From positions 1 through 64,000 of the forward strand of contig JAJYTF010000016.1 in NCBI GenBank assembly GCA_021793155.1: a stretch of DNA of 64,000 nucleotides. Reading direction: 5' to 3'. The DNA comes from Pseudomonadota bacterium (GTDB lineage: Bacteria > Pseudomonadota > Alphaproteobacteria > Rhodospirillales > Magnetospirillaceae). Under the pieces are notes generated by a model. That model had not been told where the DNA came from and made no database searches. It was given only the letters and a program-made list of their open reading frames with translations. Numbering within the stretch: position 1 is the stretch's first letter; every line of letters starts with the position of its first letter. Below are positions 1 to 64,000 of this stretch, piece by piece. The position numbers and the translations under genes are program-made.

Positions 1-65
1 CACCGGCCCATAACCTCTTCGAACCGCATGATGCGGACCTCCTGCAACACGCCTGTCCGACCCAT
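1..65 (-). CDS. Transposase, N-terminal end (ISNCY-like), cut by the window edge
   Basis: On the minus strand an ATG at 65 opens a frame that runs off the window. It begins MGRTGVLQEVRIMRFEEV, which I recognise as the usual start of ISNCY-type (IS1202-like) transposases that carry an N-terminal helix-turn-helix. An AGGAGG ribosome binding site lies at 73-78, seven bases upstream of the ATG. Only 21 codons are visible, so the family call rests on the N-terminus alone and intactness cannot be judged. The divergent repeat at 93-140 is consistent with the IS end. Confidence 0.6.
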   Translation of the reverse strand, partial: MGRTGVLQEVRIMRFEEVMGR

Positions 66-92
66 CGAAGCCCCTCCTTTGGAAGGCTTCCA

Positions 93-140
93 GGATCGGT
101 CAGATCACGTGCTACCTGGATCGGTCACATCATGTGCTAC
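93..140. repeat. Two-copy tandem repeat at the probable IS end
   Basis: A 23-bp unit beginning GGATCGGTCA and ending GTGCTAC occurs at 93-115 and again at 118-140, with two mismatches and a 25-bp period. It lies just upstream of the transposase start and before the promoter region of the EF-G-like gene. The likely reading is terminal or subterminal transposase-binding repeats of the IS. The exact IS boundary cannot be fixed from one end. Confidence 0.6.
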
Positions 141-218
141 GGACACTCTCCCGCATTTTCTGTTGCCAGATCGTATGCTTGGGTGGAGCATTGAGGCAGT
201 CAGACGGAGGGGAGACAG

Positions 219-2246
219 ATGACTTCCAGGTCCACCTTGCCCCGTGTCGCCGCTTTGGTTGGCCCTTATGGCAGCGGCAAAACCAGCCTTCTCGAAAGTC
301 TGCTGCTGGCCACCGGCGCCATCCACCGGAAGGGCAGCGTGACGGACGGAACCTCGGTCGGCGATTCGACGCCGGAAGCCCGCCAGCGGGGAATGAGCAC
401 CGAGGTATCCGTCGCCGCCGCCAGTTATCTCGACGACCGATGGACGTTCCTCGACTGCCCCGGCTCGATCGAATTCCAGCAGGACACATACAACGCCCTC
501 ATGGTGGCCGACGCCGCCGTGGTCGTGGTCGAGCCGGAACCGGCGCGCGCGGTCATGGTGGCACCGATCCTGAAATTCCTCGACCAGCACGCCATTCCCC
601 ATCTTCTGTTCATCAACAAGGTGGAGTCGGCTCAAGCCCGGCTGCGCGAAACCCTGGAAGCGTTGCAGGCGGTGTCCGACCGGCCGCTGCTGCTGCGCGA
701 ACTGCCGATCAGGAACGGCGAGTCCATATCGGGCTTCGTCGACCTGGTCAGCGAGCGGGCTTGGCAATACCGGGAGGGAAAGCGCTCGGAACTGATCAAA
801 CTGCCGCAGACCGCCTTGTCGGAAGAACAGACGGCTCGCCAGGAAATGCTCGAACATCTGGCCGATCTCGACGATCACCTGCTGGAGGAGCTGCTTTCCG
901 ACATCGCTCCGCCGACGAACGAAGTCTATGAGAACCTGTCCCGCGACCTTGCCGGCGATCTGATCGTCCCGGTGTTCTTCGGATCTGCCACCCTTGACCA
1001 CGGCATCGTTCGACTGCTGAAAAGCCTGCGCCACGATGCGCCTGGCCCCGAGGAGAGCGCCTCTCGCCATGGCCTGGCCGCCGAAGAGGGGCAGTCGGCG
1101 GGGCGGGTGTTCAAGACCGTGCATGCGGCCCATACCGGCAAGCTCTCCTATGCGCGGATCTGGCGCGGCGAATTCAGCGAAGGCGGCCTGGTGAACGGCA
1201 TTCGGCCGTCCGGGCTATTCACCGCGGTCGGAGCCAACCTGCAGAAGCTGGGCAAAGCGGGGGCGGGAGATGTCGTGGCATTCGGCCGACTGGATACCAT
1301 AAATACCGGCGATGTCCTGGGAACCGCCAATGCCAGCGTGCTGCCATGGCCGGCGCCGCTTCCCCCGCTGTTCTCGCTGTCCGTGCATGCGGAAAGAAAG
1401 CAGGACGACGTGAAGCTGACCGGCGCGCTGGCCAAGTTGACCGAAGAAGATCCGTCCCTCTCAGTGGAACAGAACCAGGATGTGGGCGAACTGATCCTGT
1501 GGGGCCAGGGAGAGATCCATCTGCAGGTCGCATTGGAAAAGCTGCGAAGCCGTTTCAACCTGAGCGTCACCGGCCGGCGCCCGCAGGTCCCCTACAAGGA
1601 GACGATTCGCAAATCAGTCTCTGAACATGGACGTCACAAGCGGCAAAGCGGGGGACACGGCCAGTTCGGCGACATCTATGTGGACATCGGGCCACTGCCG
1701 CGCGGTTCGGGCTTCCAGTTTACCGACACCATCGTCGGCGGCGTGGTGCCCAAGCAATACATCCCATCAGTCGCGGAAGGCGTCGAGGAATACCTCAAGC
1801 AAGGTCCGCTCGGCTTCCGCGTGGTCGATGTCAAGGTGATCCTGACCAGCGGCAGCTATCATACCGTCGACAGTTCGGACATGGCTTTCAAGACGGCGGC
1901 CCGCATCGCCATGACCGAGGGCATGCCGAAATGCGACCCGGTCCTGCTGGAACCGATCCTGGCGGTGGAAATCACCGTGCCAGCCGAATTCACTTCGAAG
2001 GCCCAAAGGATCATATCGGGCCGTCGCGGCCAGATCCTCGGCTATGAAGCAAAGGACGGGTGGAAGGGCTGGGACGTCGTCTCGGCATTCCTGCCCCAGG
2101 CCGAAATGAGCGACCTGATCGTCGAACTGCGCTCCCTGACCATGGGCGTCGGAACTTTCTCGTGGCGTTTCGACCACCTGCAGGAAATGACCGGCCGCGG
2201 CGCTGACAAGGTGGTGGAGGAGCGACGCGCCGCCCTGGTGCAATGA
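219..2246 (+). CDS. Elongation factor G-like translational GTPase (FusA paralogue)
   Basis: A 675-residue GTPase with EF-G architecture. The P-loop is GPYGSGKTS (residues 15-23), the G3 motif DCPGSIEF (79-86) and the G4 motif NKVE (133-136). Canonical EF-G has AHIDAGKTT, DTPGHVDF and NKMD, and its switch I motif RERGITI reads RQRGMSTE here, so this is the divergent EF-G-like paralogue found in many alphaproteobacteria and not the str-operon fusA. The C-terminal half has the EF-G domain IV/V pattern (GGHGQFGD, then GRRGQILG). Start ATG 219 has a GGAGGGGAG ribosome binding site at 206-214. Its cellular role is not established; a ribosome-associated function is inferred from the family. Confidence 0.88.
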   Translation: MTSRSTLPRVAALVGPYGSGKTSLLESLLLATGAIHRKGSVTDGTSVGDSTPEARQRGMSTEVSVAAASYLDDRWTFLDCPGSIEFQQDTYNALMVADAAVVVVEPEPARAVMVAPILKFLDQHAIPHLLFINKVESAQARLRETLEALQAVSDRPLLLRELPIRNGESISGFVDLVSERAWQYREGKRSELIKLPQTALSEEQTARQEMLEHLADLDDHLLEELLSDIAPPTNEVYENLSRDLAGDLIVPVFFGSATLDHGIVRLLKSLRHDAPGPEESASRHGLAAEEGQSAGRVFKTVHAAHTGKLSYARIWRGEFSEGGLVNGIRPSGLFTAVGANLQKLGKAGAGDVVAFGRLDTINTGDVLGTANASVLPWPAPLPPLFSLSVHAERKQDDVKLTGALAKLTEEDPSLSVEQNQDVGELILWGQGEIHLQVALEKLRSRFNLSVTGRRPQVPYKETIRKSVSEHGRHKRQSGGHGQFGDIYVDIGPLPRGSGFQFTDTIVGGVVPKQYIPSVAEGVEEYLKQGPLGFRVVDVKVILTSGSYHTVDSSDMAFKTAARIAMTEGMPKCDPVLLEPILAVEITVPAEFTSKAQRIISGRRGQILGYEAKDGWKGWDVVSAFLPQAEMSDLIVELRSLTMGVGTFSWRFDHLQEMTGRGADKVVEERRAALVQ

Positions 2247-2282
2247 CGCAATCGCAAGATTCAGCGTGTCGTGATTGCGTCA
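2244..2282. promoter_or_regulatory. 10-bp inverted repeat overlapping the EF-G-like stop codon
   Basis: TGACGCAATC at 2244-2253 and its exact reverse complement GATTGCGTCA at 2273-2282 are separated by 19 bases. The left arm contains the TGA stop of the EF-G-like gene. It could be a regulator site for the ferritin gene downstream or part of a terminator structure. There is no T-tract. Confidence 0.4.
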
Positions 2283-2302
2283 TTGCATAACGTATTGAAT
2301 TT

Positions 2303-2332
2303 GCCAGTGCTCCGGCCTGACGGAGCACTGGC
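2303..2332. terminator. Strong 12-bp hairpin between the EF-G-like and EncFtn genes
   Basis: GCCAGTGCTCCG (2303-2314), loop GCCTGA, then the exact complement CGGAGCACTGGC (2321-2332). The stem is perfect and GC-rich and sits 57 bases after the stop codon. No T-run follows on either strand, so an intrinsic terminator is only one option. An RNA stabiliser or an operator for the ferritin gene are others. Confidence 0.45.
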
Positions 2333-2388
2333 CGCATAGTAGGCCGCCCCCCATATTCTTCCCAGTCATGTGATTGGGGAGACTGCCC

Positions 2389-2715
2389 ATGGCCAGCGAG
2401 CATCTGCATGCCCCGCGCGAACGATTGTCGCCGCGCACCCTCGCCCTGCACCAGGCCCTCGCCTCGCTGATGGAGGAACTGGAGGCGGTCGATTGGTATG
2501 GCCAGCGGGCCGACGACTGCGACGACCCGGCACTGAAGGAGATCCTGCTGCACAACATGCGCGAAGAGATCGAGCATGCCTCGATGTTGCTCGAATGGCT
2601 GCGCCGAACCAGTGAGGATTTCGCCCGGCAGTTCCGCACCTATCTCTTTTCGTCGGGCGATGTCCTGAAAACCGAGGAGGAGGAGGAGGAAAAGCACAAG
2701 GGATCCGAGGATTAA
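2389..2715 (+). CDS. Encapsulated-ferritin-like protein (EncFtn family), no encapsulin nearby
   Basis: A 108-residue protein related to the Rhodospirillum rubrum encapsulated ferritin. The core LMEELEAVDWYGQRADDCDD, the EEIEHASMLLEWLRR segment and RTYLF match the two-helix family, in which Glu and His residues form a ferroxidase centre at the dimer interface. ATG 2389 is chosen over TTG 2374 because GGGGAG at 2376-2381 gives 7-base spacing. The C-terminus is an acidic run (TEEEEEEKHKGSED) and does not look like the usual encapsulin-docking tail. The next gene is an SDR, so the shell gene that normally follows is absent. Iron oxidation or storage is inferred from the family. Confidence 0.85.
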   Translation: MASEHLHAPRERLSPRTLALHQALASLMEELEAVDWYGQRADDCDDPALKEILLHNMREEIEHASMLLEWLRRTSEDFARQFRTYLFSSGDVLKTEEEEEEKHKGSED

Positions 2716-2722
2716 TCCTCGG
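2705..2722. repeat. Perfect 18-bp palindrome across the EncFtn stop codon
   Basis: CCGAGGATTAATCCTCGG is its own reverse complement and includes the TAA stop of the ferritin gene (2713-2715). It has no loop, so as RNA it would fold poorly at the centre. As DNA it could be a protein-binding site. Function unknown. Confidence 0.4.
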
Positions 2723-2762
2723 GCCTTGAACCGCGAGCCTGTCTGGCGCATTCTCCCGCCGC

Positions 2763-3527
2763 ATGACTGAACATTTGTATAAAACCGCCCTGATCACCGG
2801 CGCAGCCCACCGTATCGGCCGAGCCATGGCGATTGCCCTGGCCAAGGACGGCTGGACGGTAGCCGTGCACTACTATCGTTCGGCCGAGGCCGCCCTCGCA
2901 GTGGTCGAGGATATTGCCTCGGTGGGAGGCAAAGGCGCCACCGTCCAGTGCGATCTGGCCGAAGAGGATGATGTCCTCACCCTGGTCCCACGCACCGTGG
3001 AAGCGATCGGGCCGCTGGGCTTGCTGGTCAATAACGCCTCGATTTTCGAGTTCGACTCGGCGCTGACCACCACCCGCTCCTCCTGGGATGCCCACATGGA
3101 GACCAACCTGCGGGCGCCCTTCGTCCTGACCCAATCCTTCGCTGCCCAATTGCCCGAGGAGGCGACCGGATCGGTGGTGAACATCATCGATCAGCGCGTT
3201 TGGAACCTGACGCCCCACTTTACCACCTACACGCTCAGCAAAGCCGGGCTGTGGACCCTCACCCAGACCCTGGCCCTGGCCTTGGCGCCGCGCATCCGGG
3301 TCAACGCCATCGGCCCGGGTCCGACGCTGCCCAGCCCGCGGCAGACGGCCGAGCAGTTTGCCCGGCAGTGCGCCGCCATGCCTTTGCGGCGGGGCACCTC
3401 GCCCGAAGAAATCGGTGAAGCCTTGCGCTTCATCCTGTCGGCTCCGGCCATGACCGGACAACTCATCGCACTCGACGGAGGCCAGCACCTGTGTTGGTCG
3501 CCCGCCGACACTGCTCCGGAGGAATGA
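2763..3527 (+). CDS. SDR oxidoreductase of the pteridine reductase type (FolM-like)
   Basis: A 254-residue short-chain dehydrogenase. The nucleotide-binding motif is TGAAHRIG (residues 12-19), the TGxxxRxG form typical of pteridine reductases and not the usual TGxxxGxG. The catalytic pair is YTLSK (156-160). Thirteen residues before the Tyr there is Asp143 where classical SDRs have Ser, as in pteridine reductase PTR1. NNAS lies at 90-93. It ends three bases before folB, so a role in reducing dihydropterin or dihydrofolate in the same pathway is well supported by context. The exact substrate (dihydromonapterin or dihydrofolate) is inference. Confidence 0.8.
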   Translation: MTEHLYKTALITGAAHRIGRAMAIALAKDGWTVAVHYYRSAEAALAVVEDIASVGGKGATVQCDLAEEDDVLTLVPRTVEAIGPLGLLVNNASIFEFDSALTTTRSSWDAHMETNLRAPFVLTQSFAAQLPEEATGSVVNIIDQRVWNLTPHFTTYTLSKAGLWTLTQTLALALAPRIRVNAIGPGPTLPSPRQTAEQFARQCAAMPLRRGTSPEEIGEALRFILSAPAMTGQLIALDGGQHLCWSPADTAPEE

Positions 3528-3530
3528 GCG

Positions 3531-3947
3531 ATGGTACAGGCCAACGTCATCCAGCCCTTGCGTTTCGCCGATGCACGAAATGCCCTGCGGCACGTCTTCG
3601 TGCATGACCTGGAATTGTTGGCCAGCATCGGCGTTCACAGTTACGAGAAGACCGACAAGCAGCGCATCCGCATCAATCTCGATCTTGCGGTGCGCGAGGG
3701 TGAAACGGCCGGCATGGCCGACGACTTGGCCAATGTGGTGTGCTACGAACAGGTGGTGTCCAGCATTCGCCGCCTGATCGAATCCGGGCATGTCAACTTG
3801 GTCGAGACCTTGGCCGAGCGGATCGCCGCCCTGTGCCTGGAAGACAGGCGGGTGCGCGTCGCCCGGGTGCGTGTGGAAAAGCTCGACGTGTTCCCTGACG
3901 CCACCAGCGTCGGCGTGGAAATCGAACGGTTCTCCATACTCCCTTGA
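3531..3947 (+). CDS. folB: Dihydroneopterin aldolase
   Basis: A 138-residue FolB-family protein that cleaves 7,8-dihydroneopterin to 6-hydroxymethyl-dihydropterin and glycolaldehyde in folate synthesis. The core FVHDLELLASIGVHSYEK and the later NLVETLAERIA segment with VRVEKLDVFPDA are the family signature; the Glu in LASIGVHSYEK and the Lys of VEKLD fit catalytic positions. It follows the pteridine-reductase-like SDR after 3 bases, suggesting one transcript. The N-terminus carries about 20 residues more than short FolB proteins. Confidence 0.88.
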   Translation: MVQANVIQPLRFADARNALRHVFVHDLELLASIGVHSYEKTDKQRIRINLDLAVREGETAGMADDLANVVCYEQVVSSIRRLIESGHVNLVETLAERIAALCLEDRRVRVARVRVEKLDVFPDATSVGVEIERFSILP

Positions 3948-4466
3948 GGGGCCGTTCAGAAATGGCCGGGCGATTTCCGCGCAAGGACTAAGATCCTGCG
4001 ATCCGGCTCGCATTTCTCACCCCGCACCGCCGGCCCGCCCGAACCGTCGCGTTGCATCGGGCGACCGCCGACGCCGCTGGCGTGAGGGTTGCGGGCTTAC
4101 TGATCGCCAGCCAGTTGCAATAGCCCATTGGCGATATGAAGAATGCCTCCCCCGCACTGCCAAGTTTTGCACAGCGCCTTTGGCTGGCAATGGGTCACAG
4201 ACCTGTCAAGTTTTGAATCGGAAGAATTAAGACTGCTTTACGCTTGACAAAGGCTAACTGTTTGATTTGTATCATATTTATAGGCGGTGCATAGATTTTG
4301 GGCAAAGGGCTGAAACCCTTGGAGTCCTTTGGTGGCAACAAATAACCCAATGGGTTTTCTACAGACTTATCCACAGATTCGGTGGATATCAGGCCTTTAG
4401 GCCGAGAACCATTGCCTATTACCGGCTCTATGCCTGGATAGGCGGGCAATCTCAAAATCGGGACAA
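3948..4466. promoter_or_regulatory. 519-bp noncoding region with DnaA-box, GANTC and CtrA-like sites
   Basis: No convincing gene. The right half is markedly AT-richer than its surroundings. A perfect DnaA box TTATCCACA lies at 4367-4375, and GTGGATA at 4382-4388 completes a TATCCAC-N7-GTGGATA inverted repeat. GANTC sites (the alphaproteobacterial CcrM target) occur at 4215-4219, 4322-4326 and 4376-4380. TTAA-N7-TTAC at 4227-4241 is one base off the CtrA consensus. A TTGACA hexamer is at 4244-4249 with a TATCAT at 4270, too far apart to be an ideal promoter. ATCGCCA/TGGCGAT arms (4103-4135) and a CAAGTTTTG direct repeat (4161, 4207) also occur. It presumably contains the uvrC promoter. Confidence 0.5.
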
Positions 4467-6374
4467 ATGTCCATGACCCTGGAAACTCCTCCTCCTGACG
4501 ACGGCAGCCGGGTCCCGGGAGCCTTCGCCGCCGGAACGGCAGTGATCGAAGATTTCCTGCGGCAAATGCCGGCCACCCCGGGCGTCTACCGTATGCTCAA
4601 CAAATCGGGGGACGCTTTGTACGTCGGCAAGGCGAAGAACCTGAAGAAGCGGGTCGCCGCCTATGTCCGCGCCGACCGCCTGCCGTTGCGGCTGCAGCGG
4701 ATGGTGGCGGAGACCGCCAGCATGGAAGTGGTCACCACTCACACCGAAGTCGAGGCGCTGCTCCTCGAATCGAACCTGATCAAGCGGCTTGCGCCCCGCT
4801 ACAACATCCTGCTGAAGGACGACAAGTCGTTCCCCTACATCCTCGTTACCGGGGATCACGCCTGGCCGCAGATCGTCAAGCATCGAGGCGCGCGGAACCG
4901 CAAGGGGGAATATTTCGGGCCATTCGCCTCGGCGGGCGCAGTCAACCAGACCCTGTCCCATTTGCAGCGGGCATTTCTGTTGCGCTCCTGTTCCGACAGC
5001 GTCTTTGCCAGCCGCAGCCGACCCTGCCTGCTGTACCAGATCAAGCGCTGCAGCGCCCCTTGCGTGCAACGCATCAGTGCCGAGGCCTATGCGGAATTGG
5101 TCGGCCAAGCCCGCGCCTTCCTGTCGGGCCAGAACCAGGTGGTCCAGCGCGAGCTGGCGCAGCGCATGGAAGAGGCCAGCGAGATGATGGCCTATGAGGA
5201 GGCGGCGGTCTACCGCGACCGCATACGCGCCCTGACCCGCATCCAGGCGCACCAGGACATCAACCCTCTGGACGTCGACGAGGCCGATGTGGTTGCCTTG
5301 CACCAGGCCGGCGGACAGGCATGCTTGCAGGTCTTTTTCTTCCGTGCCGGATGCAACTTCGGCAACCGCTCGTTCTTTCCGGCCCAGACCCAGGACCAGT
5401 CGCCGGAAGACATCATCGCCGCCTTCCTTGGACAGTTTTACGAGGACAAGGCGCCGCCGCGCGAAGTCCTGCTGTCCCACCCCCTGGCCGCCGAAGACGC
5501 GGCCCTGCTTGCGGAAGCTCTGACCCAGAGAGCCGGGCGCAAGGTGACCATCTCGGCGCCGAAACGCGGCGACCGCCGCAAAATGGTCGAACATGCCTAT
5601 GACAACGCGCGAGAAGCGCTGGGCCGGCACATGGCCGAAAGCTCGGCGCAGCGAAAGCTTCTCGACGGCGTGGCTGAACTGTTCCACATGGACCCCCCGC
5701 CAACACGCGTCGAGGTCTACGACAACAGCCACATCCAAGGCAGCAACCCGGTCGGCGCCATGGTCGTCGCCGGCCCCGAAGGCTTTCTCAAAGGGGAATA
5801 CCGCAAGTTCAACATTCGCTCGGCCGATATCGCCCTCGGCGACGACTACGGCATGATGCGCGAGGTGCTGACCCGGCGCTTTCGCCGCGTGCAGAAAGAA
5901 GACCCGGACCGCGAACGAGGCGCCTGGCCCGATCTGGTTCTGATCGATGGCGGCCCCGGCCAGTTGAAGGTTGCCTGCGAAGTGTTCGCCGATCTGGGAA
6001 TCGAAGAGGTGGAGCTGGTTGCCATCTCCAAAGGGTTAGACCGGGATGCGGGGCGTGAGCGGTTCCATCGGCCCGGACAGCCCGCCTTCACCATGCCGCC
6101 GAACGATCCGGTCCTCTATTTCCTGCAGCGTCTGCGGGACGAAGCACACCGCTTCGCCATCGGCAGCCACCGCTCGCGCCGCGCCAAGGCCATCGGCGCC
6201 TCTCCGCTGGACGAGATCGGCGGCATCGGGGCGCGGCGAAAGAAGGCTTTGCTGCATCATTTCGGTTCGGCTCGCGGCGTGTCGGAGGCGGGGCTTGCCG
6301 ACCTTGAGGCGGTGGAAGGCATCAGCCGCACCATGGCCAAAAAAATCTATGACCACTTCCATCCCGGGGGATAG
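4467..6374 (+). CDS. uvrC: Excinuclease ABC subunit C
   Basis: A 635-residue UvrC, the dual-incision nuclease of nucleotide excision repair. The GIY-YIG domain is at the N-terminus (PGVY near residue 38, [12 protein letters not shown] from 52). A cysteine-rich stretch ([17 protein letters not shown]) follows, then the UVR domain that binds UvrB ([15 protein letters not shown]). The RNase H-like nuclease half contains DNSHIQG and [10 protein letters not shown], and the C-terminus is a helix-hairpin-helix region ([13 protein letters not shown]). Length is normal. ATG 4467 and ATG 4473 are both possible starts. It is followed by pgsA after 47 bases. Confidence 0.96.
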
Positions 6375-6421
6375 AATGCCGCTGTCTTCCCTTCCCTCCC
6401 GCCCCCAGCCGCCCGACGCCG

Positions 6422-6985
6422 ATGGTCACCAGCCTGCCCAATCTTCTGACCATTTCGCGGATCCTTGTGATTCCGGTCATCGTGGCGACCTTTTACCTGC
6501 CCGGTGAAACCGCCCGCTGGACCGCCTGCCTGCTGTTCATCGCCGCGGCGATCACCGACTTCTTCGACGGATACGTCGCCCGGCGGCGCAACAGCGTGTC
6601 CAGCCTCGGGCGCTTCCTCGACCCGATCGCCGACAAGTTGCTGGTCGCCGCGGTCCTGCTGATGCTGACCGCCTTCGACCGGGTGACCCAATTCAGCGTC
6701 CTGCCGGCATTGGTCATCCTGTTGCGCGAGATACTCGTATCGGGGTTGCGCGAACATCTGGCCGAGCTTCGGGTCGGCATGCCGGTCAGCCGCCTGGCCA
6801 AATGGAAGACCGGCATCCAGATGACCGCCCTGCCCACCTTGCTGGTCGGCAATGCGGCGCCGCATTGGCTTCCCGCCCAGCTGATCGGCGAACTGTGCCT
6901 TTGGGTGGCGGCCGCGCTGACCCTGATCACCGGCTGGGATTATCTGCGGGCGGGGCTCAAGCATATGAACGGATCGCCGCAATGA
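6422..6985 (+). CDS. pgsA: CDP-diacylglycerol-glycerol-3-phosphate 3-phosphatidyltransferase
   Basis: A 187-residue inner-membrane enzyme that makes phosphatidylglycerophosphate from CDP-diacylglycerol and glycerol 3-phosphate, the committed step to phosphatidylglycerol. The CDP-alcohol phosphotransferase signature is complete: DFFDGYVAR (residues 46-54) followed by GRFLDPIADKLL. Four or more hydrophobic segments are visible. Its TGA overlaps the ATG of moaD (ATGA), indicating translational coupling. The uvrC-pgsA-moaD-moaE order is common in alphaproteobacteria. Confidence 0.94.
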   Translation: MVTSLPNLLTISRILVIPVIVATFYLPGETARWTACLLFIAAAITDFFDGYVARRRNSVSSLGRFLDPIADKLLVAAVLLMLTAFDRVTQFSVLPALVILLREILVSGLREHLAELRVGMPVSRLAKWKTGIQMTALPTLLVGNAAPHWLPAQLIGELCLWVAAALTLITGWDYLRAGLKHMNGSPQ

Positions 6986-7233
6986 AGATCCTCTATTTCG
7001 CCTGGCTGCGCAGCCGGATCGGCGTCGGCGAGGAAGAGCTTTCCCCACCCCCCGCCGTCGGCACCGTGGGCCAGTTGGTCGATTGGCTGAAGACGCTGAG
7101 CCCGGGCCACGCCGCCGCTTTCGCCGAGACAGCCCTGGTCCGCGCCGCGGTCAACCAGGACTACGCCGGCCTTGACCATCCGTTGCATCCCGGCGACGAA
7201 GTGGCATTCTTCCCCCCCGTAACCGGAGGCTGA
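6982..7233 (+). CDS. moaD: Molybdopterin synthase sulfur-carrier subunit
   Basis: An 83-residue beta-grasp protein starting at ATG 6982, four bases inside pgsA. It starts MKILYFAWLRSRIGVGEE and ends FFPPVTGG. The C-terminal GG is the site that is adenylated and thiocarboxylated to donate sulfur when precursor Z is converted to molybdopterin. The moaE partner follows directly. Longer upstream extensions of this frame are within pgsA and are not credible. Confidence 0.93.
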   Translation: MKILYFAWLRSRIGVGEEELSPPPAVGTVGQLVDWLKTLSPGHAAAFAETALVRAAVNQDYAGLDHPLHPGDEVAFFPPVTGG

Positions 7234-7240
7234 CCCGCCC

Positions 7241-7696
7241 GTGACCGTCCACGTGCAACGCGAGGATTTCGACCCCGGTGCCGAGATCGCCGCGCTTGGC
7301 GCGGGCCGCCCGGACGTGGGCGCGGTGGCCAGCTTCGTCGGGCTCGTGCGGGCGGAAAAAGACGATGTTTCGGCGATGACCCTGGAACATTATCCGGGAA
7401 TGACCGAGCGGCGGATCGCCGCGATGGAAGAGGAAGCGCGCCGCCGCTGGCCCCTGGACGGCGTGACCGTCATCCACCGTTACGGCCGCCTGGTCCCCGG
7501 CGACCGGATCGTCTTCGTCGGTGTGGCGTCGCGCCACCGCGCCGCCGCCTTCGCCGCGTGCGAATTTCTCATTGATTGGCTGAAGACCCGCGCGCCGTTC
7601 TGGAAGTTGGAAGAGACCACGGCAGGCGGGCGGTGGGTCGAGGCCAAGGACATCGATGATGCCCGCGCCGGACGCTGGGAAATTGAAAAACCCTAA
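7241..7696 (+). CDS. moaE: Molybdopterin synthase catalytic subunit
   Basis: A 151-residue MoaE starting at GTG 7241, seven bases after moaD. Typical elements are GAVASFVGLVR, LEHYPGMTERRI, the HRYGRLVPGD segment, and a C-terminal region containing KTRAPFWKLE with the conserved Lys that contacts the MoaD tail. Together MoaD and MoaE add two sulfurs to precursor Z. Molybdenum enzymes themselves are not encoded in this window. Confidence 0.94.
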   Translation: MTVHVQREDFDPGAEIAALGAGRPDVGAVASFVGLVRAEKDDVSAMTLEHYPGMTERRIAAMEEEARRRWPLDGVTVIHRYGRLVPGDRIVFVGVASRHRAAAFAACEFLIDWLKTRAPFWKLEETTAGGRWVEAKDIDDARAGRWEIEKP

Positions 7697-7717
7697 TGTT
7701 AATATTTTAACGGGATT

Positions 7718-7746
7718 TTGACAGCTGTCGCGGTGGTGATTATATT
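7718..7746 (+). promoter_or_regulatory. Near-consensus sigma70 promoter for the 284-residue unknown gene
   Basis: TTGACA at 7718-7723, exactly 17 bases, then TATATT at 7741-7746. The downstream ATG is at 7767 with AAGGAA as ribosome binding site. Just upstream, GTTAA-TATT-TTAAC (7698-7711) forms a small inverted repeat after the moaE stop. This is the best promoter match seen in the window. Confidence 0.65.
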
Positions 7747-7766
7747 TTGCCCAAGGAATTACAACC

Positions 7767-8621
7767 ATGGGCAGACAGGACCGGGCAGTGGAAGGCAAAT
7801 CTCCAGTTCCCACCATTGGCGCAGCACCCCCGGGCCAACACGGGCAATCGGAGACTTTCCGCCGGCGGGTGCGCGAACTGGTCCACTACCTCAACACCGC
7901 CTTCCAATCCCTGCTCCCTCCCGACAAAGCCGAACAGTTCGCCCGCATCGCCGAGGAAATCAGCGCGTCCGTCGAGGATAACTGCGGAGCGTGCCGGCGC
8001 TGCCAGATCAGCGAGGCCGCCGCGCCCAGGGATCCCCGCCGCAACCGCTTCCTCCTGCGCCTGGTGGTCGGACGCGTGTCACACCTGTTCAGCGCGCCAA
8101 AAGCGCCCATGCCCCGCTCATTGATCGAAGGCCTCGACCGCTACCTCAAGAAGGCGTTCGGCCCGATCATGTACGACGAACTGAACAGCGAAGCCGAACA
8201 GATCCTCTGCAACCTCAAGGCCGCCGACGATCACGCGATGCGGGAGCACATCCGCCGAAATCCCCAGCTGCGACGCTTCGTCGATACGATCTTCATTCGC
8301 ATCTTGTTCCGCTTCGAAAATTTTCCCGTTGGGAAAAAGACGTTTACTCACATTCTTTCGGACACGATGCAGGAAGCATCAAATTTCTCGTTCCAGGAAG
8401 AACACTTCTTCCTGCTGTTCGAAGCACTGTTCCGCGATCTGTGGCTCGAAACCCGTAATGATGACCAGCAGGTGCGGTGGGACTTCATGTTCGGCGACGG
8501 CACCAGCAAACGCATCAAGAGCATTCTGACGCAGGGCATGGAAGGGCCGCAAAGACACAGGGAAGGCACGGCGCTCAGGACCAAGCGCGCCGCCCAGCCG
8601 GAACGGACGGCGCGCCTCTGA
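7767..8621 (+). CDS. Unknown 284-residue protein with a CxxCxxC motif
   Basis: Not recognised. It is soluble, charged and free of a signal peptide or membrane segments. The only clear motif is CGACRRC near residue 73, a CxxCxxC that could bind zinc or iron. The rest looks helical, with an Arg-rich C-terminal tail (RTKRAAQPERTARL). It stands alone behind a strong promoter (7718-7746) and converges on ilvE, ending 10 bases from the ilvE stop. Codon usage and GC match the neighbours, so it looks like a real expressed gene. No function is offered. Confidence 0.7.
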   Translation: MGRQDRAVEGKSPVPTIGAAPPGQHGQSETFRRRVRELVHYLNTAFQSLLPPDKAEQFARIAEEISASVEDNCGACRRCQISEAAAPRDPRRNRFLLRLVVGRVSHLFSAPKAPMPRSLIEGLDRYLKKAFGPIMYDELNSEAEQILCNLKAADDHAMREHIRRNPQLRRFVDTIFIRILFRFENFPVGKKTFTHILSDTMQEASNFSFQEEHFFLLFEALFRDLWLETRNDDQQVRWDFMFGDGTSKRIKSILTQGMEGPQRHREGTALRTKRAAQPERTARL

Positions 8622-8631
8622 GCGCTGCGGC

Positions 8632-9714
8632 TCAGACCTTTGGCACCAGCGGCGTCGTCCAGCCGTGCGGGTCCGGAGCCTCTCCGTATTGAATGCTGAC
8701 GATGGCATCATAGAGCTTTTGGGTCAGTGGGCCGGTCTTGCCGGCGTTGATGGTGATGCGCTCACCCTTGTAACCCAGTTCGCCGACCGGCGAGACCACG
8801 GCCGCCGTTCCCGTCCCCCACATTTCGGCAAGGCGGCCGTCATGGGCGGCACTGATCACTTCGTCGATCGAGATCGGTCGCTCCGAGGCCTTGAGCCCCC
8901 AGTCGCGGCACAGGGTGAGGATCGAGTCGCGGGTCACGCCAGGCAGGATCGATCCGCTTAGCGGCGGAGTAATCACCTCGTCGCCGATCTTGACCATGAT
9001 GTTCATGGTGCCGACTTCGTCGAGATATTTATGCTCGACCCCATCCAGCCAAAGAACCTGGGTGAACCCCTGTTTCTTCGCTTCCTCGGCGGCAAAGATG
9101 CTGGCCGCGTAATTGCCGGCCGTCTTCGCTTCGCCGGTTCCCCCTTTGACGGCCCGCACATAGGTGTCGGTCGCCAGGATTTTCACCGGGTTGATGCCCT
9201 CGGCATAGTAGGAGCCGACTGGCGAGAGGATGAGAAAATAGGTATAGCTCTTGGCCGGGCGCACACCGAGGAACGGTTCCGTCGCGATCACCGTCGGCCG
9301 CATGTAGAGCGCCGTACCGCGCGTCCTTGGGATCCATTCCTGGTCGACGCCCACCAGGGCGTGGAACGACTCGAGGATGTTGGCCGGATCGAGCGCAGGA
9401 ATGCAGAGCCGTTGGCAGGATCGGTTCAGGCGTTCGGCGTGCTTGCCGGCACGGAAGAAGCGAATTACCCCGTCGGTGCCGCGATAAGCCTTAAGCCCGT
9501 CGAAGACCGCCTGGGCGTAGTGCAGGACCGCGGTGGCCGGGTCGAGGGAAAACGGCTGATAAGGCACAACGCGCGGATCGTGCCACCCCTTTCCATCCGT
9601 GTAGTCCATGACGAACATGTGGTCGGTGAAGACAGTGCCGAACTGTAGACGGTCATCGGCGGGATGGGCTTTCAGCTCGGCGGCACGGGTGACGGCAATG
9701 GGGGCCAAGGCCAT
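8632..9714 (-). CDS. ilvE: Branched-chain amino acid aminotransferase
   Basis: A 360-residue class IV PLP aminotransferase that interconverts leucine, isoleucine and valine with their 2-oxo acids. The PLP lysine lies in GGTGEAKTAGNYAAS; LWLDGVEHKYLDEVGTMNI and GSILPGVTRDSIL are the conserved blocks of the long (BCAT2-like) subfamily. ATG 9714 is preferred to the TTG at 9735 because GAGG lies upstream in the leader and MALAPIAV is a natural start. It is transcribed divergently from a MarR-family regulator, with 80 bases between them, so that regulator may act on it. Confidence 0.92.
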   Translation of the reverse strand: MALAPIAVTRAAELKAHPADDRLQFGTVFTDHMFVMDYTDGKGWHDPRVVPYQPFSLDPATAVLHYAQAVFDGLKAYRGTDGVIRFFRAGKHAERLNRSCQRLCIPALDPANILESFHALVGVDQEWIPRTRGTALYMRPTVIATEPFLGVRPAKSYTYFLILSPVGSYYAEGINPVKILATDTYVRAVKGGTGEAKTAGNYAASIFAAEEAKKQGFTQVLWLDGVEHKYLDEVGTMNIMVKIGDEVITPPLSGSILPGVTRDSILTLCRDWGLKASERPISIDEVISAAHDGRLAEMWGTGTAAVVSPVGELGYKGERITINAGKTGPLTQKLYDAIVSIQYGEAPDPHGWTTPLVPKV

Positions 9715-9743
9715 GTATCGAATTCCTCGGGACAAGTCAGAAA

Positions 9744-9806
9744 GTTACCTAATGGGCTTGCATTGAGTAACATTTCTAAGGCATATATGTCAACATGACT
9801 GACATA
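9744..9806. promoter_or_regulatory. Operator candidates between ilvE and the MarR gene
   Basis: TATGTCA (9786-9792), 7 bases, TGACATA (9800-9806) is a perfect 21-bp palindromic site of the size bound by MarR dimers. It covers the ATG start codon (9795) of the MarR gene. A second weaker pair, GTTAC (9744-9748) and GTAAC (9767-9771), lies nearer ilvE. Autoregulation is the natural inference. Confidence 0.55.
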
Positions 9807-10307
9807 AAATCCGGTGTCAATTTGCTCTTCCTTCGGGAGGAGGAGCTGCGGCAGGGCATCGAACTCCTGTACTTCGCCTACCGCGATTTTACCGCCGAAC
9901 CCGACGCCATCCTCAGCGACTATGGCTTCGGCCGGGCGCATCACAGGGTCATCTATTTCGTCGGGCGGACCCCCGGCATCACCGTCAGCGAATTGCTGGC
10001 GACCTTGCGCATCACCAAGCAAAGCCTGTCGCGTGTCTTGAGCCAGCTGGTGGCGGAAGGCTTCATCACCCAGACTCCCGGTTTGCGCGACCGCCGTCAA
10101 CGGCTGCTCCAACTGGCGCCCAAGGGCGTCGAATTGGAACGGCAGCTGACCGAGAAGCAACGCGCCCGCATCGCCCGGGCCTACCGCGAGGCTGGCGCGG
10201 AAGCGGTGGAAGGATTCCGCAAAGTCATGCTCGGCCTGATCGACGAAGGCGACCGGCGCCGCTTTCCCGCCCGCGCCATGGACCAGCGCAAGCGAGGCCA
10301 AGGGTGA
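9795..10307 (+). CDS. MarR-family regulator (PetP-like)
   Basis: A 170-residue winged-helix regulator. The region GITVSELLATLRITKQSLSR followed by LVAEGFI and the wing RDRRQRLLQL is the MarR DNA-binding domain. Its stop overlaps the start of an OmpR-type response regulator (GTGA), and a histidine kinase follows. This order resembles petP-petR of Rhodobacter capsulatus, where PetP is MarR-like and PetR OmpR-like; orthology is inferred. A palindrome covers its own start codon, suggesting autoregulation. Confidence 0.82.
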   Translation: MTDIKSGVNLLFLREEELRQGIELLYFAYRDFTAEPDAILSDYGFGRAHHRVIYFVGRTPGITVSELLATLRITKQSLSRVLSQLVAEGFITQTPGLRDRRQRLLQLAPKGVELERQLTEKQRARIARAYREAGAEAVEGFRKVMLGLIDEGDRRRFPARAMDQRKRGQG

Positions 10308-10990
10308 GCGACAAGGCGCATATCCTGGTCGTCGATGACGACACACGGCTGCGCCAGCTGCTCAGCAGGTACTTGGCGGACAACGGCTATCTGGTCTCCA
10401 CCGCGGCCGATGCCGCCCAGGCGCGGCAGCAACTGGGGGCGGTAGCCTTCGACCTTATCGTGCTCGATGTCATGATGCCCGGTGAGTCCGGCCTCGAACT
10501 GACCCGCAGCCTGCGTGCCGACAATCCTGTGCCGATCCTGCTTCTGACCGCCATGGGAGAAACCGCCGACCGCATCCACGGGCTGGAATCCGGGGCGGAC
10601 GATTATCTGTCGAAGCCTTTCGAGCCGCGCGAGCTTCTGCTGCGGATCAGCAGCGTCTTGCGCCGCTCGGCGCGCGAAGTGCCGCCGTCAAAGCAACTGT
10701 GCCGGTTCGGACGGTTCACCTTCGACGGTGCACGCAACGAACTGCTCGACGACGGGACGGCCGTCCACCTGACCACCGGCGAGGCGGCCTTGCTGGCCGT
10801 GCTGGCCGAGACCCCCGGCCAGACCCTGACCCGTGAAGAGCTGGCAGCGCGCACCGGGGCCGGCGGCAACCTACGCACCGTCGACGTGCAGGTCACCCGG
10901 CTGCGCAAAAAAATCGAGGACGATCCACGATTGCCGCGATACCTGCAGACCGTCAGGGGTCGCGGCTACGTCTTGTGGTGCGAAGCGTGA
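10304..10990 (+). CDS. OmpR-family response regulator (PetR-like)
   Basis: A 228-residue two-domain regulator. The receiver has the acidic pair DDD (residues 11-13), the phosphorylation site Asp55 in VLDVMMPG, Thr in LLTAMG and Lys in LSKPFEPREL. The C-terminal winged helix (about 128-226) ends RTVDVQVTRLRKKIE...VRGRGYVL, typical of OmpR/PhoB. GTG 10304 overlaps the MarR stop by four bases, and its own stop overlaps the kinase ATG (TGATG). The three genes should be one translationally coupled operon. Confidence 0.92.
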   Translation: MSDKAHILVVDDDTRLRQLLSRYLADNGYLVSTAADAAQARQQLGAVAFDLIVLDVMMPGESGLELTRSLRADNPVPILLLTAMGETADRIHGLESGADDYLSKPFEPRELLLRISSVLRRSAREVPPSKQLCRFGRFTFDGARNELLDDGTAVHLTTGEAALLAVLAETPGQTLTREELAARTGAGGNLRTVDVQVTRLRKKIEDDPRLPRYLQTVRGRGYVLWCEA

Positions 10991-12336
10991 TGTCGCCCTC
11001 GGCGATGATCAAGTCGATCCTGCCGCGGGGTCTGCTCGGCCGTTCCCTGCTGATCCTGGTATCGCCCCTGATCCTGTTGCAGTTGGTCTCGGCATATGTC
11101 TTCTACGGCACGCATTGGGACGTGGTGACGCGGCGACTGACCGCGGGATTGGCCGGAGACATCGGCGCAGTCATTGAAATGATGCGCAATTTCCCGGGCC
11201 CCGCCAACCGCACCGCCATCTTCACTCTGGCCGAGGCGACCATGGACCTCCACCTGTCCCTCGAGGAAGGAGGGATCCTCGATCGCACCGGCATGGTCGG
11301 GGTGCCCCCCCGACTGACTAGCGACCTCGTCGGCTACAGCCTTGAAGGCAATCTATTGGGGGCCCTGGCCGAACGGGTCGGCCGCCCGGTGTTCATCGAC
11401 GCCAAGAGCGGTGAGCGGCAGATGGAAATCCAGGTCCAGCTCACCGAAGGCGTGCTCGATGTGCGCGTGTCCAGAAAGCGCCTGTATAGCCCGACGACGA
11501 TGATCTTCGCCTTGTGGATGGTCGGCACCTCGATGCTGCTGTTCGGCATCGCCACCATCTTCATGCGCAACCAGGTTCGCGCCGTCCGCCGGCTGGCCGC
11601 CGCCGCGGACAGTTTCGGCAAGGGGCGCGACGTCCCCAGCTTCAAGCCCGAGGGCGCGGCGGAGGTGCGTCAGGCGGGCGCCGCCTTCGCCCTGATGCGC
11701 GACCGCCTCAAGCGACAGGTCGGGCAGCGCACCGAGATGCTCGCCGGCGTGTCGCACGACCTGAGGACGCCGCTGACCCGGATGAAGCTGCAGCTTGCCA
11801 TGATGGATTGCGAGGGCATTGCCGAGTTGAAGGAAGACGTCGGTGACATGGAGCGGATGATCGAAGGCTACCTGGCCTTCGCCCGCGGCGAGGGCAGCGA
11901 AAAGCCCACCGCCACCAATCTCGTCGTACAGGTCGAGGAGGCCGTGGGAAAGCTGCGCCGCGAAGGAGGAGTTATCGACCTGCACTGCGAAGAAGCCTTG
12001 ATCCTGCCGTTGCGACGCCAGGCCATAAGCCGCTGCCTGGCCAATCTGTTGGGCAACGCGGTACGCTATGCTGGCCATGTGGCGGTGCGGGTAGGCCGGC
12101 GCGGCGATGCGGCCGAGGTCATCGTCGACGACGACGGGCCTGGAATTCCCGCCGACAAACGGGAAGAGGTGTTCAAGGCCTTCCTTCGCCTCGAAGGATC
12201 ACGCAATCCCGAAACCGGAGGCGTCGGCCTGGGACTGACCATCGCCCGTGACGTCGCCCGCAGCCACGGCGGCGAGGTCTTCCTCGAAGACAGCCCACTC
12301 GGCGGTCTGCGGGCACGCCTGCGGCTACCGCTCTGA
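10990..12336 (+). CDS. EnvZ-like sensor histidine kinase
   Basis: A 448-residue membrane kinase, partner of the preceding regulator. TM1 lies at about 18-38 (LLILVSPLILLQLVSAYVF), then a periplasmic domain of about 125 residues, TM2 at about 168-190, a HAMP segment and the HisKA box AGVSHDLRTPLTRMKLQ with His256. N box NLLGNAVRYA and G boxes DDGPGIP and GVGLGLTIA complete the ATPase domain. ATG 10990 is chosen because it forms a TGATG overlap with the response regulator. The stimulus is not evident. Confidence 0.92.
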   Translation: MSPSAMIKSILPRGLLGRSLLILVSPLILLQLVSAYVFYGTHWDVVTRRLTAGLAGDIGAVIEMMRNFPGPANRTAIFTLAEATMDLHLSLEEGGILDRTGMVGVPPRLTSDLVGYSLEGNLLGALAERVGRPVFIDAKSGERQMEIQVQLTEGVLDVRVSRKRLYSPTTMIFALWMVGTSMLLFGIATIFMRNQVRAVRRLAAAADSFGKGRDVPSFKPEGAAEVRQAGAAFALMRDRLKRQVGQRTEMLAGVSHDLRTPLTRMKLQLAMMDCEGIAELKEDVGDMERMIEGYLAFARGEGSEKPTATNLVVQVEEAVGKLRREGGVIDLHCEEALILPLRRQAISRCLANLLGNAVRYAGHVAVRVGRRGDAAEVIVDDDGPGIPADKREEVFKAFLRLEGSRNPETGGVGLGLTIARDVARSHGGEVFLEDSPLGGLRARLRLPL

Positions 12337-12405
12337 CCGAATAAACCCAGGTGATTCGTGGCAATTCTCGGGCTATCCTCCTCACGCTTCAGTTCTTCGG
12401 ATCGA

Positions 12406-13734
12406 ATGACCATGGCCCCTGCGACGACCTCCACCGATACCGCGACCGCCAAAGCCGAGAATCCCGATGCGCTTGCCCGCAAGGAAGTCACGCGCATGCT
12501 CAAGGGACCCGTCGCCGACAAGTTCAAGGCACTGATCCCCCCGCTGGCGGGACAGCCTGACGCCTATCGTACGGTCATGGAATCACCAGAGCTTCTCGAT
12601 GCCTGCTTCAAGCTGTTCCATATCAAGCGCGATGCCTTCGCCGAATTTCTGGTGGATGCCGCCGGCAGTCCGGTGTCTGACGACGATACCCGCCTCAAAT
12701 GCGGCCGTTCGGTCAACGAAGTCATCGGCATGGCGGTGCGAACCGGCATGCGTTCCTACGCCGAACTCTATTTTGGCGACCCCATCACGCCCCCCAAGAC
12801 CAAAAATGCCGCAGCGCCAGCGACAGCGGCAGCCAGGAAGCCGGCCACCAGATCGGGCCAGTTCAAACTGATCGACGTCAGCCGGCTGGCCGCGTTATTC
12901 CGGCGCAATCACGGCGCCGACAGGCCGCTGAAAGCCGGACAGACGAATTCGGGGCGCTTCTATACCTCGATCAAGGACGCCCTGGACTACGAATGGCAGG
13001 TGCGGTTCTTTCCCATCTATGTGCAGATTCCCGGCCATGTGTTCGAAAAGCTGGGGATTGGCATCACCCGCATGGACACCGAAGAACGTCTCCAGCGCCT
13101 GGGGGAATTGGCGATCACCAATATCCAAAAGGCGGAATCAGTGTTGAAGAACCCCGAACTGTTTCGTGAGATGATCGACAACAACGTATTGGCGTCGGCC
13201 ACCGTCTCCGAACTGGGCGAGCACGGGTTCCAGAACGTGCATGACGCGCTGGAACATCTCGACGCCAAGAAGAAGTGGGACGTACTGGCCAACAAGGACA
13301 CCGCTTTGCGCCTCCACGGCGACAAACGCATTACCAAGCATGACATTGTCGCGCTGGCCAATTATCTCGACGTGCTCAACGAATTCGCCCTGGACGCCAT
13401 CTTCGACCTGGGCCTGAACCGCGACCAGATGCAGATGTTCCTGAAGACCGCCGAAGAAAATCTGGGCCGGGCCCTGTTCCTAGCCCTTTTCGGCCCGGTG
13501 CAGAGTGTCATGCCGGAGGACCACGACGAACAGCAGAAGCTGCGCCGCTATCAGAACTTCACCCAGTCGGCCCTGCGCAACCTGGTGAATGCCGTCAAGC
13601 AACTGGAGGACAACCTGCGTCGAAGTGGCGGCGAATCGGCCATCGAAGAATGCCTGGCCACGGTCTGCCGCTCACGCCGGATCGACCTCGAGAAGGAGAT
13701 TAAGAAGCTGGCGCCCGGCTCGCTGGGCGCATGA
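12406..13734 (+). CDS. Unknown 442-residue protein
   Basis: Not recognised. A large soluble protein with an Ala/Thr-rich linker at about residues 115-130 (AAAPATAAARKPAT) between a helical N-terminal part and a longer C-terminal helical part. No signal peptide, membrane segment or catalytic motif is apparent. The frame extends to a GTG at 12358, but the first 16 residues there look non-coding; ATG 12406 or 12412 is more credible, with no strong ribosome binding site for either. It follows the kinase by 69 bases and might be read through from it. Confidence 0.65.
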   Translation: MTMAPATTSTDTATAKAENPDALARKEVTRMLKGPVADKFKALIPPLAGQPDAYRTVMESPELLDACFKLFHIKRDAFAEFLVDAAGSPVSDDDTRLKCGRSVNEVIGMAVRTGMRSYAELYFGDPITPPKTKNAAAPATAAARKPATRSGQFKLIDVSRLAALFRRNHGADRPLKAGQTNSGRFYTSIKDALDYEWQVRFFPIYVQIPGHVFEKLGIGITRMDTEERLQRLGELAITNIQKAESVLKNPELFREMIDNNVLASATVSELGEHGFQNVHDALEHLDAKKKWDVLANKDTALRLHGDKRITKHDIVALANYLDVLNEFALDAIFDLGLNRDQMQMFLKTAEENLGRALFLALFGPVQSVMPEDHDEQQKLRRYQNFTQSALRNLVNAVKQLEDNLRRSGGESAIEECLATVCRSRRIDLEKEIKKLAPGSLGA

Positions 13735-13753
13735 ACGGCCACCCAGCGAATAG

Positions 13754-13960
13754 AGTGGTCCGCGCCAGACGCTTGGTTCCCGGGCGTCTGGATCAGGCGG
13801 CCCACCAACTAACTGAATTGTGGTGAGAATCTGACGCGGCTTGCGACCGGCGGTCGTTGGGGCCGCGGCCAAGCGCGCGGAGGCGCGCGCCCGGCGAGGG
13901 CAAATCCAAGAGCCGAAGGCCAAGGATCCCCTTGGATCCACCCCAGGATTGGGAAGTAGA
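13754..13960. repeat. Structured intergenic repeat, copy A1, plus GC-rich module
   Basis: 13754-13826 is one of three full copies of a dispersed element (others at 26214 and 42131). It has a 12-bp hairpin CCAGACGCTTGG/CCGGGCGTCTGG (13765-13791, paired throughout if G-U is allowed), then GGATCAGGCGGCCCACC and the module ending GAATTGTGGTG. Unlike the other copies the left edge is TAGAGTGG, not CTAG. Downstream a GC-rich stretch contains CCCGGCGAGGGCAAA, shared with the giant palindrome at 55060-55074. The region separates the convergent unknown gene and phasin gene. Confidence 0.7.
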
Positions 13961-14395
13961 TCAGTGCGGCTTCATCTTGTTGATGCCATCCTTGATCTCG
14001 TCCAGCACCTGGGTGAAGCGCTTGTTCAGCAAGTCGAAGGCTTCGCCGTTGGACTTGGCGATGATCTCGGAAAGTTCGCGCGAGTTGGCCAGGGCCCGTT
14101 CGAAGGCCTCCTTCACCAATTCGGTCTGCCGGATCGCCTTATCCTGGGGCGTGCCCGCCTCGACCAGTTCCCGAGCCACGTTGGCACTTTCCTCCAGGGC
14201 CTGGCGGATGATCTCGACCTGACGTTTGAAGACGGCCTGGACCCCTTCGAAAGCCAGCTTATTGGCCTGGGTGAGGGCTTCGATGTTCTTGCGCTGCGAT
14301 GCGACGACGGTCTCGACATCGATCCCGGGGATCTTAAGGTCGCCGACGTACTTCGTGATATCCATTCCGAGCAGAGATTCGGGCTGTTTCGCCAT
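13961..14395 (-). CDS. Phasin (polyhydroxyalkanoate granule-associated protein)
   Basis: A 144-residue helical protein of the TIGR01841-type phasin family, which coats PHB granules. The N-terminus MAKQPESLLGMDITKYVGDL followed by ASQRKNIEALTQANKLAFEG is the family hallmark; the rest is amphipathic helix to KPH. ATG 14395 is set by the ribosome binding site GGAGGAG just upstream. A perfect palindrome (14474-14494) sits in its promoter region, between it and a TetR-family gene. No PHB synthesis genes are in the window. Confidence 0.87.
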   Translation of the reverse strand: MAKQPESLLGMDITKYVGDLKIPGIDVETVVASQRKNIEALTQANKLAFEGVQAVFKRQVEIIRQALEESANVARELVEAGTPQDKAIRQTELVKEAFERALANSRELSEIIAKSNGEAFDLLNKRFTQVLDEIKDGINKMKPH

Positions 14396-14473
14396 GACGG
14401 GCTCCTCCACCGTAAGTCGAACGCCGATGCGGCGACAAAAAGGGTAGGAGGCTGCCCCAGGCAGGTCAACAGT

Positions 14474-14494
14474 TTTTGTTGCAGCGCAACAAAA
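14474..14494. promoter_or_regulatory. Perfect 9-bp-arm palindrome upstream of the phasin gene
   Basis: TTTTGTTGC (14474-14482), AGC, GCAACAAAA (14486-14494). It lies about 80 bases before the phasin start and directly after the TetR stop codon (14496-14498). The TTGC/GCAA core resembles sites described for the PHB-responsive repressor PhaR, a phasin regulator. That assignment is inference; a terminator for the tetR gene is an alternative. Confidence 0.5.
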
Positions 14495-14495
14495 G

Positions 14496-15125
14496 TTATA
14501 CTTTCGCCGCTTCCTCTCCCTCGGCCCGCTCGGCGGCGTTGCGTCGGTCCCGCGAGAGCAGCATGGCCACGCCCTCGACGCGGCGCAGCGAACGATCGAG
14601 CGCCGACATGGTCTTGGCCATATCCGGCGAGTCGTCGTAAAGCCAAGTCCGCAGCACGGAAAGATACACCCCGGCCAATCCCTTGGCCTTGATTCGGCCA
14701 CGGGTCCCCGATGAGCTGACCCCCGCCGCCTCCAACATCAGGCGCGCGCTCGACAAAAGACGGGGAAGGCTGCACAGCAGCACCCAGGGATCGCCCCGCA
14801 CGTCGCGCAGAATGGCCCTGATACCTTCCCGATGCGGCTGCATGGCATCGAAGCGCCGCATCATCACATCGAACAGCCGGTCGCGAACGCTAGCCTCGGC
14901 TTCCGGCAAATCGCCTTTCAGGACCGCCAAGTCCAGGCTGTCGACATACTCGCGCAGCAGCCCTTCCTTGCTGTCGAACTGCTCATGCAAATCGGCCAAG
15001 CCGATCTTGGCCCGCTGGGCGATATCAGCCAAGGACACCGAATACCAGCCGCGTTCGGCGGCCAAGGTCAGCATCGCCTCGACGGCAGCCGACTGATGCG
15101 AAGCCCCATGTGGTTTCTTAGCCAT
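14496..15125 (-). CDS. TetR-family transcriptional regulator
   Basis: A 209-residue regulator. The N-terminal helix-turn-helix spans about residues 15-55 (LTLAAERGWYSVSLADIAQR then AKIGLADLHEQFDSKEGLL). The ligand domain has the RFDAMQPHREGIRAILRD and GVYLSVLRTWLYDDSPDMAKTM segments of the COQ9-like TetR group common in alphaproteobacteria. It lies immediately upstream of the phasin gene in the same direction, with a palindrome between. Target and ligand unknown. Confidence 0.85.
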   Translation of the reverse strand: MAKKPHGASHQSAAVEAMLTLAAERGWYSVSLADIAQRAKIGLADLHEQFDSKEGLLREYVDSLDLAVLKGDLPEAEASVRDRLFDVMMRRFDAMQPHREGIRAILRDVRGDPWVLLCSLPRLLSSARLMLEAAGVSSSGTRGRIKAKGLAGVYLSVLRTWLYDDSPDMAKTMSALDRSLRRVEGVAMLLSRDRRNAAERAEGEEAAKV

Positions 15126-15267
15126 GGCCCACCCACCGGCAGTTGTTCCACATATCTAGTGCGAGCGTAACCGAACGCAATGACCTACCCCGGCTTTCGG
15201 CAATCCACCATCGATTGGAGAAAATCCGGCAACGGGTTAGTCCCGAATGGAACGGGCCACCCTCCGG

Positions 15268-16065
15268 TCAGCCGGCCAATTCACGCGAGCGCCGGGATGC
15301 GGCGGCAATGGCGCGTGTCATCAGCGGAGACAGCCCGTCTTCGGCCATCAGCACCTGCAGGGCGGCATAGGTCGTCCCGCCCGGGCTGGTCACGTTCTGG
15401 CGCAAGGTCGCCGGCCGCTCCGCCGATTGGCGCAACAGTTCCCCGGCCCCAACGACTGTGCCGCGGGCCAGGCGTTCCGCCACCTCGTCAGGCAAACCGG
15501 CAGCGACGCCGGCGGCGGCCATGGCCTCGACCAGCAGAAAGACATAAGCCGGACCGCTGCCGGACAGCGCGGTGACCGCATCCATCAGCGACTCATCCTC
15601 AATCCAGTCCACCTCACCGACAGCAGACAGCAATTCGTCGCAGGTTTCCTTCTGTGTCGGGTCGACCAGCGGATTGGCTACCGCCACCGTCATACCGCGG
15701 CGTACCGAGGCCGGGGTATTGGGCATCGCCCGCACCACCGGCGTCACATCGCCAAGTATCCCGGCGAAATAGGCAAGCGGCTTGCCGGCGGCGATGGATA
15801 GGAAGACCGCTCCGTCAAAGGCGGCATAGCTGGGCAGGACGGCGTCCATCATTTGCGGTTTGACCGCCAGCACCACAACCTCGGGACGGAACGACGCGGG
15901 GATCTCGTCGTGCGCGGCTACCACCCGAACATGGGAGCGCACCAGGCGCAATGTCTCTTGGGGTTCGACGACGATGATGTCCTGCGGTGATAGGCCGCGG
16001 TCCAGCCAGCCGTCCAACAGCGCTCCGCCCATTTTCCCGCAGCCGACGAGAAGGATGCGGGTCAC
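15268..16065 (-). CDS. proC: Pyrroline-5-carboxylate reductase
   Basis: A 265-residue enzyme for the last step of proline synthesis, NAD(P)H reduction of pyrroline-5-carboxylate. The Rossmann motif is LVGCGKMGGALL (residues 5-16). The C-terminal signature VTSPGGTTYAALQVL and ALSGSGPAYVFLLVEAM are diagnostic. GTG 16065 overlaps the TGA of the YbjN-like gene upstream (GTGA), so the pair is translationally coupled. Confidence 0.94.
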   Translation of the reverse strand: MTRILLVGCGKMGGALLDGWLDRGLSPQDIIVVEPQETLRLVRSHVRVVAAHDEIPASFRPEVVVLAVKPQMMDAVLPSYAAFDGAVFLSIAAGKPLAYFAGILGDVTPVVRAMPNTPASVRRGMTVAVANPLVDPTQKETCDELLSAVGEVDWIEDESLMDAVTALSGSGPAYVFLLVEAMAAAGVAAGLPDEVAERLARGTVVGAGELLRQSAERPATLRQNVTSPGGTTYAALQVLMAEDGLSPLMTRAIAAASRRSRELAG

Positions 16066-16565
16066 GCTTCCCCGACCGTATCGAGCATCGCCGCGGATAT
16101 CGCGTCATTGGCCGATTTACCGCCCCAGATGACGAATTGGAAGGCCGGATAGAAGCGCTCGCACTCGCTGACGGCGATGTCCACCAGATCCTCGATCTGT
16201 TCCATGCTGGCGCCGCCGAGGCCACGTAGGAGCACGGCATGGCGAAACATCGGCACGCCTTCTTCGGTCCACATGCCGAAATGGCCCAGCCACAGGCGCT
16301 CGTTCACTGCCGCGAGCAACTCATAGAGCTGCGCCTTCTTGACCGATTGGACCTTGATGTCCAGCGCGCAAGTGAAATGCAAAGCACCGATGTCTTCACG
16401 CCAAGCGAAGTAAAGGCTGTAGTCGCACCACCGCCCCGGAACTTCGACGGCCATCTCGTCATCGCTTCGCCGATCGAAAGGCCAGTCGTTGGCCGTAACG
16501 AGTTGCTCCACGAGATCGAGCGGATTGGCTGCCGCTTCTTCTTCCATCGTCACCGAAAACGTCAT
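16062..16565 (-). CDS. YbjN-domain protein
   Basis: A 167-residue YbjN-family protein, a fold related to type III secretion chaperones, of uncertain cellular role. The pattern DWPFDRRSDDEMAVEVPGRW, then WREDIGALHFTCALD and LYELLAAVNERLWLGHF, is the family core. ATG 16565 is chosen because GGGAGG at 16574-16579 gives 8-base spacing; the longer frame to 16631 has no such site. It directly precedes proC with a 4-base overlap, an arrangement frequent in alphaproteobacteria. Confidence 0.82.
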   Translation of the reverse strand: MTFSVTMEEEAAANPLDLVEQLVTANDWPFDRRSDDEMAVEVPGRWCDYSLYFAWREDIGALHFTCALDIKVQSVKKAQLYELLAAVNERLWLGHFGMWTEEGVPMFRHAVLLRGLGGASMEQIEDLVDIAVSECERFYPAFQFVIWGGKSANDAISAAMLDTVGEA

Positions 16566-16795
16566 ACCCGCGACCTCCCTTGGCACGTCGTGGGACTTGG
16601 CGAGGCAAGAGCCAAACATCTTGTATGCCACGCCATATGCAGCACAAGGGGTAGCCTATAGGGCGATTCCCGCAAGCGCAAGAAATAAACGCCCTCTAAT
16701 TCGGCTTTGCTGTGGATAATTGACAATAGATCACCGGGACAGGAAGCCTACACCTCTCGGTAGGCAGGCCTATTACCCCAATGTTACAAAGGATT
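16566..16795. promoter_or_regulatory. Noncoding 230 bp between the YbjN gene and ubiK
   Basis: AT-richer than its surroundings. It holds a perfect DnaA-box sequence in reverse orientation, TGTGGATAA (16711-16719), and a GCCTAC/GTAGGC hairpin near 16748-16767 that may follow ubiK transcription on other strands only weakly. One DnaA box is within chance for 64 kb. The promoter of the YbjN-proC pair must lie here. Confidence 0.35.
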
Positions 16796-17113
16796 CTATG
16801 CCTCTTCCCCTTCGTCCTTTGCCTTGCGGCTCCGTTTCGCCGCCGCAACACCGCCTTTGAGCACGGTCAACTCAGCCTCTAGCGCCGTCAACCGGGCCGC
16901 CAGCGCCTCCTGCTCGTTCCGAGCGTTTGCCGCCAACGCCTGCACCACTTCGAACTCTTCACGCGACACCATGTTCATATTGCCGAAAAAGTGCTCCAAC
17001 TGTTGGCGGATCAGGGCTTCGATTTCCGTCTTGATGCCGGTCAGGGCGTTGAGCGCGCCGCCCGCCATGCGGGCGAAATCGTCGAAGAGGCGGTTGTCGG
17101 TCTGCATGTTCAT
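16796..17113 (-). CDS. ubiK: UbiK/BMFP-family accessory protein
   Basis: A 105-residue protein of the BMFP (YqiC/UbiK) family. Its order, MNMQTDNRLFDDFARMAGGA, an amphipathic helix, NMVSREEFEVVQALAANAR and a C-terminal coiled coil (LAARLTALEAELTVLK), is characteristic. Family members trimerise through the coiled coil and support ubiquinone biosynthesis proteins at the membrane. The Lys/Glu-rich tail is normal. It is a single-gene unit. Confidence 0.82.
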   Translation of the reverse strand: MNMQTDNRLFDDFARMAGGALNALTGIKTEIEALIRQQLEHFFGNMNMVSREEFEVVQALAANARNEQEALAARLTALEAELTVLKGGVAAAKRSRKAKDEGEEA

Positions 17114-17256
17114 ATCCTAGCGATGAGAAGCGCATTATGCGGAGGGCGAGGCTGCGACGCAAGGCGGCCCCTTGCCGGCGCGCCACGAGAGCCTTGTTGC
17201 CGTCTCCGGTCAAGCCTATAACGGGCCTAAAACAGGTTGGCACTCGGTCAAGCCCT

Positions 17257-17327
17257 GTCATCCCAGGCGTATGCGAGGAATCGTCCCGGCGGTCGAAACC
17301 CTCCTCCGTTTGGCCGCCAGGATGACG
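17257..17327. repeat. Dispersed inverted repeat, TGTCATCCC type, copy C1
   Basis: Begins TGTCATCCC at 17257 and ends GGATGACG at 17327, with inner inverted segments (GGCGGTCGAAACC, TTTGGCCGCC). A related copy is at 31667-31755 and a shorter one near 45884-45935. Such inverted elements are common between genes of alphaproteobacteria. It lies in the 254-bp gap before hldD, which otherwise shows nothing. Confidence 0.5.
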
Positions 17328-17367
17328 CCGAAGCCGCGTCGACCCGCAGCGATCAAGGACTATTGCC

Positions 17368-18354
17368 ATGTATGTTGTCACCGGCGGCGCCGGCTTCATC
17401 GGCTCCAATCTTCTGGCTGCACTCGAACAACGGGGCGACGGCGCGCTGGTGGCCTGCGACCGACTGCGCAGCAATGACAAATGGCGCAATGTTGGAAAGC
17501 GTGAATTGTCGGACGTCGTCCACCCCGATCAGACGTTCGAATTTCTCGAAGCCAACAAGAAGCGTATTCGCGCCATCTTCCACATGGGCGCCATCTCGGC
17601 CACCACCGAGACCAATGCCGACCACATCATTGCCAACAACTTCAACCTGTCTCTGGCGCTGTTCGCCTGGTGCACGCGCAACCAGGTGCGGATCATCTAC
17701 GCCTCGTCGGCCGCGACTTACGGCGACGGCACCCAGGGCTTCGACGACAGCTTCGGCATGGCCTCGCTTTCGCTGCTGCAGCCTCTCAACGCCTATGGCT
17801 GGAGCAAGCATCTGTTCGACCGGCGCCTGGCCCGCAAAGTCGCCGAGCACAAACTCATGCCGCCCCAGTGGGTGGGATTGAAATTCTTCAACGTCTATGG
17901 GCCGAACGAATACCATAAGGGGTCCCAGCAGAGCGTCGTCAGCCAGTTGTACCCCCATGCCGTGGCCGGCGCGCCGGCCCATCTTTTCCGCTCGCACCAC
18001 CGCGACTATCCCGACGGCGGCCAGAAGCGCGACTTCATCTGGGTCGGCGACGTGGTCGACGTCATGATGTGGCTGCTCGACCACCCCCAGGTCAATGGCC
18101 TGTTCAATCTGGGCACCGGAACGGCCCGAACCTTCTACGATCTTGCTGCCGCCGTGTACCGCTCGGTGGGCAAGGAACCCTATGTCAAATATGTCGACAC
18201 GCCTCTGAACATCCGCGACAAGTACCAATACTTCACGGAAGCGCGGATGGAGCGGCTGCGCGCCGCCGGCTACGACAAGCCCTTCACCTCTCTCGAGGAC
18301 GGAGTCGGCACATATGTTTCGCGCTATCTCGCCAACAATGATCGGTACTGCTGA
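17368..18354 (+). CDS. hldD: ADP-glyceromanno-heptose 6-epimerase
   Basis: A 328-residue NAD(P)-dependent extended SDR that converts ADP-D-glycero- to ADP-L-glycero-D-manno-heptose for the lipopolysaccharide inner core. GGAGFIGSN (residues 6-14) binds NADP; SSAATYG and YGWSK hold the catalytic Ser and the Tyr/Lys pair. FFNVYGPNEYHKG and KRDFIWVGDVVDVMMW are HldD-specific. The stop overlaps the lgt start (TGATG). Confidence 0.94.
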   Translation: MYVVTGGAGFIGSNLLAALEQRGDGALVACDRLRSNDKWRNVGKRELSDVVHPDQTFEFLEANKKRIRAIFHMGAISATTETNADHIIANNFNLSLALFAWCTRNQVRIIYASSAATYGDGTQGFDDSFGMASLSLLQPLNAYGWSKHLFDRRLARKVAEHKLMPPQWVGLKFFNVYGPNEYHKGSQQSVVSQLYPHAVAGAPAHLFRSHHRDYPDGGQKRDFIWVGDVVDVMMWLLDHPQVNGLFNLGTGTARTFYDLAAAVYRSVGKEPYVKYVDTPLNIRDKYQYFTEARMERLRAAGYDKPFTSLEDGVGTYVSRYLANNDRYC

Positions 18355-19148
18355 TGGCCCTGGCCTTTCCCGACCTCGACCCGATCGCCATTCGCCTCGG
18401 CCCGCTGGCCATCCGCTGGTACGCGCTGGCCTATATCACCGGCCTGATAGGCGGCTGGAAATACATGCGCTGGCTGGTCTCCAAGACGCCATTTGCCATG
18501 CGCGCCGAACAGGTCGACGACTTCCTTGTCTGGGCGACATTGGGCGTCGTGCTCGGCGGCCGCCTGGGGTATGTGCTGTTCTATAAGCCTCTGTTTTATT
18601 TCAATAATCCTGAACAGATCCTGGCCTTGTGGAAGGGCGGCATGTCGTTCCACGGGGGCGCCATCGGCGTCATCGTCGCCATCGTGCTGTTCGCCCGTCG
18701 CTACAAGCTGGACCTGCTGGCAGTGGGAGACACCGTCTGCACCGTGGTCCCGATGGGCCTGTTCTTCGGCCGGATCGCCAACTTCGTCAACGGCGAGCTG
18801 TTCGGACGCCCAGCGCCCGAGGATCTGCCCTGGGCCATGGTGTTCCCAAACGGCGGTCCGATACCGCGCCACCCCAGCCAGCTCTACGAAGCCGGGCTCG
18901 AGGGCATCATCCTCTTTTTGGTGATGCATTTCCTGTGGCGGAACGAGGCCTTGCGGCTGCGCCGCGGATTCCTTTCCGGGGCATTTCTTGCGGGATACGG
19001 AGTAGCGCGCATCATCGCCGAGTTCTTCCGCCAGCCCGACGCCCATTTGGGATTCCTGTGGGGCGGTGCGACCATGGGGCAGTTGCTGTCCATCCCCCTC
19101 GTCATCGTCGGCGCCCTTTTCATCGCCCGGGCACGCCGGCCGAGATGA
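18354..19148 (+). CDS. lgt: Prolipoprotein diacylglyceryl transferase
   Basis: A 264-residue inner-membrane enzyme that adds diacylglycerol from phosphatidylglycerol to the lipobox cysteine of prolipoproteins. Seven hydrophobic segments are predicted. MSFHGGAIG and the Lgt signature GRIANFVNGELFGRP are present. Several lipobox proteins are encoded in this window. Start ATG overlaps the hldD stop by one base and its stop overlaps the next gene by four (ATGA). Confidence 0.95.
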   Translation: MALAFPDLDPIAIRLGPLAIRWYALAYITGLIGGWKYMRWLVSKTPFAMRAEQVDDFLVWATLGVVLGGRLGYVLFYKPLFYFNNPEQILALWKGGMSFHGGAIGVIVAIVLFARRYKLDLLAVGDTVCTVVPMGLFFGRIANFVNGELFGRPAPEDLPWAMVFPNGGPIPRHPSQLYEAGLEGIILFLVMHFLWRNEALRLRRGFLSGAFLAGYGVARIIAEFFRQPDAHLGFLWGGATMGQLLSIPLVIVGALFIARARRPR

Positions 19149-20197
19149 GCGGGCCGCTTGCCCAATTGCTGAAGCGAAGGATTGCCGATTCGGGCCCCAT
19201 CCCGGTGGCCGAGTTCATGCAGCAATGCCTCGGCCATCCGACACTCGGCTACTACATCCGCAAGGATCCCCTGGGCCGCGCCGGCGATTTCATCACCTCA
19301 CCGGAAATCAGCCAGGTATTTGGCGAACTGATCGGCCTGTGGGCCGCAGTTGTCTGGCAGACGCTGGGCCAGCCTGACGAAGTGGTTCTGGCCGAACTGG
19401 GCCCCGGCCGCGGGACCCTGATGTCCGATTTTCTGCGCGCTGCGGCCCAGGTTCCAGCCTTCCGCAGATCCTTGCGGATCCATTTGGTGGAAACCAGCCC
19501 GGCGTTGCGTGAGCGGCAGCGAAGCGCGCTCAAGGGCGCCGAAGTCGTGTGGGTGGATGACGCTCGCCGGTTGCCGCCTGGCCCGCTGCTGTTGATCGCC
19601 AACGAATTCTTCGATGCCCTGCCGATCCACCAGTACGTCCGCCGCGGCGACGCCTGGATCGAGCGTCTGGTGGGCCTTGAGGGCAATGGGTTCGCCTTCG
19701 TCGACGGACCGCCGACGGTCGTCGCGGCTCCGGCGGCGGAAGAGGGCGACATCTTCGAAATCAACCAACCGGCCCGCGACATCGCCGGATGGGTCGGCCG
19801 GCGGCTCGTCGACGAGGGCGGCGCGGCGCTGATCGTCGACTACGGCCACCGTCGCAGCGCCGTCGGTGATACGTTGCAGGCGGTGCGCCGCCATCGGCCG
19901 GCGCCCGTACTGGAAAGCCCCGGCCAGGCGGACTTGACCGCCCATGTGGACTTCCAGGCGCTGGCTGACGCCGCCCGGCCGGCGGTCGCCACGCCGGTAA
20001 TCACACAGGGCACCTTCCTTGGCCTGCTCGGTATCGGAACGCGCGCGGAAAGGCTCATGGCGGCGGCTCCGGAAAGGGCCGCGGACATCGCATCTGCTTG
20101 CCAACGCTTGATCGATCCGTCAGGAATGGGCAACCTGTTTAAAGTTATGGCCATTACCCGCCCCGGGTTGCCGACCCTGCCAGGATTCGTCCATTGA
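19145..20197 (+). CDS. SAM-dependent methyltransferase, MidA/NDUFAF7 family
   Basis: A 350-residue protein of the DUF185 family. Motif I is ELGPGRGTLMSD, followed by HLVETSPALRERQ, NEFFDALPIHQYV and VDYGHRRSAVGDTLQAV, which are diagnostic. The eukaryotic member NDUFAF7 methylates an arginine of a complex I subunit during assembly; the bacterial role is less clear. ATG 19145 is fixed by the overlap with the lgt stop. Lgt, this gene and the YfiH-family gene are coupled by short overlaps, a standard alphaproteobacterial arrangement. Confidence 0.92.
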   Translation: MSGPLAQLLKRRIADSGPIPVAEFMQQCLGHPTLGYYIRKDPLGRAGDFITSPEISQVFGELIGLWAAVVWQTLGQPDEVVLAELGPGRGTLMSDFLRAAAQVPAFRRSLRIHLVETSPALRERQRSALKGAEVVWVDDARRLPPGPLLLIANEFFDALPIHQYVRRGDAWIERLVGLEGNGFAFVDGPPTVVAAPAAEEGDIFEINQPARDIAGWVGRRLVDEGGAALIVDYGHRRSAVGDTLQAVRRHRPAPVLESPGQADLTAHVDFQALADAARPAVATPVITQGTFLGLLGIGTRAERLMAAAPERAADIASACQRLIDPSGMGNLFKVMAITRPGLPTLPGFVH

Positions 20198-20982
20198 CCG
20201 AACCAGTAGCCTGCATGATCACCGTATCCGCCTTGAACGGTGTGCAGCGCATCCGCCATGGCTTCTTCACCCGCGAAGGCGGCGTGTCGGAGGGAATCTA
20301 CCAATCACTCAACTGTGGCTTCGGTTCGGGTGACGACCCCGAGCGTGTCGCCGCCAACCGCGCCATGGCCATGGAGCAGCTGGACCTGCCGCCGAAGGCG
20401 CTGGTCACCGTCCAGCAGCGACATACCGCCGACGTCGTGGTGGTGGGCGAGGACTGGAACGCCGCGGAACCACCTGTTGCCGACGCCATGGTGACCAATC
20501 GCCCGGGCGTAGCGCTAGGCATCCTGACCGCCGATTGCGCGCCGGTCCTCATGGTCGATCCGCGCAGCAGCGTCATCGGCGCCATTCATGCCGGCTGGCG
20601 CGGAGCACTCGGCGGCGTGCTGGAAAACACCCTTGCCGCCATGGTCAAGCTGGGCGCCAAACCGTCGCGCGTCATCGCCGCGGTGGGTCCCTGCATCGCC
20701 CAACGGTCCTATGAAGTGGGCCCCGAATTCCCCGCCCCCTTCCTTGTCGAAGATCCGGCGAATCACTTCTTCTTCGTGCCGTCGGCACGGGAAGGCCGCT
20801 TCCAGTTCGATCTTCCCGGCTACATCGCCCGCCGCCTGGCCAAGCACTCCATCAACGAGGTGGCCCGCACCCCGTGCGACACCTACCGTGAGGAAGCCCG
20901 CTTCTTCAGCTATCGCCGCTCCCTCCAGGCCGGCCAGGCGGATTACGGACGCGCGCTGTCGGCCATCGTCCTGGAGCGCTGA
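20194..20982 (+). CDS. pgeF: YfiH-family multicopper-type protein (PgeF, purine nucleoside phosphorylase)
   Basis: A laccase-domain protein of up to 262 residues. RHGFFTREGGVSEG, QQRHTADVVVV, LTADCAPVLM and IHAGWRGALGG carry the conserved His/Cys metal-site residues, and GPCIAQRSYEVG is also diagnostic. Family members act as adenosine/inosine phosphorylase or deaminase, and one has been linked to peptidoglycan editing. TTG 20194 overlaps the previous stop by four bases; ATG 20215 is the alternative start and loses seven residues. Confidence 0.9.
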   Translation: MTEPVACMITVSALNGVQRIRHGFFTREGGVSEGIYQSLNCGFGSGDDPERVAANRAMAMEQLDLPPKALVTVQQRHTADVVVVGEDWNAAEPPVADAMVTNRPGVALGILTADCAPVLMVDPRSSVIGAIHAGWRGALGGVLENTLAAMVKLGAKPSRVIAAVGPCIAQRSYEVGPEFPAPFLVEDPANHFFFVPSAREGRFQFDLPGYIARRLAKHSINEVARTPCDTYREEARFFSYRRSLQAGQADYGRALSAIVLER

Positions 20983-20986
20983 CATC

Positions 20987-21793
20987 CTGAGACCGATCCG
21001 ACTGGCCGCCTGGGTGCCGATCCTGATGGTCGCCGCCTGCGGTCCGCTGCCTCGACCGTTCCAGCACGAAGGCCCAGACCCGAAGCTCGTCGATCCTCGC
21101 GCCCTCACACCGATCATCGTGCAACCAATCGATGGTGCACCGGGGCTTGCCGAAGCCATGGTGGGGGCGTTCGAGGGTGAAGACATGGCCGCTTCCACGG
21201 AATCCAGGGGTGCGGGATTTCTCCGCCTCCTGGGCCGCATCGAAGGCACGGATGCCGAGCGAAATCTTGTTTTGCGCGTCGCCACCCCCGACGGCAAGGA
21301 TCTGGGGGAATTACGGCTGCCGGTGCTGCCGCAACGGCCCGGCCAAGCGGATCTCCGGGCCCTCGCCGCCGCCTCGGCCCGCGCCGTGGCCGGCCTGCTG
21401 CGGGGCGAAGGCTCGGGCGTCGCGGACTTGGCCAGCCGCCCTCAGGTCCGGCTTCGCCCGGTCAAGGTCCCGCCGAATGTTGACGGTCAAAGCCTGACCG
21501 AGGCAATGGCGCGGGCTCTGGCCCGCCAGGGCCTGGCCATCGACGGACCGGCGCCCACCTTCGAAGTCGAAGGATCCCTGCGGATCGCACCCGGGGCCAA
21601 CGGCCAGGATCTGGTACAAGTGGACTGGACGGTCCGGGACGGCACCGGCAAAGAGCTTGGCTCCGTCTCCCAGGGAAGCCCGGTAGCGCGGGAGACCCTG
21701 CTTGGGCAGATGGCGTTGCTGAGCCGGCAGATCGCCGACGGCGGTGCGGAAGGCGTCGCCGAAGTGATCCGCAAGAGCCTGCCGGCCCCTTAA
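20987..21793 (+). CDS. Predicted lipoprotein, non-standard start
   Basis: About 268 residues, not recognised. The N-terminus RPIRLAAWVPILMVAAC is a lipoprotein signal with lipobox VAAC. The mature part has no known catalytic motif but reads as repeating beta/alpha segments. No ATG or GTG gives the full signal: CTG 20987, five bases after the pgeF stop, is the best start, while GTG or ATG further in would remove the basic N-region. Initiation by coupling from pgeF is inferred. Ends 113 bases before prs. Confidence 0.7.
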   Translation: MRPIRLAAWVPILMVAACGPLPRPFQHEGPDPKLVDPRALTPIIVQPIDGAPGLAEAMVGAFEGEDMAASTESRGAGFLRLLGRIEGTDAERNLVLRVATPDGKDLGELRLPVLPQRPGQADLRALAAASARAVAGLLRGEGSGVADLASRPQVRLRPVKVPPNVDGQSLTEAMARALARQGLAIDGPAPTFEVEGSLRIAPGANGQDLVQVDWTVRDGTGKELGSVSQGSPVARETLLGQMALLSRQIADGGAEGVAEVIRKSLPAP

Positions 21794-21906
21794 TACGAAC
21801 GCAATGGAATGCCGTTTACATCCGGAGGACCGACTGTTACATTCCGGCGCGCCGCATGAAAGCCTGAATCATTGATTGAATTCGGCTGTTTCCTTAGGGT
21901 CCCGCG

Positions 21907-22839
21907 ATGAAGATTCTTGCCTGCAACAGCAATCGTCCGCTTGCTGAAGCTATTGCCAGCTATCTCAACCTGGCTCTCACTGCGGCGAGTATCCGCCGGT
22001 TCTCGGACATGGAGGTCTTCGTCGAGATCCACGAGAATGTTCGAGGCGAGGACGTTTTCGTTGTCCAGTCCACCAGCTTCCCGGCAAACGACAACCTGAT
22101 GGAACTGCTGGTCACTCTGGATGCGCTGCGCCGTGGTTCGGCCAGGCGCATCACCGCGGTGATCCCCTATTTCGGCTATGCCCGCCAGGATCGCAAGTCC
22201 GGCCCGCGCACACCCATCTCGGCCAAGCTGGTGGCCAATCTGATCACTACCGCCGGGGCCAACCGCGTGGTCACGCTGGACCTGCATTCGGGCCAGATCC
22301 AGGGTTTCTTCGATATCCCGCTGGACAACCTCTATGCCGCACCGGTGTTCACCAACGACATCAAGAATCGCTTCCACGGCGACGACCTGATGATCGTCTC
22401 GCCCGATGTCGGCGGTGTCGTGCGCGCCCGCATCATCGCCCGACGTCTGGACGCCGACCTGGCCATCATCGACAAACGCCGCGAACGGGCCGGCGTGTCG
22501 GAGGTGATGAACATCATCGGCGACGTGCGCGGCCGCCGCTGCATCCTGGTGGATGACATCGTCGATTCGGCCGGCACCCTGTGCAACGCTGCCGAGGCGC
22601 TGATGAAGGCCGGCGCGACCTCGGTCTCCGCTTATGTCACCCACGGCGTGCTGTCGGGCAAGGCGGTGGAGCGCGTCACCGCCTCACCCCTGGAAAGCCT
22701 GGTCTCCACCGACTCGATCCAGGCCACCGAGGCGATCCGCAACGCCCACAACATCCGCCAGATCACCATCGCCCCCCTGATGGCCGAAAGCATCCAGCGC
22801 ATCAGCGAAGAGCGGAGCGTGTCGAGTCTGTTTGATTAG
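21907..22839 (+). CDS. prs: Ribose-phosphate pyrophosphokinase
   Basis: A 310-residue PRPP synthetase that transfers pyrophosphate from ATP to ribose 5-phosphate, feeding nucleotide, histidine and tryptophan synthesis. Clear signatures are [41 protein letters not shown] and the PRPP loop [13 protein letters not shown]. Start ATG 21907 follows a 113-bp leader. prs-rplY-pth-ychF is a conserved alphaproteobacterial order. Confidence 0.95.
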
Positions 22840-22842
22840 CTC

Positions 22843-22997
22843 CCCCAGGCGCCGGGCGGGCGGGCGGGCTTCCCGACCGGAACGAGGCAGAGCCTCGTGA
22901 CTAGCGCGTTGAGCGCGCCGCAGCGAGCACCGCAGGGCGCAGCGAGGAAAGCCAAGCCCCGCGGATGCGGGGCGCCCGGCGCTTGAGGGACCACTAT
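22843..22997. repeat. Structured GC-rich intergenic element after prs
   Basis: Starts at the TAG-containing end of prs. It contains ACGAGGC-AGA-GCCTCGT and GCCCCGC-GGAT-GCGGGGC hairpins. Its flanks pair: CAGGCGCCGGGCG near the left end and CGCCCGGCGCTTG near the right (one mismatch). The right edge reads GGGACCACTA, like the right edge GGACCACTA of the element at 26214-26406. It is probably another member of the same class of palindromic elements, though it lacks the CCAGACGC module. Confidence 0.55.
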
Positions 22998-23001
22998 AAA
23001 A

Positions 23002-23038
23002 ACCGTGGGGGAGCGCTTGAAAAGCGCTCCCCCACGGT
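23002..23038 (-). terminator. Perfect 17-bp hairpin between prs and rplY
   Basis: ACCGTGGGGGAGCGCTT (23002-23018), loop GAA, and the exact complement at 23022-23038. A run of five A (22998-23002) precedes it, so read on the minus strand the hairpin is followed by TTTTT, the form of an intrinsic terminator. No minus-strand gene is present to use it. On the plus strand no T-run follows; there it may terminate or regulate prs/rplY mRNA. Confidence 0.55.
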
Positions 23039-23105
23039 GTAAACACTTCCCCTTCCTGGCGTCGGCACCCCTGGAGGCCGCGCCGCTTTGCATTGGAGAA
23101 TTTCC

Positions 23106-23729
23106 ATGAGCGTTGTCACCACCATCAGCGTCGTGGCGCGTGATCGGGCCGGAAAGGGGGCCGCCCGAGCCACCCGCCGTCAGGGCCTGGTCCCCGGCGT
23201 CATTTACGGCAACAAGCAGTCCCCCGTCACCTTCGCCATCGATCCCCGCCTCCTGTGGGCCGAGATGAACAAGCCCGGCTTCCTGACTCGCCTGTTCGAC
23301 ATCAGCATCGAGGGACGGACGGAACGCGCGTTGTGCCGCGACATCCAGCGGCACCCGGTTACCGACCAGCCGGTGCATGTGGATTTCCTGCGGGTCAGCG
23401 CCGAGTCGAAGGTGCATGTGCATGTGCCGGTGCATTTCAGCAACCAGGACAAGTCGACCGGCATCAAGCGCGGCGGCGTGCTGAACGTGGTGCTGCACGA
23501 AATCGAGATCGTTGCGGCAGCCGACGCCATTCCCAGCGAACTGGTGATCGACCTGACAGGTCTTGACATCGGCGCCTCGATCCACCTGTCGCAGGTCCAA
23601 CTGCCGGCCGGCGTTACCGCCGTCAGCCACGAAAAGGATGCGACCGTCGCCACGATCGCCGCGCCGACTGTCGCTCCGGCTGCCGAGACCGAGGCTACGA
23701 CCGAAGCCGGCGGCGGATCCGCCGCCTGA
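23106..23729 (+). CDS. rplY: 50S ribosomal protein L25 with CTC extension
   Basis: A 207-residue L25/CTC-type protein that binds 5S rRNA. The N-terminal L25 domain has [20 protein letters not shown] and [25 protein letters not shown] starts the C-terminal TL5/CTC domain, and the tail is Ala/Thr/Glu-rich. ATG 23106 is chosen for its GGAGA ribosome binding site and the family start; the frame extends to 23088. pth begins 4 bases after the stop. Confidence 0.94.
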
Positions 23730-23733
23730 TCCC

Positions 23734-24339
23734 ATGCGTCTGCTGGTGGGACTGGGCAACCCCGGCGGGGCCTACGCCCGGAACCGCCACAACATCGGCT
23801 GGCTGGCGGCGGACGAAATCGTCCGCCGCCATTGCTTTGGTCCGTGGCGTTCCAAGTTCCACGGTCAGTTGGCCGAAGGGACCATCGACGGCGAAAAAGT
23901 TCTGGTACTGAAGCCGGAAACCTTCATGAACCTGTCCGGCCAGGCAGTCGCCGCCGCGGCGCGTTTCCACAAGATCGCCAATGGCGACATCATCGTGCTG
24001 CACGACGAATTGGATCTGCTGCCAGGCAAGCTGCGGGTAAAAAGGGGCGGTGGCGCCGGCGGCCATAATGGCCTGAAGAGCATCGACGCCCATCTCGGTA
24101 ACGACTATTGGCGTGTGCGCCTGGGAATCGGCCATCCCGGCGACAAGACCCTGGTCACACCTTGGGTATTGGGCGATTTCGCCAAGGCCGACGAAGCTTG
24201 GCTGACGCCTTTGCTGGAAGCCGTGGCGGCCGAACTGCCGCTGCTGCTGGCCGGCAACGACAACGCCTTCATGACCCGGCTGGCGCAGACGGTCGCCGTA
24301 CCCAAGCCGAAGAAACGAGATAGCACCGGAGACATCTGA
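23734..24339 (+). CDS. pth: Peptidyl-tRNA hydrolase
   Basis: A 201-residue enzyme that releases peptides from prematurely dropped peptidyl-tRNA. The start [20 protein letters not shown] contains the substrate-binding Asn and catalytic His20, [11 protein letters not shown] follows, and the [20 protein letters not shown] and GGHNGLKSI blocks are complete. The open frame extends further upstream but only within rplY. The stop TGA shares one base with the ychF ATG. Confidence 0.95.
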
Positions 24340-25439
24340 TGGGTTTCAACTGCGGCATCGTCGGCCTGCCTAACGTCGGCAAGTCGACCCTGTTCAATGC
24401 GCTGACCTCGACGGCGGCGGCACAGGCGGCCAACTATCCGTTCTGCACCATCGAGCCCAATGTCGGGCGTGTGGCGGTGCCGGATCCCCGCCTCGACAAG
24501 CTGGCCGAGGTCGCCAAATCGGGCAAGATCATCCCCACCCAATTGGAGTTCGTCGACATCGCCGGCCTGGTGCGCGGCGCCAGCCGTGGTGAGGGTCTGG
24601 GCAATCAGTTCCTTGCCAATATCCGCGAGGTCGATGCCATCGTCCATGTGCTGCGCTGCTTCGAGGACGGCGACGTCACCCATGTGGAAGGCTCGGTGGA
24701 TCCGGTGCGCGACGCTCAGACCATCGAGACCGAACTGATGCTGGCCGACCTCGACAGCCTGGAGCGCCGCGTCGTGGCAGCCGGCAAGAAGGCCAAAGGC
24801 GGCGACAAGGAGGCCAAGGCCCAGCTTGACGTGATGGAACCGGTGCTGGCAGCTCTACGTGACGGCCGGCCGGCCCGCTCGGTCAAACTGGAGGAGGATG
24901 GCCGGGCCATCCTCAAGACGCTCGGATTGCTGACTTCGAAACCACTGCTCTACGCCTGCAACGTCGAAGAGGCTTCGGCGGCTGCGGGCAACGCCTTCTC
25001 CGAAAAGGTCGCCGCCATGGCCAAGGCCGAAGGCGCGGCCCATGTGGTGATCTCGGCAGCCATCGAGGCCGAGGTTGCTCTGCTGTCCGACGAGGCGGAA
25101 AAGAAAGAGTTCCTGGAGACCCTGGGATTGGCGGAGACCGGGCTGGCGCGGGTAATCCGTGCGGGCTACGAGCTTTTGCACCTGATCACCTTCTTCACCG
25201 TGGGGCCGAAGGAAGCCCATGCCTGGACCCTGCCGAAAGGGCTGAAGGCTCCCCAGGCGGCCGGCGTCATTCACACTGATTTCGAACGTGGCTTCATCCG
25301 CGCGGAAACCATCTCCTATGTCGACTTCATCGCCTGCGGTGGCGAAGCGGGCGCCAAGGAGGCCGGCAAGATGCGGCTCGAAGGTAAGGAATACGTCGTA
25401 CAGGACGGCGACATATTCCATTTCCTGTTCAATGTGTGA
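24339..25439 (+). CDS. ychF: Redox-regulated ribosome-binding ATPase YchF
   Basis: A 366-residue Obg-family P-loop protein that prefers ATP and binds the 50S subunit. P-loop GLPNVGKST (residues 9-17), the G3 region [20 protein letters not shown] and a C-terminal TGS domain ([19 protein letters not shown]) are present. The G4 position reads NVEE, as expected for YchF and not GTP-specific NKxD. Length is normal. Confidence 0.95.
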
Positions 25440-25476
25440 GAGGCTGTTGGCCGGCTTGGTGATTGCGTGAGGGTCC

Positions 25477-26217
25477 ATGGCTCGGAATTTCTGGGGCGAA
25501 ATCAAACAGTTCAGCGCGGCGGTAGCCCTGGTCCTGGTCTCGCGGACGGTGGTCGCTCAGCCGTTCTATGTTCCTTCCGGTTCGATGGAGCCGACGCTGC
25601 AAATCGGCGACGAATTGCTGGCCAGCAAGTTCGCCTACGGCTACAGCCGTTACTCTCTGCCCTTCGCCCCCGGCCATTCGACACCCGAGCGGCTGCTCGG
25701 CCGTCTGCCCGAACGCGGCGACGTGGTGGTGTTCCGCCTGCCCCGCGACGACGAGGAAGTCTATGTGAAGCGGGTGATCGGCCTTCCCGGTGACCGCGTC
25801 CAGATGCGTGGCGGGCGCCTGTGGATCAACGATGCTCCTCTGCCGATCCGCGCCGACGGCGTCGGCCAGGTTGAGCTGCAGAACGGCCAGACGGCGCCGG
25901 CCGGCCGTTTCATCGAGACCCTGCCCGGCGGCCGCCAACACGCCATCTTCAAGCTGACCGAAGCCGGCCCGCTGGACGATACACCTGTCTACGAGGTGCC
26001 GAAGGGGCATCTGTTCATGATGGGCGACAACCGCGACAACTCGCTGGACAGCCGGGTCTCCGCCGCCAAGGGTGGAGTCGGTTTCGTGCCGGTGGAAAAC
26101 CTGATCGGTCGGGCTGACGTGATTCTCGGCTCTTGGGACTTCCTCGTCACCGGCCATCCGGTTTCGGCTTGGCTGTCGGGAATCCGGCTGTCCAGATTCT
26201 TCTCCCGCATTGCCTAG
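25477..26217 (+). CDS. lepB: Signal peptidase I
   Basis: A 246-residue inner-membrane serine peptidase that removes Sec and Tat signal peptides. The N-terminal membrane anchor is followed by SGSMEPTLQIGDELLASKF with the catalytic Ser36; the catalytic Lys is in VYVKRVIGLPGDRV and GHLFMMGDNRDNSLDSR is the conserved box E. Start ATG 25477. The TAG stop (26215-26217) lies inside the CTAGTGG left edge of an intergenic element, so the last codon context was set by that element. Confidence 0.94.
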   Translation: MARNFWGEIKQFSAAVALVLVSRTVVAQPFYVPSGSMEPTLQIGDELLASKFAYGYSRYSLPFAPGHSTPERLLGRLPERGDVVVFRLPRDDEEVYVKRVIGLPGDRVQMRGGRLWINDAPLPIRADGVGQVELQNGQTAPAGRFIETLPGGRQHAIFKLTEAGPLDDTPVYEVPKGHLFMMGDNRDNSLDSRVSAAKGGVGFVPVENLIGRADVILGSWDFLVTGHPVSAWLSGIRLSRFFSRIA

Positions 26218-26406
26218 TGGCCCCCCCCCAGACGCTTGGTTCCCGAGCGCCTGGATCAGGCGGCCCACCGACTAATTGAATTGTGGTGCGAAGCGGGCGA
26301 TTCTGCGCGTCAGGATTGAGCAATTTCTATAGATATTAAATTACGCGAATATGTTGCCGGCGGGCAGTGAAGGCCTGCGCAGGCTCTGTCGGAGTCGGAC
26401 CACTAG
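26214..26406. repeat. Structured intergenic element, copy A2, bounded by CTAG
   Basis: Left edge CTAGTGGCCC (26214) and right edge GGACCACTAG (26406) are inverted copies with one mismatch. Inside are the shared hairpin CCAGACGCTTGG/CCGAGCGCCTGG (one A-C mismatch), GGATCAGGCGGCCCACC and the module ending GAATTGTGGTG (to about 26288). A unique 110-bp AT-richer stretch follows. The left CTAG contains the lepB stop codon. The form fits a nonautonomous insertion with a TA or CTAG target duplication. Confidence 0.75.
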
Positions 26407-26523
26407 CCATTATCGCGCAATTTTAAGACTGCCACATTTTTGCAGGCGGGCAGCCATTATGGTACATTGACCACTGGAGTGCCGCGAATCCTGGGCGCGG
26501 CAAGACAAAAGTGGTCATTGGAC

Positions 26524-27333
26524 ATGCTGACGCGGAGAATGGTTCTTGCCGGACTGTTGAGCATTACCGCTGCGCCGATGGCGGCCGCGGCGACCAAGCC
26601 TCGGGCACCAGCCGCTGCCCGACATGCCAGCAGGCTGGATGCCGTCATCGATATCAGCCACAACACCACCGTTTCCGATTTCAGCCTGGCACGGAAAAGA
26701 AGCAACATTCTGGGAGTCATCCACAAGGCCAGCGAAGGCGGCGACTGGCGTGACCCCCTTTACGCCAAGCGCCGCCACCAAGCCGAAGCCGCCGGGATGT
26801 TGTGGGGGGCCTATCATTTCGGCACGCATCAACATTCGGGCGTCGACCAGGCATTGATGTTCCTGGCCACGGCCCGGCCCGGCCCAACGACGCTGATGGC
26901 CCTTGACCTTGAATTCAACGATCAGAATCCGGCCAATACCATGAAGCTTCGTCAGGCGGAGGATTTCGTCCACACCGTGCATGAGGCGACCGGCCGATAC
27001 CCGATGATCTACACCACTGCCGCCTGGGCCGATGGCGAGCCTGCCGATGGCGGGCATCGGCTGGGCGGCCGTATCACGGGAAAATCGGTCATTGCCCGCT
27101 GCCCCCTTTGGCTGGCGGATTACCGCAGCGAACCCCAGCTACCCGAGGCTTGGAAATCCAAGGGATGGCATTTCTGGCAATATGCCGGCGACACGGAAGA
27201 CGGCGGCCCCCGCGGCAAGCGGGTGCGCAGCGTATGGGGTATCGAACGCTGCGACCGCAATCTGTTTCGTGGGGATGTCGCCACCCTCCACCGTTTCTGG
27301 CAAAAAGAAGCCGGCCGGACGACCGGCGCCTAA
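26524..27333 (+). CDS. Exported GH25 lysozyme-like muramidase
   Basis: A 269-residue glycosyl hydrolase family 25 protein that would cleave the MurNAc-GlcNAc bond of peptidoglycan. MLTRRMVLAGLLSITAAPMA is a signal peptide with a twin Arg; DAVIDISHN gives the first catalytic Asp, LMALDLEFND the Asp/Glu pair, and GWHFWQYAGD the conserved C-terminal strand. ATG 26524 is preferred over the ATG at 26440 because it starts the signal peptide. A weak promoter (TTGCAG, 17 bases, TACATT) lies before it. Confidence 0.85.
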   Translation: MLTRRMVLAGLLSITAAPMAAAATKPRAPAAARHASRLDAVIDISHNTTVSDFSLARKRSNILGVIHKASEGGDWRDPLYAKRRHQAEAAGMLWGAYHFGTHQHSGVDQALMFLATARPGPTTLMALDLEFNDQNPANTMKLRQAEDFVHTVHEATGRYPMIYTTAAWADGEPADGGHRLGGRITGKSVIARCPLWLADYRSEPQLPEAWKSKGWHFWQYAGDTEDGGPRGKRVRSVWGIERCDRNLFRGDVATLHRFWQKEAGRTTGA

Positions 27334-27944
27334 CAATTCGTTTGCAACGCCGCCGCGTCGGGTACGACGATGGCGAAACGGTCGGCCAGTTCGGCCAGGG
27401 CGACGCGCTGCACCTCGGCCGCCGGGATCGTGGGGCCGCCCAGCGGATCCGGCAGGTCCCGGGTGGCGGTGGCGCCGGCCACGACGGTGATGCGAAACCC
27501 AAGGTCCAGCGCCGCACGCACCGTCGTACTGATGCAGACATGGGTCATGAAGCCGGCCAGGATCAATTCCCGACGCCCGGTTTCGCGGATGCGATTTTCA
27601 AGATCGGTGCCGCCAAAGGCATTGGGAAGAGTCTTGGCGATGACCGACTCGCCGTCGTCCGGCGTCAGTTCGGGAACGATGGCCACCAGCGGTCCGGCTC
27701 GGTCGAAGGCCCCCCGGCCGGGCGGCGAATGGTGGACGACGTGGATGACCGGGACGCCTTCGCGGCGGGCCACATCCAGCATCGCGCGCGCTTCGCCGAT
27801 CGCCGCGTCGATCCCCGCCAGGGGCAAGGCGCCGGCGACATATTCCAGCTGCGCATCGACGATGACCAGGACCGAATGGGCCAGCGGGCTCGGATGCAGC
27901 GGCGCGTTGGCCAACTGTAACAGCGACTTGGGACAGGCCGACAT
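27330..27944 (-). CDS. Isochorismatase-like cysteine hydrolase
   Basis: A 204-residue hydrolase of the isochorismatase/nicotinamidase superfamily. The catalytic triad is visible: Asp in LVIVDAQ, Lys in VIAKTLPNAF and Cys in GFMTHVCISTTVRAA. ATG 27944 is set by a GGAGGAG ribosome binding site four bases upstream; MEEP upstream is out of register with it. It is divergent from a LysR regulator, which probably controls it. Its last four bases overlap the GH25 gene end. Substrate unknown. Confidence 0.87.
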   Translation of the reverse strand: MSACPKSLLQLANAPLHPSPLAHSVLVIVDAQLEYVAGALPLAGIDAAIGEARAMLDVARREGVPVIHVVHHSPPGRGAFDRAGPLVAIVPELTPDDGESVIAKTLPNAFGGTDLENRIRETGRRELILAGFMTHVCISTTVRAALDLGFRITVVAGATATRDLPDPLGGPTIPAAEVQRVALAELADRFAIVVPDAAALQTNC

Positions 27945-28025
27945 GGGCTCCTCCATTGTGCTCAGGGGTGGAGTCCTCAGTCTGCCTCCATAGCGTGTTG
28001 AGCGGAAATTCGCTAATCTTTCGCA

Positions 28026-28940
28026 ATGCTTGATAAAAAACGCACAGCGGCCCTCGATTGGGAAGATCTGCGGTACTTCCTGGCATTGACCCAACACGGC
28101 AGCCTGTCGGCGGCTGCCCGGGCATTGAGGGTGAACCACGCCACCGTCGCCCGGCGTACCGCCAGCCTCGAAGCCACTCTGGGCTGCAGCTTGTTCGACC
28201 GGCGGCCTGAGGGCTATGCCCTGACCGCCGAAGGCAGGGCGGTGCTGGCCGATGCCCGCGCCATGGATGAAGCGGCGCTGGCCGTCCTTCGCCGGCTGGA
28301 CCTGAGCGACAGGCTTGACGGCGCTGTCCGGCTGACCTCCACCCGCGTCCTGGCCGACGCTTTCCTTGTCGAGCGCATGGGCGAATTGCGTCGGCGTCAC
28401 CCCGGGCTCGATATCGAATTCATCGCCGAGGCGCGGCTGATGAGTCTGGCGCGGCGCGAAGCGGACATCGCCTTGCGCCTTGGCCGGCCGAAGGACAGCG
28501 GCCTTCTCGCCCGCCACGCAGCCGATATCGCCTATGGCTTTTTCGCCGCCCCGGAATGGCGGGAGCAGATCGATGCAGGCATAACGCCGCCGCTGATCGG
28601 CTATGACGAAGCCAGCGCCGCCCTGCCGGAAGCGGCTTGGCTGGCCCGCCGCTTTCACGGCCACCGGGTCGCCTTCCGCAGCAACAGCCAGACGGCACAT
28701 GAACAGGCGGCGCGCGCCGGTTTCGGCGTGGCCATGCTGCCGCGTTACCTGGCCGCCAGGGGCCCCGGCCTGGAGCCGGTGGAATTCGGCGACCCGCTGC
28801 CGCAGCGGGAGTTGTGGCTGCTCATTCGCCCGGATCTGAAGACCGTGCCGCGGGTCCGGGCGGCGGCCGACTTCCTGATCGAACTCTTTCGTCGCGAACG
28901 AGCGATGCTGGCGGGTGTATCATCGGATAGCTCAGGTTAA
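28026..28940 (+). CDS. LysR-family regulator
   Basis: A 304-residue LysR protein. The N-terminal winged helix covers about residues 11-70 (WEDLRYFLALTQHGSLSAAA, then ARALRVNHATVARRTASLE). The effector domain follows. It is divergent from the cysteine hydrolase with an 81-bp gap holding AGCG-GAAATT-CGCT (28000s) as a candidate site, so the hydrolase is the likely target. The agmatinase-family gene starts 12 bases after its stop, on the same strand. Confidence 0.9.
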   Translation: MLDKKRTAALDWEDLRYFLALTQHGSLSAAARALRVNHATVARRTASLEATLGCSLFDRRPEGYALTAEGRAVLADARAMDEAALAVLRRLDLSDRLDGAVRLTSTRVLADAFLVERMGELRRRHPGLDIEFIAEARLMSLARREADIALRLGRPKDSGLLARHAADIAYGFFAAPEWREQIDAGITPPLIGYDEASAALPEAAWLARRFHGHRVAFRSNSQTAHEQAARAGFGVAMLPRYLAARGPGLEPVEFGDPLPQRELWLLIRPDLKTVPRVRAAADFLIELFRRERAMLAGVSSDSSG

Positions 28941-28952
28941 AGGAGGATGCCG

Positions 28953-29849
28953 ATGCACGCTCCCACCTTCGCCGTTCGCCCGAGTTTCCTGGGCACCGAT
29001 GGGGCCGCCGCCGAGGCGGCGGTGTGCATTGCCGGCATCCCCTTCGACCTGGGCGTGACCAATCGGCCGGGGGCGCGGTTCGCACCCATGGCGATCCGTC
29101 AGGCCAGCCGCATGCTTACCGACGGCGACAACCCGGACGGCTGGATCGACCCGAAGAACCTTCCGATCGCCGATATCGGCGATTTTTCCATCGCCCTGGG
29201 CGATATCCCTGAGAGCCTGCGGATGATCGAGCGGCAGGCGGTGGACCGCGCCCATCTCCTATGCCTGGGCGGCGACCATACGGTCACCCTGCCGCTGCTG
29301 CGCGCGCTGGCCCGGCGCCGCGGCGATGCTGTCGGGTTGATCCATTTCGACGCGCATCTTGACACCTGGCCAGACAATTTCGGCCAACCGCTGGGCCATG
29401 GGTCGGTCTTCTATCACGCCATCAACGAGGGGCTGGTCGCCCCCCACCGCATGGTCCAGATCGGCATTCGCTCCCCGATACCGCGGGCCGTCTGGGACTG
29501 GACCCTGGACAAGGGAGCGACCATCATTTCCGCCGAAACGGTGCACGAGACGGGGCCGGCCACCGTAGCCGAAGCGATCCGCGAAATCGTCGGACGGCAA
29601 CCGGTCTACCTGTCATTCGACATCGACGCGCTGGACCCCTCGCAAGCGCCCGGTACGGGCACGCCGGAAATCGGCGGCTTGTTCACCTGGCAGGCCATGG
29701 CGATCCTGAAGCGGCTTCGCGGGCTCGCTTTCGCCGGTATGGACGTGGTGGAAGTGCTGCCGGCCTGCGATGCCGCCGAAATCACATCTTTGGCGGCGGC
29801 GACCTTGGGCTGGCAGTATCTGAGCCTGTTGGCCGGAGGCCACGAGTGA
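28953..29849 (+). CDS. speB: Agmatinase/arginase-family ureohydrolase
   Basis: A 298-residue binuclear manganese enzyme. The metal ligands lie in CLGGDHTVTLP, HFDAHLDTWPDN and SFDIDALDPSQAPGTG. The family hydrolyses agmatine, or related guanidino compounds, to putrescine and urea. ATG 28953 is chosen because AGGAGG at 28941-28946 leaves 6 bases to it, whereas the ATG at 28947 would have none. Downstream lies homospermidine synthase, which uses putrescine, so agmatinase activity is the best reading; other guanidinases are possible. Confidence 0.85.
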   Translation: MHAPTFAVRPSFLGTDGAAAEAAVCIAGIPFDLGVTNRPGARFAPMAIRQASRMLTDGDNPDGWIDPKNLPIADIGDFSIALGDIPESLRMIERQAVDRAHLLCLGGDHTVTLPLLRALARRRGDAVGLIHFDAHLDTWPDNFGQPLGHGSVFYHAINEGLVAPHRMVQIGIRSPIPRAVWDWTLDKGATIISAETVHETGPATVAEAIREIVGRQPVYLSFDIDALDPSQAPGTGTPEIGGLFTWQAMAILKRLRGLAFAGMDVVEVLPACDAAEITSLAAATLGWQYLSLLAGGHE

Positions 29850-29882
29850 ATTGGTTTCAGGCATCGGACTCCATAAACACCC

Positions 29883-29911
29883 TTGCGCCACGTTGAATTG
29901 GCGTATATATC
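29883..29911 (+). promoter_or_regulatory. Candidate promoter of homospermidine synthase
   Basis: TTGCGC at 29883-29888, 17 bases, TATATC at 29906-29911. Four of six bases match the consensus -10 element. If used, transcription would start near 29918 and produce a leader of about 340 nt before the ATG at 30261. Confidence 0.35.
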
Positions 29912-30260
29912 GACCCCCCAGACGCACTCGCACGTGCCTATGGCCCGTCCAAGTTCCACGCGGGTTATGCTACGACGGTCAGGCGTCCTTTTTGGTCTCC
30001 GGTCGGCAGTAGGCCGGTCCCCGAAAGGGAGGTGGAAATGGTTGTGACACGCGCGAGATTTTCTCCGCACTTCCGAAGTTGACGCCATCAGCGGCGACGC
30101 TTCAGCACATTTTTAGTGTGCCGCAAGCCGTCTAGGCCGCCGATGCCGTGCCGTGCTCCGTCATGAAGCGCGGTACTTCGGTTTTTCCCGGCCGCCGGCC
30201 GGGATATTTCGACTTAACCAGCCATTACGAATGGGGTTCGACATAAGGGGGTAGCACCAG
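29912..30260 (+). promoter_or_regulatory. Long structured leader before homospermidine synthase
   Basis: No gene is seen in the 411 bases between speB and the synthase. The region contains GC-rich and AT-rich blocks able to fold, including a 7-bp CCCGGCC-GCC-GGCCGGG hairpin (30187-30203) preceded by five T, and CCGGTCGGC/GGCCGG and TCCCC/GGGA segments near 29990-30035. The last 60 bases carry GGGGG before the ATG. Polyamine genes in this class can have long leader RNAs; whether this is one is inference. No standard riboswitch motif was recognised. Confidence 0.4.
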
Positions 30261-31658
30261 ATGAAGCAAGTTTCGTTCTCCGGCCGTTTGGTCATCGTCG
30301 GTTTTGGCAGTATCGGACAAGGGGTCCTGCCACTGATTTTACATCACTTCGATCTCGACCCGACGAAGATCACCATTGTCACAGCCGAGGAGCGCGGCCG
30401 GGAAGAGGCTGACGAATACAAAATTCGCTTCATTTGTGAGGCATTGACCCCTGATAACTATAGACGGATGCTCAATCCTCTATTGGGTAACGGCGACTTC
30501 CTGCTGAATGTTTCGGTCGACGTCTCTTCACTCGCTTTGATCGAGTTCTGCCGGGAAAAGGGTGCGCTCTACCTGGACACATGCATCGAACCGTGGGCCG
30601 GAGGCTACACCGACACCTCCTTGTCGCCATCGCTCCGTTCCAATTACGCCCTGCGGGAAGCAGCCCTCAAACTGCGCGGGGGCGGGCCGACTGCGGTGGT
30701 CACCCACGGCGCCAATCCGGGCCTGGTCTCTCACTTCGTCAAACAGGCCCTGCTCAACATCGCCCGCGACACCGGCATCGAGACGGCCAAGCCCAACAGC
30801 CGCCGCCAATGGGCGGAACTGATGGAGGCGCTCTCGGTCAAGACGATCCACATCGCCGAGCGCGACACCCAGGTGGCTCGCCAACCAAAGCAGGCGGGTG
30901 AATTCGTCAACACCTGGTCTATTGACGGCTTCGTCGGTGAAGGCTGCCAGCCGGCCGAGCTGGGCTGGGGCAGCCATGAAAAGACTTTGCCGCCCGACGG
31001 CATGCGCCATGATTTCGGCAGCGATGCCGCCATCTACCTGATGCGCCCCGGTGCCAGCACCAAGGTGCGCACCTGGACGCCGATGGAAGGGCCGTTCCAC
31101 GGTTTTCTCATCACCCACAGCGAAGCCATCTCGATCGCCGACTATTTCACTGTCAAAGACGGCGATCGCGTACGCTTCCGCCCCACCGTGCACTACGCCT
31201 ACCATCCCTGCGACGATGCCATCCTGTCGATGCATGAACTGGCCGGCAAGAACTGGCATATGCAGGAGGAGCAGCGGTTGCTGATGAACGAGATCGTCGC
31301 TGGCACCGATGAATTGGGTGTGCTGCTGATGGGGCACGCCAAGGGAGCCTATTGGTTTGGCTCGCAGCTATCCATCGGCGAGGCGCGGCGGCTGGCGCCG
31401 TACAACAATGCGACCAGCCTGCAGGTGACCATCGCCGTGCTGGCCGGCATTGCCTGGGCCCTGGAAAATCCGCGCTCCGGCCTGACCGAACCGGACGAAA
31501 TCGATTTCGAACCGATTCTCGAGAGCTGCCGGCCTTACCTGGGCAAGGTGGTGGGCGCCTATTCCGACTGGACTCCGCTACACCGGCGGGGCCGGCTGTT
31601 CGCCGAGGACTTGGACTGGTCCGACCCCTGGCAATTCAAGAACTTCCGGGTGGTATAG
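30261..31658 (+). CDS. hss: Homospermidine synthase
   Basis: A 465-residue NAD-dependent enzyme that makes homospermidine from two putrescines (or putrescine and spermidine). The Rossmann start VIVGFGSIGQGVLPL and the blocks YLDTCIEPWAGGYTD, THGANPGLVSHFVKQAL and AKGAYWFGSQLS are characteristic of the bacterial Hss related to saccharopine dehydrogenases. It shares the strand with speB, a putrescine source. Homospermidine is the main triamine of many alphaproteobacteria. Confidence 0.93.
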   Translation: MKQVSFSGRLVIVGFGSIGQGVLPLILHHFDLDPTKITIVTAEERGREEADEYKIRFICEALTPDNYRRMLNPLLGNGDFLLNVSVDVSSLALIEFCREKGALYLDTCIEPWAGGYTDTSLSPSLRSNYALREAALKLRGGGPTAVVTHGANPGLVSHFVKQALLNIARDTGIETAKPNSRRQWAELMEALSVKTIHIAERDTQVARQPKQAGEFVNTWSIDGFVGEGCQPAELGWGSHEKTLPPDGMRHDFGSDAAIYLMRPGASTKVRTWTPMEGPFHGFLITHSEAISIADYFTVKDGDRVRFRPTVHYAYHPCDDAILSMHELAGKNWHMQEEQRLLMNEIVAGTDELGVLLMGHAKGAYWFGSQLSIGEARRLAPYNNATSLQVTIAVLAGIAWALENPRSGLTEPDEIDFEPILESCRPYLGKVVGAYSDWTPLHRRGRLFAEDLDWSDPWQFKNFRVV

Positions 31659-31666
31659 GAATAGCT

Positions 31667-31755
31667 GTCATCCCGAGCCTGCGGCTCCTGCCGAAGGCGG
31701 CGTGAGGGATCTTCCCGGGTCGACGAGATCCCTCCTCCCTGCGGTCGTTGGGATG
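31667..31755. repeat. Dispersed inverted repeat, TGTCATCCC type, copy C2
   Basis: Starts TGTCATCCCGAGCC and ends CGGTCGTTGGGATG; GAGGGATCTTCCC and GAGATCCCTCC inside can pair. It resembles the element at 17257 and the 45884-45935 sequence CCGCGGTCGTCAGGATGAGG. It fills the 109-bp gap between the convergent hss and VOC genes and may act as a bidirectional terminator. Confidence 0.55.
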
Positions 31756-31767
31756 CCGCCGGCCGCG

Positions 31768-32616
31768 TCACCTCTCGACGAACTCGAGGCCGATGCCCAG
31801 CACCTCGGCCGGGTCCACCTCCAAATGGCCACCTTTGCGGACGCAGCGCACGCCGTTGGCTTTCAACAGTCCGTGCGCAAGGTCAAGATCCTCGACGGCG
31901 ATGCTCAGCGCCACAAGGGCCGGCGGCGAGGGCAAATCCATCACCATGTCGGGATGCAGGTGATCGAATCCGTCCGCCGTGACGAGGAACAGCAGTCCCC
32001 GGCCGGAGTGGACGGTCACCATCTCGTCGGTCGGCGTCGCGGCGCCGGGACCAAACACTTTGTCGTAGATGCCCATCAGGGCTTCCGGCTGCTCCACCAG
32101 GACAGTCAGCGACACGATACCGATAGCGCCGTTGGGATGGGCCAGCCATTCGGGGCGCCGCAGCAACTCGGGCGTCAGGTGCTGGCAGAGAAAGGCGGGC
32201 AGACCGGGCGTCGCTTCGGGCGGCAGATCGACCACAGTGAAACGAGGAGTCACCTCGCCTTCAGGGCCGTCCAGCTGTCGTGACAGGGCGGTTGGCCGAC
32301 CCGCGGCGACCCCGGCCCGGTTCAGCGACTCAGCCGACCGGGTGGCATCGCGGCTGCCCAGCGCAACCCCCATCATCCCCTCGCCTCGCGCAGCAAGATG
32401 GGCCCGCACCCGCTCGGCACCGGCGCCTGCGCCGGTAGCGGCCAGGAGTTCCACATAGTCGCGGGCGAACATCAGACAACGGTTGGCCGTCCCCCATTCC
32501 GGATGGCTGCCGGCCGGGCTGGGGATAAACCCCAGCCGGGCGAAACGGCGGTTCGCCTCGGTCAGGTCGGCGACGGCGACGGCGACGTGATCGATGCCGG
32601 TGATCTGGTGTGCCAC
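31768..32616 (-). CDS. VOC-superfamily (glyoxalase-like) protein
   Basis: A 282-residue protein with two glyoxalase/bleomycin-resistance folds, of the long glyoxalase-like type. GIDHVAVAVADLTEANRRFA holds the first metal His; later blocks are ANRCLMFARDYVELLA and, in the second half, GIVSLTVLVEQPEAL. GTG 32616 lies four bases from the ald2 stop, so it is the last gene of the mtnP-mtnA-ald2 operon. A role with the methylthioacetaldehyde or aldehyde product of that pathway is a contextual guess; the reaction is unknown. Confidence 0.8.
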   Translation of the reverse strand: MAHQITGIDHVAVAVADLTEANRRFARLGFIPSPAGSHPEWGTANRCLMFARDYVELLAATGAGAGAERVRAHLAARGEGMMGVALGSRDATRSAESLNRAGVAAGRPTALSRQLDGPEGEVTPRFTVVDLPPEATPGLPAFLCQHLTPELLRRPEWLAHPNGAIGIVSLTVLVEQPEALMGIYDKVFGPGAATPTDEMVTVHSGRGLLFLVTADGFDHLHPDMVMDLPSPPALVALSIAVEDLDLAHGLLKANGVRCVRKGGHLEVDPAEVLGIGLEFVER

Positions 32617-32619
32617 GCA

Positions 32620-33297
32620 TTAAACCCCTATCCCGGCGGCTGCCTGGGCGTTCTCGCCGTAGGTGGCGAATTTTTCCAGAACACGGTCCATCTCGTCATC
32701 GTCCAGCAGCACGGGTTCGCCGAGCTGCAGGGCACGCCAATAGCCTTCGGCCAGCTCTTCGACTTCGACCGCCAGGGCCACGGCCGAAGCCAAACTCCGG
32801 CCGACTGCGATCATGCCGTGGTTGGCCAGCAGACAGGCCTTGCGGTCTTCCAGGGCGGCCACCGCATGATTGGACAGTTCCTGCGTGCCGAAAGTGGCGT
32901 AGGCTGCGCAACGGATGTCCCGGCCACCACCTTTCGCCACCATGTAATGGTAAGGTGGGATGGACTTGTGCAGCACCGCCAGCGAGACGCAAAAGGATGG
33001 ATGGCAATGCACCACCGCACCGACCTCGGGTCGAGCGGCGTAGATGTCGCGGTGGAAGCGCCATTCGGACGACGGCGCACGGCGCCCCTGGGCGGCCCCC
33101 TCCATGTCCATCGCCACGATGTCCTCGGGATGCACGGTATTGGGCGGCATGCCCGACGGCGTGATGAGGAAGCCTTCATCCCAGCGGACGCTGATATTGC
33201 CGGCGGTCCCCCTATTGAGGCCGAGCTGCGCCAGTTTGGTGGCGGCATCGAGGATCGCCAGGCGGTGTCGGGTGGAACGGATCGTCTGCTCAGGCAT
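32620..33297 (-). CDS. Class II aldolase, methylthioribulose-1-phosphate aldolase (Ald2-like)
   Basis: A 225-residue zinc aldolase of the fuculose-phosphate aldolase/MtnB/AraD family. [13 protein letters not shown] binds phosphate; zinc His residues are in [13 protein letters not shown] and the [12 protein letters not shown]-like block ([11 protein letters not shown]). Directly after mtnA, it most likely splits 5-methylthioribulose-1-phosphate into dihydroxyacetone phosphate and methylthioacetaldehyde, as in the DHAP shunt of Rhodospirillum rubrum. MtnB dehydratase is the alternative, but the other MtnB-pathway genes (mtnC, mtnD) are absent here. Start overlaps mtnA by eight bases. Confidence 0.8.
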
Positions 33298-34399
33298 TGG
33301 GACGTCTTTCCGGATAGAGGGAGAGCAACCCATCGCGCGAGGCCGGACAGACCCCGCGCTCGGTAATCAGGCCGGTGATCAATCGGGCCGGCGTGACATC
33401 GAAACCATAGTTGATGGCCGGACTGCCGTCAGGCGTCAACTGCACCGTCAGCAGCTTGCCTTCGGCCGTCCGGCCCGCAAGGTGGGTAACCTCGGCCGAA
33501 TCCCGTTCCTCGATGGGTATGGATTGAACGCCATCATCGATGGTCCAGTCGATGGTCGGCCCAGGCAGCGCTACGTAGAACGGCACCCGGTTGTCCTTCG
33601 CCGCCAGGGCCTTCAGATAGGTGCCGATCTTGTTGCATACGTCGCCCGACGCCGTCGTGCGGTCGGTACCGACGATGCAGATGTCGACCAGCCCATGCTG
33701 CATCAGATGACCGCCAGCATTGTCGACGATTACCGTATGCGGCACGCCCTGCCAGTTCAGTTCGCGGGCCGTCAGGCTGGCACCCTGGTTGCGCGGCCTA
33801 GTCTCATCCACCCAAACGTGAAGCGGGATGCCGGCCTGCTGCGCCTTGTAGACGGGAGCCAAGGCGGTTCCCCAGTCGACGGTAGCCAGCCAGCCGGCAT
33901 TGCAGTGGGTCAACAGGTTGAGGCGCTCGGCCCCGGCGGCCCGGCGTTCGTCCCACAACCGCCGCATCACCGCGAGACCGTGCTCTCCTATCGCCGCATT
34001 GATCGCCACGTCGTCGTCGGCGATCCGGCCTGCCTGGCGATAGGCCGCGACCAGCCGCTCGGCCGGCGGCAGCGGGTGCAACACCGCCCGCATGTCGTCG
34101 AGGGCCCAGCGCAGATTGACCGCGGTCGGCCGAGTGGCGAACAAACGCCGGTAAGCCTCGTCCAGACGGGACTCCGACGGATCGGACCTTAGCGCCAGGG
34201 CCATGCCATAGGCCGCGGTGGCACCGATCAGCGGCGCCCCGCGCACCCACATCTCGCGGATGGCCCGTTCGGCGGCCTCGAGCGTGTCAAGCCGCGTCAC
34301 CACGAATTCATGCGGCAGCCGGGTCTGGTCGATGATCTCGACCCCCAGGCCGTCGGCGGCCAGCCAGATGGTCCGGGTCGGCTTGCCGTCGATGTTCAT
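33290..34399 (-). CDS. mtnA: S-methyl-5-thioribose-1-phosphate isomerase
   Basis: A 369-residue isomerase related to eIF2B alpha. It converts methylthioribose-1-phosphate to methylthioribulose-1-phosphate. [40 protein letters not shown] with the catalytic Cys, [15 protein letters not shown] and [15 protein letters not shown] with the catalytic Asp are all present. ATG 34399 shares one base with the mtnP stop (TGATG). Longer frames reach back only into mtnP. Confidence 0.94.
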
Positions 34400-35280
34400 C
34401 AGAAAAGTCCCGACAATACCCGCCCCGCCACAGCATCCAGTTTGCGGACCAGTTCGGGATCGCGGACTTCCGGCGCGGTGATGATAGCCATGTCGAGCGC
34501 CCGGTGGCAGCCCCGTTCGCATGGCCGGTGCCGATGCCTCAGCCGCGGGGCCACGGCGCGCACCAGCGCGCGAGCATGATCGGCATTTTCCCGCAGCACC
34601 TTGATCACGCCCTCGACGCTGACATGGTCATGTTCGGGGTGCCAGCAATCGTAATCGGTCACCATAGCCACCGTGGCGTAGCAAAGTTCGGCTTCGCGGG
34701 CCAGCTTCGCCTCGGGCATGTTGGTCATGCCGATGACATCGCACCCCCAGGAGCGATAGAGCTGGGACTCGGCCTGGGTCGAGAACTGAGGCCCCTCCAT
34801 CACCAGATAGGTGCCACCCCGCGTCACCGGAACGCCGATTTCGGTGGCCGCCGCGACGAGCGCATCGCCCAGGCGGCCGCAGACCGGATGGCCAAGCCCG
34901 ACATGGGCCACCAGCCCGGTGCCGAAAAAACTCTTGTGGCGGGCGAAGGTGCGATCGATGAACTGGTCGACAACGACGAACATGCCGGGCGGCAATTCCG
35001 CCTTCAGCGAGCCCACCGCCGAAACTGACACGATCTCGGTCACTCCGGCGCGCTTCATGGCGTCGATATTGGCGCGGAAGTTCAGTTCGGACGGCGGGAT
35101 CCGGTGGCCTCGGCCATGGCGCGGCAGGAACACCAGAGGCTGGCCGTCCAGTTCGCCGAACAGCAGTTCGTCCGAGGGCGCGCCGAACGGACTGTCGACC
35201 CTGCGCCATTGCGTGTTGGTCAGCCCGTCGATCTCGTAGACGCCGCTGCCGCCGATAATGCCGAGAACCGGTGGGGTCAT
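34399..35280 (-). CDS. mtnP: S-methyl-5'-thioadenosine phosphorylase
   Basis: A 293-residue phosphorylase that splits methylthioadenosine into adenine and methylthioribose-1-phosphate. [52 protein letters not shown] and [20 protein letters not shown] are the MtnP signature; TDYDCWHP also fits. ATG 35280 starts [10 protein letters not shown]. It is the first gene of an operon mtnP-mtnA-ald2-VOC. Methylthioadenosine arises from polyamine and quorum-signal synthesis. Confidence 0.94.
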
Positions 35281-35313
35281 GAACCTTGTCCTTTGATCTC
35301 GAAGGCAAGAAAG

Positions 35314-35384
35314 GTTAACCGCCAAGTCGCCAAGGGCGCCAAGGCAACGTCTTGACGTTTGGCGACCTGGCGACGCGGCGGTTT
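35314..35384. repeat. Inverted repeat of the AACCGCCAAGTCGCCAAGG type
   Basis: AACCGCCAAGTCGCCAAGG at the left and CCTGGCGACGCGGCGGTT at the right form imperfect arms about 18 bp long, with CAACGTCTTGACGTTTGG inside also able to pair (AACGTC/GACGTT). It lies upstream of mtnP and beyond the pet terminator. Similar sequences occur as intergenic repeats in other bacteria. Function unknown. Confidence 0.5.
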
Positions 35385-35390
35385 ACAATA

Positions 35391-35421
35391 AGGAAAAGGC
35401 CGCTGTATGGCTACAGCGGCC
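35391..35421 (-). terminator. Intrinsic terminator of the petABC operon
   Basis: On the minus strand a 9-bp GC-rich stem GGCCGCTGT/ACAGCGGCC (35398-35406 and 35413-35421, loop 6) is followed by TTTTCCTT. It lies 26 bases after the petC stop. Confidence 0.75.
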
Positions 35422-35446
35422 CTCTCCACGAATATGAGCTGGCGGC

Positions 35447-36208
35447 TCAGTGCACGTTCGCCCAGATCTTGCGCTTCAAGGCGTAGAGCATGGCGGTCAG
35501 CACCAGCAGGAAGCCGAGCACCTTCAGCCCCAAGCTGTGCCGGGTGTCCAGTTCCGGCTCGGCCGCCCAGTTGAGGAACGCCGCGGCGTCCGTGGCGATC
35601 TGCTCCTTGGTCGCCTTGGTGCCGTCGGCATAGGTCACCGCCTCATCGGAAATCGGCGGCGGCATGGCGATCTGGTGGCCCGGGAATGCCTGGTTGTAGT
35701 ACATCCCGTCGTTGACCTTGAAGCCGGCCGGTGCGTCGACGAAACCGGTGAGGATGGCGTAGACGTAGTCCGGCCCGCCTTCCCTTGCCTTGGTCATCAG
35801 CGAAAGGTCGGGCGGAAGGGCACCGTTGTTGGCAACGCGGGCCGCCTGGTCATTGGGGAACGGCGGGACGATGTGATCGGACGGCTTAGCCGGCCGCTGG
35901 AACATATCGCCCTGATCGTTCGGCCCGTCGGTGACCTGCTTCTCGGCGGCGATCGCCTTGATCTCGTCTTCGGTGAAGCCAAGGGCCGAGAGGTTGCGGT
36001 AGGCCACCAGCTTCATCGAATGGCAGTTCGAGCAGATTTCGCGGAAAACCTGGAAGCCGCGGCGGAGCTGCGCCTTGTCGTACTGGCCGAAAACCCCCTG
36101 GAAGCTCCAGTTGTGGTGCTCCAGTTCGGCCTTTTCGGCGGCCAGGGCGGGAGTCGCCGCGGCGACGAACGCCGCAGCCATCGTGGACAGCAGGAACTTA
36201 CGCATCAT
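35447..36208 (-). CDS. petC: Cytochrome c1 of the bc1 complex
   Basis: A 253-residue c-type cytochrome. A cleaved signal peptide ([20 protein letters not shown]) precedes the heme site CSNCH near residue 61; the axial Met is probably in PPPISDEAV-adjacent AMPPP. A C-terminal membrane anchor ([20 protein letters not shown]) holds it in the inner membrane with the heme domain in the periplasm. It passes electrons from the Rieske protein to soluble cytochrome c. Its ATG overlaps the petB stop. Confidence 0.95.
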
Positions 36209-37452
36209 GCCTTCTCCATCGGCTGGGCAGCGTGGCCGACCGAGGCGCCTTTCAGCACCGGAGCGGCAATGCTTTGCGGCAGCGGTTTCGGCTTCTCCAC
36301 CTTGCTGATCAGCCAGAGCAGTGGGAAGAAGGCGAAGTAGGCCACCGAGAAAACGCGGCCCAACGGCACCATCGACCCTTCGGGAGGCTGGGAACCGATA
36401 TAGCCGAGGACCACGCAGACCAGTGCGAAGATCCAGAAAAGCTGCTTGTAGATCGGCCGGAACTTGGCCGAACGGACCTTCGAGCGGTCAATCCAGGGAA
36501 GGAAGAAGAAGATGACGATGGCGCCGAACATGGCGATCACGCCGCCCAGCTTGTCCGGAACCGAGCGCAGGATCGCGTAGAACGGCAGGAAGTACCATTC
36601 GGGAACGATATGCGGCGGCGTCACCATGGGATTGGCCGGAATGTAGTTGGTCGGTTCGACGAAGAAGTTGGGCAGAAAGAACACCACGCCGAGATAGACC
36701 ATCAGCAGCACGCCGATGCCGAACAGATCTTTGATGGTGTAGTAGGGATGGAAGGGGATCGTGTCCTGCGGTCCCTTGACGTCGATGCCCAGCGGGTTGT
36801 TCGACTTGGTGGTGTGCAGTGCCACGACATGCAGGAACACCAGGGCGAAGATGACGAAGGGCAGCAGATAGTGCAGGGCGAAGAAGCGGTTCAGCGTCGG
36901 ATTGGCGACCGAGAAGCCGCCCCACAGCCAGGTGGTGATCGCGTCGCCGACCACCGGGATGGCCGAGAACAGGTTGGTGATCACCGTGGTGCCCCAGAAG
37001 CTGAGCTGACCCCAAGGCAGGCAGTAGCCCATGAAGGCGGTGCCCATCATCGTCAGATAGATGACCAGACCCAGCCACCACAAGACTTCGCGCGGCGCCT
37101 TATAGGAACCGTAGTAGAGGCCGCGGAAGATGTGGATGTAGACGCAGACGAAGAAGAACGAGGCGCCGTTCATATGCATGTAGCGCAGCAGCCAACCGTA
37201 GTTGACGTCGCGCATGATGCGCTCAACCGAGTTGAACGCCAGGGCCTCGTTGGGCGTGTAGGCCATCGCAAGAAAAATGCCCGAGAGGATCATGATGACC
37301 AGCATCAGGCCGGCGAGAGAACCGAAGTTCCACCAGTAGTTCAGGTTGCGCGGCGTCGGATATTCGACGGCGCTGTGCTGCAACATGGAGAAAATCGGCA
37401 GGCGGTCATCGAACCACTGGATGACCTTGTTATTGAATTGAGAGCCGCTCAT
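36205..37452 (-). CDS. petB: Cytochrome b of the bc1 complex
   Basis: A 415-residue, eight-helix cytochrome b that binds hemes bL and bH and forms the Qo and Qi ubiquinone sites. [20 protein letters not shown] and [17 protein letters not shown] contain heme His ligands, and the Qo motif PEWYF is in [30 protein letters not shown] is the conserved b-type segment. It lies between petA and petC. Confidence 0.96.
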
Positions 37453-37462
37453 CGATGCACTC

Positions 37463-38017
37463 CTAGCCGATCCGGACTGTGGTGTCGGTGAGGAAAGTAT
37501 ATGCCGGAACCGGCAGGTTCAGTGGGGCGGGGCCTTTGCGGATGCGTCCCGAGGTGTCGTACTGCGAGCCATGGCAGGGGCAGAACCAGCCACCGAATTC
37601 GCCGCGCGGATCACCGGCCTTCTGGCCCAGCGGGATGCAGCCCAGGTGGGTGCAGACACCGACGACGATCAGCCACTGCGGCTTCTTCACGCGCTTGTCG
37701 TCTGCCTCGGGGTCGCGCAGGTCGCCGATATTGACCGCCTTGGCTTCCTCGATCTCGGCCGCCGTGCGATGGCGGATGAATACCGGCTTGCCGCGCCAAG
37801 TCACGGTGATGGCCTGGCCTTCGGCGACCGACGACAAATCCACTTCGGTAGTCGACATCGCCAGAGTGTCGGCCGACGGGTTCATGCTATTGATGAACGG
37901 CCACAAGGCCATGGCGGTACCCGCCACGCCGACGGCCGTCGTCGCGTAAAGCAGGAAGTCGCGCCGCGACGCGTCGCCCGGCGGCAGCCCCTGCGTATGT
38001 GTTGACATGTTAGCCAT
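37463..38017 (-). CDS. petA: Rieske iron-sulfur subunit of the bc1 complex
   Basis: A 184-residue Rieske protein. A Tat-type N-terminal anchor ([20 protein letters not shown]) is followed by the [2Fe-2S] boxes CTHLGCIP and [12 protein letters not shown] 38017 has AGAGGA seven bases upstream; ATG 38008 is an alternative. First gene of petABC, divergent from trmL across a 191-bp gap whose right half is AT-rich and presumably holds both promoters. Confidence 0.95.
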
Positions 38018-38208
38018 GCGATTTCCTCTCCAAGACCCGCCGAACCGCGCACCGATGACGACGAAAGTCCCTACCACTCCCTCCCCCCGCACCGCGCCCG
38101 CCGGCGGGGGCGCCGAGGGAAACCAATCGAGCCATATAAAGCAAATCCTCCTTCTTGAAAAGCAGTGGTTTATATAAAATAAGCCTAATCTAGAGTTGTA
38201 ATCCTTAT

Positions 38209-38670
38209 ATGCGCCTAGCCCTGTTCCAGCCTGACATCGCCCAGAACGTCGGAGCCATCCTCCGCCTCGGGGCCTGCCTGGGCATACCCGTCGACATCAT
38301 CGAACCCTGCGGATTCGTTTGGGATATCAAGCGCATCCGCAGGGCCGGATTGGACTACACCGAGTTGGCTCAGGTCACCCGTCACATATCCTGGACGTCC
38401 TATCTGGCCGAACGGCCGGCCGGGCGTCTGCTGCTGCTCACCACTGCCGGCGACAGCCCTCACACACGGTTCGTCTTCCAGCCGCAGGACGTGCTGCTGC
38501 TGGGCCGGGAGAGCGCCGGTGCCCCGCCCGAAGTGCACCAGGCGGCCACGGCGCGGTTGCGCATTCCGATGAAGAGCGGAGCGCGGTCGCTCAACCTGGC
38601 GATGACTGCCGCCTTGGTGCTGGGCGAGGCCTTGCGGCAGATCGGCGGCTTTGCCCCGGAGGAATCATGA
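38209..38670 (+). CDS. trmL: tRNA (cytidine/uridine-2'-O-)-methyltransferase
   Basis: A 153-residue SPOUT methyltransferase that 2'-O-methylates the wobble base 34 of leucine tRNAs. [32 protein letters not shown] and the knot motif [19 protein letters not shown] are diagnostic. The stop overlaps the hemF ATG by four bases, so the pair is coupled. Confidence 0.92.
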
Positions 38671-39500
38671 CCACGGAACGGGAAAAGCGCGCCAGCTCCT
38701 GGTTTGCCGCCTTGCGCGACGACATTTGCGCGGCCCTTGAAGGACTGGAAAGCGAACTGGCGCCCGACTGTCCGCACCATTTTCATCGCGACGACTGGGT
38801 CCGCGAAGGCGGTGGCGGGGGCACCATGGCGCTGATGCGCGGCGGCGTCTTCGAGAAGGTCGGAGTCAACGTCTCCGAGGTCCACGGCGTCTTCGCCCCC
38901 GAATTCCGCCGAGCCATCCCCGGCGCCGTCGAGGCTGAGGGCCGGTTCTGGGCCGCCGGTCTATCGCTGGTGGCCCATCCCCGATCACCGTTGGTGCCGG
39001 CCGCCCACCTGAACACCCGGATGATCGTCACAACGAAGACCTGGTTCGGCGGCGGCGCCGACCTGACCCCGACTTTCCCCGTCGAGGAGGAGACTCGCGC
39101 TTTCCACGGCGCCATGGAAGCTGCCTGCGCGGCCCATCCGGTGGCCGACTACCCACGATTCAAGCAATGGTGCGACGAGTATTTCTACCTGCCCCACCGG
39201 AACGAGGCCCGAGGTGTCGGCGGCATCTTCTTCGATGACCTTTCGTCGGCCGACTGGGAAGGCGATTTCGCCTTCGTGCGCGAGGTCGGCTTGGCGTTCC
39301 GCCAAGTTTACACCGATCTCGTGCGCCACAACATGCGCCGTTCCTGGACGCCTGAGCAACGGCGGGCGCTGCTGATCAAGCGCGGCCGCTACGTCGAGTT
39401 CAACCTCCTTTACGACCGGGGCACGACATTCGGATTGAAAACCGGCGGCAACCCGGAAGCCATCCTGATGAGCCTGCCGCCCGAGGTCGTGTGGCCCTGA
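38667..39500 (+). CDS. hemF: Oxygen-dependent coproporphyrinogen III oxidase
   Basis: A 277-residue enzyme of aerobic heme synthesis that decarboxylates two propionates of coproporphyrinogen [36 protein letters not shown] and [16 protein letters not shown] are the HemF signature. ATG 38667 is set by overlap with trmL. Its place opposite petABC agrees with an oxygen-respiring cell. Confidence 0.95.
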
Positions 39501-39545
39501 CCCGATGAAAGTGTTACGATTCCTGGTCTTGTCCTGGAGACTGTC

Positions 39546-40607
39546 ATGCGCAAACCTGCGCTCCTCGCTATTGCCCTGACCGCCGCGGCCGGTATCGCCG
39601 GAGCCGCCCTGTGGACCAGACCCCCCATGCCAGAGCCGCCGCCGGCCGACGAGGGCGACGGCAAGAACGAGGCAGATGCCCTGGCAGCCAGCAACGGCTT
39701 GGCTTCGCGCAGCGGAGCAAGCCTCAGCCTGCGGCTGAAAAGCGGTGAAACACTGGCCCTGACCGACCGCATCGCCTGCGGCGATCTGCCCTGCCCGAAG
39801 GAACTCGCCACCCGTTACCGCTATCGAGGCTGGGATCCCGCCCACGGCGGCTTTCTCCTTCAGATCGCCGGCCCCAATGCCGAGCAGATGATCCTGCCTT
39901 ATGGCGAAGAGGACCCGATCCTGGTGGATGTGCGCCATGCGCAGATTGCGGACAGGCCGTTCCCGATGCCCTTACCGCCACCCGCCGTGGCAACCGATGA
40001 GAGCCTGGGTGAATGGCTGACCGACATCGCCGGCGGCCGTAGCCAGAGCGAGGCGCCACTGATCGGTGCCAGCCAGGGCAAGGTAAAGCGCCAGGGGCCC
40101 GTGCTGTCGCTGCAGTTGGCCGACGGGCGGCGCTTCGATCTGACCGATGACCTGGCCTGCGGGCAGGTGTCCTGTCCGCCTCAGATCTTCCGATCCTTCG
40201 ATTATGCAGGGCGCAGCCCCGACAGGCGGTTCGACGTCATCGAGGTGCGTTGGGACGAGGCCAGCGCCGCCCTGCTGGTGGATACCCGTAGCGGCGCGGT
40301 CACCCTGATGCTGGGCGTGCCGAAATTCTCGCCCGATGGGAAGCGGGCAGTGGCTTCGGTGACCGATCTCGAATGGTCGGCGCCGCGGCGGCTGGAGGTG
40401 TGGTCGCTGGGCGGAACGGCACCAGGCCTTGAATTCTCTCTGTCCGCCAAGGACGAGGATGATACCGTCTACCAGGTCAAGAACTGGGATGACGGCGACC
40501 ATCTGCGCCTGCAGCGCGGCGCCTGGGCGTCAACCCAGCGGAGCGACGTCATGCTGGTGCACGACGCCGAGGGCTGGCACATGGAGGGCGGCGACGGCGC
40601 CAACTGA
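39546..40607 (+). CDS. Exported protein with two internal repeats, unknown function
   Basis: A 353-residue protein with an N-terminal signal or anchor (LLAIALTAAAGIAGAALW), then a Pro/Ala/Glu-rich linker. Two segments match: LSLRLKSGETLALTDRIACG around residue 58 and LSLQLADGRRFDLTDDLACG around residue 187, each followed by xxxCP and an aromatic-rich strand. The paired Cys (ACGDLPCP, ACGQVSCP) suggest one disulfide per repeat in the periplasm. Family not recognised. It follows hemF by 45 bases. Confidence 0.75.
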   Translation: MRKPALLAIALTAAAGIAGAALWTRPPMPEPPPADEGDGKNEADALAASNGLASRSGASLSLRLKSGETLALTDRIACGDLPCPKELATRYRYRGWDPAHGGFLLQIAGPNAEQMILPYGEEDPILVDVRHAQIADRPFPMPLPPPAVATDESLGEWLTDIAGGRSQSEAPLIGASQGKVKRQGPVLSLQLADGRRFDLTDDLACGQVSCPPQIFRSFDYAGRSPDRRFDVIEVRWDEASAALLVDTRSGAVTLMLGVPKFSPDGKRAVASVTDLEWSAPRRLEVWSLGGTAPGLEFSLSAKDEDDTVYQVKNWDDGDHLRLQRGAWASTQRSDVMLVHDAEGWHMEGGDGAN

Positions 40608-40621
40608 ATCGGCGCCCTCAC

Positions 40622-42052
40622 TCAGTCCTCGGCGTAGGGATTGCGCCGTTTCCTCAGACCGAACCGAATGGGAACGCCCTCCAGCCCGAAGGTCTCCCGC
40701 AGCCCATTGACCAGATAGCGGGTGTAGGATTCGGGAAGTTCATCTGCCCGCTGGGTGAACAGGGCGAATGTGGGCGGGCGGGTCCGCACCTGGGTCATGT
40801 AGCGGAGCCGCAGCCGGCGCCCGCCCTGGATCGCCGGCGGGGGGTGCCGCTCGGTCATTTCCGCGAGCCAGCGGTTCAGTTGGGCGGTGGGGACGCGCCG
40901 GTTCCACAGGTCGTAGATGCCGACCACCGCGTCCATCAGACGGTCCAGACCCTTCCCGGCCAACGCCGACAGCGTCACCGTCGGCACGCCGCGGACCTGC
41001 GGCAGCGAGGTCTCCAGCCGGTCCTGCAAGCGGCGGACCGCCTCGGCCCGGTTGTCCACCGCATCCCATTTGTTCACGGCGATGACCAGGGCACGGCCCT
41101 CATCGATCACCAGCCGGGCGATGGTCAGGTCCTGTTTGTCCAGGATGGCGTTGGCATCCAGCACCAGCACCACCACATTGGCCATGCGGATAGCCTCGAT
41201 GGTGTTCGAGGTGGACAGGCGCTCGACCGAATCGCTGACATTGGCGCGCCGGCGCAGCCCAGCGGTGTCGACGAGACGGATGGTGCGGCCGCCGTATTGC
41301 CATTCCACGGTGATGGCATCCCGGGTCAGGCCGGCCTCGGGGCCGGTAAGCATCCGCTCTTCGCCGAGCAGGCGGTTGACCAACGTCGATTTGCCGACAT
41401 TCGGCCGGCCCACCACGGCCATTCGCAGCGGCCGGGCAGCCTCGGCCTGTTCGGCCGCGGCGTTGACATCGCCGTCCTCGTCGACCTCATCGTCGCCGGC
41501 GTCCGCCGCCTCATGCCAGGCAGAGGAGAGTTCGTCTTCGGCCATCACGCCCCCGTGTTTTCGGGCATGCGGCAGCAGGGCTTCGTAAAGGTCGTCGAGG
41601 CCTTCGCCGTGCTCAGCCGAGAATGCTACCGGCTCCCCCAGACCAAGCGCAAAGGATTCATAGAGCCCCGGCGCTCCAGCCTTGCCTTCGCATTTGTTGG
41701 CCACCAGGATGACGGGCCGCTTGCTGCGCCGCAGATAGTCGGCGAAGAAGGAATCGAGCGGGGTGACGCCGGCACGCGCGTCGATGAGGAACAGAACCAG
41801 GTCGGCATCGGCGATCGCCCGGTCGGTCTGACTGCGCATGCGGCCTTCGACCGAGTTGTCGAAGGCATCCTCGAGCCCCGCCGTATCGATCACGGTGAAG
41901 CGCAGGTCGGCGATTCCGCCATCGCCTTCGCGACGGTCGCGGGTCACCCCCGGCTTGTCGTGGACGATCGCCAGACGGCGTCCCACCAGCCGGTTGAACA
42001 GGGTCGACTTGCCCACATTGGGGCGGCCGATGATGGCGATCTTGAAGGACAT
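40622..42052 (-). CDS. der: Double GTPase Der (EngA)
   Basis: A 476-residue ribosome assembly GTPase for the 50S subunit. Two G domains are present, each with GRPNVGKST (residues 9-17 and about 203-211), DTAGL-type G3 motifs and NKCE/NKWD G4 motifs, followed by a KH-like C-terminal domain. The acidic linker ([18 protein letters not shown]) is typical of alphaproteobacteria. ATG 42052 ([12 protein letters not shown]) is chosen; ATG 42064 is possible. Confidence 0.95.
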
Positions 42053-42130
42053 GCTACTTACCAATTCGCCATGGTCGCCCCTCGGGACTTGGCCCAGGGG
42101 CGGCCAAGGCGGCGAAGGATCAAACGGCCT

Positions 42131-42253
42131 CTAGTGGTCCGCCCCAGACGCTTGGTCCCCAAGCGCCTGGATCAGGCGGCCCACCAACCAATTGAATTGT
42201 GGTGAAAATTCGACGGCTGGTGGCGGTACCATCCGTCGGATTTTCACCACTAG
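42131..42253. repeat. Structured intergenic element, copy A3, bounded by CTAG
   Basis: 123 bp with CTAGTGGT at the left and ACCACTAG at the right. The shared hairpin CCAGACGCTTGG-TCC-CCAAGCGCCTGG is at 42145-42171, followed by GGATCAGGCGGCCCACC and the GAATTGTGGTG module. The right part is a second inverted repeat, GTGGTGAAAATTCGACGG (42199-42216) against CCGTCGGATTTTCACCAC (42233-42250), one mismatch in 18. The right CTAG supplies the TAG stop of bamB (minus strand). The whole element separates der from bamB. Confidence 0.8.
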
Positions 42254-43581
42254 CGATACGCCAGGAGCTTTGCGTCACGGGTAACGAGAATCAGCGTGCC
42301 ATCGGCCACGATGGGCGGAATGCTGACGCCGCCAGGCAATTCCTCTTCGCCGATCTTCGCCCCGGTATAAGGCGAGAACGATACGGCTTTGCCGGCCGAC
42401 GACGTGAGAATCAGGCGGTCGGACGCCAGAATCGGGCCGCTCCAGATGATGCGTCCCTCCTTGTCCTTCTCGTCTTCCCATGTCGGCAGCGAGGTTACCC
42501 AATGCACTTTGCCCGAGGTGGCGTCGAAACAAACCAAGTCCGGCGCGTTGGTGATCAGATACATGTAATCGCCGGCAACCCACGGCGTCTGAATCGACCC
42601 GACGTCCCGGTCCCAGATACGGCGCCCGGTACGCAGGTCGATGGCGGCAACGATGTCGGCGTTGCCCGCCGCATAGACCCTGCCGTGGTCGACCACCGGC
42701 AGACCGCGGATATCGGTCAGTTCGGCAACCTGGTCGGTGCGGCGGATGCTCGAGACCATTTCGCTCCATTGCACCGTGCCGTTCTCGATACGCAACGCGA
42801 ACAGTTCGCCCGAGGTGTAAGGAGCCAGGACTGTATTGCCCTCCACCGCGGGGCTGGTGCCCCCCACCATCATGGCCATCTCGCTCATGCCGTTGTGGTG
42901 CCACAGTTCATGGCCGTCATCGGCCGACAGGGCCTTGGTCTCGTTGTCCACCGTGATGAGTAGCACGCGTCCGGCATGGACGGTCGGCGCGCCCGGCGCG
43001 GGCGCCGACAGGTTATGGCGCCACAGTATCTTCCCCTGCGCCGGATCCAGGGCGACTGCCTGGGCGAATCCCGTGGTGGCGAACAGCTTTCCGTCGTCGT
43101 AGGCGAGGCCGCCTCCGAAGCTTCCATCGCCCACGTCGTCGGGCGTCAGGTCGACACGCCACAGGCGCTCACCATCGCTAAGCCGATAGGCCGAGACTGT
43201 CGAAGCGGCGTCCATGGCGAAGACCTTGCCGTCGGCCACCACCGGCTGGCTGAAATAGGGGCGGCGCTTGTCGCCGCCGGTTCCCAGATCCGCACTCCAA
43301 ACCATGTGCAAGGACGACCCGGCCAGCAGCACGCGGTGGAGGTCGTGCGTCGGCACTCCGCCGGCCTGCGGCCAACTGGCGATCTTCTCCGGATCGGGCA
43401 AAATGATGGGTGAACCGGCTCCGGTATCAGCTTCCAGAGCCTTGGAATGGGCTAGCACGCTGATGCGCTTCCCGGGCAGCGGCGGCGGCGGGCTGTCGGC
43501 AAAAATACTGCTATCGCATGCGGCTAGAAGCCCGCAAGCGGCGGCGATAACGGCCAAACGGCGCATGGGGGCGGTCCTCAT
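42250..43581 (-). CDS. bamB: Outer membrane assembly lipoprotein BamB-like, PQQ-type propeller
   Basis: A 443-residue lipoprotein with lipobox LAAC (Cys22). The mature part is an eight-bladed propeller with repeated blade motifs such as GKVFAMDAASTVSAYRLSDG, YDDGKLFATTGFAQAVALDP and GRVYAAGNADIVAAIDLRTG. BamB supports the BAM complex in outer membrane protein insertion. It is coupled to the upstream TPR membrane protein (TGATG) and followed by der, as in many proteobacteria. Its stop codon lies in the end of a mobile-looking element. Confidence 0.9.
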   Translation of the reverse strand: MRTAPMRRLAVIAAACGLLAACDSSIFADSPPPPLPGKRISVLAHSKALEADTGAGSPIILPDPEKIASWPQAGGVPTHDLHRVLLAGSSLHMVWSADLGTGGDKRRPYFSQPVVADGKVFAMDAASTVSAYRLSDGERLWRVDLTPDDVGDGSFGGGLAYDDGKLFATTGFAQAVALDPAQGKILWRHNLSAPAPGAPTVHAGRVLLITVDNETKALSADDGHELWHHNGMSEMAMMVGGTSPAVEGNTVLAPYTSGELFALRIENGTVQWSEMVSSIRRTDQVAELTDIRGLPVVDHGRVYAAGNADIVAAIDLRTGRRIWDRDVGSIQTPWVAGDYMYLITNAPDLVCFDATSGKVHWVTSLPTWEDEKDKEGRIIWSGPILASDRLILTSSAGKAVSFSPYTGAKIGEEELPGGVSIPPIVADGTLILVTRDAKLLAYR

Positions 43582-44306
43582 CAGCCTTTGGCCTTGTCGG
43601 CTGGCTTGGTGGCAGGAAGCGATGCTGGAGCGGCAGCCGCCGACCCCAGCACGGTGAGCATTTCGGCAGCGCGGGCTCGCACACCCTGTGGTGCCTGAAG
43701 GTCGTCGGTCAACTGCTTGTAGAGTTCGGTCGCATGCTTCCCGTCGCCCTGCTTCTGGGCGATCAGCGCCAGCAGTTCAGTCGCCGTGTAATGCCACGGA
43801 GCGCCCATTTCGGCCAACGGCGCGATGCGCTTCTGCAACTGGACGGGATCGGCCGTGTCGAGTGTGAGAAGCGATTCCTTCAGCAAAGCCAGATCGCGAT
43901 ATAGCTGCGGTGCCGAGGACCCCATGATTTCTTCATAGGCGGCGGTCGCTCCGTGCAGGTCGCCACGTTCGGCCAGAAGCTCGGCACGGCGCATGTCGGC
44001 GGCGATGCCGATGCCGGTCCGGCTGTCGCCGGCAAGCTTGGCCAGTGCACCCAACGCCGCGTCCGTCTTGCCCTGCGCAATCAGTTCCACTGCTGCGCTG
44101 AACTTGGCGGCGTCTGCCTGGCGTTGCTTGTTCTCCCAGCTTTGCCAGCCCTGGTAGCCGGCGACGGTGAGAACGACGGCCAGCGCGGCGGCGATGATGT
44201 AATTGCCGTACCGCTTCCACAGCCGATGGTACTGCTCGCGGCGCAGTTCCTCGTCGACTTCCTGTATCAGCAGGTCGCCTGCGGGGTCATTGTCGCTGAC
44301 GCTCAC
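43581..44306 (-). CDS. Membrane-anchored TPR protein (YfgM-like)
   Basis: A 241-residue protein. An N-terminal cytoplasmic stretch (EELRREQYHRLWKRYGNYII) leads to one membrane segment (IIAAALAVVLTVAGYQGW), and the rest is helical repeats typical of the YfgM/TPR-like family (KFSAAVELIAQGKTDAALGAL and similar). YfgM binds SecYEG and periplasmic chaperones in E. coli. Next to bamB and der, as in many proteobacteria. The C-terminus is low-complexity Ala/Pro/Lys. Confidence 0.85.
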   Translation of the reverse strand: MSVSDNDPAGDLLIQEVDEELRREQYHRLWKRYGNYIIAAALAVVLTVAGYQGWQSWENKQRQADAAKFSAAVELIAQGKTDAALGALAKLAGDSRTGIGIAADMRRAELLAERGDLHGATAAYEEIMGSSAPQLYRDLALLKESLLTLDTADPVQLQKRIAPLAEMGAPWHYTATELLALIAQKQGDGKHATELYKQLTDDLQAPQGVRARAAEMLTVLGSAAAAPASLPATKPADKAKG

Positions 44307-44418
44307 AGATTTTTTTCTCCACTACGACGAAACGGGGCTCAACATAGCGCCCCCGTGGCGCCAACGCAAATGCGGCTTGACACCACCTTACCGGCACCGC
44401 GGAAGTGCTCCACCTTCG

Positions 44419-44970
44419 TTATTCGCGCCACTTGATCGAGCAGCCCATGCTGGCAGTTTGCTCAGCCGGCCCGCGCCCGGTTTCGGCGACCTGGCGCATG
44501 GCCTCGAACAGTTCGCGCCGCGCCGCGGGCACCGCCTCCTTGCGCGAAGCGTCCAGCCGACCACGGTATTGCAGTCCCAGCTGGGCGTTGAAACCGAAGA
44601 AATCCGGAGTGCAGACGGCACCAAAGGCGCGGGCCACCTGCTGTCTGCGGTCGATCACATAAGGAAAGCTGAACCGGTGGGCCTCGGCGAACAGCTTCAT
44701 GTTGTCGAAGGAATCATCCGGGTAGGACTCGGTGTCGTTGCTCATCACCGCAATGGCGCCGATGCCAAGGTCCTGAAGCTCACGCACATCGCGGACAAGC
44801 CGGTCGATCACCGCCCGGACATAGGGGCAGTGATTACACAGGAACATCACCAGGGCTCCTTTGGCCCCTCGAACCTGGCCCAGACTCCACCACCGCCCGT
44901 CCACCCCCTCGAGGCGAAAATCCGGAGGCTCCCACCCGAAGTCGCAAAGCGGCGTTTCCACTGCCATCAT
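44419..44970 (-). CDS. Thioredoxin-like/AhpC-TSA family protein
   Basis: A 183-residue thioredoxin-fold protein with MFLCNHCPY, giving a CxxC pair (Cys45, Cys48), and CTPDFFGFNAQLGLQYRGRLD. This pattern is a common stand-alone thiol-disulfide or peroxiredoxin-like group of unknown partner. No signal peptide, so probably cytoplasmic. It is divergent from a small lipoprotein gene. Confidence 0.82.
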   Translation of the reverse strand: MMAVETPLCDFGWEPPDFRLEGVDGRWWSLGQVRGAKGALVMFLCNHCPYVRAVIDRLVRDVRELQDLGIGAIAVMSNDTESYPDDSFDNMKLFAEAHRFSFPYVIDRRQQVARAFGAVCTPDFFGFNAQLGLQYRGRLDASRKEAVPAARRELFEAMRQVAETGRGPAEQTASMGCSIKWRE

Positions 44971-45048
44971 CCATCTCCTTCCGTTGACTCTCTTTTAACC
45001 GGCGGCGGAATATAAAATGTTGTCGAGGACTGTCCCAGGCAATCCGCC

Positions 45049-45426
45049 ATGAACCGGTTTCTTTTATCTTCCGTCGCCTTTTTCGCCCTGTGCGGGTGCC
45101 ACGCGCTCGACGGTGCCGGCGATGCGGTAGCCAGTTCGACGGTAGGCGGGCTCGTCGTCCTTGACGCTGTCTCCGTCATCAATACCCACAAGACCTTGGA
45201 CGATCACCTGGTGTCGCTGATCACCGGCAAGGATTGCTCATCGGTGCGCGCGTCGATGGGGGATTATTATTGCATCGATCAACCAGGGAACGTACCAACC
45301 ATCGTACGTACGTCCTATTGCTACAAGACATTGGGCACGATCGATTGCTACACCGAGCCGGTGGAAGCCGATGCCGGACAGTTCTACGGAATCCGGGTCG
45401 ACGACATCCCGGTGACCCTGCACTGA
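45049..45426 (+). CDS. Small predicted lipoprotein
   Basis: A 125-residue protein, not recognised. MNRFLLSSVAFFALCGC is a lipoprotein signal with Cys17 as the lipidated residue. The mature part holds five further Cys, some in CSSVRASMGDYYC and CYKTLGTIDCY, which may form disulfides in the periplasm. Strongly supported as coding by the signal and its divergent promoter gap; function unknown. Confidence 0.72.
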   Translation: MNRFLLSSVAFFALCGCHALDGAGDAVASSTVGGLVVLDAVSVINTHKTLDDHLVSLITGKDCSSVRASMGDYYCIDQPGNVPTIVRTSYCYKTLGTIDCYTEPVEADAGQFYGIRVDDIPVTLH

Positions 45427-45513
45427 GCATCTGGCGCTGCAGACGGAATCGCTGGACGACAGCGGCCGCTTATTGAGATATATTGGCAAGAGGTTCAGCC
45501 GCGAAGGATCCCC

Positions 45514-45852
45514 ATGGCCCAGGTGGTGCCCATCGGCGAGCGGGGGCGCGGTGGAGCGCCGGTTGTCCATTTCGACCGTGCCGAACTCTGCCGCCTACTC
45601 ACCCTTTACAGTGAACGCGTCGCCGACGGAGAGTGGCGCGACTACGCCATCGACCAGCAACCCGGACGGGCGATTTTCGCGGTTTACCGGCACAGCCGCG
45701 ACTGCCCGGCGTTCACCATCACCAAGTTGCAGAGCGCCGACAGTCGCAGCGGTTGGGAGGTGGCAAGCGGCCTGCGCCGGCTGCTGCGCGCCGCCACGCT
45801 GGACGAGGTTCTGACCGTCTTCCGTCCCCGCCTGCACCTCGTCCCGCATTGA
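45514..45852 (+). CDS. DUF2794-family protein
   Basis: A 112-residue protein of the alphaproteobacterial DUF2794 family. VVHFDRAELCRLLTLYSERV, GEWRDYAIDQQPGRAIFAVY and the ending VFRPRLHLVP fit the family. Function unknown. It is followed by a degenerate TGTCATCCC-type repeat region (45884-45935) before the hydrogenase operon, which runs the other way. Confidence 0.83.
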   Translation: MAQVVPIGERGRGGAPVVHFDRAELCRLLTLYSERVADGEWRDYAIDQQPGRAIFAVYRHSRDCPAFTITKLQSADSRSGWEVASGLRRLLRAATLDEVLTVFRPRLHLVPH

Positions 45853-45933
45853 GGTGACGGGACCAATTTGGCTGCCGTCCTGTGCGCAGCGCAGGAACTC
45901 GTGCATCCACGAGACCCGTCGTCCCCGCGGTCG

Positions 45934-46401
45934 TCAGGATGAGGACGGCGGCGGATAGTCCTCAGCCGCTGTCAGCAGTTGATTGATGGCAGCCGCTACC
46001 CGGTTGACGGCAGCCTCGACCTCGGGGCTCAAGCCGGGGCCTTCGCCCAGGTCCGCCGCCTCGATGCCCCAGACCTCCAACATTCGCGGCAACTGGCCAA
46101 GGATACGCGCCATCTCCACCGCCTCGGCCAGGCCGAAGCGATGGCTGAGGCTGGGAAATGCGCCGACCGGCAGGCCTTCCTCAAGAGCATCGAACCGGCG
46201 GACCGTCCCGGCGGCGGCCCCCGAGCGCATGGCGTCGACCACCACCACCCTGGAGTCTTTTCTCCAGGCCGACATCACTTCCGTACCTTCGCCAGGCAAC
46301 ACCAGAACCTGCAGACCAGGCCGGAGGGCCAGCCGCTCGGCCACCGCCGGACCGGCGCCGTCATCCCTGCGCCAAGCGTTGCCGATGCCGATAATCAGCA
46401 A
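45934..46401 (-). CDS. [NiFe] hydrogenase maturation endopeptidase
   Basis: A 155-residue protease of the HyaD/HybD/HycI family, which removes the C-terminal tail of the large subunit after nickel insertion. LLIIGIGNAWRRDDGAGPAV gives the metal-binding N-terminal motif, DAMRSGAAAGTV contains the second acidic ligand and SLSHRFGLAEAVEMA the His. TTG 46401 is the first possible start, two bases after the large-subunit stop. It is the last gene of the hydrogenase operon and its substrate should be that subunit. Confidence 0.87.
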   Translation of the reverse strand: MLIIGIGNAWRRDDGAGPAVAERLALRPGLQVLVLPGEGTEVMSAWRKDSRVVVVDAMRSGAAAGTVRRFDALEEGLPVGAFPSLSHRFGLAEAVEMARILGQLPRMLEVWGIEAADLGEGPGLSPEVEAAVNRVAAAINQLLTAAEDYPPPSSS

Positions 46402-46403
46402 GG

Positions 46404-47696
46404 CTACTGCCGCTCCACCGTTAATTTGAGAAAGTGGGTGGCGCAGGAAATGCAGGGATCGTAGTTGCGGATGGCCTGCTCGCAGCGCCACTGCAATGCG
46501 TCATCGGGCAGGTCGAGGTTGGCTTCCACCACCTTCAGCAGGTCGCTTTCGATGATCTTCTGGTTCTGCGCGGTCGGTGGCACGATTCGGGCGAGAAGAA
46601 TCGAACCGTCGGCCGCCAGGCGGTAATGATGGTAGCAGATGCCGCGGGGGGCTTCGGTACAGCCATGCCCTTCGGCGGCCCTCGGTTCGACCGGCACGGC
46701 GGGTTCGTCGGGTTGCTCGTAGCGTTCGATCAGGGCCAGCGCATCGACGCAAGCCTGCACCAGTTCGACGGAACGCACGACGATGGACTGGAAGGGATTG
46801 CGCACCACCGGCCCCAGTCCCGCCTCTTTCGCCGCCTGGGCGGCCAAAGCGCACAGCTTGTCGTGGTTGACCGCATAGCGGGCCAGCGGCCCCACCTTGT
46901 AGGGTGCGTGGCCCGCCTTCATGTAACCGTGCAAGGCGTTGGAATGGCGGACATGCTCTTCGTCGAAATTATCGAGGAAGGCCCGCACGGGAATGTCCAG
47001 CCCCTTGTTGGAGACCAGCCGCCCCTCATGAATGGCGTACTCGTCCTCATGGCGCAGCGCGACGAAGGTATAGTCCTGGTCCAACGCCGGAAAATCGAAG
47101 CCGCCCACCAGCTTTACCGTGGCCAGCGATTCCTCGATCGCCCATTTCAGCTCGTCGGCCAGGGCGCGCAATTGCCCCCTCGTCGGCACCCGATAGAATC
47201 CGCCAACCTTGAGATTCACTGGGTGCACCGCCCGGCCGCCAATCACCTCGAGGAGATCGTTGCCGATCTTCTTGAGCCGCAACGCCCGCTGCACCAGGTC
47301 CTTGTCCTGCCTGGCCAGTTGCAGGGCATCGGGAAGCCCCAGAAAATCCGGCGCATGCAGCAGATAGACGTGCAGAGCGTGGCTTTCGATCCACTCGCCG
47401 CAATAGATCAGCCGGCGCAGGTCGCGAATGGGCTGCGGCACCCGGACATCGAGAGCGTCCTCCATCGCCTGGATGGCCCCAAGTTCGTAAGCGATCGGGC
47501 AGATGCCGCAGATCCGCGCGGTGATGTCCGGTGCTTCGCGGAAATCGCGGCCCACAAGGAAGGCCTCGAAGAATCGCGGTGGCTCGAAAATGCCGAACTG
47601 CAGGTCCTTGACCCGACCGTCTTTGATGCGCACGCGCAAGGACCCCTCGCCCTCGACACGGGCCAGCGCATCCACTTTTATCAGCCTAGTCGGCAT
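46404..47696 (-). CDS. hydA: Group 3b [NiFe] hydrogenase, catalytic large (alpha) subunit
   Basis: A 430-residue large subunit. The L1 motif is RICGICP (Cys63, Cys66) and the L2 motif DPCISCATH (413-421, Cys415 and Cys418), which together hold the Ni-Fe centre. Nine residues follow His421 and would be cut off by the maturation protease. The short length, lack of a signal peptide and the HydB-HydG-HydD neighbours identify the cytoplasmic NADP-linked group 3b (sulfhydrogenase) type. ATG 47696 overlaps the delta gene by 11 bases; the longer frame is within that gene. Confidence 0.93.
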
Positions 47697-48468
47697 GGGC
47701 TTCGCTCTCCTTGCGGAAGGCCACGGCATTGGCGTTGAAACTGCGGAAACGCCTCTGCACATCCCGCGCGTCCATGCCCAGCGCGGTAAAATGTTCGGCC
47801 AATGCGGCGGTGTTGGGCTGATGGCTGATCGGCCCGAAGCAGCCGTAGCAGCCGCGCCCTTGCGTCGGGCACAGGTTGCCGCACCCGGCCTGCACCACCG
47901 GTCCCAGGCAGGGTTCACCTTTGGCCACCATGACGCAAGGCGTGCCGCGCAACTTGCATTCGATGCATTCGGCATACTTGGGAATATTCGGCTTACGCTT
48001 GTTCAGCAGGGCACCGATCAATTCGAGAAGCTGGTGCTTGTTGATCGGACAGCCGCGCAACTCGAAGTCCACGGCCACATGGTCCCCGATGGCGGTGGAG
48101 GTGGCCAGGGTCTCGATGTATTCGGGATGGGCGTAGACGCGATCGATGAAGCCCTTGACGTCATGGAAATTGCGCAGCGCCTGGATGCCACCCGCGGTGG
48201 CGCAGGCGCCGATGGTCACCAGAACCTTCGAAAGCCGCCGTACCTCGCGGATGCGCTGGACGTCGTGCGGCGTGGTGATCGAGCCTTCCACCAGCGACAG
48301 GTCGTAAGGTCCCTTCCCGGCGGTCCTGGTCGCCTCGAGAAAATAAGCGATCTCCACCGCTTCCGCGACAGCCAGCAGTTCCAGCTCGCAGTCCAGCAGA
48401 GACAGCTGGCAGCCATCGCAGGACGAAAATTTCCAGACAGCCAGCTTCGGTCTCTTCTTCTCAGGCAT
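47686..48468 (-). CDS. hydD: Group 3b hydrogenase, small (delta) subunit
   Basis: A 260-residue electron-transfer small subunit of the Nqo6-like type. [14 protein letters not shown] gives the CxxC at Cys17/Cys20 of the proximal [4Fe-4S] cluster; further Cys are at [21 protein letters not shown] and a Cys-rich tail ([26 protein letters not shown]) for additional clusters. Delivers electrons between the Ni-Fe site and the diaphorase subunits. No Tat signal, so cytoplasmic. Confidence 0.92.
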
Positions 48469-48471
48469 GTG

Positions 48472-49308
48472 TCAAAGCTCCCGCACCGGGAAAAGTTCGG
48501 CAATCTCGGAAAAGCGGAACACCGGGCCGTCCCGGCAGACGAAATGGGGGCCCCATTGGCAATGGCCGCAAAGGCCGAGGCCGCATTTCATGTTGCGCTC
48601 CATCGAGACATGCACCTTGTCGGTGGGAACGCCCCGCTTTTCCACCATGTCGACGGCATAGCGCATCATCACTTCCGGGCCGCAGACCAGGGCGGTGGTG
48701 TGGAGCGGGTCGAAGCCGGCGCGGGCCACCACATTGGTCACCACGCCAACGCGTCCGGCCCATTGGCCGGTGGCCCGGTCGACGGTGACGTGGACATTGA
48801 CGTCGAATCGGCTGCGCCATTTTTCCAGCTCCTTGCGGAACAGGATGTCCTGCGGCGTGCGGGCACCGTACATGATGATCAGCTTGCCGAACTTCTGGCG
48901 GTTGGCCAACGCCTGGTAGATTGCCGGACGCAGCGGCGCCAGGCCGACACCGCCGGCGATGATCACCAAGTCATCACCGAATGCCTCCTCCACCGGCCAG
49001 GGCGTGCCGAAGGGCCCGCGCACGCCGACCACGTCGCCCACCTTCAGCGCCCCCAGGGCCTGGGTGACCGGCCCCACCGAGCGGATGGTGTGCACAAGCT
49101 GCCCGTCGTCTGCCGGATCGCCCGAGATACTGATGGGCACCTCGCCGGCGCCGAACGCATACAGCATGTTGAACTGCCCGGAGCGGAAGGCGAAGGCACC
49201 GCCCGCCTCGGGCTGGAGCACCAGGGTGAAGGTGTCCGCCAGTTCCCGCACCACCTTGACGATGCGGAAAGGGCTGGGCAGCATCGGCTCGGCCGGCAAG
49301 GCAGTCAT
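48472..49308 (-). CDS. hydG: Group 3b hydrogenase, FAD/NAD(P)-binding gamma subunit
   Basis: A 278-residue diaphorase of the ferredoxin-NADP reductase family. [20 protein letters not shown] binds [23 protein letters not shown] binds NAD(P), and [17 protein letters not shown] near the end binds a [2Fe-2S] cluster. It connects H2 oxidation to NADP reduction or the reverse. ATG 49308 starts MTALPAEP; the frame upstream runs to 49335 within the cyclic-nucleotide-domain gene. hydD follows three bases later. Confidence 0.92.
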
Positions 49309-49318
49309 GTCGCCGTCT

Positions 49319-49786
49319 CTATTCTGCAGGACCATAAAGATCGACCAGTTGCAGCCTGGTCGCCGCCAGCCGGTGCCCCATGACCGGGACGAACCGCCGC
49401 AGCACCTCGTATCCCAACTCGGCGTCGGCTTCCATCTTGCCCCTCAGGCATTTGGCGTCGAAGCTCACCAGGCGGGTCAGCTCCTGGGCCCTGGCATCGA
49501 ACGTCCAGCGGTAGGGTTCGACCAACCACGACCAGCCGACAACCTCGCCCTCGGTCAGCGTATCGACCATGATGGTGCGCCCGGGGGCGTGGATTTCGAG
49601 GGAAATGCTGCCGGCCCGGATCAGGTAGAATTTGTCGGCGTGACCGCCCTGGCGGAACAGATATTGGCCGGCATCGACCCGCTCGTTGGCAGCGCAGCCG
49701 ACGAGAAGCCCCCGCAGCTTTCCGTCGATTCCCTGGAAGAACGGATGCTCGTCGATGATTCGGCCCAGATCCTCTATCTGCACCAT
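49319..49786 (-). CDS. Stand-alone cyclic-nucleotide-binding-domain protein in the hydrogenase operon
   Basis: A 155-residue protein consisting of one Crp-type beta-roll: [38 protein letters not shown] and [20 protein letters not shown]. The classical phosphate-binding PRAA/RSA is not evident and there is no helix-turn-helix, so it should not bind DNA. It sits between hydB and hydG, its start three bases from the hydB stop, which is a recurrent place in group 3b operons. Role in enzyme assembly or regulation is unknown. Confidence 0.85.
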
Positions 49787-49788
49787 GG

Positions 49789-50916
49789 TCACCTCCCTTG
49801 TTCGCGATCTTCGAGCGCTCGGACCTCTGCGGTGATGTCGATTCCCACCGGGCACCAGGTGATGCAACGGCCGCAGCCGACGCAGCCGGACGTGCCGAAC
49901 TGCTGCTGCCAACTGGCCAGCTTGTGGGTGATCCACTGTCGGTAGCGCGACGCGCCGGACTGCCGGACGCTGCCACCGTGGATATAGGAATAGTCGATGG
50001 TGAAGCAGCTGTCCCAGTTGCGCCAGCGTTCGGCGATATCGCCCGACAGGTCCGTCACGTCCTCAACCGAGGTGCAGAAGCAGGTCGGGCAAACCATTGT
50101 ACAGTTGCCACAGGTCAGGCATCGCCCGGCCACATTGTCCCAGTGGGGGCTCTCGGCGGAACGGCTCAGCACGCCGGCGGCATCGGCGGACATGCGGCGC
50201 TGCTGCTCCGCCGCGGCCGAAGCCGGTTGCGCCGCGGCCGCCGACAGTTCGGCCGCGGCCGGCGCCCGGCAAGACAGCCCGGCCAGGATCTCGCCGCCCT
50301 TTTCGCTGCCGGCAGTAGCGACGAAGACATGCCGGCCGGCGTCGAGGATTTCATTGAGCAAGATGTCATATCCGGGGCCGACCGCCGGGCCGGTACCGGT
50401 CGACGCGCAAAAGCAGGTGGCACCGGCATGGGCGCATTCCACGGCGACGACGAAGGCGGCCTGCCGGCGCCGCACATAACCGGGCTCGGTGAAACCGTCC
50501 TGGGTGAACACCCGGTCGTGAACCTGCATGGCGGCCATTTCGCAGGCCCGCACGCCGATGAACGCCATCGGCGCCTCATCCCCGCCGCCGCCCGACAGGC
50601 GAAAGCCTCTTCCTGCCCGTTCCGCCCGGAACAGCCGTTGACGTGGCGGGTAGAGGTGACGCTTCCAGCTTTGGGCGGCCAGGGTATAGCCGAACACCCG
50701 GCCGTTCCGCGCGCGGTTCAGCCGATAGGTCGCCGGCTGGCTGCTGTCCGTCCAGCCGGCCGGCAGGTCGGCGGAAGACGTCATTTCCTCGTAAAGGATG
50801 GCACCTTCGCCCACGGTCGGTCCGACAACGCGGTATTGCCGTTCCCGCAAAGCGGTGATCAGCCGGTCCAGTTCATTCCGCTCGAAGACGACCTTCGTCC
50901 CAATGCCTGGCACCAT
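49789..50916 (-). CDS. hydB: Group 3b hydrogenase, iron-sulfur beta subunit
   Basis: A 375-residue subunit with two C-terminal [4Fe-4S] sites: [16 protein letters not shown] near residue 280 and [14 protein letters not shown] near 350. The rest is the HydB/asrA-like domain: [18 protein letters not shown], and [16 protein letters not shown] low-complexity Ala-rich insert lies at about 230-250. Passes electrons between HydG and HydD. ATG 50916 (MVPGIGTK) is preferred to the upstream frame. It is the first gene of the operon. Confidence 0.9.
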
Positions 50917-51000
50917 GACGCCCCCGTCGAAGAATCCGAGCGAACCCGCCAACTGGGGCGGACCAGAAGTTCATTCTGCCAAGAAAAACCCTATTCGGCG

Positions 51001-51038
51001 AGAGCTCAATCAGTAGCGACAGAGCTCAATCAGTAGCG
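51001..51038. repeat. Perfect 18-bp direct repeat upstream of the hydrogenase operon
   Basis: AGAGCTCAATCAGTAGCG occurs at 51001-51018 and 51021-51038, a 20-bp period (two helical turns). It lies between the 571-residue unknown gene's stop (51055) and the hydB start, about 85 bases upstream of hydB. It may be a pair of regulator sites for the hydrogenase operon. Confidence 0.55.
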
Positions 51039-51054
51039 TTCACGGTCGCCCAAT

Positions 51055-52770
51055 TCATCGAAAGCCACCGCGGACCAGAAGAGTGTGAAGAGCCCGCAGC
51101 ATCTCTTCCCCCAATTTCGGATCGGCGACGCCATCCAGATAGCGTTCCTCGAAATTGGGCTGCCTGAGCAGCCCGACCACCCGTTCACAGGCCAACCGAT
51201 GTGCCTCAGTACCCGGCGGAAGAAGCCGCGATGCGCAGAATTGCAGCAGATGGGCGGTGCGATCGCGCAGATGCGCGTCCGGATCATCGAGCTTTTCGAT
51301 GATGCGCTCGTCGGCGATGAAGCCGGTGAGCAGCTTGTCGAGGGTGCCGAGCAGGGAGCGCCGCTCTCCCTCGGGAAGAGCGACAGCGCGTTCAACCGCG
51401 GCATAAAGACGGGCCAGGCGCAACATCTTGTCCTTGGGCGGCCATTGCCTGGGCGCCAGTTCATGGATGTCGTCCACCATCAACACACGCCGCAGAATGG
51501 CCACGATCTCCTCGGCAAGGTCGCCTGCCAGAGGGCTGGCCGCCAGGTCGACGAGATAGACAACCCGGAACAGGGGATCCACCATTGTCTCGCAGACGCC
51601 CCAGACCGACTGGCGCAGGCCGGTTACTCCCCCAGCCTCCTGCAGATAGACGAACCGCCGGGTCAGCGCCGCCGCGGCATCCGGTCCGCCGAGGAGTCCG
51701 TCGGGTCGAAACAGGCGCTGGGCCACCTCGCGAAAAGCTTCACGTTCATGGGCCGGGTCGCGCCGGTCGAGCGCTTGGCCGCCCGCCAGCTGGTGCAGCA
51801 GCCGGTCCATTAGGGATTTGCGGGTGTCGGCAAGCCGTCCCTCGGCCAGAAGTGGACCAAGGACGGCAAGCTGCTCGCGGGCGTCGCTGGTGGTGGGCGG
51901 GGCGCGGCCCTCGTAGAGATCGGCGATAGCGCAGAGCGCGTGGGCCAAGCTGGTTTGGTAGCCCAGCAGATCCTGCAACGCCGAAGGAACCCCCACGAGG
52001 TCGGCAATGACGCCGTCCAGCAGGGACAGAACCTGCTCCCTCACTTCGGGATTGGCCAGTTCCACCAGGCGTTCGAGTTTTCCAAGCCAACTTCGGTGGT
52101 TCACCAGCTCGCGCGACAGCACCACCAGGGAATAGTAATCCACTTCTCCGGGTGGAGCGATGCGCTCGATGCGCCTGACGATCTGGTCGAAGTCGTCGTC
52201 CTTCAGTGCCGGCAGATCGACCTTCTGCTCGATGCGGCGGGCTTTGCGCGTCATCCGCTCGACGGCCTGATAGATCTCGTCGCGCCGCACCCTGGGATCC
52301 TGGCCGGAGGCCTTGGCCTGGAGCGTCGCCACCCGATCCACCGCGGCGGGAAACAGCGTGTCGACTTCCTGGACTTTCGACAAGGCCTTGTAATTGTGGA
52401 TCAGCTCGGTGGGTGTCAGATAAACCTTTTCGATATATTTGCGGAACAGCCGGTTTATGGTGGCGCGGCTTTCCAGCCGATAATATTCGTCCACCTTACG
52501 GCAGGGAGGCGCATCATCGATGGGCACGATGGTGAGTCTCGCCGTCTCCGCCTCGCGCATTTCCGTGAAGATCACGTTTTCGGTGACGATGCCGTCGGCG
52601 CGCTCCCAATTCTTGATGATGCGTACGCCTTGGCATTGCCCTTTGGAGAAAATCGTCTTGGCGATAGTCCGCGCGGAGTCCTCGGCGTTGCGCACTTCCT
52701 CGGTTAGCCAGCGTTCGTCGCGCAACGCCTGGATTTCGAATGTCGCCCGCCCGGCAACCATGTTCATCAA
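51055..52770 (-). CDS. Unknown 571-residue helical protein
   Basis: Not recognised. No signal or membrane segment. The first 120 residues form an alpha/beta domain (FEIQALRDERWLTEEVRNAE), the rest is mostly helical. Its last bases overlap no gene but its start is coupled to the cNMP-domain gene upstream (overlap at 52767-52770). It reads towards the hydrogenase operon, so both could be one transcript, though the gap of 138 bases with a direct repeat speaks against this. Codon usage is normal for the region. No function is offered. Confidence 0.7.
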   Translation of the reverse strand: MMNMVAGRATFEIQALRDERWLTEEVRNAEDSARTIAKTIFSKGQCQGVRIIKNWERADGIVTENVIFTEMREAETARLTIVPIDDAPPCRKVDEYYRLESRATINRLFRKYIEKVYLTPTELIHNYKALSKVQEVDTLFPAAVDRVATLQAKASGQDPRVRRDEIYQAVERMTRKARRIEQKVDLPALKDDDFDQIVRRIERIAPPGEVDYYSLVVLSRELVNHRSWLGKLERLVELANPEVREQVLSLLDGVIADLVGVPSALQDLLGYQTSLAHALCAIADLYEGRAPPTTSDAREQLAVLGPLLAEGRLADTRKSLMDRLLHQLAGGQALDRRDPAHEREAFREVAQRLFRPDGLLGGPDAAAALTRRFVYLQEAGGVTGLRQSVWGVCETMVDPLFRVVYLVDLAASPLAGDLAEEIVAILRRVLMVDDIHELAPRQWPPKDKMLRLARLYAAVERAVALPEGERRSLLGTLDKLLTGFIADERIIEKLDDPDAHLRDRTAHLLQFCASRLLPPGTEAHRLACERVVGLLRQPNFEERYLDGVADPKLGEEMLRALHTLLVRGGFR

Positions 52771-53144
52771 CCGGCCGTGTTGATGAGTTTGTCGGTCGTT
52801 TCGCGGATATTGCGCACGAAGATCATCAAGAGGCCGCGGATGAAGGGATCGGTCTTGCGCAATTTCTGTTCGAGGGAGGCTTCGGTAACGATGATCACCG
52901 TCGTCGGCCCGACGGCCCGTGCCTTGGCCATCCGCGGTTTATTGTCGACCAAGGCCATCTCGCCGAAAATCCCTCCGGTTGGAATGTAGCCCAGGATCTT
53001 TTCCTGGCCGTCGGCGCTCAACTTGCTGATCTCGACCCGTCCGTTCTCGACCAGGTAGGCGCAGCGCCGGCCCACTTCCCCCTCTTTGAAGATCACTTCG
53101 CCCTCGGCATAAACGCGGCGATCCAAAACCTCATGCGTGGTCAT
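52767..53144 (-). CDS. Stand-alone cyclic-nucleotide-binding-domain protein
   Basis: A 125-residue single beta-roll domain. DRRVYAEGEVIFKEGEVGRR, CAYLVENGRVEISK and GGIFGEMALVDNKPRMAKAR are the Crp-type signature with GEMALV-like phosphate loop, and a short C-terminal helix follows. No DNA-binding domain. It precedes the 571-residue protein with a 4-base overlap and probably works with it. ATG 53144 starts MTTHEVLDR. Confidence 0.85.
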   Translation of the reverse strand: MTTHEVLDRRVYAEGEVIFKEGEVGRRCAYLVENGRVEISKLSADGQEKILGYIPTGGIFGEMALVDNKPRMAKARAVGPTTVIIVTEASLEQKLRKTDPFIRGLLMIFVRNIRETTDKLINTAG

Positions 53145-53300
53145 CGCGGGGCTCCCACTGGACTCGGCATAGGAACCGAAGGCTAACACAAATTGGTGCC
53201 CTATTCAGCCGAAGAGAGTAATTCTTTCCGCCTTGGGACGCCGACGCCTCGTGACCATGTATCTTAGCTGGAACCCCGCCCGCAACAGCAGGAGCCGACC

Positions 53301-53531
53301 ATGGAGAGGCTGATCGCCGACCTCGTCCTGATACAGTTCTCCATGTTCGAGGGCTGGGTTTCTCTGCTCTCCCAATGCTGGCAGGGGTACCAGCACCTGA
53401 CGGCGGTCAATCTCGAGCTTATGCACCAGCCTGGTCTTCAGCGCTGGCACTATGTGGTGCCCCGCGGCGTGGACTGGACGGACCACTACGGCAAGCGGCA
53501 TCTCGACGTCGACGTCGAACATCTGCGCTGA
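53301..53531 (+). CDS. Small unknown protein, 76 residues
   Basis: Begins MERLIADLVLIQFSMFEGWV with CAGGAG as a ribosome binding site seven bases before the ATG. Acidic and aromatic, with a C-terminal HYVVPRGVDWTDHYGKRHLD stretch. Not recognised. It lies on the plus strand between two minus-strand genes. Supported by the ribosome binding site and sensible composition, not by homology. Confidence 0.5.
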   Translation: MERLIADLVLIQFSMFEGWVSLLSQCWQGYQHLTAVNLELMHQPGLQRWHYVVPRGVDWTDHYGKRHLDVDVEHLR

Positions 53532-53545
53532 CCACTGTTCATCGG

Positions 53546-54370
53546 TTAGCCTGCATTCCGCAAGGTTTGAGCGAGGACGTTATGAAGGTGCGACGCGGCC
53601 ACCGGTTTTTGCAGCACGACCACGCCGTGCCCCCGGCTCTCGCGCAGTCGGCCGGCGGTCGCATCACCGGTGATGATGATGCTGGGAATGGGGGCATTGT
53701 ACAGTCCTCGGATCGTGGTGACAGCCGACGTCCCGGTACGCCCGCCGGCAAGGCGGTAGTCGGCGATGATCCCCGCCGGCTGACGGCCGCTGCGCCGCAA
53801 TTCGGCGATCGCCTCGTCTTCCGACGGCGCGGCCACGACCTCGAATTGCCAGGCTTCGAGCAGCATCCGCAACCCCTCGAGCACCTGTTCCTCGTCGTCG
53901 ATGACCACCAGCATCCGGCGGTATCGCTCCACACCGGCAATCCCGGCCAGAGGGACCCGCAAGGCGAAGCGGGTCCCGGTGCCGGAGCGGCTTTCGATCC
54001 TCATGGGGTGGCATAGCAGCGACGCCAGCCGCTCGACCACGACCAAACCAAGACCAAGCCCGAGATCAGAACGTTCGGCAACGGCTCCTCCGCGCCATGC
54101 GCGTATTCCAGGCCCGGTGTCGCGCACCTCGATAGCCAACGCTGCGCCGTTTCGCCTGGCCCCCACCAGGACCCGCCCCCGTGGCGTATAGGCGATGGCG
54201 TTGGCCACCAGATGGTCGAGGATTTGCGCCAGCAGCGGCGGGTCGGAGCGGATGCGTGCCGTAGACTGTACGACCTTAAAATCAAGGCCATGCCGCTCCG
54301 CGGCGGGTGCAAACCGGCGTTCTATTCGCGAAAGAAGCGGCTCGATACAGAACTCGGTCGCTGTGACCAT
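53546..54370 (-). CDS. Truncated hybrid sensor: HATPase plus receiver, no HisKA
   Basis: A 274-residue protein. Residues about 1-135 form a histidine kinase ATPase domain (LDHLVANAIAYTPRGRVLVG with the N box, VRDTGPGI G1 box, LGLGLGLVVVERLA G2 box). A receiver follows (MLVVIDDEE; phosphorylatable Asp in IIADYRLAGG; ITGDA; LQKPV). The sequence MVTATEFCIEPLL corresponds to the end of a kinase HisKA-ATPase linker, so the sensor and HisKA parts are missing. The region upstream shows no in-frame domain. It may be a remnant or be expressed from ATG 54370, which has GGAG upstream. Confidence 0.75.
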   Translation of the reverse strand: MVTATEFCIEPLLSRIERRFAPAAERHGLDFKVVQSTARIRSDPPLLAQILDHLVANAIAYTPRGRVLVGARRNGAALAIEVRDTGPGIRAWRGGAVAERSDLGLGLGLVVVERLASLLCHPMRIESRSGTGTRFALRVPLAGIAGVERYRRMLVVIDDEEQVLEGLRMLLEAWQFEVVAAPSEDEAIAELRRSGRQPAGIIADYRLAGGRTGTSAVTTIRGLYNAPIPSIIITGDATAGRLRESRGHGVVVLQKPVAASHLHNVLAQTLRNAG

Positions 54371-54609
54371 GCCCAGACTCCACTGCCACGAGATCCTCCG
54401 GGAAAATCGACGCCGGCCTTCGAACCTGCACTGAAATAGGCGTCGACAGGGTCGTTGTCGCCGGCGCTATTGCCTAGGATCGCCGTTTTGACCATCGGAG
54501 GTAGAAGTTCCTAGTCAGCCGAACAAGGGCAGCACTGTTGCACCATGGCAGACGTAAGGATACCTTGGAAGACTACGCTTCCGGCCGTCATGGACGAAGG
54601 ACCCAGGTC

Positions 54610-54897
54610 ATGGGCAAAGTCATATTACTCTGCGCAATTGTCGGTCTGCTGGCAGGCTGTGCCGAGAAACGGCCACCGATACAATCTGGGGACAATTTCG
54701 TCTTTCTCGCCAGTGACAGCATCTTCGGCCCCAGCACCGCGGATGCCGACGTAGCGGCGCGGTCCTATTGCGCCGCCCGAGGCAAGTTCGCGCAACTCGA
54801 ATCGCGCGAACGGCCGCCTGAGATGCGGGACGACATTTTCCCCGAATATGCCGTGATGACCTACCGCTGCCTGGCATCCTCCGCGGCCGGGCCCTAG
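54610..54897 (+). CDS. Small predicted lipoprotein
   Basis: A 95-residue lipoprotein with signal MGKVILLCAIVGLLAGC, lipobox LAGC (Cys17). Mature part acidic with two Cys. ATG 54610 is chosen as the start of the signal; the frame reaches 54538 without a ribosome binding site. The TAG stop (54895-54897) is inside the CTAG left edge of the giant palindromic element. Function unknown. Confidence 0.72.
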   Translation: MGKVILLCAIVGLLAGCAEKRPPIQSGDNFVFLASDSIFGPSTADADVAARSYCAARGKFAQLESRERPPEMRDDIFPEYAVMTYRCLASSAAGP

Positions 54898-55102
54898 TGC
54901 CGTGACTCAATCAAAGGGCTCACGGCACCAGGTTTCCCATAGCCCCTCGCCGGGCGGGGCCATCCGGCCCCTTGGCCGCGCCCTCAACGGGCGCTGGAAC
55001 AAGGAAACCGGCCAACCAGCCGCCATTGAGGCGGCGGCCAAAGGGGCCGGATGGCCCCGCCCGGCGAGGGACAAAAACCAACTGATCGAATTGTGGTGAC
55101 CC
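54894..55102. repeat. Giant palindromic element, copy A4, CTAG at the left edge
   Basis: Starts CTAGTGCCGTGA, with the hairpin GTGCCGTGA/TCACGGCAC (54897-54928). Then comes a very long inverted repeat: CCTCGCCGGGCG... at 54945-54979 pairs with ...CGCCCGGCGAGG at 55034-55069, 35 bp with a single bulged base, extended outward by one G-C and inward by CCTCAA/TTGAGG. The right end carries the module CCAACTGATCGAATTGTGG shared with the A1-A3 copies. The left CTAG holds the stop codon of the lipoprotein. The HPt gene starts three bases after the end. Confidence 0.8.
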
Positions 55103-55105
55103 GCC

Positions 55106-55456
55106 ATGACCGATGACGACGCCGTCGACCTGGCCCTGCTCGGCGAACTCTGCGAACAGCTCGGCGGGGACGTGGTCTCGGCCATTGCCGAAAGCTATGC
55201 AGCGAACAGCCGTCAACTCCTGCGGATCATTGCCGACCGCGGGAACGATCCGGTGGCCCGCCGCCAGGCGGCCCACAGCCTGAAGGGGGCCAGTGGCTCA
55301 GTCGGCCTGGCCGGCGTGGCGCGTCTGTGCCGGGACATCGAGACAGCATTTCGCGACGGCGGCGGCGATGTCGCCGAATCTCTGGTGGCCCGCCTCCCCC
55401 AGGCGATCGAGGACGGCCAGGCTCTCTTGCGCATCCATCTGGCGATGGCGCCTTAG
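55106..55456 (+). CDS. HPt-domain phosphotransfer protein
   Basis: A 116-residue four-helix HPt protein. RQAAHSLKGASGSVGLAGVA holds the phosphorylated His (AHSLKGA). Stand-alone HPt proteins relay phosphate between hybrid kinases and response regulators. It lies near the truncated HATPase-receiver protein at 53546, on the other strand. Whether they interact is inference. Start ATG 55106. Confidence 0.85.
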   Translation: MTDDDAVDLALLGELCEQLGGDVVSAIAESYAANSRQLLRIIADRGNDPVARRQAAHSLKGASGSVGLAGVARLCRDIETAFRDGGGDVAESLVARLPQAIEDGQALLRIHLAMAP

Positions 55457-55458
55457 AG

Positions 55459-57456
55459 TCAGCGCCCCAGCCCGGGGATCGGGATGGGGATCGGCAAGGG
55501 CGTCGGCTGCCCCGGCGCCGTGCCGCTCTGCCCGCGCATCATCTTGTCCAGCAGCTTCGCCGCGCCGCCCAGCTTCTTGCCGGCGATGGCGCCCAGATCC
55601 GGAGCGTAGGAAAGATGGTTCCACGGCCCGCGAATGAGCACGGGGACGGAAAGCCCGCCCCCGGGCTTCACCGTCGGCTGGCCGGGCGCCGCGGCCACCA
55701 GCTGCGGCACTAGGCGATAGTCGAGCGTTTTCTCGGGGAAATTTATCGTTCCGGTGCCGGAAAGGCGGAATACCGGCGACACCACGCTAAGGTCGTCGTT
55801 CTTCATGATGCCGTTGGTGATGGTATAGCTGCCGGACATTTGGCCGAACTGGGTCTGCTTTTCGGGCACGCCGCCGGTGAACGCACCGCCCAGATTGCTG
55901 ACCATGGAGAACAAATCCACGCCCTTGATCGCTCCGCCAGCGAAGCTGAGCCTGCCGCTGCCGCCCAGCGCGCCGACCAGGTCCCGCTCGCTCCGCCCGC
56001 CGCTGGTCAAAGTTGTCTGCCCGCTGGCCGATCCGGACAGGAAATCCAGCCCGGCCAGTGCCTCGAGCAGCGGTGCGGCTTGCACCCCCGCCAGTGTCAC
56101 GTCGGCCTTGGCGGCCAAGGCGGGGCCTGATCCGTCGATCTCGACGCGCCCACTGAGTTGCCCCTGGTAAAGGGCCATCTGGCTAAGGTCACCCACAAAC
56201 CGGCCGTTATCCAGGCGCAGTGCGGCTTCGGTGTTGCCGATTTCCAGCTGCCGATAGGCAGCCGACCCGGCCGACAGGGTCAGCTCGGCATCGGCCGCCC
56301 TCAGCGGCGCCGTATCGATTGGCTCGTCGCTCCATTGCGACCCGCCGCTCGGCGTTGCGGGCGCCGCCGGCTGCTTGGCGGCCGGTGCTTGCGGCGCGAC
56401 ACTGGATCGCGGAGGCAGATAAGGATTGAGGTCCAGCCGCGTGACGTCCAGCTTGCCTTCCAGCTTTGGCCGGGCGCCGCCGCCGGTCAGCGCCAGCGCT
56501 CCGGAACCCTTGATCGCGTCCAGGGACAGCTGCAGGTCATTCAGCGCGACATGGTCGGCATTCAAGACCAGGTGGCTCTTCAACGACATGGGGCCGAGCC
56601 CGTTGGGCGGAAGGCTTGCCGGGTTGACTCCGATCCAACCGAGCAGGTTGCGCGTCGACGGCACATCGACCCCGAGGTCGCCGTCGCCCGCCGCCGCCTT
56701 GCCGAGGCTGACGGTCCCGCCGAACCCGGCGGTGATCACGTCCGAAGCCAGATGGAGATCGACGGGTGACCCGTTGCCCTGCAGCAGGTTCTCGGCATTG
56801 TCCGCCCGCAAGGAAAATTCCACGGCGCGGTCGTGCCATCGGACCGAGCCCTTGGCGGCCAGCGGCGCCGCACCGCCGGGCAGGCTCGCCGCCAGGTTCA
56901 CGTCGTCCAGCGTCTCGCCGCGGCCGGTCGCCCCATCGGTATAAACCAGCCGGCCATGGGAGATGCCGATGTCGCCCACGGCGAGCGCCGGCACGCCCCC
57001 CTGCCCGCCTTTCTTGCCTTCAGGCGTACCTTCGGGTTTGGCGGAAGGCTGCCGCACCGGGTTGAACACCCAGTTGCCGCGCCCCTCCTTGTCGGTCGCC
57101 AGATTGATCACCGGATTTTCCAGGACGACGCGATCGACCACCACTTTGCCCGACAGCAGCGGCCGCAGCTTCAGGCGAATGTCCAATGCCGCGAGGCTGG
57201 CCAAAGGCTGTGGTCCGGCCCAGGGGGCGTTGGACAAGCTGACATCCTTGGCCGAAACCCCCGGCTGGGGAAAAAGGGAAACGGAAACCCCGCCTTTGAC
57301 GGCCAGATCCCGGCCCGTCGCCTGCTTCACCGCCGATGCCACTTTCGCCGTCACCGCCGTGGTCGGCACCACGAGCGGGACCGCGACGAACAACGCGACA
57401 ACCACCAGGACAAGAACGGCGACGACCGCAAGTAGAACCTTGATTCCCCGGGACAT
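55459..57456 (-). CDS. AsmA-family protein
   Basis: A 665-residue inner-membrane-anchored periplasmic protein. One N-terminal membrane segment (VLLAVVAVLVLVVVALFVAV) is followed by the AsmA N-terminal domain (VKGGVSVSLFPQPGVSAKDV, LSLSNAPW-like LSNAPWAGPQPL) and a C-terminal AsmA domain (TITNGIMKNDDLSVVSPVF, LDYRLVPQLVAA). Family members probably move phospholipids between membranes as long beta-structures. ATG 57456 has GAGGAGGG before it. The stop lies three bases from the HPt stop. Confidence 0.9.
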   Translation of the reverse strand: MSRGIKVLLAVVAVLVLVVVALFVAVPLVVPTTAVTAKVASAVKQATGRDLAVKGGVSVSLFPQPGVSAKDVSLSNAPWAGPQPLASLAALDIRLKLRPLLSGKVVVDRVVLENPVINLATDKEGRGNWVFNPVRQPSAKPEGTPEGKKGGQGGVPALAVGDIGISHGRLVYTDGATGRGETLDDVNLAASLPGGAAPLAAKGSVRWHDRAVEFSLRADNAENLLQGNGSPVDLHLASDVITAGFGGTVSLGKAAAGDGDLGVDVPSTRNLLGWIGVNPASLPPNGLGPMSLKSHLVLNADHVALNDLQLSLDAIKGSGALALTGGGARPKLEGKLDVTRLDLNPYLPPRSSVAPQAPAAKQPAAPATPSGGSQWSDEPIDTAPLRAADAELTLSAGSAAYRQLEIGNTEAALRLDNGRFVGDLSQMALYQGQLSGRVEIDGSGPALAAKADVTLAGVQAAPLLEALAGLDFLSGSASGQTTLTSGGRSERDLVGALGGSGRLSFAGGAIKGVDLFSMVSNLGGAFTGGVPEKQTQFGQMSGSYTITNGIMKNDDLSVVSPVFRLSGTGTINFPEKTLDYRLVPQLVAAAPGQPTVKPGGGLSVPVLIRGPWNHLSYAPDLGAIAGKKLGGAAKLLDKMMRGQSGTAPGQPTPLPIPIPIPGLGR

Positions 57457-57792
57457 GGCCACCCTCCTCAGCAGATGGATCTGGAGGTGGTGCCGCGGCT
57501 GGCCCGGATCGAGCGGCCTCGCCCGCATTTCTCGCAAGAAAAGAAAAAGGGTCGTCGTTGCGAGCCAAAGGCGAAGCAGTCCATAACCGGCGCCAAGGCT
57601 GAACTGCCTTGCTGCGCTCGCGGTGATGGCCTTCGTCGTCCAGGGCGGGACTGGGCGTCGCCGGTGCGGAACTTGCCCCAGCGCCACGGCTATGGTCTGC
57701 CCCGGGGTAGGCACTGTCAAGGCTCCGGCATGACCCATGTCCGGCATGACCCACGGCGCCGGCATCACCGCCAGCGCCGCGGGGACCACCGG
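57457..57792. other. 336-bp noncoding gap with a degenerate repeat (D2)
   Basis: Between AsmA (start) and cobT (stop) I see no gene. 57551-57640 is a degenerate form of the element found at 61189-61271: GTCGTCGTTGCGAGCCAAAG on the left and CTTGCTGCGCTCGCGGTGATG on the right pair imperfectly. The rest contains a CCCCGGGGTAGG segment and repeats of CCGGCATGACCCA (about 57727 and 57741). No function assigned. Confidence 0.45.
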
Positions 57793-58815
57793 TCAGTCCT
57801 CCCGGTCGCTGACGCCCGCTTCGGCGAATGTCGCCATGCCGTTGTGGCACGCCACCGCCGCCTTCAGCAGACCGACGGCCAGAGCGGCACCCGAGGCTTC
57901 GCCGAGGCGCATATCCATTTCCAGCAGCGGCCGCTTGCCCAGGCAATCGAGGAGGCGGCGATGCCCAGGTTCGACCGAGGCATGGCCGACCAGGCAATGG
58001 TCGAGTGCATCCGCTCGGATGGCATGCAGCACGGCGGCGGCGGCAGTACACACATAGCCATCGAGCACCACCGGGACCCGCTGCAGCCGGGCCGCCAGGA
58101 CCGCGCCGGCGATCGCCGCCAACTCGCGGCCGCCGACGCCGGCCAGCACCTTGAGCGGGTCGTCCGACCGGTTGGTGGCGACGCCTTTGCCGACCACCTC
58201 GATCTTGGCCGCCAGGCGGCCATCGTCGACCCCGGTCCCGCGGCCGGTCCAATTGGCCGGGTGGCCGCCGTAGAGGGCGTGGCAGATGGCCGCCGCCGAC
58301 GTGGTGTTGCCGATCCCCATCTCACCCAGCACCAGCAGGTCGAGCCCCGGCTCGACCGCCGCCATGCCCCGCGAGAATGCCGACAGGCATTCCGCTTCGC
58401 TCATCGCCGGCCCGCCGGTGAAGTCGGCCGTAGGCCGATCCAATTCGATGGCTTCGACCCCCAGTTCGATGCCAAAGGTCTTGCACAGCTGGTTGATGGC
58501 GGCACCGCCATGCTGGAAATTCAGTACCATCTGCACTGTGACCTCGGCCGGAAAGGCCGATACGCCCAAGGCCGCCACGCCATGGTTGCCGGCGAACACG
58601 CGGGCCCGCAGGTTGTCCAGGCGCGGCGGATGGCGGCCCTGCCAGGCGGCCAGATGCAAGCTGATCTCTTCGAGGCGGCCCAGCGAGCCGGCCGGCTTGG
58701 TCAACTGCGGCTCGCGCTGGCGGGCGAGAGCGGAAGCCGCCTCGTCGGGGCCGGGCATGGCGGCCACCAAGGTATGGATATGGGCAAGACAATCAATATT
58801 CGCGGCGTCTTTCAT
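57793..58815 (-). CDS. cobT: Nicotinate-nucleotide-dimethylbenzimidazole phosphoribosyltransferase
   Basis: A 340-residue enzyme that makes alpha-ribazole phosphate, the lower ligand precursor of cobalamin. TKPAGSLGRLEEISLHLAAW, FAGNHGVAALGVSAFP, GGAAINQLCKTFG and LGEMGIGNTTSAAAIC are the CobT signature; LDGYVCTAAAAVLHA follows near the catalytic Glu region. ATG 58815 is chosen with GGGGA upstream; ATG 58830 is the alternative. A cobalamin riboswitch precedes it, so the gene should be shut off when B12 is plentiful. Confidence 0.94.
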   Translation of the reverse strand: MKDAANIDCLAHIHTLVAAMPGPDEAASALARQREPQLTKPAGSLGRLEEISLHLAAWQGRHPPRLDNLRARVFAGNHGVAALGVSAFPAEVTVQMVLNFQHGGAAINQLCKTFGIELGVEAIELDRPTADFTGGPAMSEAECLSAFSRGMAAVEPGLDLLVLGEMGIGNTTSAAAICHALYGGHPANWTGRGTGVDDGRLAAKIEVVGKGVATNRSDDPLKVLAGVGGRELAAIAGAVLAARLQRVPVVLDGYVCTAAAAVLHAIRADALDHCLVGHASVEPGHRRLLDCLGKRPLLEMDMRLGEASGAALAVGLLKAAVACHNGMATFAEAGVSDRED

Positions 58816-58845
58816 GAATATCCCCGTCATGAAAAGTCCAAGGCC

Positions 58846-58864
58846 GCCGCCCGTCCACGGCGGC
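58846..58864 (-). terminator. Hairpin between the cobalamin riboswitch and cobT
   Basis: On the minus strand GCCGCC and GGCGGC form a 6-bp stem with a 7-base loop, with GGCC then TTGGACTTTT after it. It lies directly after the riboswitch and about 30 bases before the cobT ATG, so it is a candidate expression platform, as a terminator or by masking the ribosome binding site. Confidence 0.5.
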
Positions 58865-58879
58865 GCCACAACAAAGTCC

Positions 58880-59062
58880 CGGCCGGTCTTCTGGCTTAGG
58901 ATCAATCCCTCCGAACCCCTTCCCGGCCTTCGCCAGTGGGTGTGCGCCCGGAGAGTCCCCATTCACAGCGTTGGGCACGCGGCGGCTTCTCACCGCCTTC
59001 CCGATTGTCCCGCCGAAAACGGCAGGCACCGGAACTTAGCCTGTTTTTGCCAGAACCCGTCG
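58880..59062 (-). ncRNA. Cobalamin riboswitch controlling cobT
   Basis: On the minus strand the consensus blocks appear in order: GTTCCGGTGCC, AATCGGGAA, GGCGGTGAGAAGCCGCC, the GCTGTGAATGGGGA core, CCACTGGCGAAGGCCGGGAAGG, and the B12 box AGCCAGAAGACCGGCC (58882-58897). It lies between the minus-strand promoter region near 59070 and cobT. Binding of adenosylcobalamin would be expected to reduce cobT expression. The 5' boundary is approximate. Confidence 0.93.
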
Positions 59063-59114
59063 GCAATTTCCACCCGGCACGTAAGGTAATCGGTCGAACA
59101 AATATGGAGGTTTC

Positions 59115-59143
59115 TTGACATCGGGCGGCACGGACGGCAGCAT
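59115..59143 (+). promoter_or_regulatory. Candidate promoter of the TPP riboswitch-thiC transcript
   Basis: TTGACA at 59115-59120 is a perfect -35. With 17-base spacing the -10 would be CAGCAT, only three of six matches. The riboswitch begins about ten bases later, which fits the usual start position. The -10 is weak, so this is tentative. Confidence 0.4.
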
Positions 59144-59149
59144 CAGGGC

Positions 59150-61182
<2,033 letters not shown>

Positions 61183-61188
61183 GGCATT

Positions 61189-61271
61189 GTCGTCATCGCG
61201 AGCCCTGCGAAGCGATCCACAGCCGTGCCGCTGGCCCCCTGGATTGCTTCGCTCCGCTCGCAGTGACGACA
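61189..61271. repeat. Dispersed palindromic repeat, copy D1
   Basis: GTCGTCATCGCGAGCCCTGC and TGGATTGCTTCGCTCCGCTC plus GCAGTGACGAC are inverted flanks; AAGCGATCCA pairs with TGGATTGCTT. It begins seven bases after thiC and may terminate it. The TCATCGCGAG...GCTCGCAGTGACGA style is a widespread intergenic repeat in several proteobacteria. A degenerate copy is at 57551. Confidence 0.6.
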
Positions 61272-61330
61272 TTTTCAGCCGGTGGGAGTCGGCCGCCCGG
61301 CCGGTGCCCAACACGCAACGATGACGCCGC

Positions 61331-61996
61331 TCACTGCAGCGAGGAAGCTCTCCACAGGCGCTCGCACCGCAGCAGGTCCACCGCCACGTCGACGCAATCG
61401 GCAGGCAGCCTTGAGCCTCGGTCGGATTCGAGGATGCGGATGACAGTCGCCTGGTTCATCCCAGCGTGATAGGCCCGCCGCGACATCATGGCGTGGGCCA
61501 TGTCGGCGACGGCGACCACCAGCGATTCCGGCATGATCGCGCCTTCACCCAGACCGCCGGGGTAACCGGAACCGTCCAGCCGCTCATGATGCTGGTGGAT
61601 TACCGTGGCCACCGGCACGGCAAACTCGATCTCGCTGACAATTTCCCAGCCCAGGCGCGGATGTTCCTTGACCAGGGCGAACTCTGCCGCGCTCAGCGGC
61701 CCGGGCCGCAACAGCAACGACGGAGGGATGCCGATCTTGCCGATATCGTGCAACAGCGCGCCCAGGCGGATCAACCGGACGGAGGTGGCGGACAAGCCGA
61801 GACGCCGGGCGAGTAGGACGGCGAAGCGTGCCGTCTCGTCCTGATGCATCGCCGTATGCGGTTCGGCATTCGCCACCGCCTTGGCGAAGGCCCGCATGAC
61901 GCTCAGCATCATCGGTCGCGGCACCTCGATTTGCGGTGAAGGACGGTGGCCGACCGCCATCTTGCCGTTCTGCCCGAAGAGATACATGGCCGGCAT
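61331..61996 (-). CDS. HD-GYP-domain protein
   Basis: A 221-residue stand-alone HD-GYP domain, a cyclic-di-GMP phosphodiesterase class. LLHDIGKIGIP (HD at residues 83-84) and HHERLDGSGYPGGL (136-149, containing the GYP triad) are complete, so catalytic activity is plausible. ATG 61996 begins MPAMYLFGQN with GGAGA upstream. No receiver or sensor domain is fused. It lies downstream of an MCP in the same direction. Confidence 0.88.
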   Translation of the reverse strand: MPAMYLFGQNGKMAVGHRPSPQIEVPRPMMLSVMRAFAKAVANAEPHTAMHQDETARFAVLLARRLGLSATSVRLIRLGALLHDIGKIGIPPSLLLRPGPLSAAEFALVKEHPRLGWEIVSEIEFAVPVATVIHQHHERLDGSGYPGGLGEGAIMPESLVVAVADMAHAMMSRRAYHAGMNQATVIRILESDRGSRLPADCVDVAVDLLRCERLWRASSLQ

Positions 61997-62114
61997 CGGT
62001 ATGTTCTCCGTAAGCCGCGACGAAGACCGCATCGATGATGACGGTCCTCATCCGGAATACTATATGGGATGATCTGCGATTGCGACGCAATAGCGTTTTA
62101 CCCCTGCCATTCGG

Positions 62115-63815
62115 TCAGTGGGCTTTGATATCCACCAGGAAATTCTGGACCTCACGGCCCAGGGCATCGGCTTGGTTGGCTAGCGTTTCCGCCGAGGCCA
62201 GCACGTCCGCCGCCACGCGACCGGCCGAATGGGTGGCGTCGCTGACCTGCTGAATGTTGTCGGTCACCCCCTGGGTACCACTCGCCGCCTCCTGCACGTT
62301 GCGGGCGATCTCGTGGGTGGCCGCCCCCTGTTGTTCGATGGCGGCCGCGATCGCGGCGGCGATACGGTCGATTTGGCCGATTACCTCGGAAATGTGGGTG
62401 ATCGCCTCGACAGCGGCACCAGTCCGCTGCTGCACCGTTTCGATATGCCCGGTGATCTCGCCGGTTGCCTTGCCGGTCTGGTTGGCCAGCGTCTTCACCT
62501 CACCGGCCACCACGGCGAAGCCTTTTCCCGCGTCGCCGGCGCGCGCCGCTTCGATGGTGGCGTTGAGCGCCAGGAGGTTGGTCTGCGAGGCGATGCTGTT
62601 GATCAGGTCGACCACTTCGCCGATGCGCTGCGTCGCCTCGGCCAGGCTGCGGACGATCTCATCGGTTTGCTTCGCCTCGTCGACGGCATTTCCGGCAATG
62701 GAGCTGGATTTGGCCACCTGGCGGCCGATTTCCCGGATCGACGACGACAGCTGGTCGGCCGCCGAAGCGACTGCTTGAACATTGCCCGCGGCCTGCTGGG
62801 CGGCGGCGGAGACGGCGGCTGATTGCCGGTTGGTTTCTTCCGCCGTGGCCGACATGGTCTCGGCCGTCATGCGCATCCGGGTCGCCGCATCGGCGACCGC
62901 CTTTAGAATGCCCCCAACATTGGCCTCGAACCCGGCGGCGTGTCGCTCGATGGCCATGCGTCTGCGTTCCTTGGCTTCGAGTTCCGCCTGCTGGGCGGCC
63001 TCCAACTCGTCGGCGCGCCGCTTGTTGTCCTTGAACACGCCGACGGCACGGGTCATCTCGCCGACCTCGTCACGCCGATCGAACGGCGGCAGATCGACTT
63101 CGTGGTCGCCGTCGGCAAGGCGGCTCATCACCCTGGTCAGGGCATTGATTCCCTGGGCGATGCCTCGCCCCACCACCAGAATGATGGCGATTGCGCCGCC
63201 GAAGGCGGCGGCCATGGTGACGAAGAAGGCGGTAAGCGATCGGCGGACGTCACGTATGGCCCTGTCGAACAGCGAATCGTTGGCTTGCCCTTGCGCAGCC
63301 GACCACTGCTGCACGACCTGCTCGACCTTGGCATAACGGCGTTCCGCTTCCCGCAGCATGGTCACGGCCAGCACCGGATCCGCGTCGAGCATTCCGACCG
63401 CCTGGCGGACCTGCTTGGTATAGGAGTCCGCCGTGCTCCGAACGCCGGCCAGGATCCCGCGCTCGTCGCCTTCCGCGCTCACCGTCTTGTCCAATGCGTC
63501 GAGTTGGCGGCCGACGCTGTCGACGAGACCGAGGGTCGTATCCACCGACTGCTTGATCTGCTGTTCGGCGATGCCGGCGTTCTGCCAGGTGATGGAACGG
63601 TAGAGGTCGGCCTGAATGGTGACCAGCGTTGCTCCCAGCTCCGACACCAGATGCTGTTTGCGAAAACCCTGGTGGTACAGGGAATCGAGAGCCTGTTCCT
63701 GGCCAGCGGCCATGCGCAGCACCAGAAAACCGAGGATGACGGCGGCGGCGACCATCAGGGCCGGCGCCACGGCCAACTTCCACCTTATCTTCAAGTTGTG
63801 GAATGCAGCGATCAT
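62115..63815 (-). CDS. Methyl-accepting chemotaxis protein
   Basis: A 566-residue chemoreceptor. TM1 at about residues 13-33 ([20 protein letters not shown]), a periplasmic helical domain of about 160 residues, TM2 near 193-217 ([20 protein letters not shown]), a HAMP domain ([20 protein letters not shown]) and a cytoplasmic signalling domain with the hairpin tip [19 protein letters not shown]. The C-terminus has no CheR-binding pentapeptide. Senses an unknown ligand through a four-helix-bundle-like periplasmic domain. Confidence 0.93.
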
Positions 63816-63845
63816 GCGAGCCTCCTCGGCGCGGACGATCTCTAG

Positions 63846-63873
63846 CCGGCAGCCGCATCCTGGCTGCTGCCGG
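63846..63873 (-). terminator. Hairpin between the edge gene and the chemoreceptor
   Basis: CCGGCAGC (63846-63853) and GCTGCCGG (63866-63873) form a perfect 8-bp stem with a 12-base loop on either strand. It lies about 45 bases after the stop of the gene cut at 64000. No T-run, so a terminator is only probable. Confidence 0.4.
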
Positions 63874-63916
63874 CCGTCGCGCCTCGCGCCCCTTGCCGAG
63901 AGATCCGCGCCGGACT

Positions 63917-64000
63917 TCAGCGCTTGTAGATGCCGCAGCCGAGGATCAGGTCCTCGACCTTCACCACGTACAAGCTCTTGTTTGCCAGCTTCTTCGTCGT
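63917..64000 (-). CDS. 3' end of a gene, possibly a Cache-domain protein
   Basis: The minus strand from the window edge reads [20 protein letters not shown], then GCGIYKR and a TGA stop at 63917-63919. The ending with [15 protein letters not shown] resembles the C-terminal strand of single-Cache sensor domains. Only 27 residues are visible, so the domain call is weak. It would lie upstream of the chemoreceptor on the same strand. Confidence 0.4.

Follow-up and report, generated by a model that had tools for sequence, protein, structure and literature searches.

The window analyzed here is a 64,000-nucleotide stretch of the genome of a member of the Magnetospirillaceae (G000; 4.93 Mb, 66 contigs). 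A complete copy of a short two-hairpin element lies in the window between bamB and der. Degenerate copies of the element and a member of a sister family occur elsewhere in the window. The genes and features that are relevant to the present study are as follows.

13754-13836, plus strand: truncated, degenerate copy that runs from hairpin 1 through the spacer into the first part of hairpin 2 and has no CTAG bounds
25477-26217, plus strand: lepB (signal peptidase I), whose TAG stop (26215-26217) is part of the CTAG at the left junction of the relic copy
26214-26406, plus strand: older, apparently chimeric copy in CTAG, with the left half of the element and a right end (CGGACCACTAG) like the IS630 right end
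40622-42064, minus strand: der (engA), the next gene downstream of bamB
42131-42253, plus strand: complete copy and its site, consisting of C, a TA duplicate (42132-42133), the element (42134-42250), a TA duplicate (42251-42252) and G
42134-42184, plus strand: hairpin 1, the outer left arm of which is the left terminus and resembles the right end of the resident IS630
42185-42198, plus strand: 14-nt spacer joining the hairpins, with a conserved TTGAATT at its end
42199-42250, plus strand: hairpin 2, the outer right arm of which is the right terminus and resembles the left end of the resident IS630
42250-43581, minus strand: bamB, with its TAG stop (42252-42250) within the right junction CTAG of the complete copy
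54894-54931, plus strand: 38-bp palindromic element of the sister family, with ends CTAGTGCCGTGA...TCACGGCACCAG and a CTAG that contains the stop of ORF 54538-54897
55077-55099, plus strand: fragment of the main element (spacer region, GAATTGTGG module), separate from 54894-54931

Structure of the element

The segment 42131-42253 has the layout C-TA-GTGGTCC...CACCAC-TA-G, in which a 117-bp element is enclosed by its insertion site. The body of the element consists of two hairpins that are arranged back to back, with fold stability z-scores of -9.0 and -8.3 for the two strands. The outer ends (GTGGT...ACCAC) constitute terminal inverted repeats, and longer inverted repeats are found within each half. 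The element exhibits features by which a bacterial MITE is recognized, namely, a length of 117 bp (less than approximately 300 bp), multiple copies, terminal inverted repeats, the absence of a transposase gene, and a target-site duplication with empty sites. Judged by its sequence, the segment is a copy of a non-autonomous IS630-type MITE.

An Rfam search of the window returned no family above the gathering score over 42131-42253, ruling out a riboswitch or another Rfam RNA at this position. The only Rfam families detected were a cobalamin riboswitch (58864-59048, minus strand) and a TPP riboswitch (59146-59270, plus strand), which stand back to back with approximately 100 nt between them. Across genera, internal conservation is highest in the stretch 42185-42202, which comprises the spacer plus the first bases of hairpin 2 and contains an invariant TTGAATTGTG. 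On the minus strand, this stretch matches 8 of the 9 specified bases of the IHF consensus, which could be chance; the match is too weak for an IHF-like site to be claimed in the spacer.

Copies in the genome and in relatives

A search of the genome and its relatives showed that the copies are not unique to the window. The 123-mer of 42131-42253 recurs identically in at least 40 places of G000, and a degenerate core pattern gave 74 matches, most of them near-identical, versus 0 for a reversed-pattern control. Therefore, the recurrence of the element is not due to chance. Sixty-nine distinct core copies were read in G000, and the MITE has spread to about 70 sites in this bacterium by insertion into CTAG. 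All of the copies for which both flanks were obtained (53 of 53) have the form C-TA-element-TA-G, which defines the element as 117 bp in length and shows that its target, the TA of CTAG, becomes duplicated; farther out, the flanks have no common sequence. Two tandem pairs of copies share one CTAG (contigs C19 and C11), as expected if one copy enters the junction CTAG of another. Contigs C5, C8, C11, C19, C26, C59 and C63 end in a copy or within a few bases of one, indicating that the element breaks the assembly.

Within the family, 27 of 55 genomes gave matches to the MITE. When 297 genomes sampled from the order were searched, the 27 positive ones all belonged to this one family, and none was found outside it. 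No plasmid-borne copies were found in a search at distant sensitivity. The relative G006 (MAG BP5.bin88; loci identical) carries its own copies, which are approximately 90% identical.

Comparison of the orthologous bamB and lepB ends showed that the element is absent from both in G006. The BamB protein of G006 is 84% identical to that of the window, and its gene ends in TATCGG-TAG directly followed by the der leader, versus TATCGC-TAG followed by the element in the window. The bamB-der gap was free of the element in all 29 relatives checked (G006 and 28 others). At the lepB site of G006, the right flank (AGCCATTATCGC...) is continuous and is preceded by a diverged stretch.

Degenerate copies and hairpin pairing

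The preliminary description of this DNA had pointed to sequences at 13754, 26214, 42131 and 54894, which are present as claimed, and had correctly recognized CTAG on both sides of 26214-26406 and 42131-42253. The CTAGs at 26214, 42250 and 54894 do contain the TAG stops of lepB, bamB and a small lipoprotein-like ORF (54538-54897), respectively. However, its count of three full copies has to be reduced to one, the copy at 42131-42253. The copy at 13754 lacks the right half as well as the left CTAG (AATAGAGTGG), and 26214-26406 looks like a chimera or a relic. The supposed fourth copy at 54894 is a different element of 38 bp, although the main family is represented nearby by the fragment at 55077-55099. 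The 38-bp element belongs to a sister family of CTAG-bounded, near-perfect palindromes of 38-48 bp (CTAGTGCCCTGA...TCAGGGCACTAG), which are also located at C10:63973 and C55:47815 of G000 and whose ends resemble another IS630 subgroup (CTAGTGCACTGACTCATTCAG).

The hairpin arms had also been described as differing between copies while remaining paired. This view holds across diverged copies of other genera but only in part within the window, where copies 2 and 3 contain an A-C mismatch in a hairpin arm on the plus strand. In a pairing alignment of sixteen diverged copies from several genera, pairing is kept in 96% of cells. Changes on both sides occurred in 21 of the 43 pairs, a number that none of 500 shuffles reached, and slid controls gave 2-3 such pairs. 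Does this conservation reflect selection for RNA structure, as had been suggested? Pairing is indeed conserved, but almost all of the changes lead from one Watson-Crick pair to another with few G-U intermediates, and conservation as a DNA palindrome, including template-switch correction, would therefore explain the paired changes as well as RNA selection does.

A resident IS630 as a candidate partner

A search for an insertion sequence with matching ends identified a resident IS630 on contig C12, one end of which resembles each end of the MITE. G000 has one intact IS630-family transposase gene, whose product contains PF13358 (DDE_3) and scores 260.7 bits against NCBIfam NF033545 (cut-off 100), in line with IS630-family membership. 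The resident IS630, which is ISAr1-like, spans L065:307-1464 between CTAG sites and has the ends GTGGTAAAAATC... and GTGGTCCGA.... Of 22 bases compared, 18 agree between the left end of the IS and the right end of the MITE and 16 between the right end of the IS and the left end of the MITE; the background mean is approximately 6 in both cases. CTAG flanks both ends of the resident IS and its relatives, as in insertion into the TA of CTAG with duplication of the TA. On alphaproteobacterial plasmids, relatives of the transposase are at most 71% identical, including ISAr1-family records (67%).

The transposase gene ends with CAC-TA-G at the edge of the element (L065:1456-1464), and 19 of the 21 plasmid loci (L383-L403) are organized likewise. 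Thus, the TAG stop of the transposase is not part of the element but is composed of the duplicated TA and the G of the target. In three loci of annotated plasmids, the terminal CTAG of the autonomous IS630 is also the stop of a neighboring gene, namely, arsR (L387), a MucR gene (L400) and a hypothetical gene (L398). Such copies amount to 3 of approximately 20 insertions, a count that comes without a denominator of CTAG stops.

An enzyme of the IS630 type is very probably responsible for moving the MITE. The candidate partner is a single-copy element with ends that are similar but not identical to those of the MITE. A homolog of the C12 transposase is absent from the MITE-rich relatives G006 and G050, and the present mobilizer may therefore be another IS630 or a lost one. 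In the relatives, MITE copy number was not found to correlate with the C12 transposase. An IS630 on contig C39 was rejected as a partner; a CTAGTGG end was not found, and its transposase match is split into two stretches.

The repeated, structured and mostly intergenic nature of the element and its two inverted units could also be read as those of a REP/REPIN-type palindrome or a structured noncoding RNA family, rather than of a transposon derivative bounded by terminal inverted repeats. This reading is contradicted by the precise TA duplication, the CTAG target and the empty sites, and the lack of an Rfam match, the IS630-like ends and the presence of both orientations relative to genes also argue against it, which makes it extremely improbable. 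The nonautonomous mobile element inserting at CTAG or TA that the preliminary description had envisaged is substantiated by the uniform TA duplications, the empty sites, the family-wide copies and the resident IS630.

Occupancy of stop codons

Pre-insertion sites were restored in silico by deleting the element together with one TA. A simple gene caller assigned 28 of the 53 insertions to a TAG stop, 22 to positions between genes and 3 to the inside of genes, versus 4, 33 and 20, respectively, for the other CTAGs of the same regions (p = 1e-7). Occupancy was determined in 2.0 Mb of G000 contigs that contain 566 CTAG sites. The MITE occupies 24% of the CTAGs at stops (19 of 78), 4.6% of those between genes (11 of 239) and 0.8% of those inside genes (2 of 249). 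The difference between stop and intergenic sites (p = 2e-6) is also significant at stricter gene scores, and a test that uses open-frame length only, without a gene caller, gave odds ratios between 2.6 and 4.9. Of 12 insertions in other species, 5 are found at stops, compared with 0 of 12 control CTAGs. This analysis is not circular because the right junction reads TA-G in every copy and the target already held the TAG. Stop codons had been regarded as tolerated targets, a claim that is supported but understates their strong over-representation.

The genes that end at the element are real and intact up to their C-termini. The hosts include hemB (porphobilinogen synthase), tpiA (triose-phosphate isomerase), ispH, bamB and, for the relic copy, lepB, as well as the genes for PhnE, SoxZ and a lauroyl acyltransferase. 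The position of the element directly behind the stops of housekeeping genes, the high stability of its hairpins on both strands and their conserved pairing raise the idea that the host has co-opted it as a transcription terminator or mRNA 3' stabilizer and keeps it at stops for its usefulness. However, its orientation relative to the gene shows no significant bias (11 to 8), and a T-run after the hairpins is absent. Furthermore, the near-identical copies indicate a recent spread that left little time for selective retention, and the nearly exclusive Watson-Crick changes are those of DNA palindromes. We thus regard co-option as improbable.

What accounts for the bias toward stop codons? Coupled stops, which are followed by a co-directional gene within 20 nt, are occupied in 0 of 17 cases versus 19 of 62 for the other stops (p = 0.008). 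These empty coupled stops and the near absence of copies inside genes make selection visible. The same 19 of 62 stops compare with 5 of 96 among the CTAGs that follow a stop at a distance of 11-200 nt (p = 2e-5), an excess that is not obviously explained by simple purifying selection. A less clear difference was obtained between stops (10 of 27) and CTAGs between convergent genes (3 of 27; p = 0.054). Selection alone may not account for the whole bias, and targeting is possible.

The latter two comparisons would fit a transposition machinery that itself favors stop codons or the very 3' ends of genes, be it through local DNA topology, through the termination of transcription or translation, or through an extended target, with a smaller role for selection. 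However, an extended sequence preference around CTAG is not clear, the avoidance of coupled stops points to selection, and we know of no mechanism that senses stop codons in DNA. A preference of the machinery as the main cause is, in our judgment, unlikely. The bias most likely results mainly from selection that removes harmful insertions elsewhere, to which target choice possibly makes an additional contribution.

Discussion

We propose with high confidence that the element is a two-hairpin MITE that derives from an IS630-family element and is mobilized by its transposase in trans, targets the TA of CTAG and uses stop codons as safe landing sites. The MITE would originate from an IS630-family (ISAr1-like) transposon and would be mobilized in trans by its transposase. 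It would enter the TA of CTAG with duplication of the TA; both the site and the duplication are read directly from the copies, and the role of the transposase and its catalytic steps are presumed by analogy with the IS630/Tc1 mechanism. Because the element starts with G and ends with C, CTAG is recreated at both junctions, and a gene that ends in the TAG of CTAG therefore retains its stop and encodes an unchanged protein. CTAG stops thereby serve as safe landing sites and are occupied far more often than other CTAGs; hardly any copies lie within genes or between genes that are tightly coupled.

Elements of this kind are already known, and the likeness drawn here concerns size, TA duplication and fold as given in published descriptions. 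RUP of pneumococcus, which is paired with IS630-Spn1, is approximately 107 bp in length, is present in more than 100 copies, duplicates TA, adopts a stable fold and has ends like those of the resident IS630 (PMC2229807, PMC3049150). RUP is AT-rich, unrelated in sequence and harbored by a Firmicute, and we found no report of a stop-codon bias for it in these papers. MITEPlu5 from Photorhabdus is described as 123 bp long with the TA target and its duplicate included; it exists in hundreds of copies and has a strong hairpin and ends like those of IS630-type elements (ISPlu). Its terminal sequences differ from those of our MITE, and the description consulted mentions neither a CTAG target nor stop codons (PMC6267812). 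Correia/NEMIS elements of Neisseria form two size classes of approximately 107-155 bp with TA at the ends and long inverted repeats (PMC2229807); as described, they are set apart by a single palindromic layout with 24-bp terminal inverted repeats and an unrelated sequence. MITEPsy1 of Pseudomonas syringae is a 100-nt MITE that inserts after CTAG or YTAA and has been shown to move (PMC3189936), but it generates a 4-nt duplication and is tentatively of the IS5 type (ISPsy2-like ends). Insertion of the Shigella IS630 into the TA of 5'-CTAG-3' is stated in the title of Tenzen and Ohtsubo (1991), as cited in PMC2170065. IS630/ISAr1-like elements are autonomous and approximately 1.15 kb in length, whereas the MITE has no transposase and contains an internal two-hairpin body; the resident transposase is 67-71% identical to its plasmid-borne ISAr1-type relatives.

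A literature search, from which subscription journals were mostly out of reach, found no stop-codon bias described for such an element. Thus, the measured stop-codon niche appears to be new, and the kind of element (RUP, Correia and MITEPlu5) and the CTAG preference of IS630 are not.

More tentatively, there may be an IS630/ISAr1-type lineage that treats stop codons as a safe harbor, steering insertions to stops or retaining them there beyond the loss of harmful ones; we consider this extension possible but doubtful. If it is true, CTAG targeting and the G...C ends would rebuild TAG on both sides and spare host genes, and the transposase would obtain its stop codon from outside the element. 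The present MITE provides a quantified case in which a mobile element occupies approximately one quarter of the examined CTAG stops and leaves the proteins unaltered for a simple molecular reason. Such a target specificity lets a parasite multiply cheaply in a gene-dense genome and places new 3' hairpins behind housekeeping genes.

Follow-up and report, generated by a model that had tools for sequence, protein, structure and literature searches.

The long palindrome between a small lipoprotein gene and an HPt gene in this Magnetospirillaceae genome very probably arose when a short mosaic mobile element, non-coding and non-autonomous, inserted in this lineage. The stem of the palindrome consists of a repeated unit present twice in inverted orientation, a feature that the initial annotation missed. 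The palindrome lies at 54894-55102 of the window, the 64,000-nucleotide stretch of DNA analyzed here. The element would consist of a 5′ hairpin arm that starts with CTAG, a linker that holds two inverted units of about 55 nt (unit B), and what remains of a second arm.

An inverted-repeat search found perfect arms at 54944-54973 and 55041-55070, 30 nt each and 100% complementary. No other perfect inverted repeat in the window comes close to this length: the runner-up has 17 bp (spacing within 150 bp). The initial annotation reported a 35-bp arm with one bulge, and the sequence agrees (54945-54979 against 55034-55069, 35 and 36 nt, with one bulged A); also present is the inner stem extension, CCTCAA at 54982-54987 and TTGAGG at 55026-55031. 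The region 54894-55102 is predicted to fold as RNA at -143.4 kcal/mol (z -11.4), with 0 of 200 shuffles equally stable, and the other strand at -151.9 kcal/mol (z -11.9).

The flanking genes are as first described. The lipoprotein gene (54610-54897, +) encodes the lipobox LAGC, and the HPt gene, which follows the element directly (55106-55456, +), matches PF01627 (E 4.9e-13). The 5′ arm, common to many copies, is hairpin A (CTAGTGCCGTGA...TCACGGCACCAGG, 54894-54932, +; 54893-54932 in the inverted-repeat search), which is the second hairpin noted earlier on the 5′ side. The lipoprotein stop codon TAG (54895-54897) is part of its initial CTAG, and the arm also contains GACTC, a GANTC-type site, at 54904-54908. 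Sequence and comparison with other copies delimit the linker TTTCCCATAGC (54933-54943, +; family form TTTAYCATAGY). Beside the lipoprotein-HPt pair, 53546-54370 (-) encodes a protein with histidine-kinase ATPase and receiver domains; this neighborhood, including an AsmA gene, is partly conserved in one congener (G004).

The first copy of unit B occupies 54944-54998 (+), an assignment that rests on covariation and on a match to our covariance model R1 at 54932-54998 (83.1 bits, E 2.1e-18), this copy being a member of the model's training set. It comprises the arm CCCTCGCCGGGC (54944-54955), a hairpin 1 stem (54956-54961/54966-54971) with the loop ATCC, TTGGCC (54972-54977), and a hairpin 2 stem (54978-54983/54989-54994) with the loop TCAAC. 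A spacer (54999-55014) separates it from the second copy, which is inverted (55015-55070, -; R1 match 55015-55082 on the minus strand, 78.2 bits, E 3.1e-17). Hairpin 1 is identical in the two units. They differ mainly by compensating bases in hairpin 2 (stem GCGCCC/GGGCGC in the first, GCCGCC/GGCGGC in the second) and by one inserted A, which is the bulge seen earlier. The family module previously noticed on the 3′ side is real: in comparison with other copies, ACAAAAACCAACTGATCGAATTGTGGTGA (55071-55099, +) contains the end of B, a linker, and the first bases of arm D. Arm D is a remnant in this copy (full D reads CTAGTGGTGAAAATCCGACGG...), and the 3′ remnant, ACTGATCGAATTGTGGTGA, corresponds to the E-D linker and the first bases of D.

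A genome search for further copies, proposed in the initial annotation, returned 80 segments matching the 209-bp stretch at about 40 places in its own genome. Matches to the stretch occur in 22 of the 41 genomes searched (its own and 40 relatives). Copies in the genome are modular: hairpin A (CTAGTGC...GCACTAG), the linker, the palindrome, ...CAAAAACCAA, and, last, one of the 3′ arm types C, D, and E. Unit B may stand alone, repeat in direct tandem arrays, or form inverted pairs. With the stem letters left free, a pattern search matches at least 117 stretches in named genomes; among the matches listed are Magnetospirillum, Paramagnetospirillum, Telmatospirillum, Phaeospirillum, Tistrella, Asticcacaulis, and Rhodospirillales MAGs. 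At E <= 1e-4 the covariance model matches 13 of 190 sampled genomes of the class; the matches are strong in a few distant families and weak in others. Its weaker matches expose a wider type, CCCTCAAACGCCGGGCG...TTGGCT. A plasmid search gave matches in Tistrella and Asticcacaulis only, covering 25-33% of the query. That the palindrome is an assembly artefact, a false inverted duplication, has a negligible chance of being right. The genome is a draft and several copies are located at the ends of contigs (C63, C50, and C41, for example), but the same unit is present in independent genomes and named isolates, and the two halves are not identical.

The window holds other members of the family. A single unit B at 13846-13912 (-; R1 71.7 bits, E 1.1e-15) is fused to an E-linker-D piece (13760-13840). 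At 22938-23001 (-; R1 22.9 bits, E 0.00057), a diverged member of the wider family, of the CCCTCAAGCGCCGGGCG...TTGGCT type, adjoins a 17-bp perfect hairpin. The stretch 26214-26290 contains an E arm and linker of the type found in D-E elements (discussed below), without the D arm. In two species, family elements lie directly downstream of an ftsZ-like gene (LDIPAFLRRQ), at slightly different positions (L068 and L009). At the Rfam gathering threshold there is no match at the palindrome, and elsewhere in the window the only matches are a cobalamin riboswitch and a TPP riboswitch. These two are arranged back to back (58864-59048, -, and 59146-59270, +). Literature searches on the motif and on Magnetospirillum repeats or MITEs returned nothing relevant.

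Unit B is about 55 nt long and consists of the arm CCCTCGCCGGGC, a 6-bp hairpin with an RTCC loop, TTGGCC, a 6-bp hairpin with a TCAAY loop, and TGG. Among 32 non-redundant units, 96.9% of stem cells are paired, compared with 74.8% after shuffling, and 8 of the 12 stem pairs have changes on both sides. The covariation score for this set is 0.476, compared with 0.120 for shuffled and at most 0.070 for slid alignments; the slid control preserves relatedness and the shuffles do not. The pattern search, in which stem letters were free, yielded 27 distinct stems among exact matches, with 97 of 108 pairs being Watson-Crick pairs (49 after shuffling).

Inverted pairs allow pairing within a unit to be compared with pairing from arm to arm. 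Five of the 15 inverted pairs of the genus (L009, L268, L269, L279, and L282) have unlike hairpin 1 stems on the left and right. In these five, self-pairing inside the units is retained at 57 of 60 positions and arm-to-arm pairing at 42 of 60. Since the unlike stems are each still self-complementary, what has been conserved is pairing within each half-unit and not the giant arms themselves. The initial annotation had reasoned that arms diverging independently, without covariation, would speak against selection on the structure. This is the behavior of the long stem, whereas the small hairpins do covary.

Comparison with relatives reveals sites that lack the element. Three species of the same genus (G002, G003, and G004) have the orthologous lipoprotein and HPt genes side by side, and the gap of 1 to about 33 bp between them contains no palindrome. 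A second case comes from another genus: G023 carries a 129-bp element in tandem, and the orthologous site in G013, with flanks 87-89% identical, does not have it. Near-identical copies of this 129-bp relative are found at about 40 places in G023, so this form probably amplified recently there. Presence and absence fit insertion or loss, and loss in three congeners would be less likely than one insertion. We consider it very likely, as part of the mobile-element explanation as a whole, that the palindrome was inserted in this lineage between two genes of an operon. A regulator selected at this particular locus, such as a transcription roadblock, an attenuator, or an RNase III site, is disfavored and very unlikely: it would fit the 6-bp distance to the HPt start codon and the extremely stable predicted RNA stem, but the same operon lacks the palindrome in three congeners, and this is one of about 40 genomic places.

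The earlier proposal that so long a stem is hard to maintain by drift, and is thus a selected giant structure, does not hold. It is contradicted by this absence from the operon in three congeners, by the unlike halves in a third of the inverted pairs, and by the state of the copies in the genome itself, where roughly half of the genuine unit pairs are collapsed stubs (about 13 of some 25, counted from a pair list that also includes chance pairs). The stubs have inner lengths of 1, 14, 19, or 24 nt, and as read from the sequences, their junctions coincide with short direct repeats. The giant stem may have arisen incidentally, from two B units lying in inverted orientation, and the center of the folded stem may be lost by slippage between short direct repeats, leaving short stubs.

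The left end of the window copy is CTAG; its right arm is truncated, hence the right end and any target duplication are not readable there. A sister element built of arms D and E and a linker, with no unit B, supplies both ends. A complete two-armed example, identified from sequence and an end search, lies in the window at 42131-42253 (+) with CTAG on both flanks. The 21-nt E end has 76 matches in the genome (61 exact), including the one at window position 42131, and the reversed control has 0. One D-E element (L043:9853-9978) is located near the 3′ end of a RAYT-type gene and replaces its C-terminus. A paralogue that is 99% identical has the empty site gcgagcCTAGtgggcg (L043:12115-12121), compared with CTAG...CTAG at the filled site. 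CTAG is thus seen on both sides of the insert for the D-E element, and at the left end for the window copy with its truncated right arm. The suggestion in the initial annotation of a hairpin-forming mobile element gains support from the many copies, the empty orthologous sites, and this empty and filled pair of a neighboring module.

The position of units relative to genes was counted with a simple codon-usage gene caller (mechanical calls) on named loci, for gaps of at least 60 bp. Gaps that hold units are convergent in 37 cases, tandem in 42, and divergent in 2, the corresponding totals over every such gap in these loci being 83, 203, and 94 (Fisher p 6e-7 for the depletion of divergent gaps and 2e-5 for convergent gaps); one MAG (JAJZGK) supplies many of these loci. 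Relative to tandem genes, unit orientation is even, with 22 in the same and 20 in the opposite direction. The pattern suggests that units are tolerated in 3′ regions and removed from promoters, and it does not resemble a strand-specific RNA signal.

Under a rather doubtful alternative, unit B would be conserved for its function as an RNA or single-stranded DNA element, for example as a 3′-end RNA stabilizer or a protein-binding hairpin pair, and would spread as useful cargo. The very strong stem covariation, the fixed arm, loops, and TTGGCC, the identity of about 90% between genera, and the strong placement in 3′ regions are all in its favor. A sense-strand RNA signal would be expected to show the strand preference that is lacking here, however, and the unit is missing at orthologous sites and patchy in the class (present in the 13 genomes noted above). 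Stem covariation can also be produced by hairpin-templated mutation or by recognition by a mobilizing enzyme.

Unit B resembles the REPIN/BIME type of repeat, in which REP doublets form hairpins with compensatory changes, as described in PMC3116915. Shared features are an inverted pair of a palindromic unit with a spacer that forms a hairpin, compensatory changes, many intergenic copies, and the additional occurrence of single units and tandem arrays. Y1 tyrosine transposases (RAYT), which move inverted REP doublets, are present in the genome. That the palindrome is itself such a doublet is nevertheless unlikely and largely refuted. Unit B is larger, has two sub-hairpins, and sits inside a two-armed element. 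REP ends carry a GTAG or CGTC tag according to PMC3733652, and no such tag is present on B (consensus CCCTCGCCGGGCG...TTGGCC). The 12-nt core motif of the unit is not found within about 1.5 kb of Y1 loci, save for a single match in L233, and no Y1_Tnp is detectable in three genomes that are rich in B (G007, G009, and G011). RAYT-type genes on C58 adjoin their own, different repeats. Three RAYT-type genes (L043:4290-5131, 9079-9104, and 12745-12787) are located beside short repeats, GTCACCGTAATCC, that are unrelated to unit B.

The mobile-element explanation may also be compared with IS630/Tc1-type MITEs (RUP, Correia/NEMIS, ERIC; TA or CTAG targets). The elements are likewise short, non-coding, intergenic, and of high copy number with terminal TA, and CTAG flanks the insert on both sides in the D-E element. 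Insertion polymorphism with empty sites, a criterion for MITEs, is observed here. They differ in having two separate arm hairpins in place of one end-to-end stem, and no matching autonomous IS was found among the PF13358 and PF01609 loci of the genome. Two candidate parents were rejected: the intact IS630-like locus (L096) and the DDE_Tnp_1 (PF01609) loci have no matching terminal repeats.

Two alphaproteobacterial repeats provide further comparisons. RIME, described by Osteras in 1995, is reportedly a mosaic, palindromic, intergenic repeat of rhizobia, and by this description our family shares these traits; the 1995 work is cited in PMC2873474. The original description of the CIR repeats is said to be that of Chen and Shapiro in 2003. 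CIR, the CcrM-associated intergenic repeats of Caulobacter, are about 110 bp long with two hairpin arms and a linker, TA termini, and an exposed GANTC, as given in PMC2229807; they are also treated in PMC10969869. Compared by description, the elements here are similarly alphaproteobacterial, intergenic, and about 110-130 bp long. Two arms surround the linker in many copies (hairpin A and C, D, or E around B), the 3′ arm being a remnant in the window copy. As to TA at the termini, CTAG is present at the left end of the window copy, whose right end is truncated, and at both ends of D-E copies. One arm of CIR carries GANTC, for which the counterpart in the window copy is the GACTC of hairpin A. 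Across the family, GANTC occurs in 7 of 56 upstream and 11 of 56 downstream arms, compared with 3 of 56 controls, a weak enrichment, and we rejected it as a defining feature. The linker here differs in that it holds one or two B units. By analogy, the element may be called a CIR-like mosaic, as distinct from CIR proper; the literature searched gave no description of its structured linker module.

Under the mobile-element explanation, an enzyme supplied in trans may recognize the arms and insert elements at CTAG/TA. The CTAG sites of existing copies may themselves act as landing sites, which would give rise to mosaics. A further reading, which we put forward tentatively, is that unit B is a so far undescribed structured element (its arm, RTCC hairpin, TTGGCC, and TCAAY hairpin) distributed over at least Rhodospirillales, Tistrella, and Asticcacaulis. 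It may be recognized by a dedicated protein or enzyme via its two freely covarying hairpins and be carried as cargo of CIR-like elements.

The giant selected palindrome gives way to a repeat whose biology is concrete and can be tested, built on a strongly covarying unit of two hairpins. This unit has no Rfam match at the gathering threshold in the window and is spread over distant alphaproteobacterial families. The inverted pairs of one genus reveal directly which pairing persists, that inside the unit or that from arm to arm. The family accounts for mosaic palindromes that would otherwise be taken as regulatory structures.
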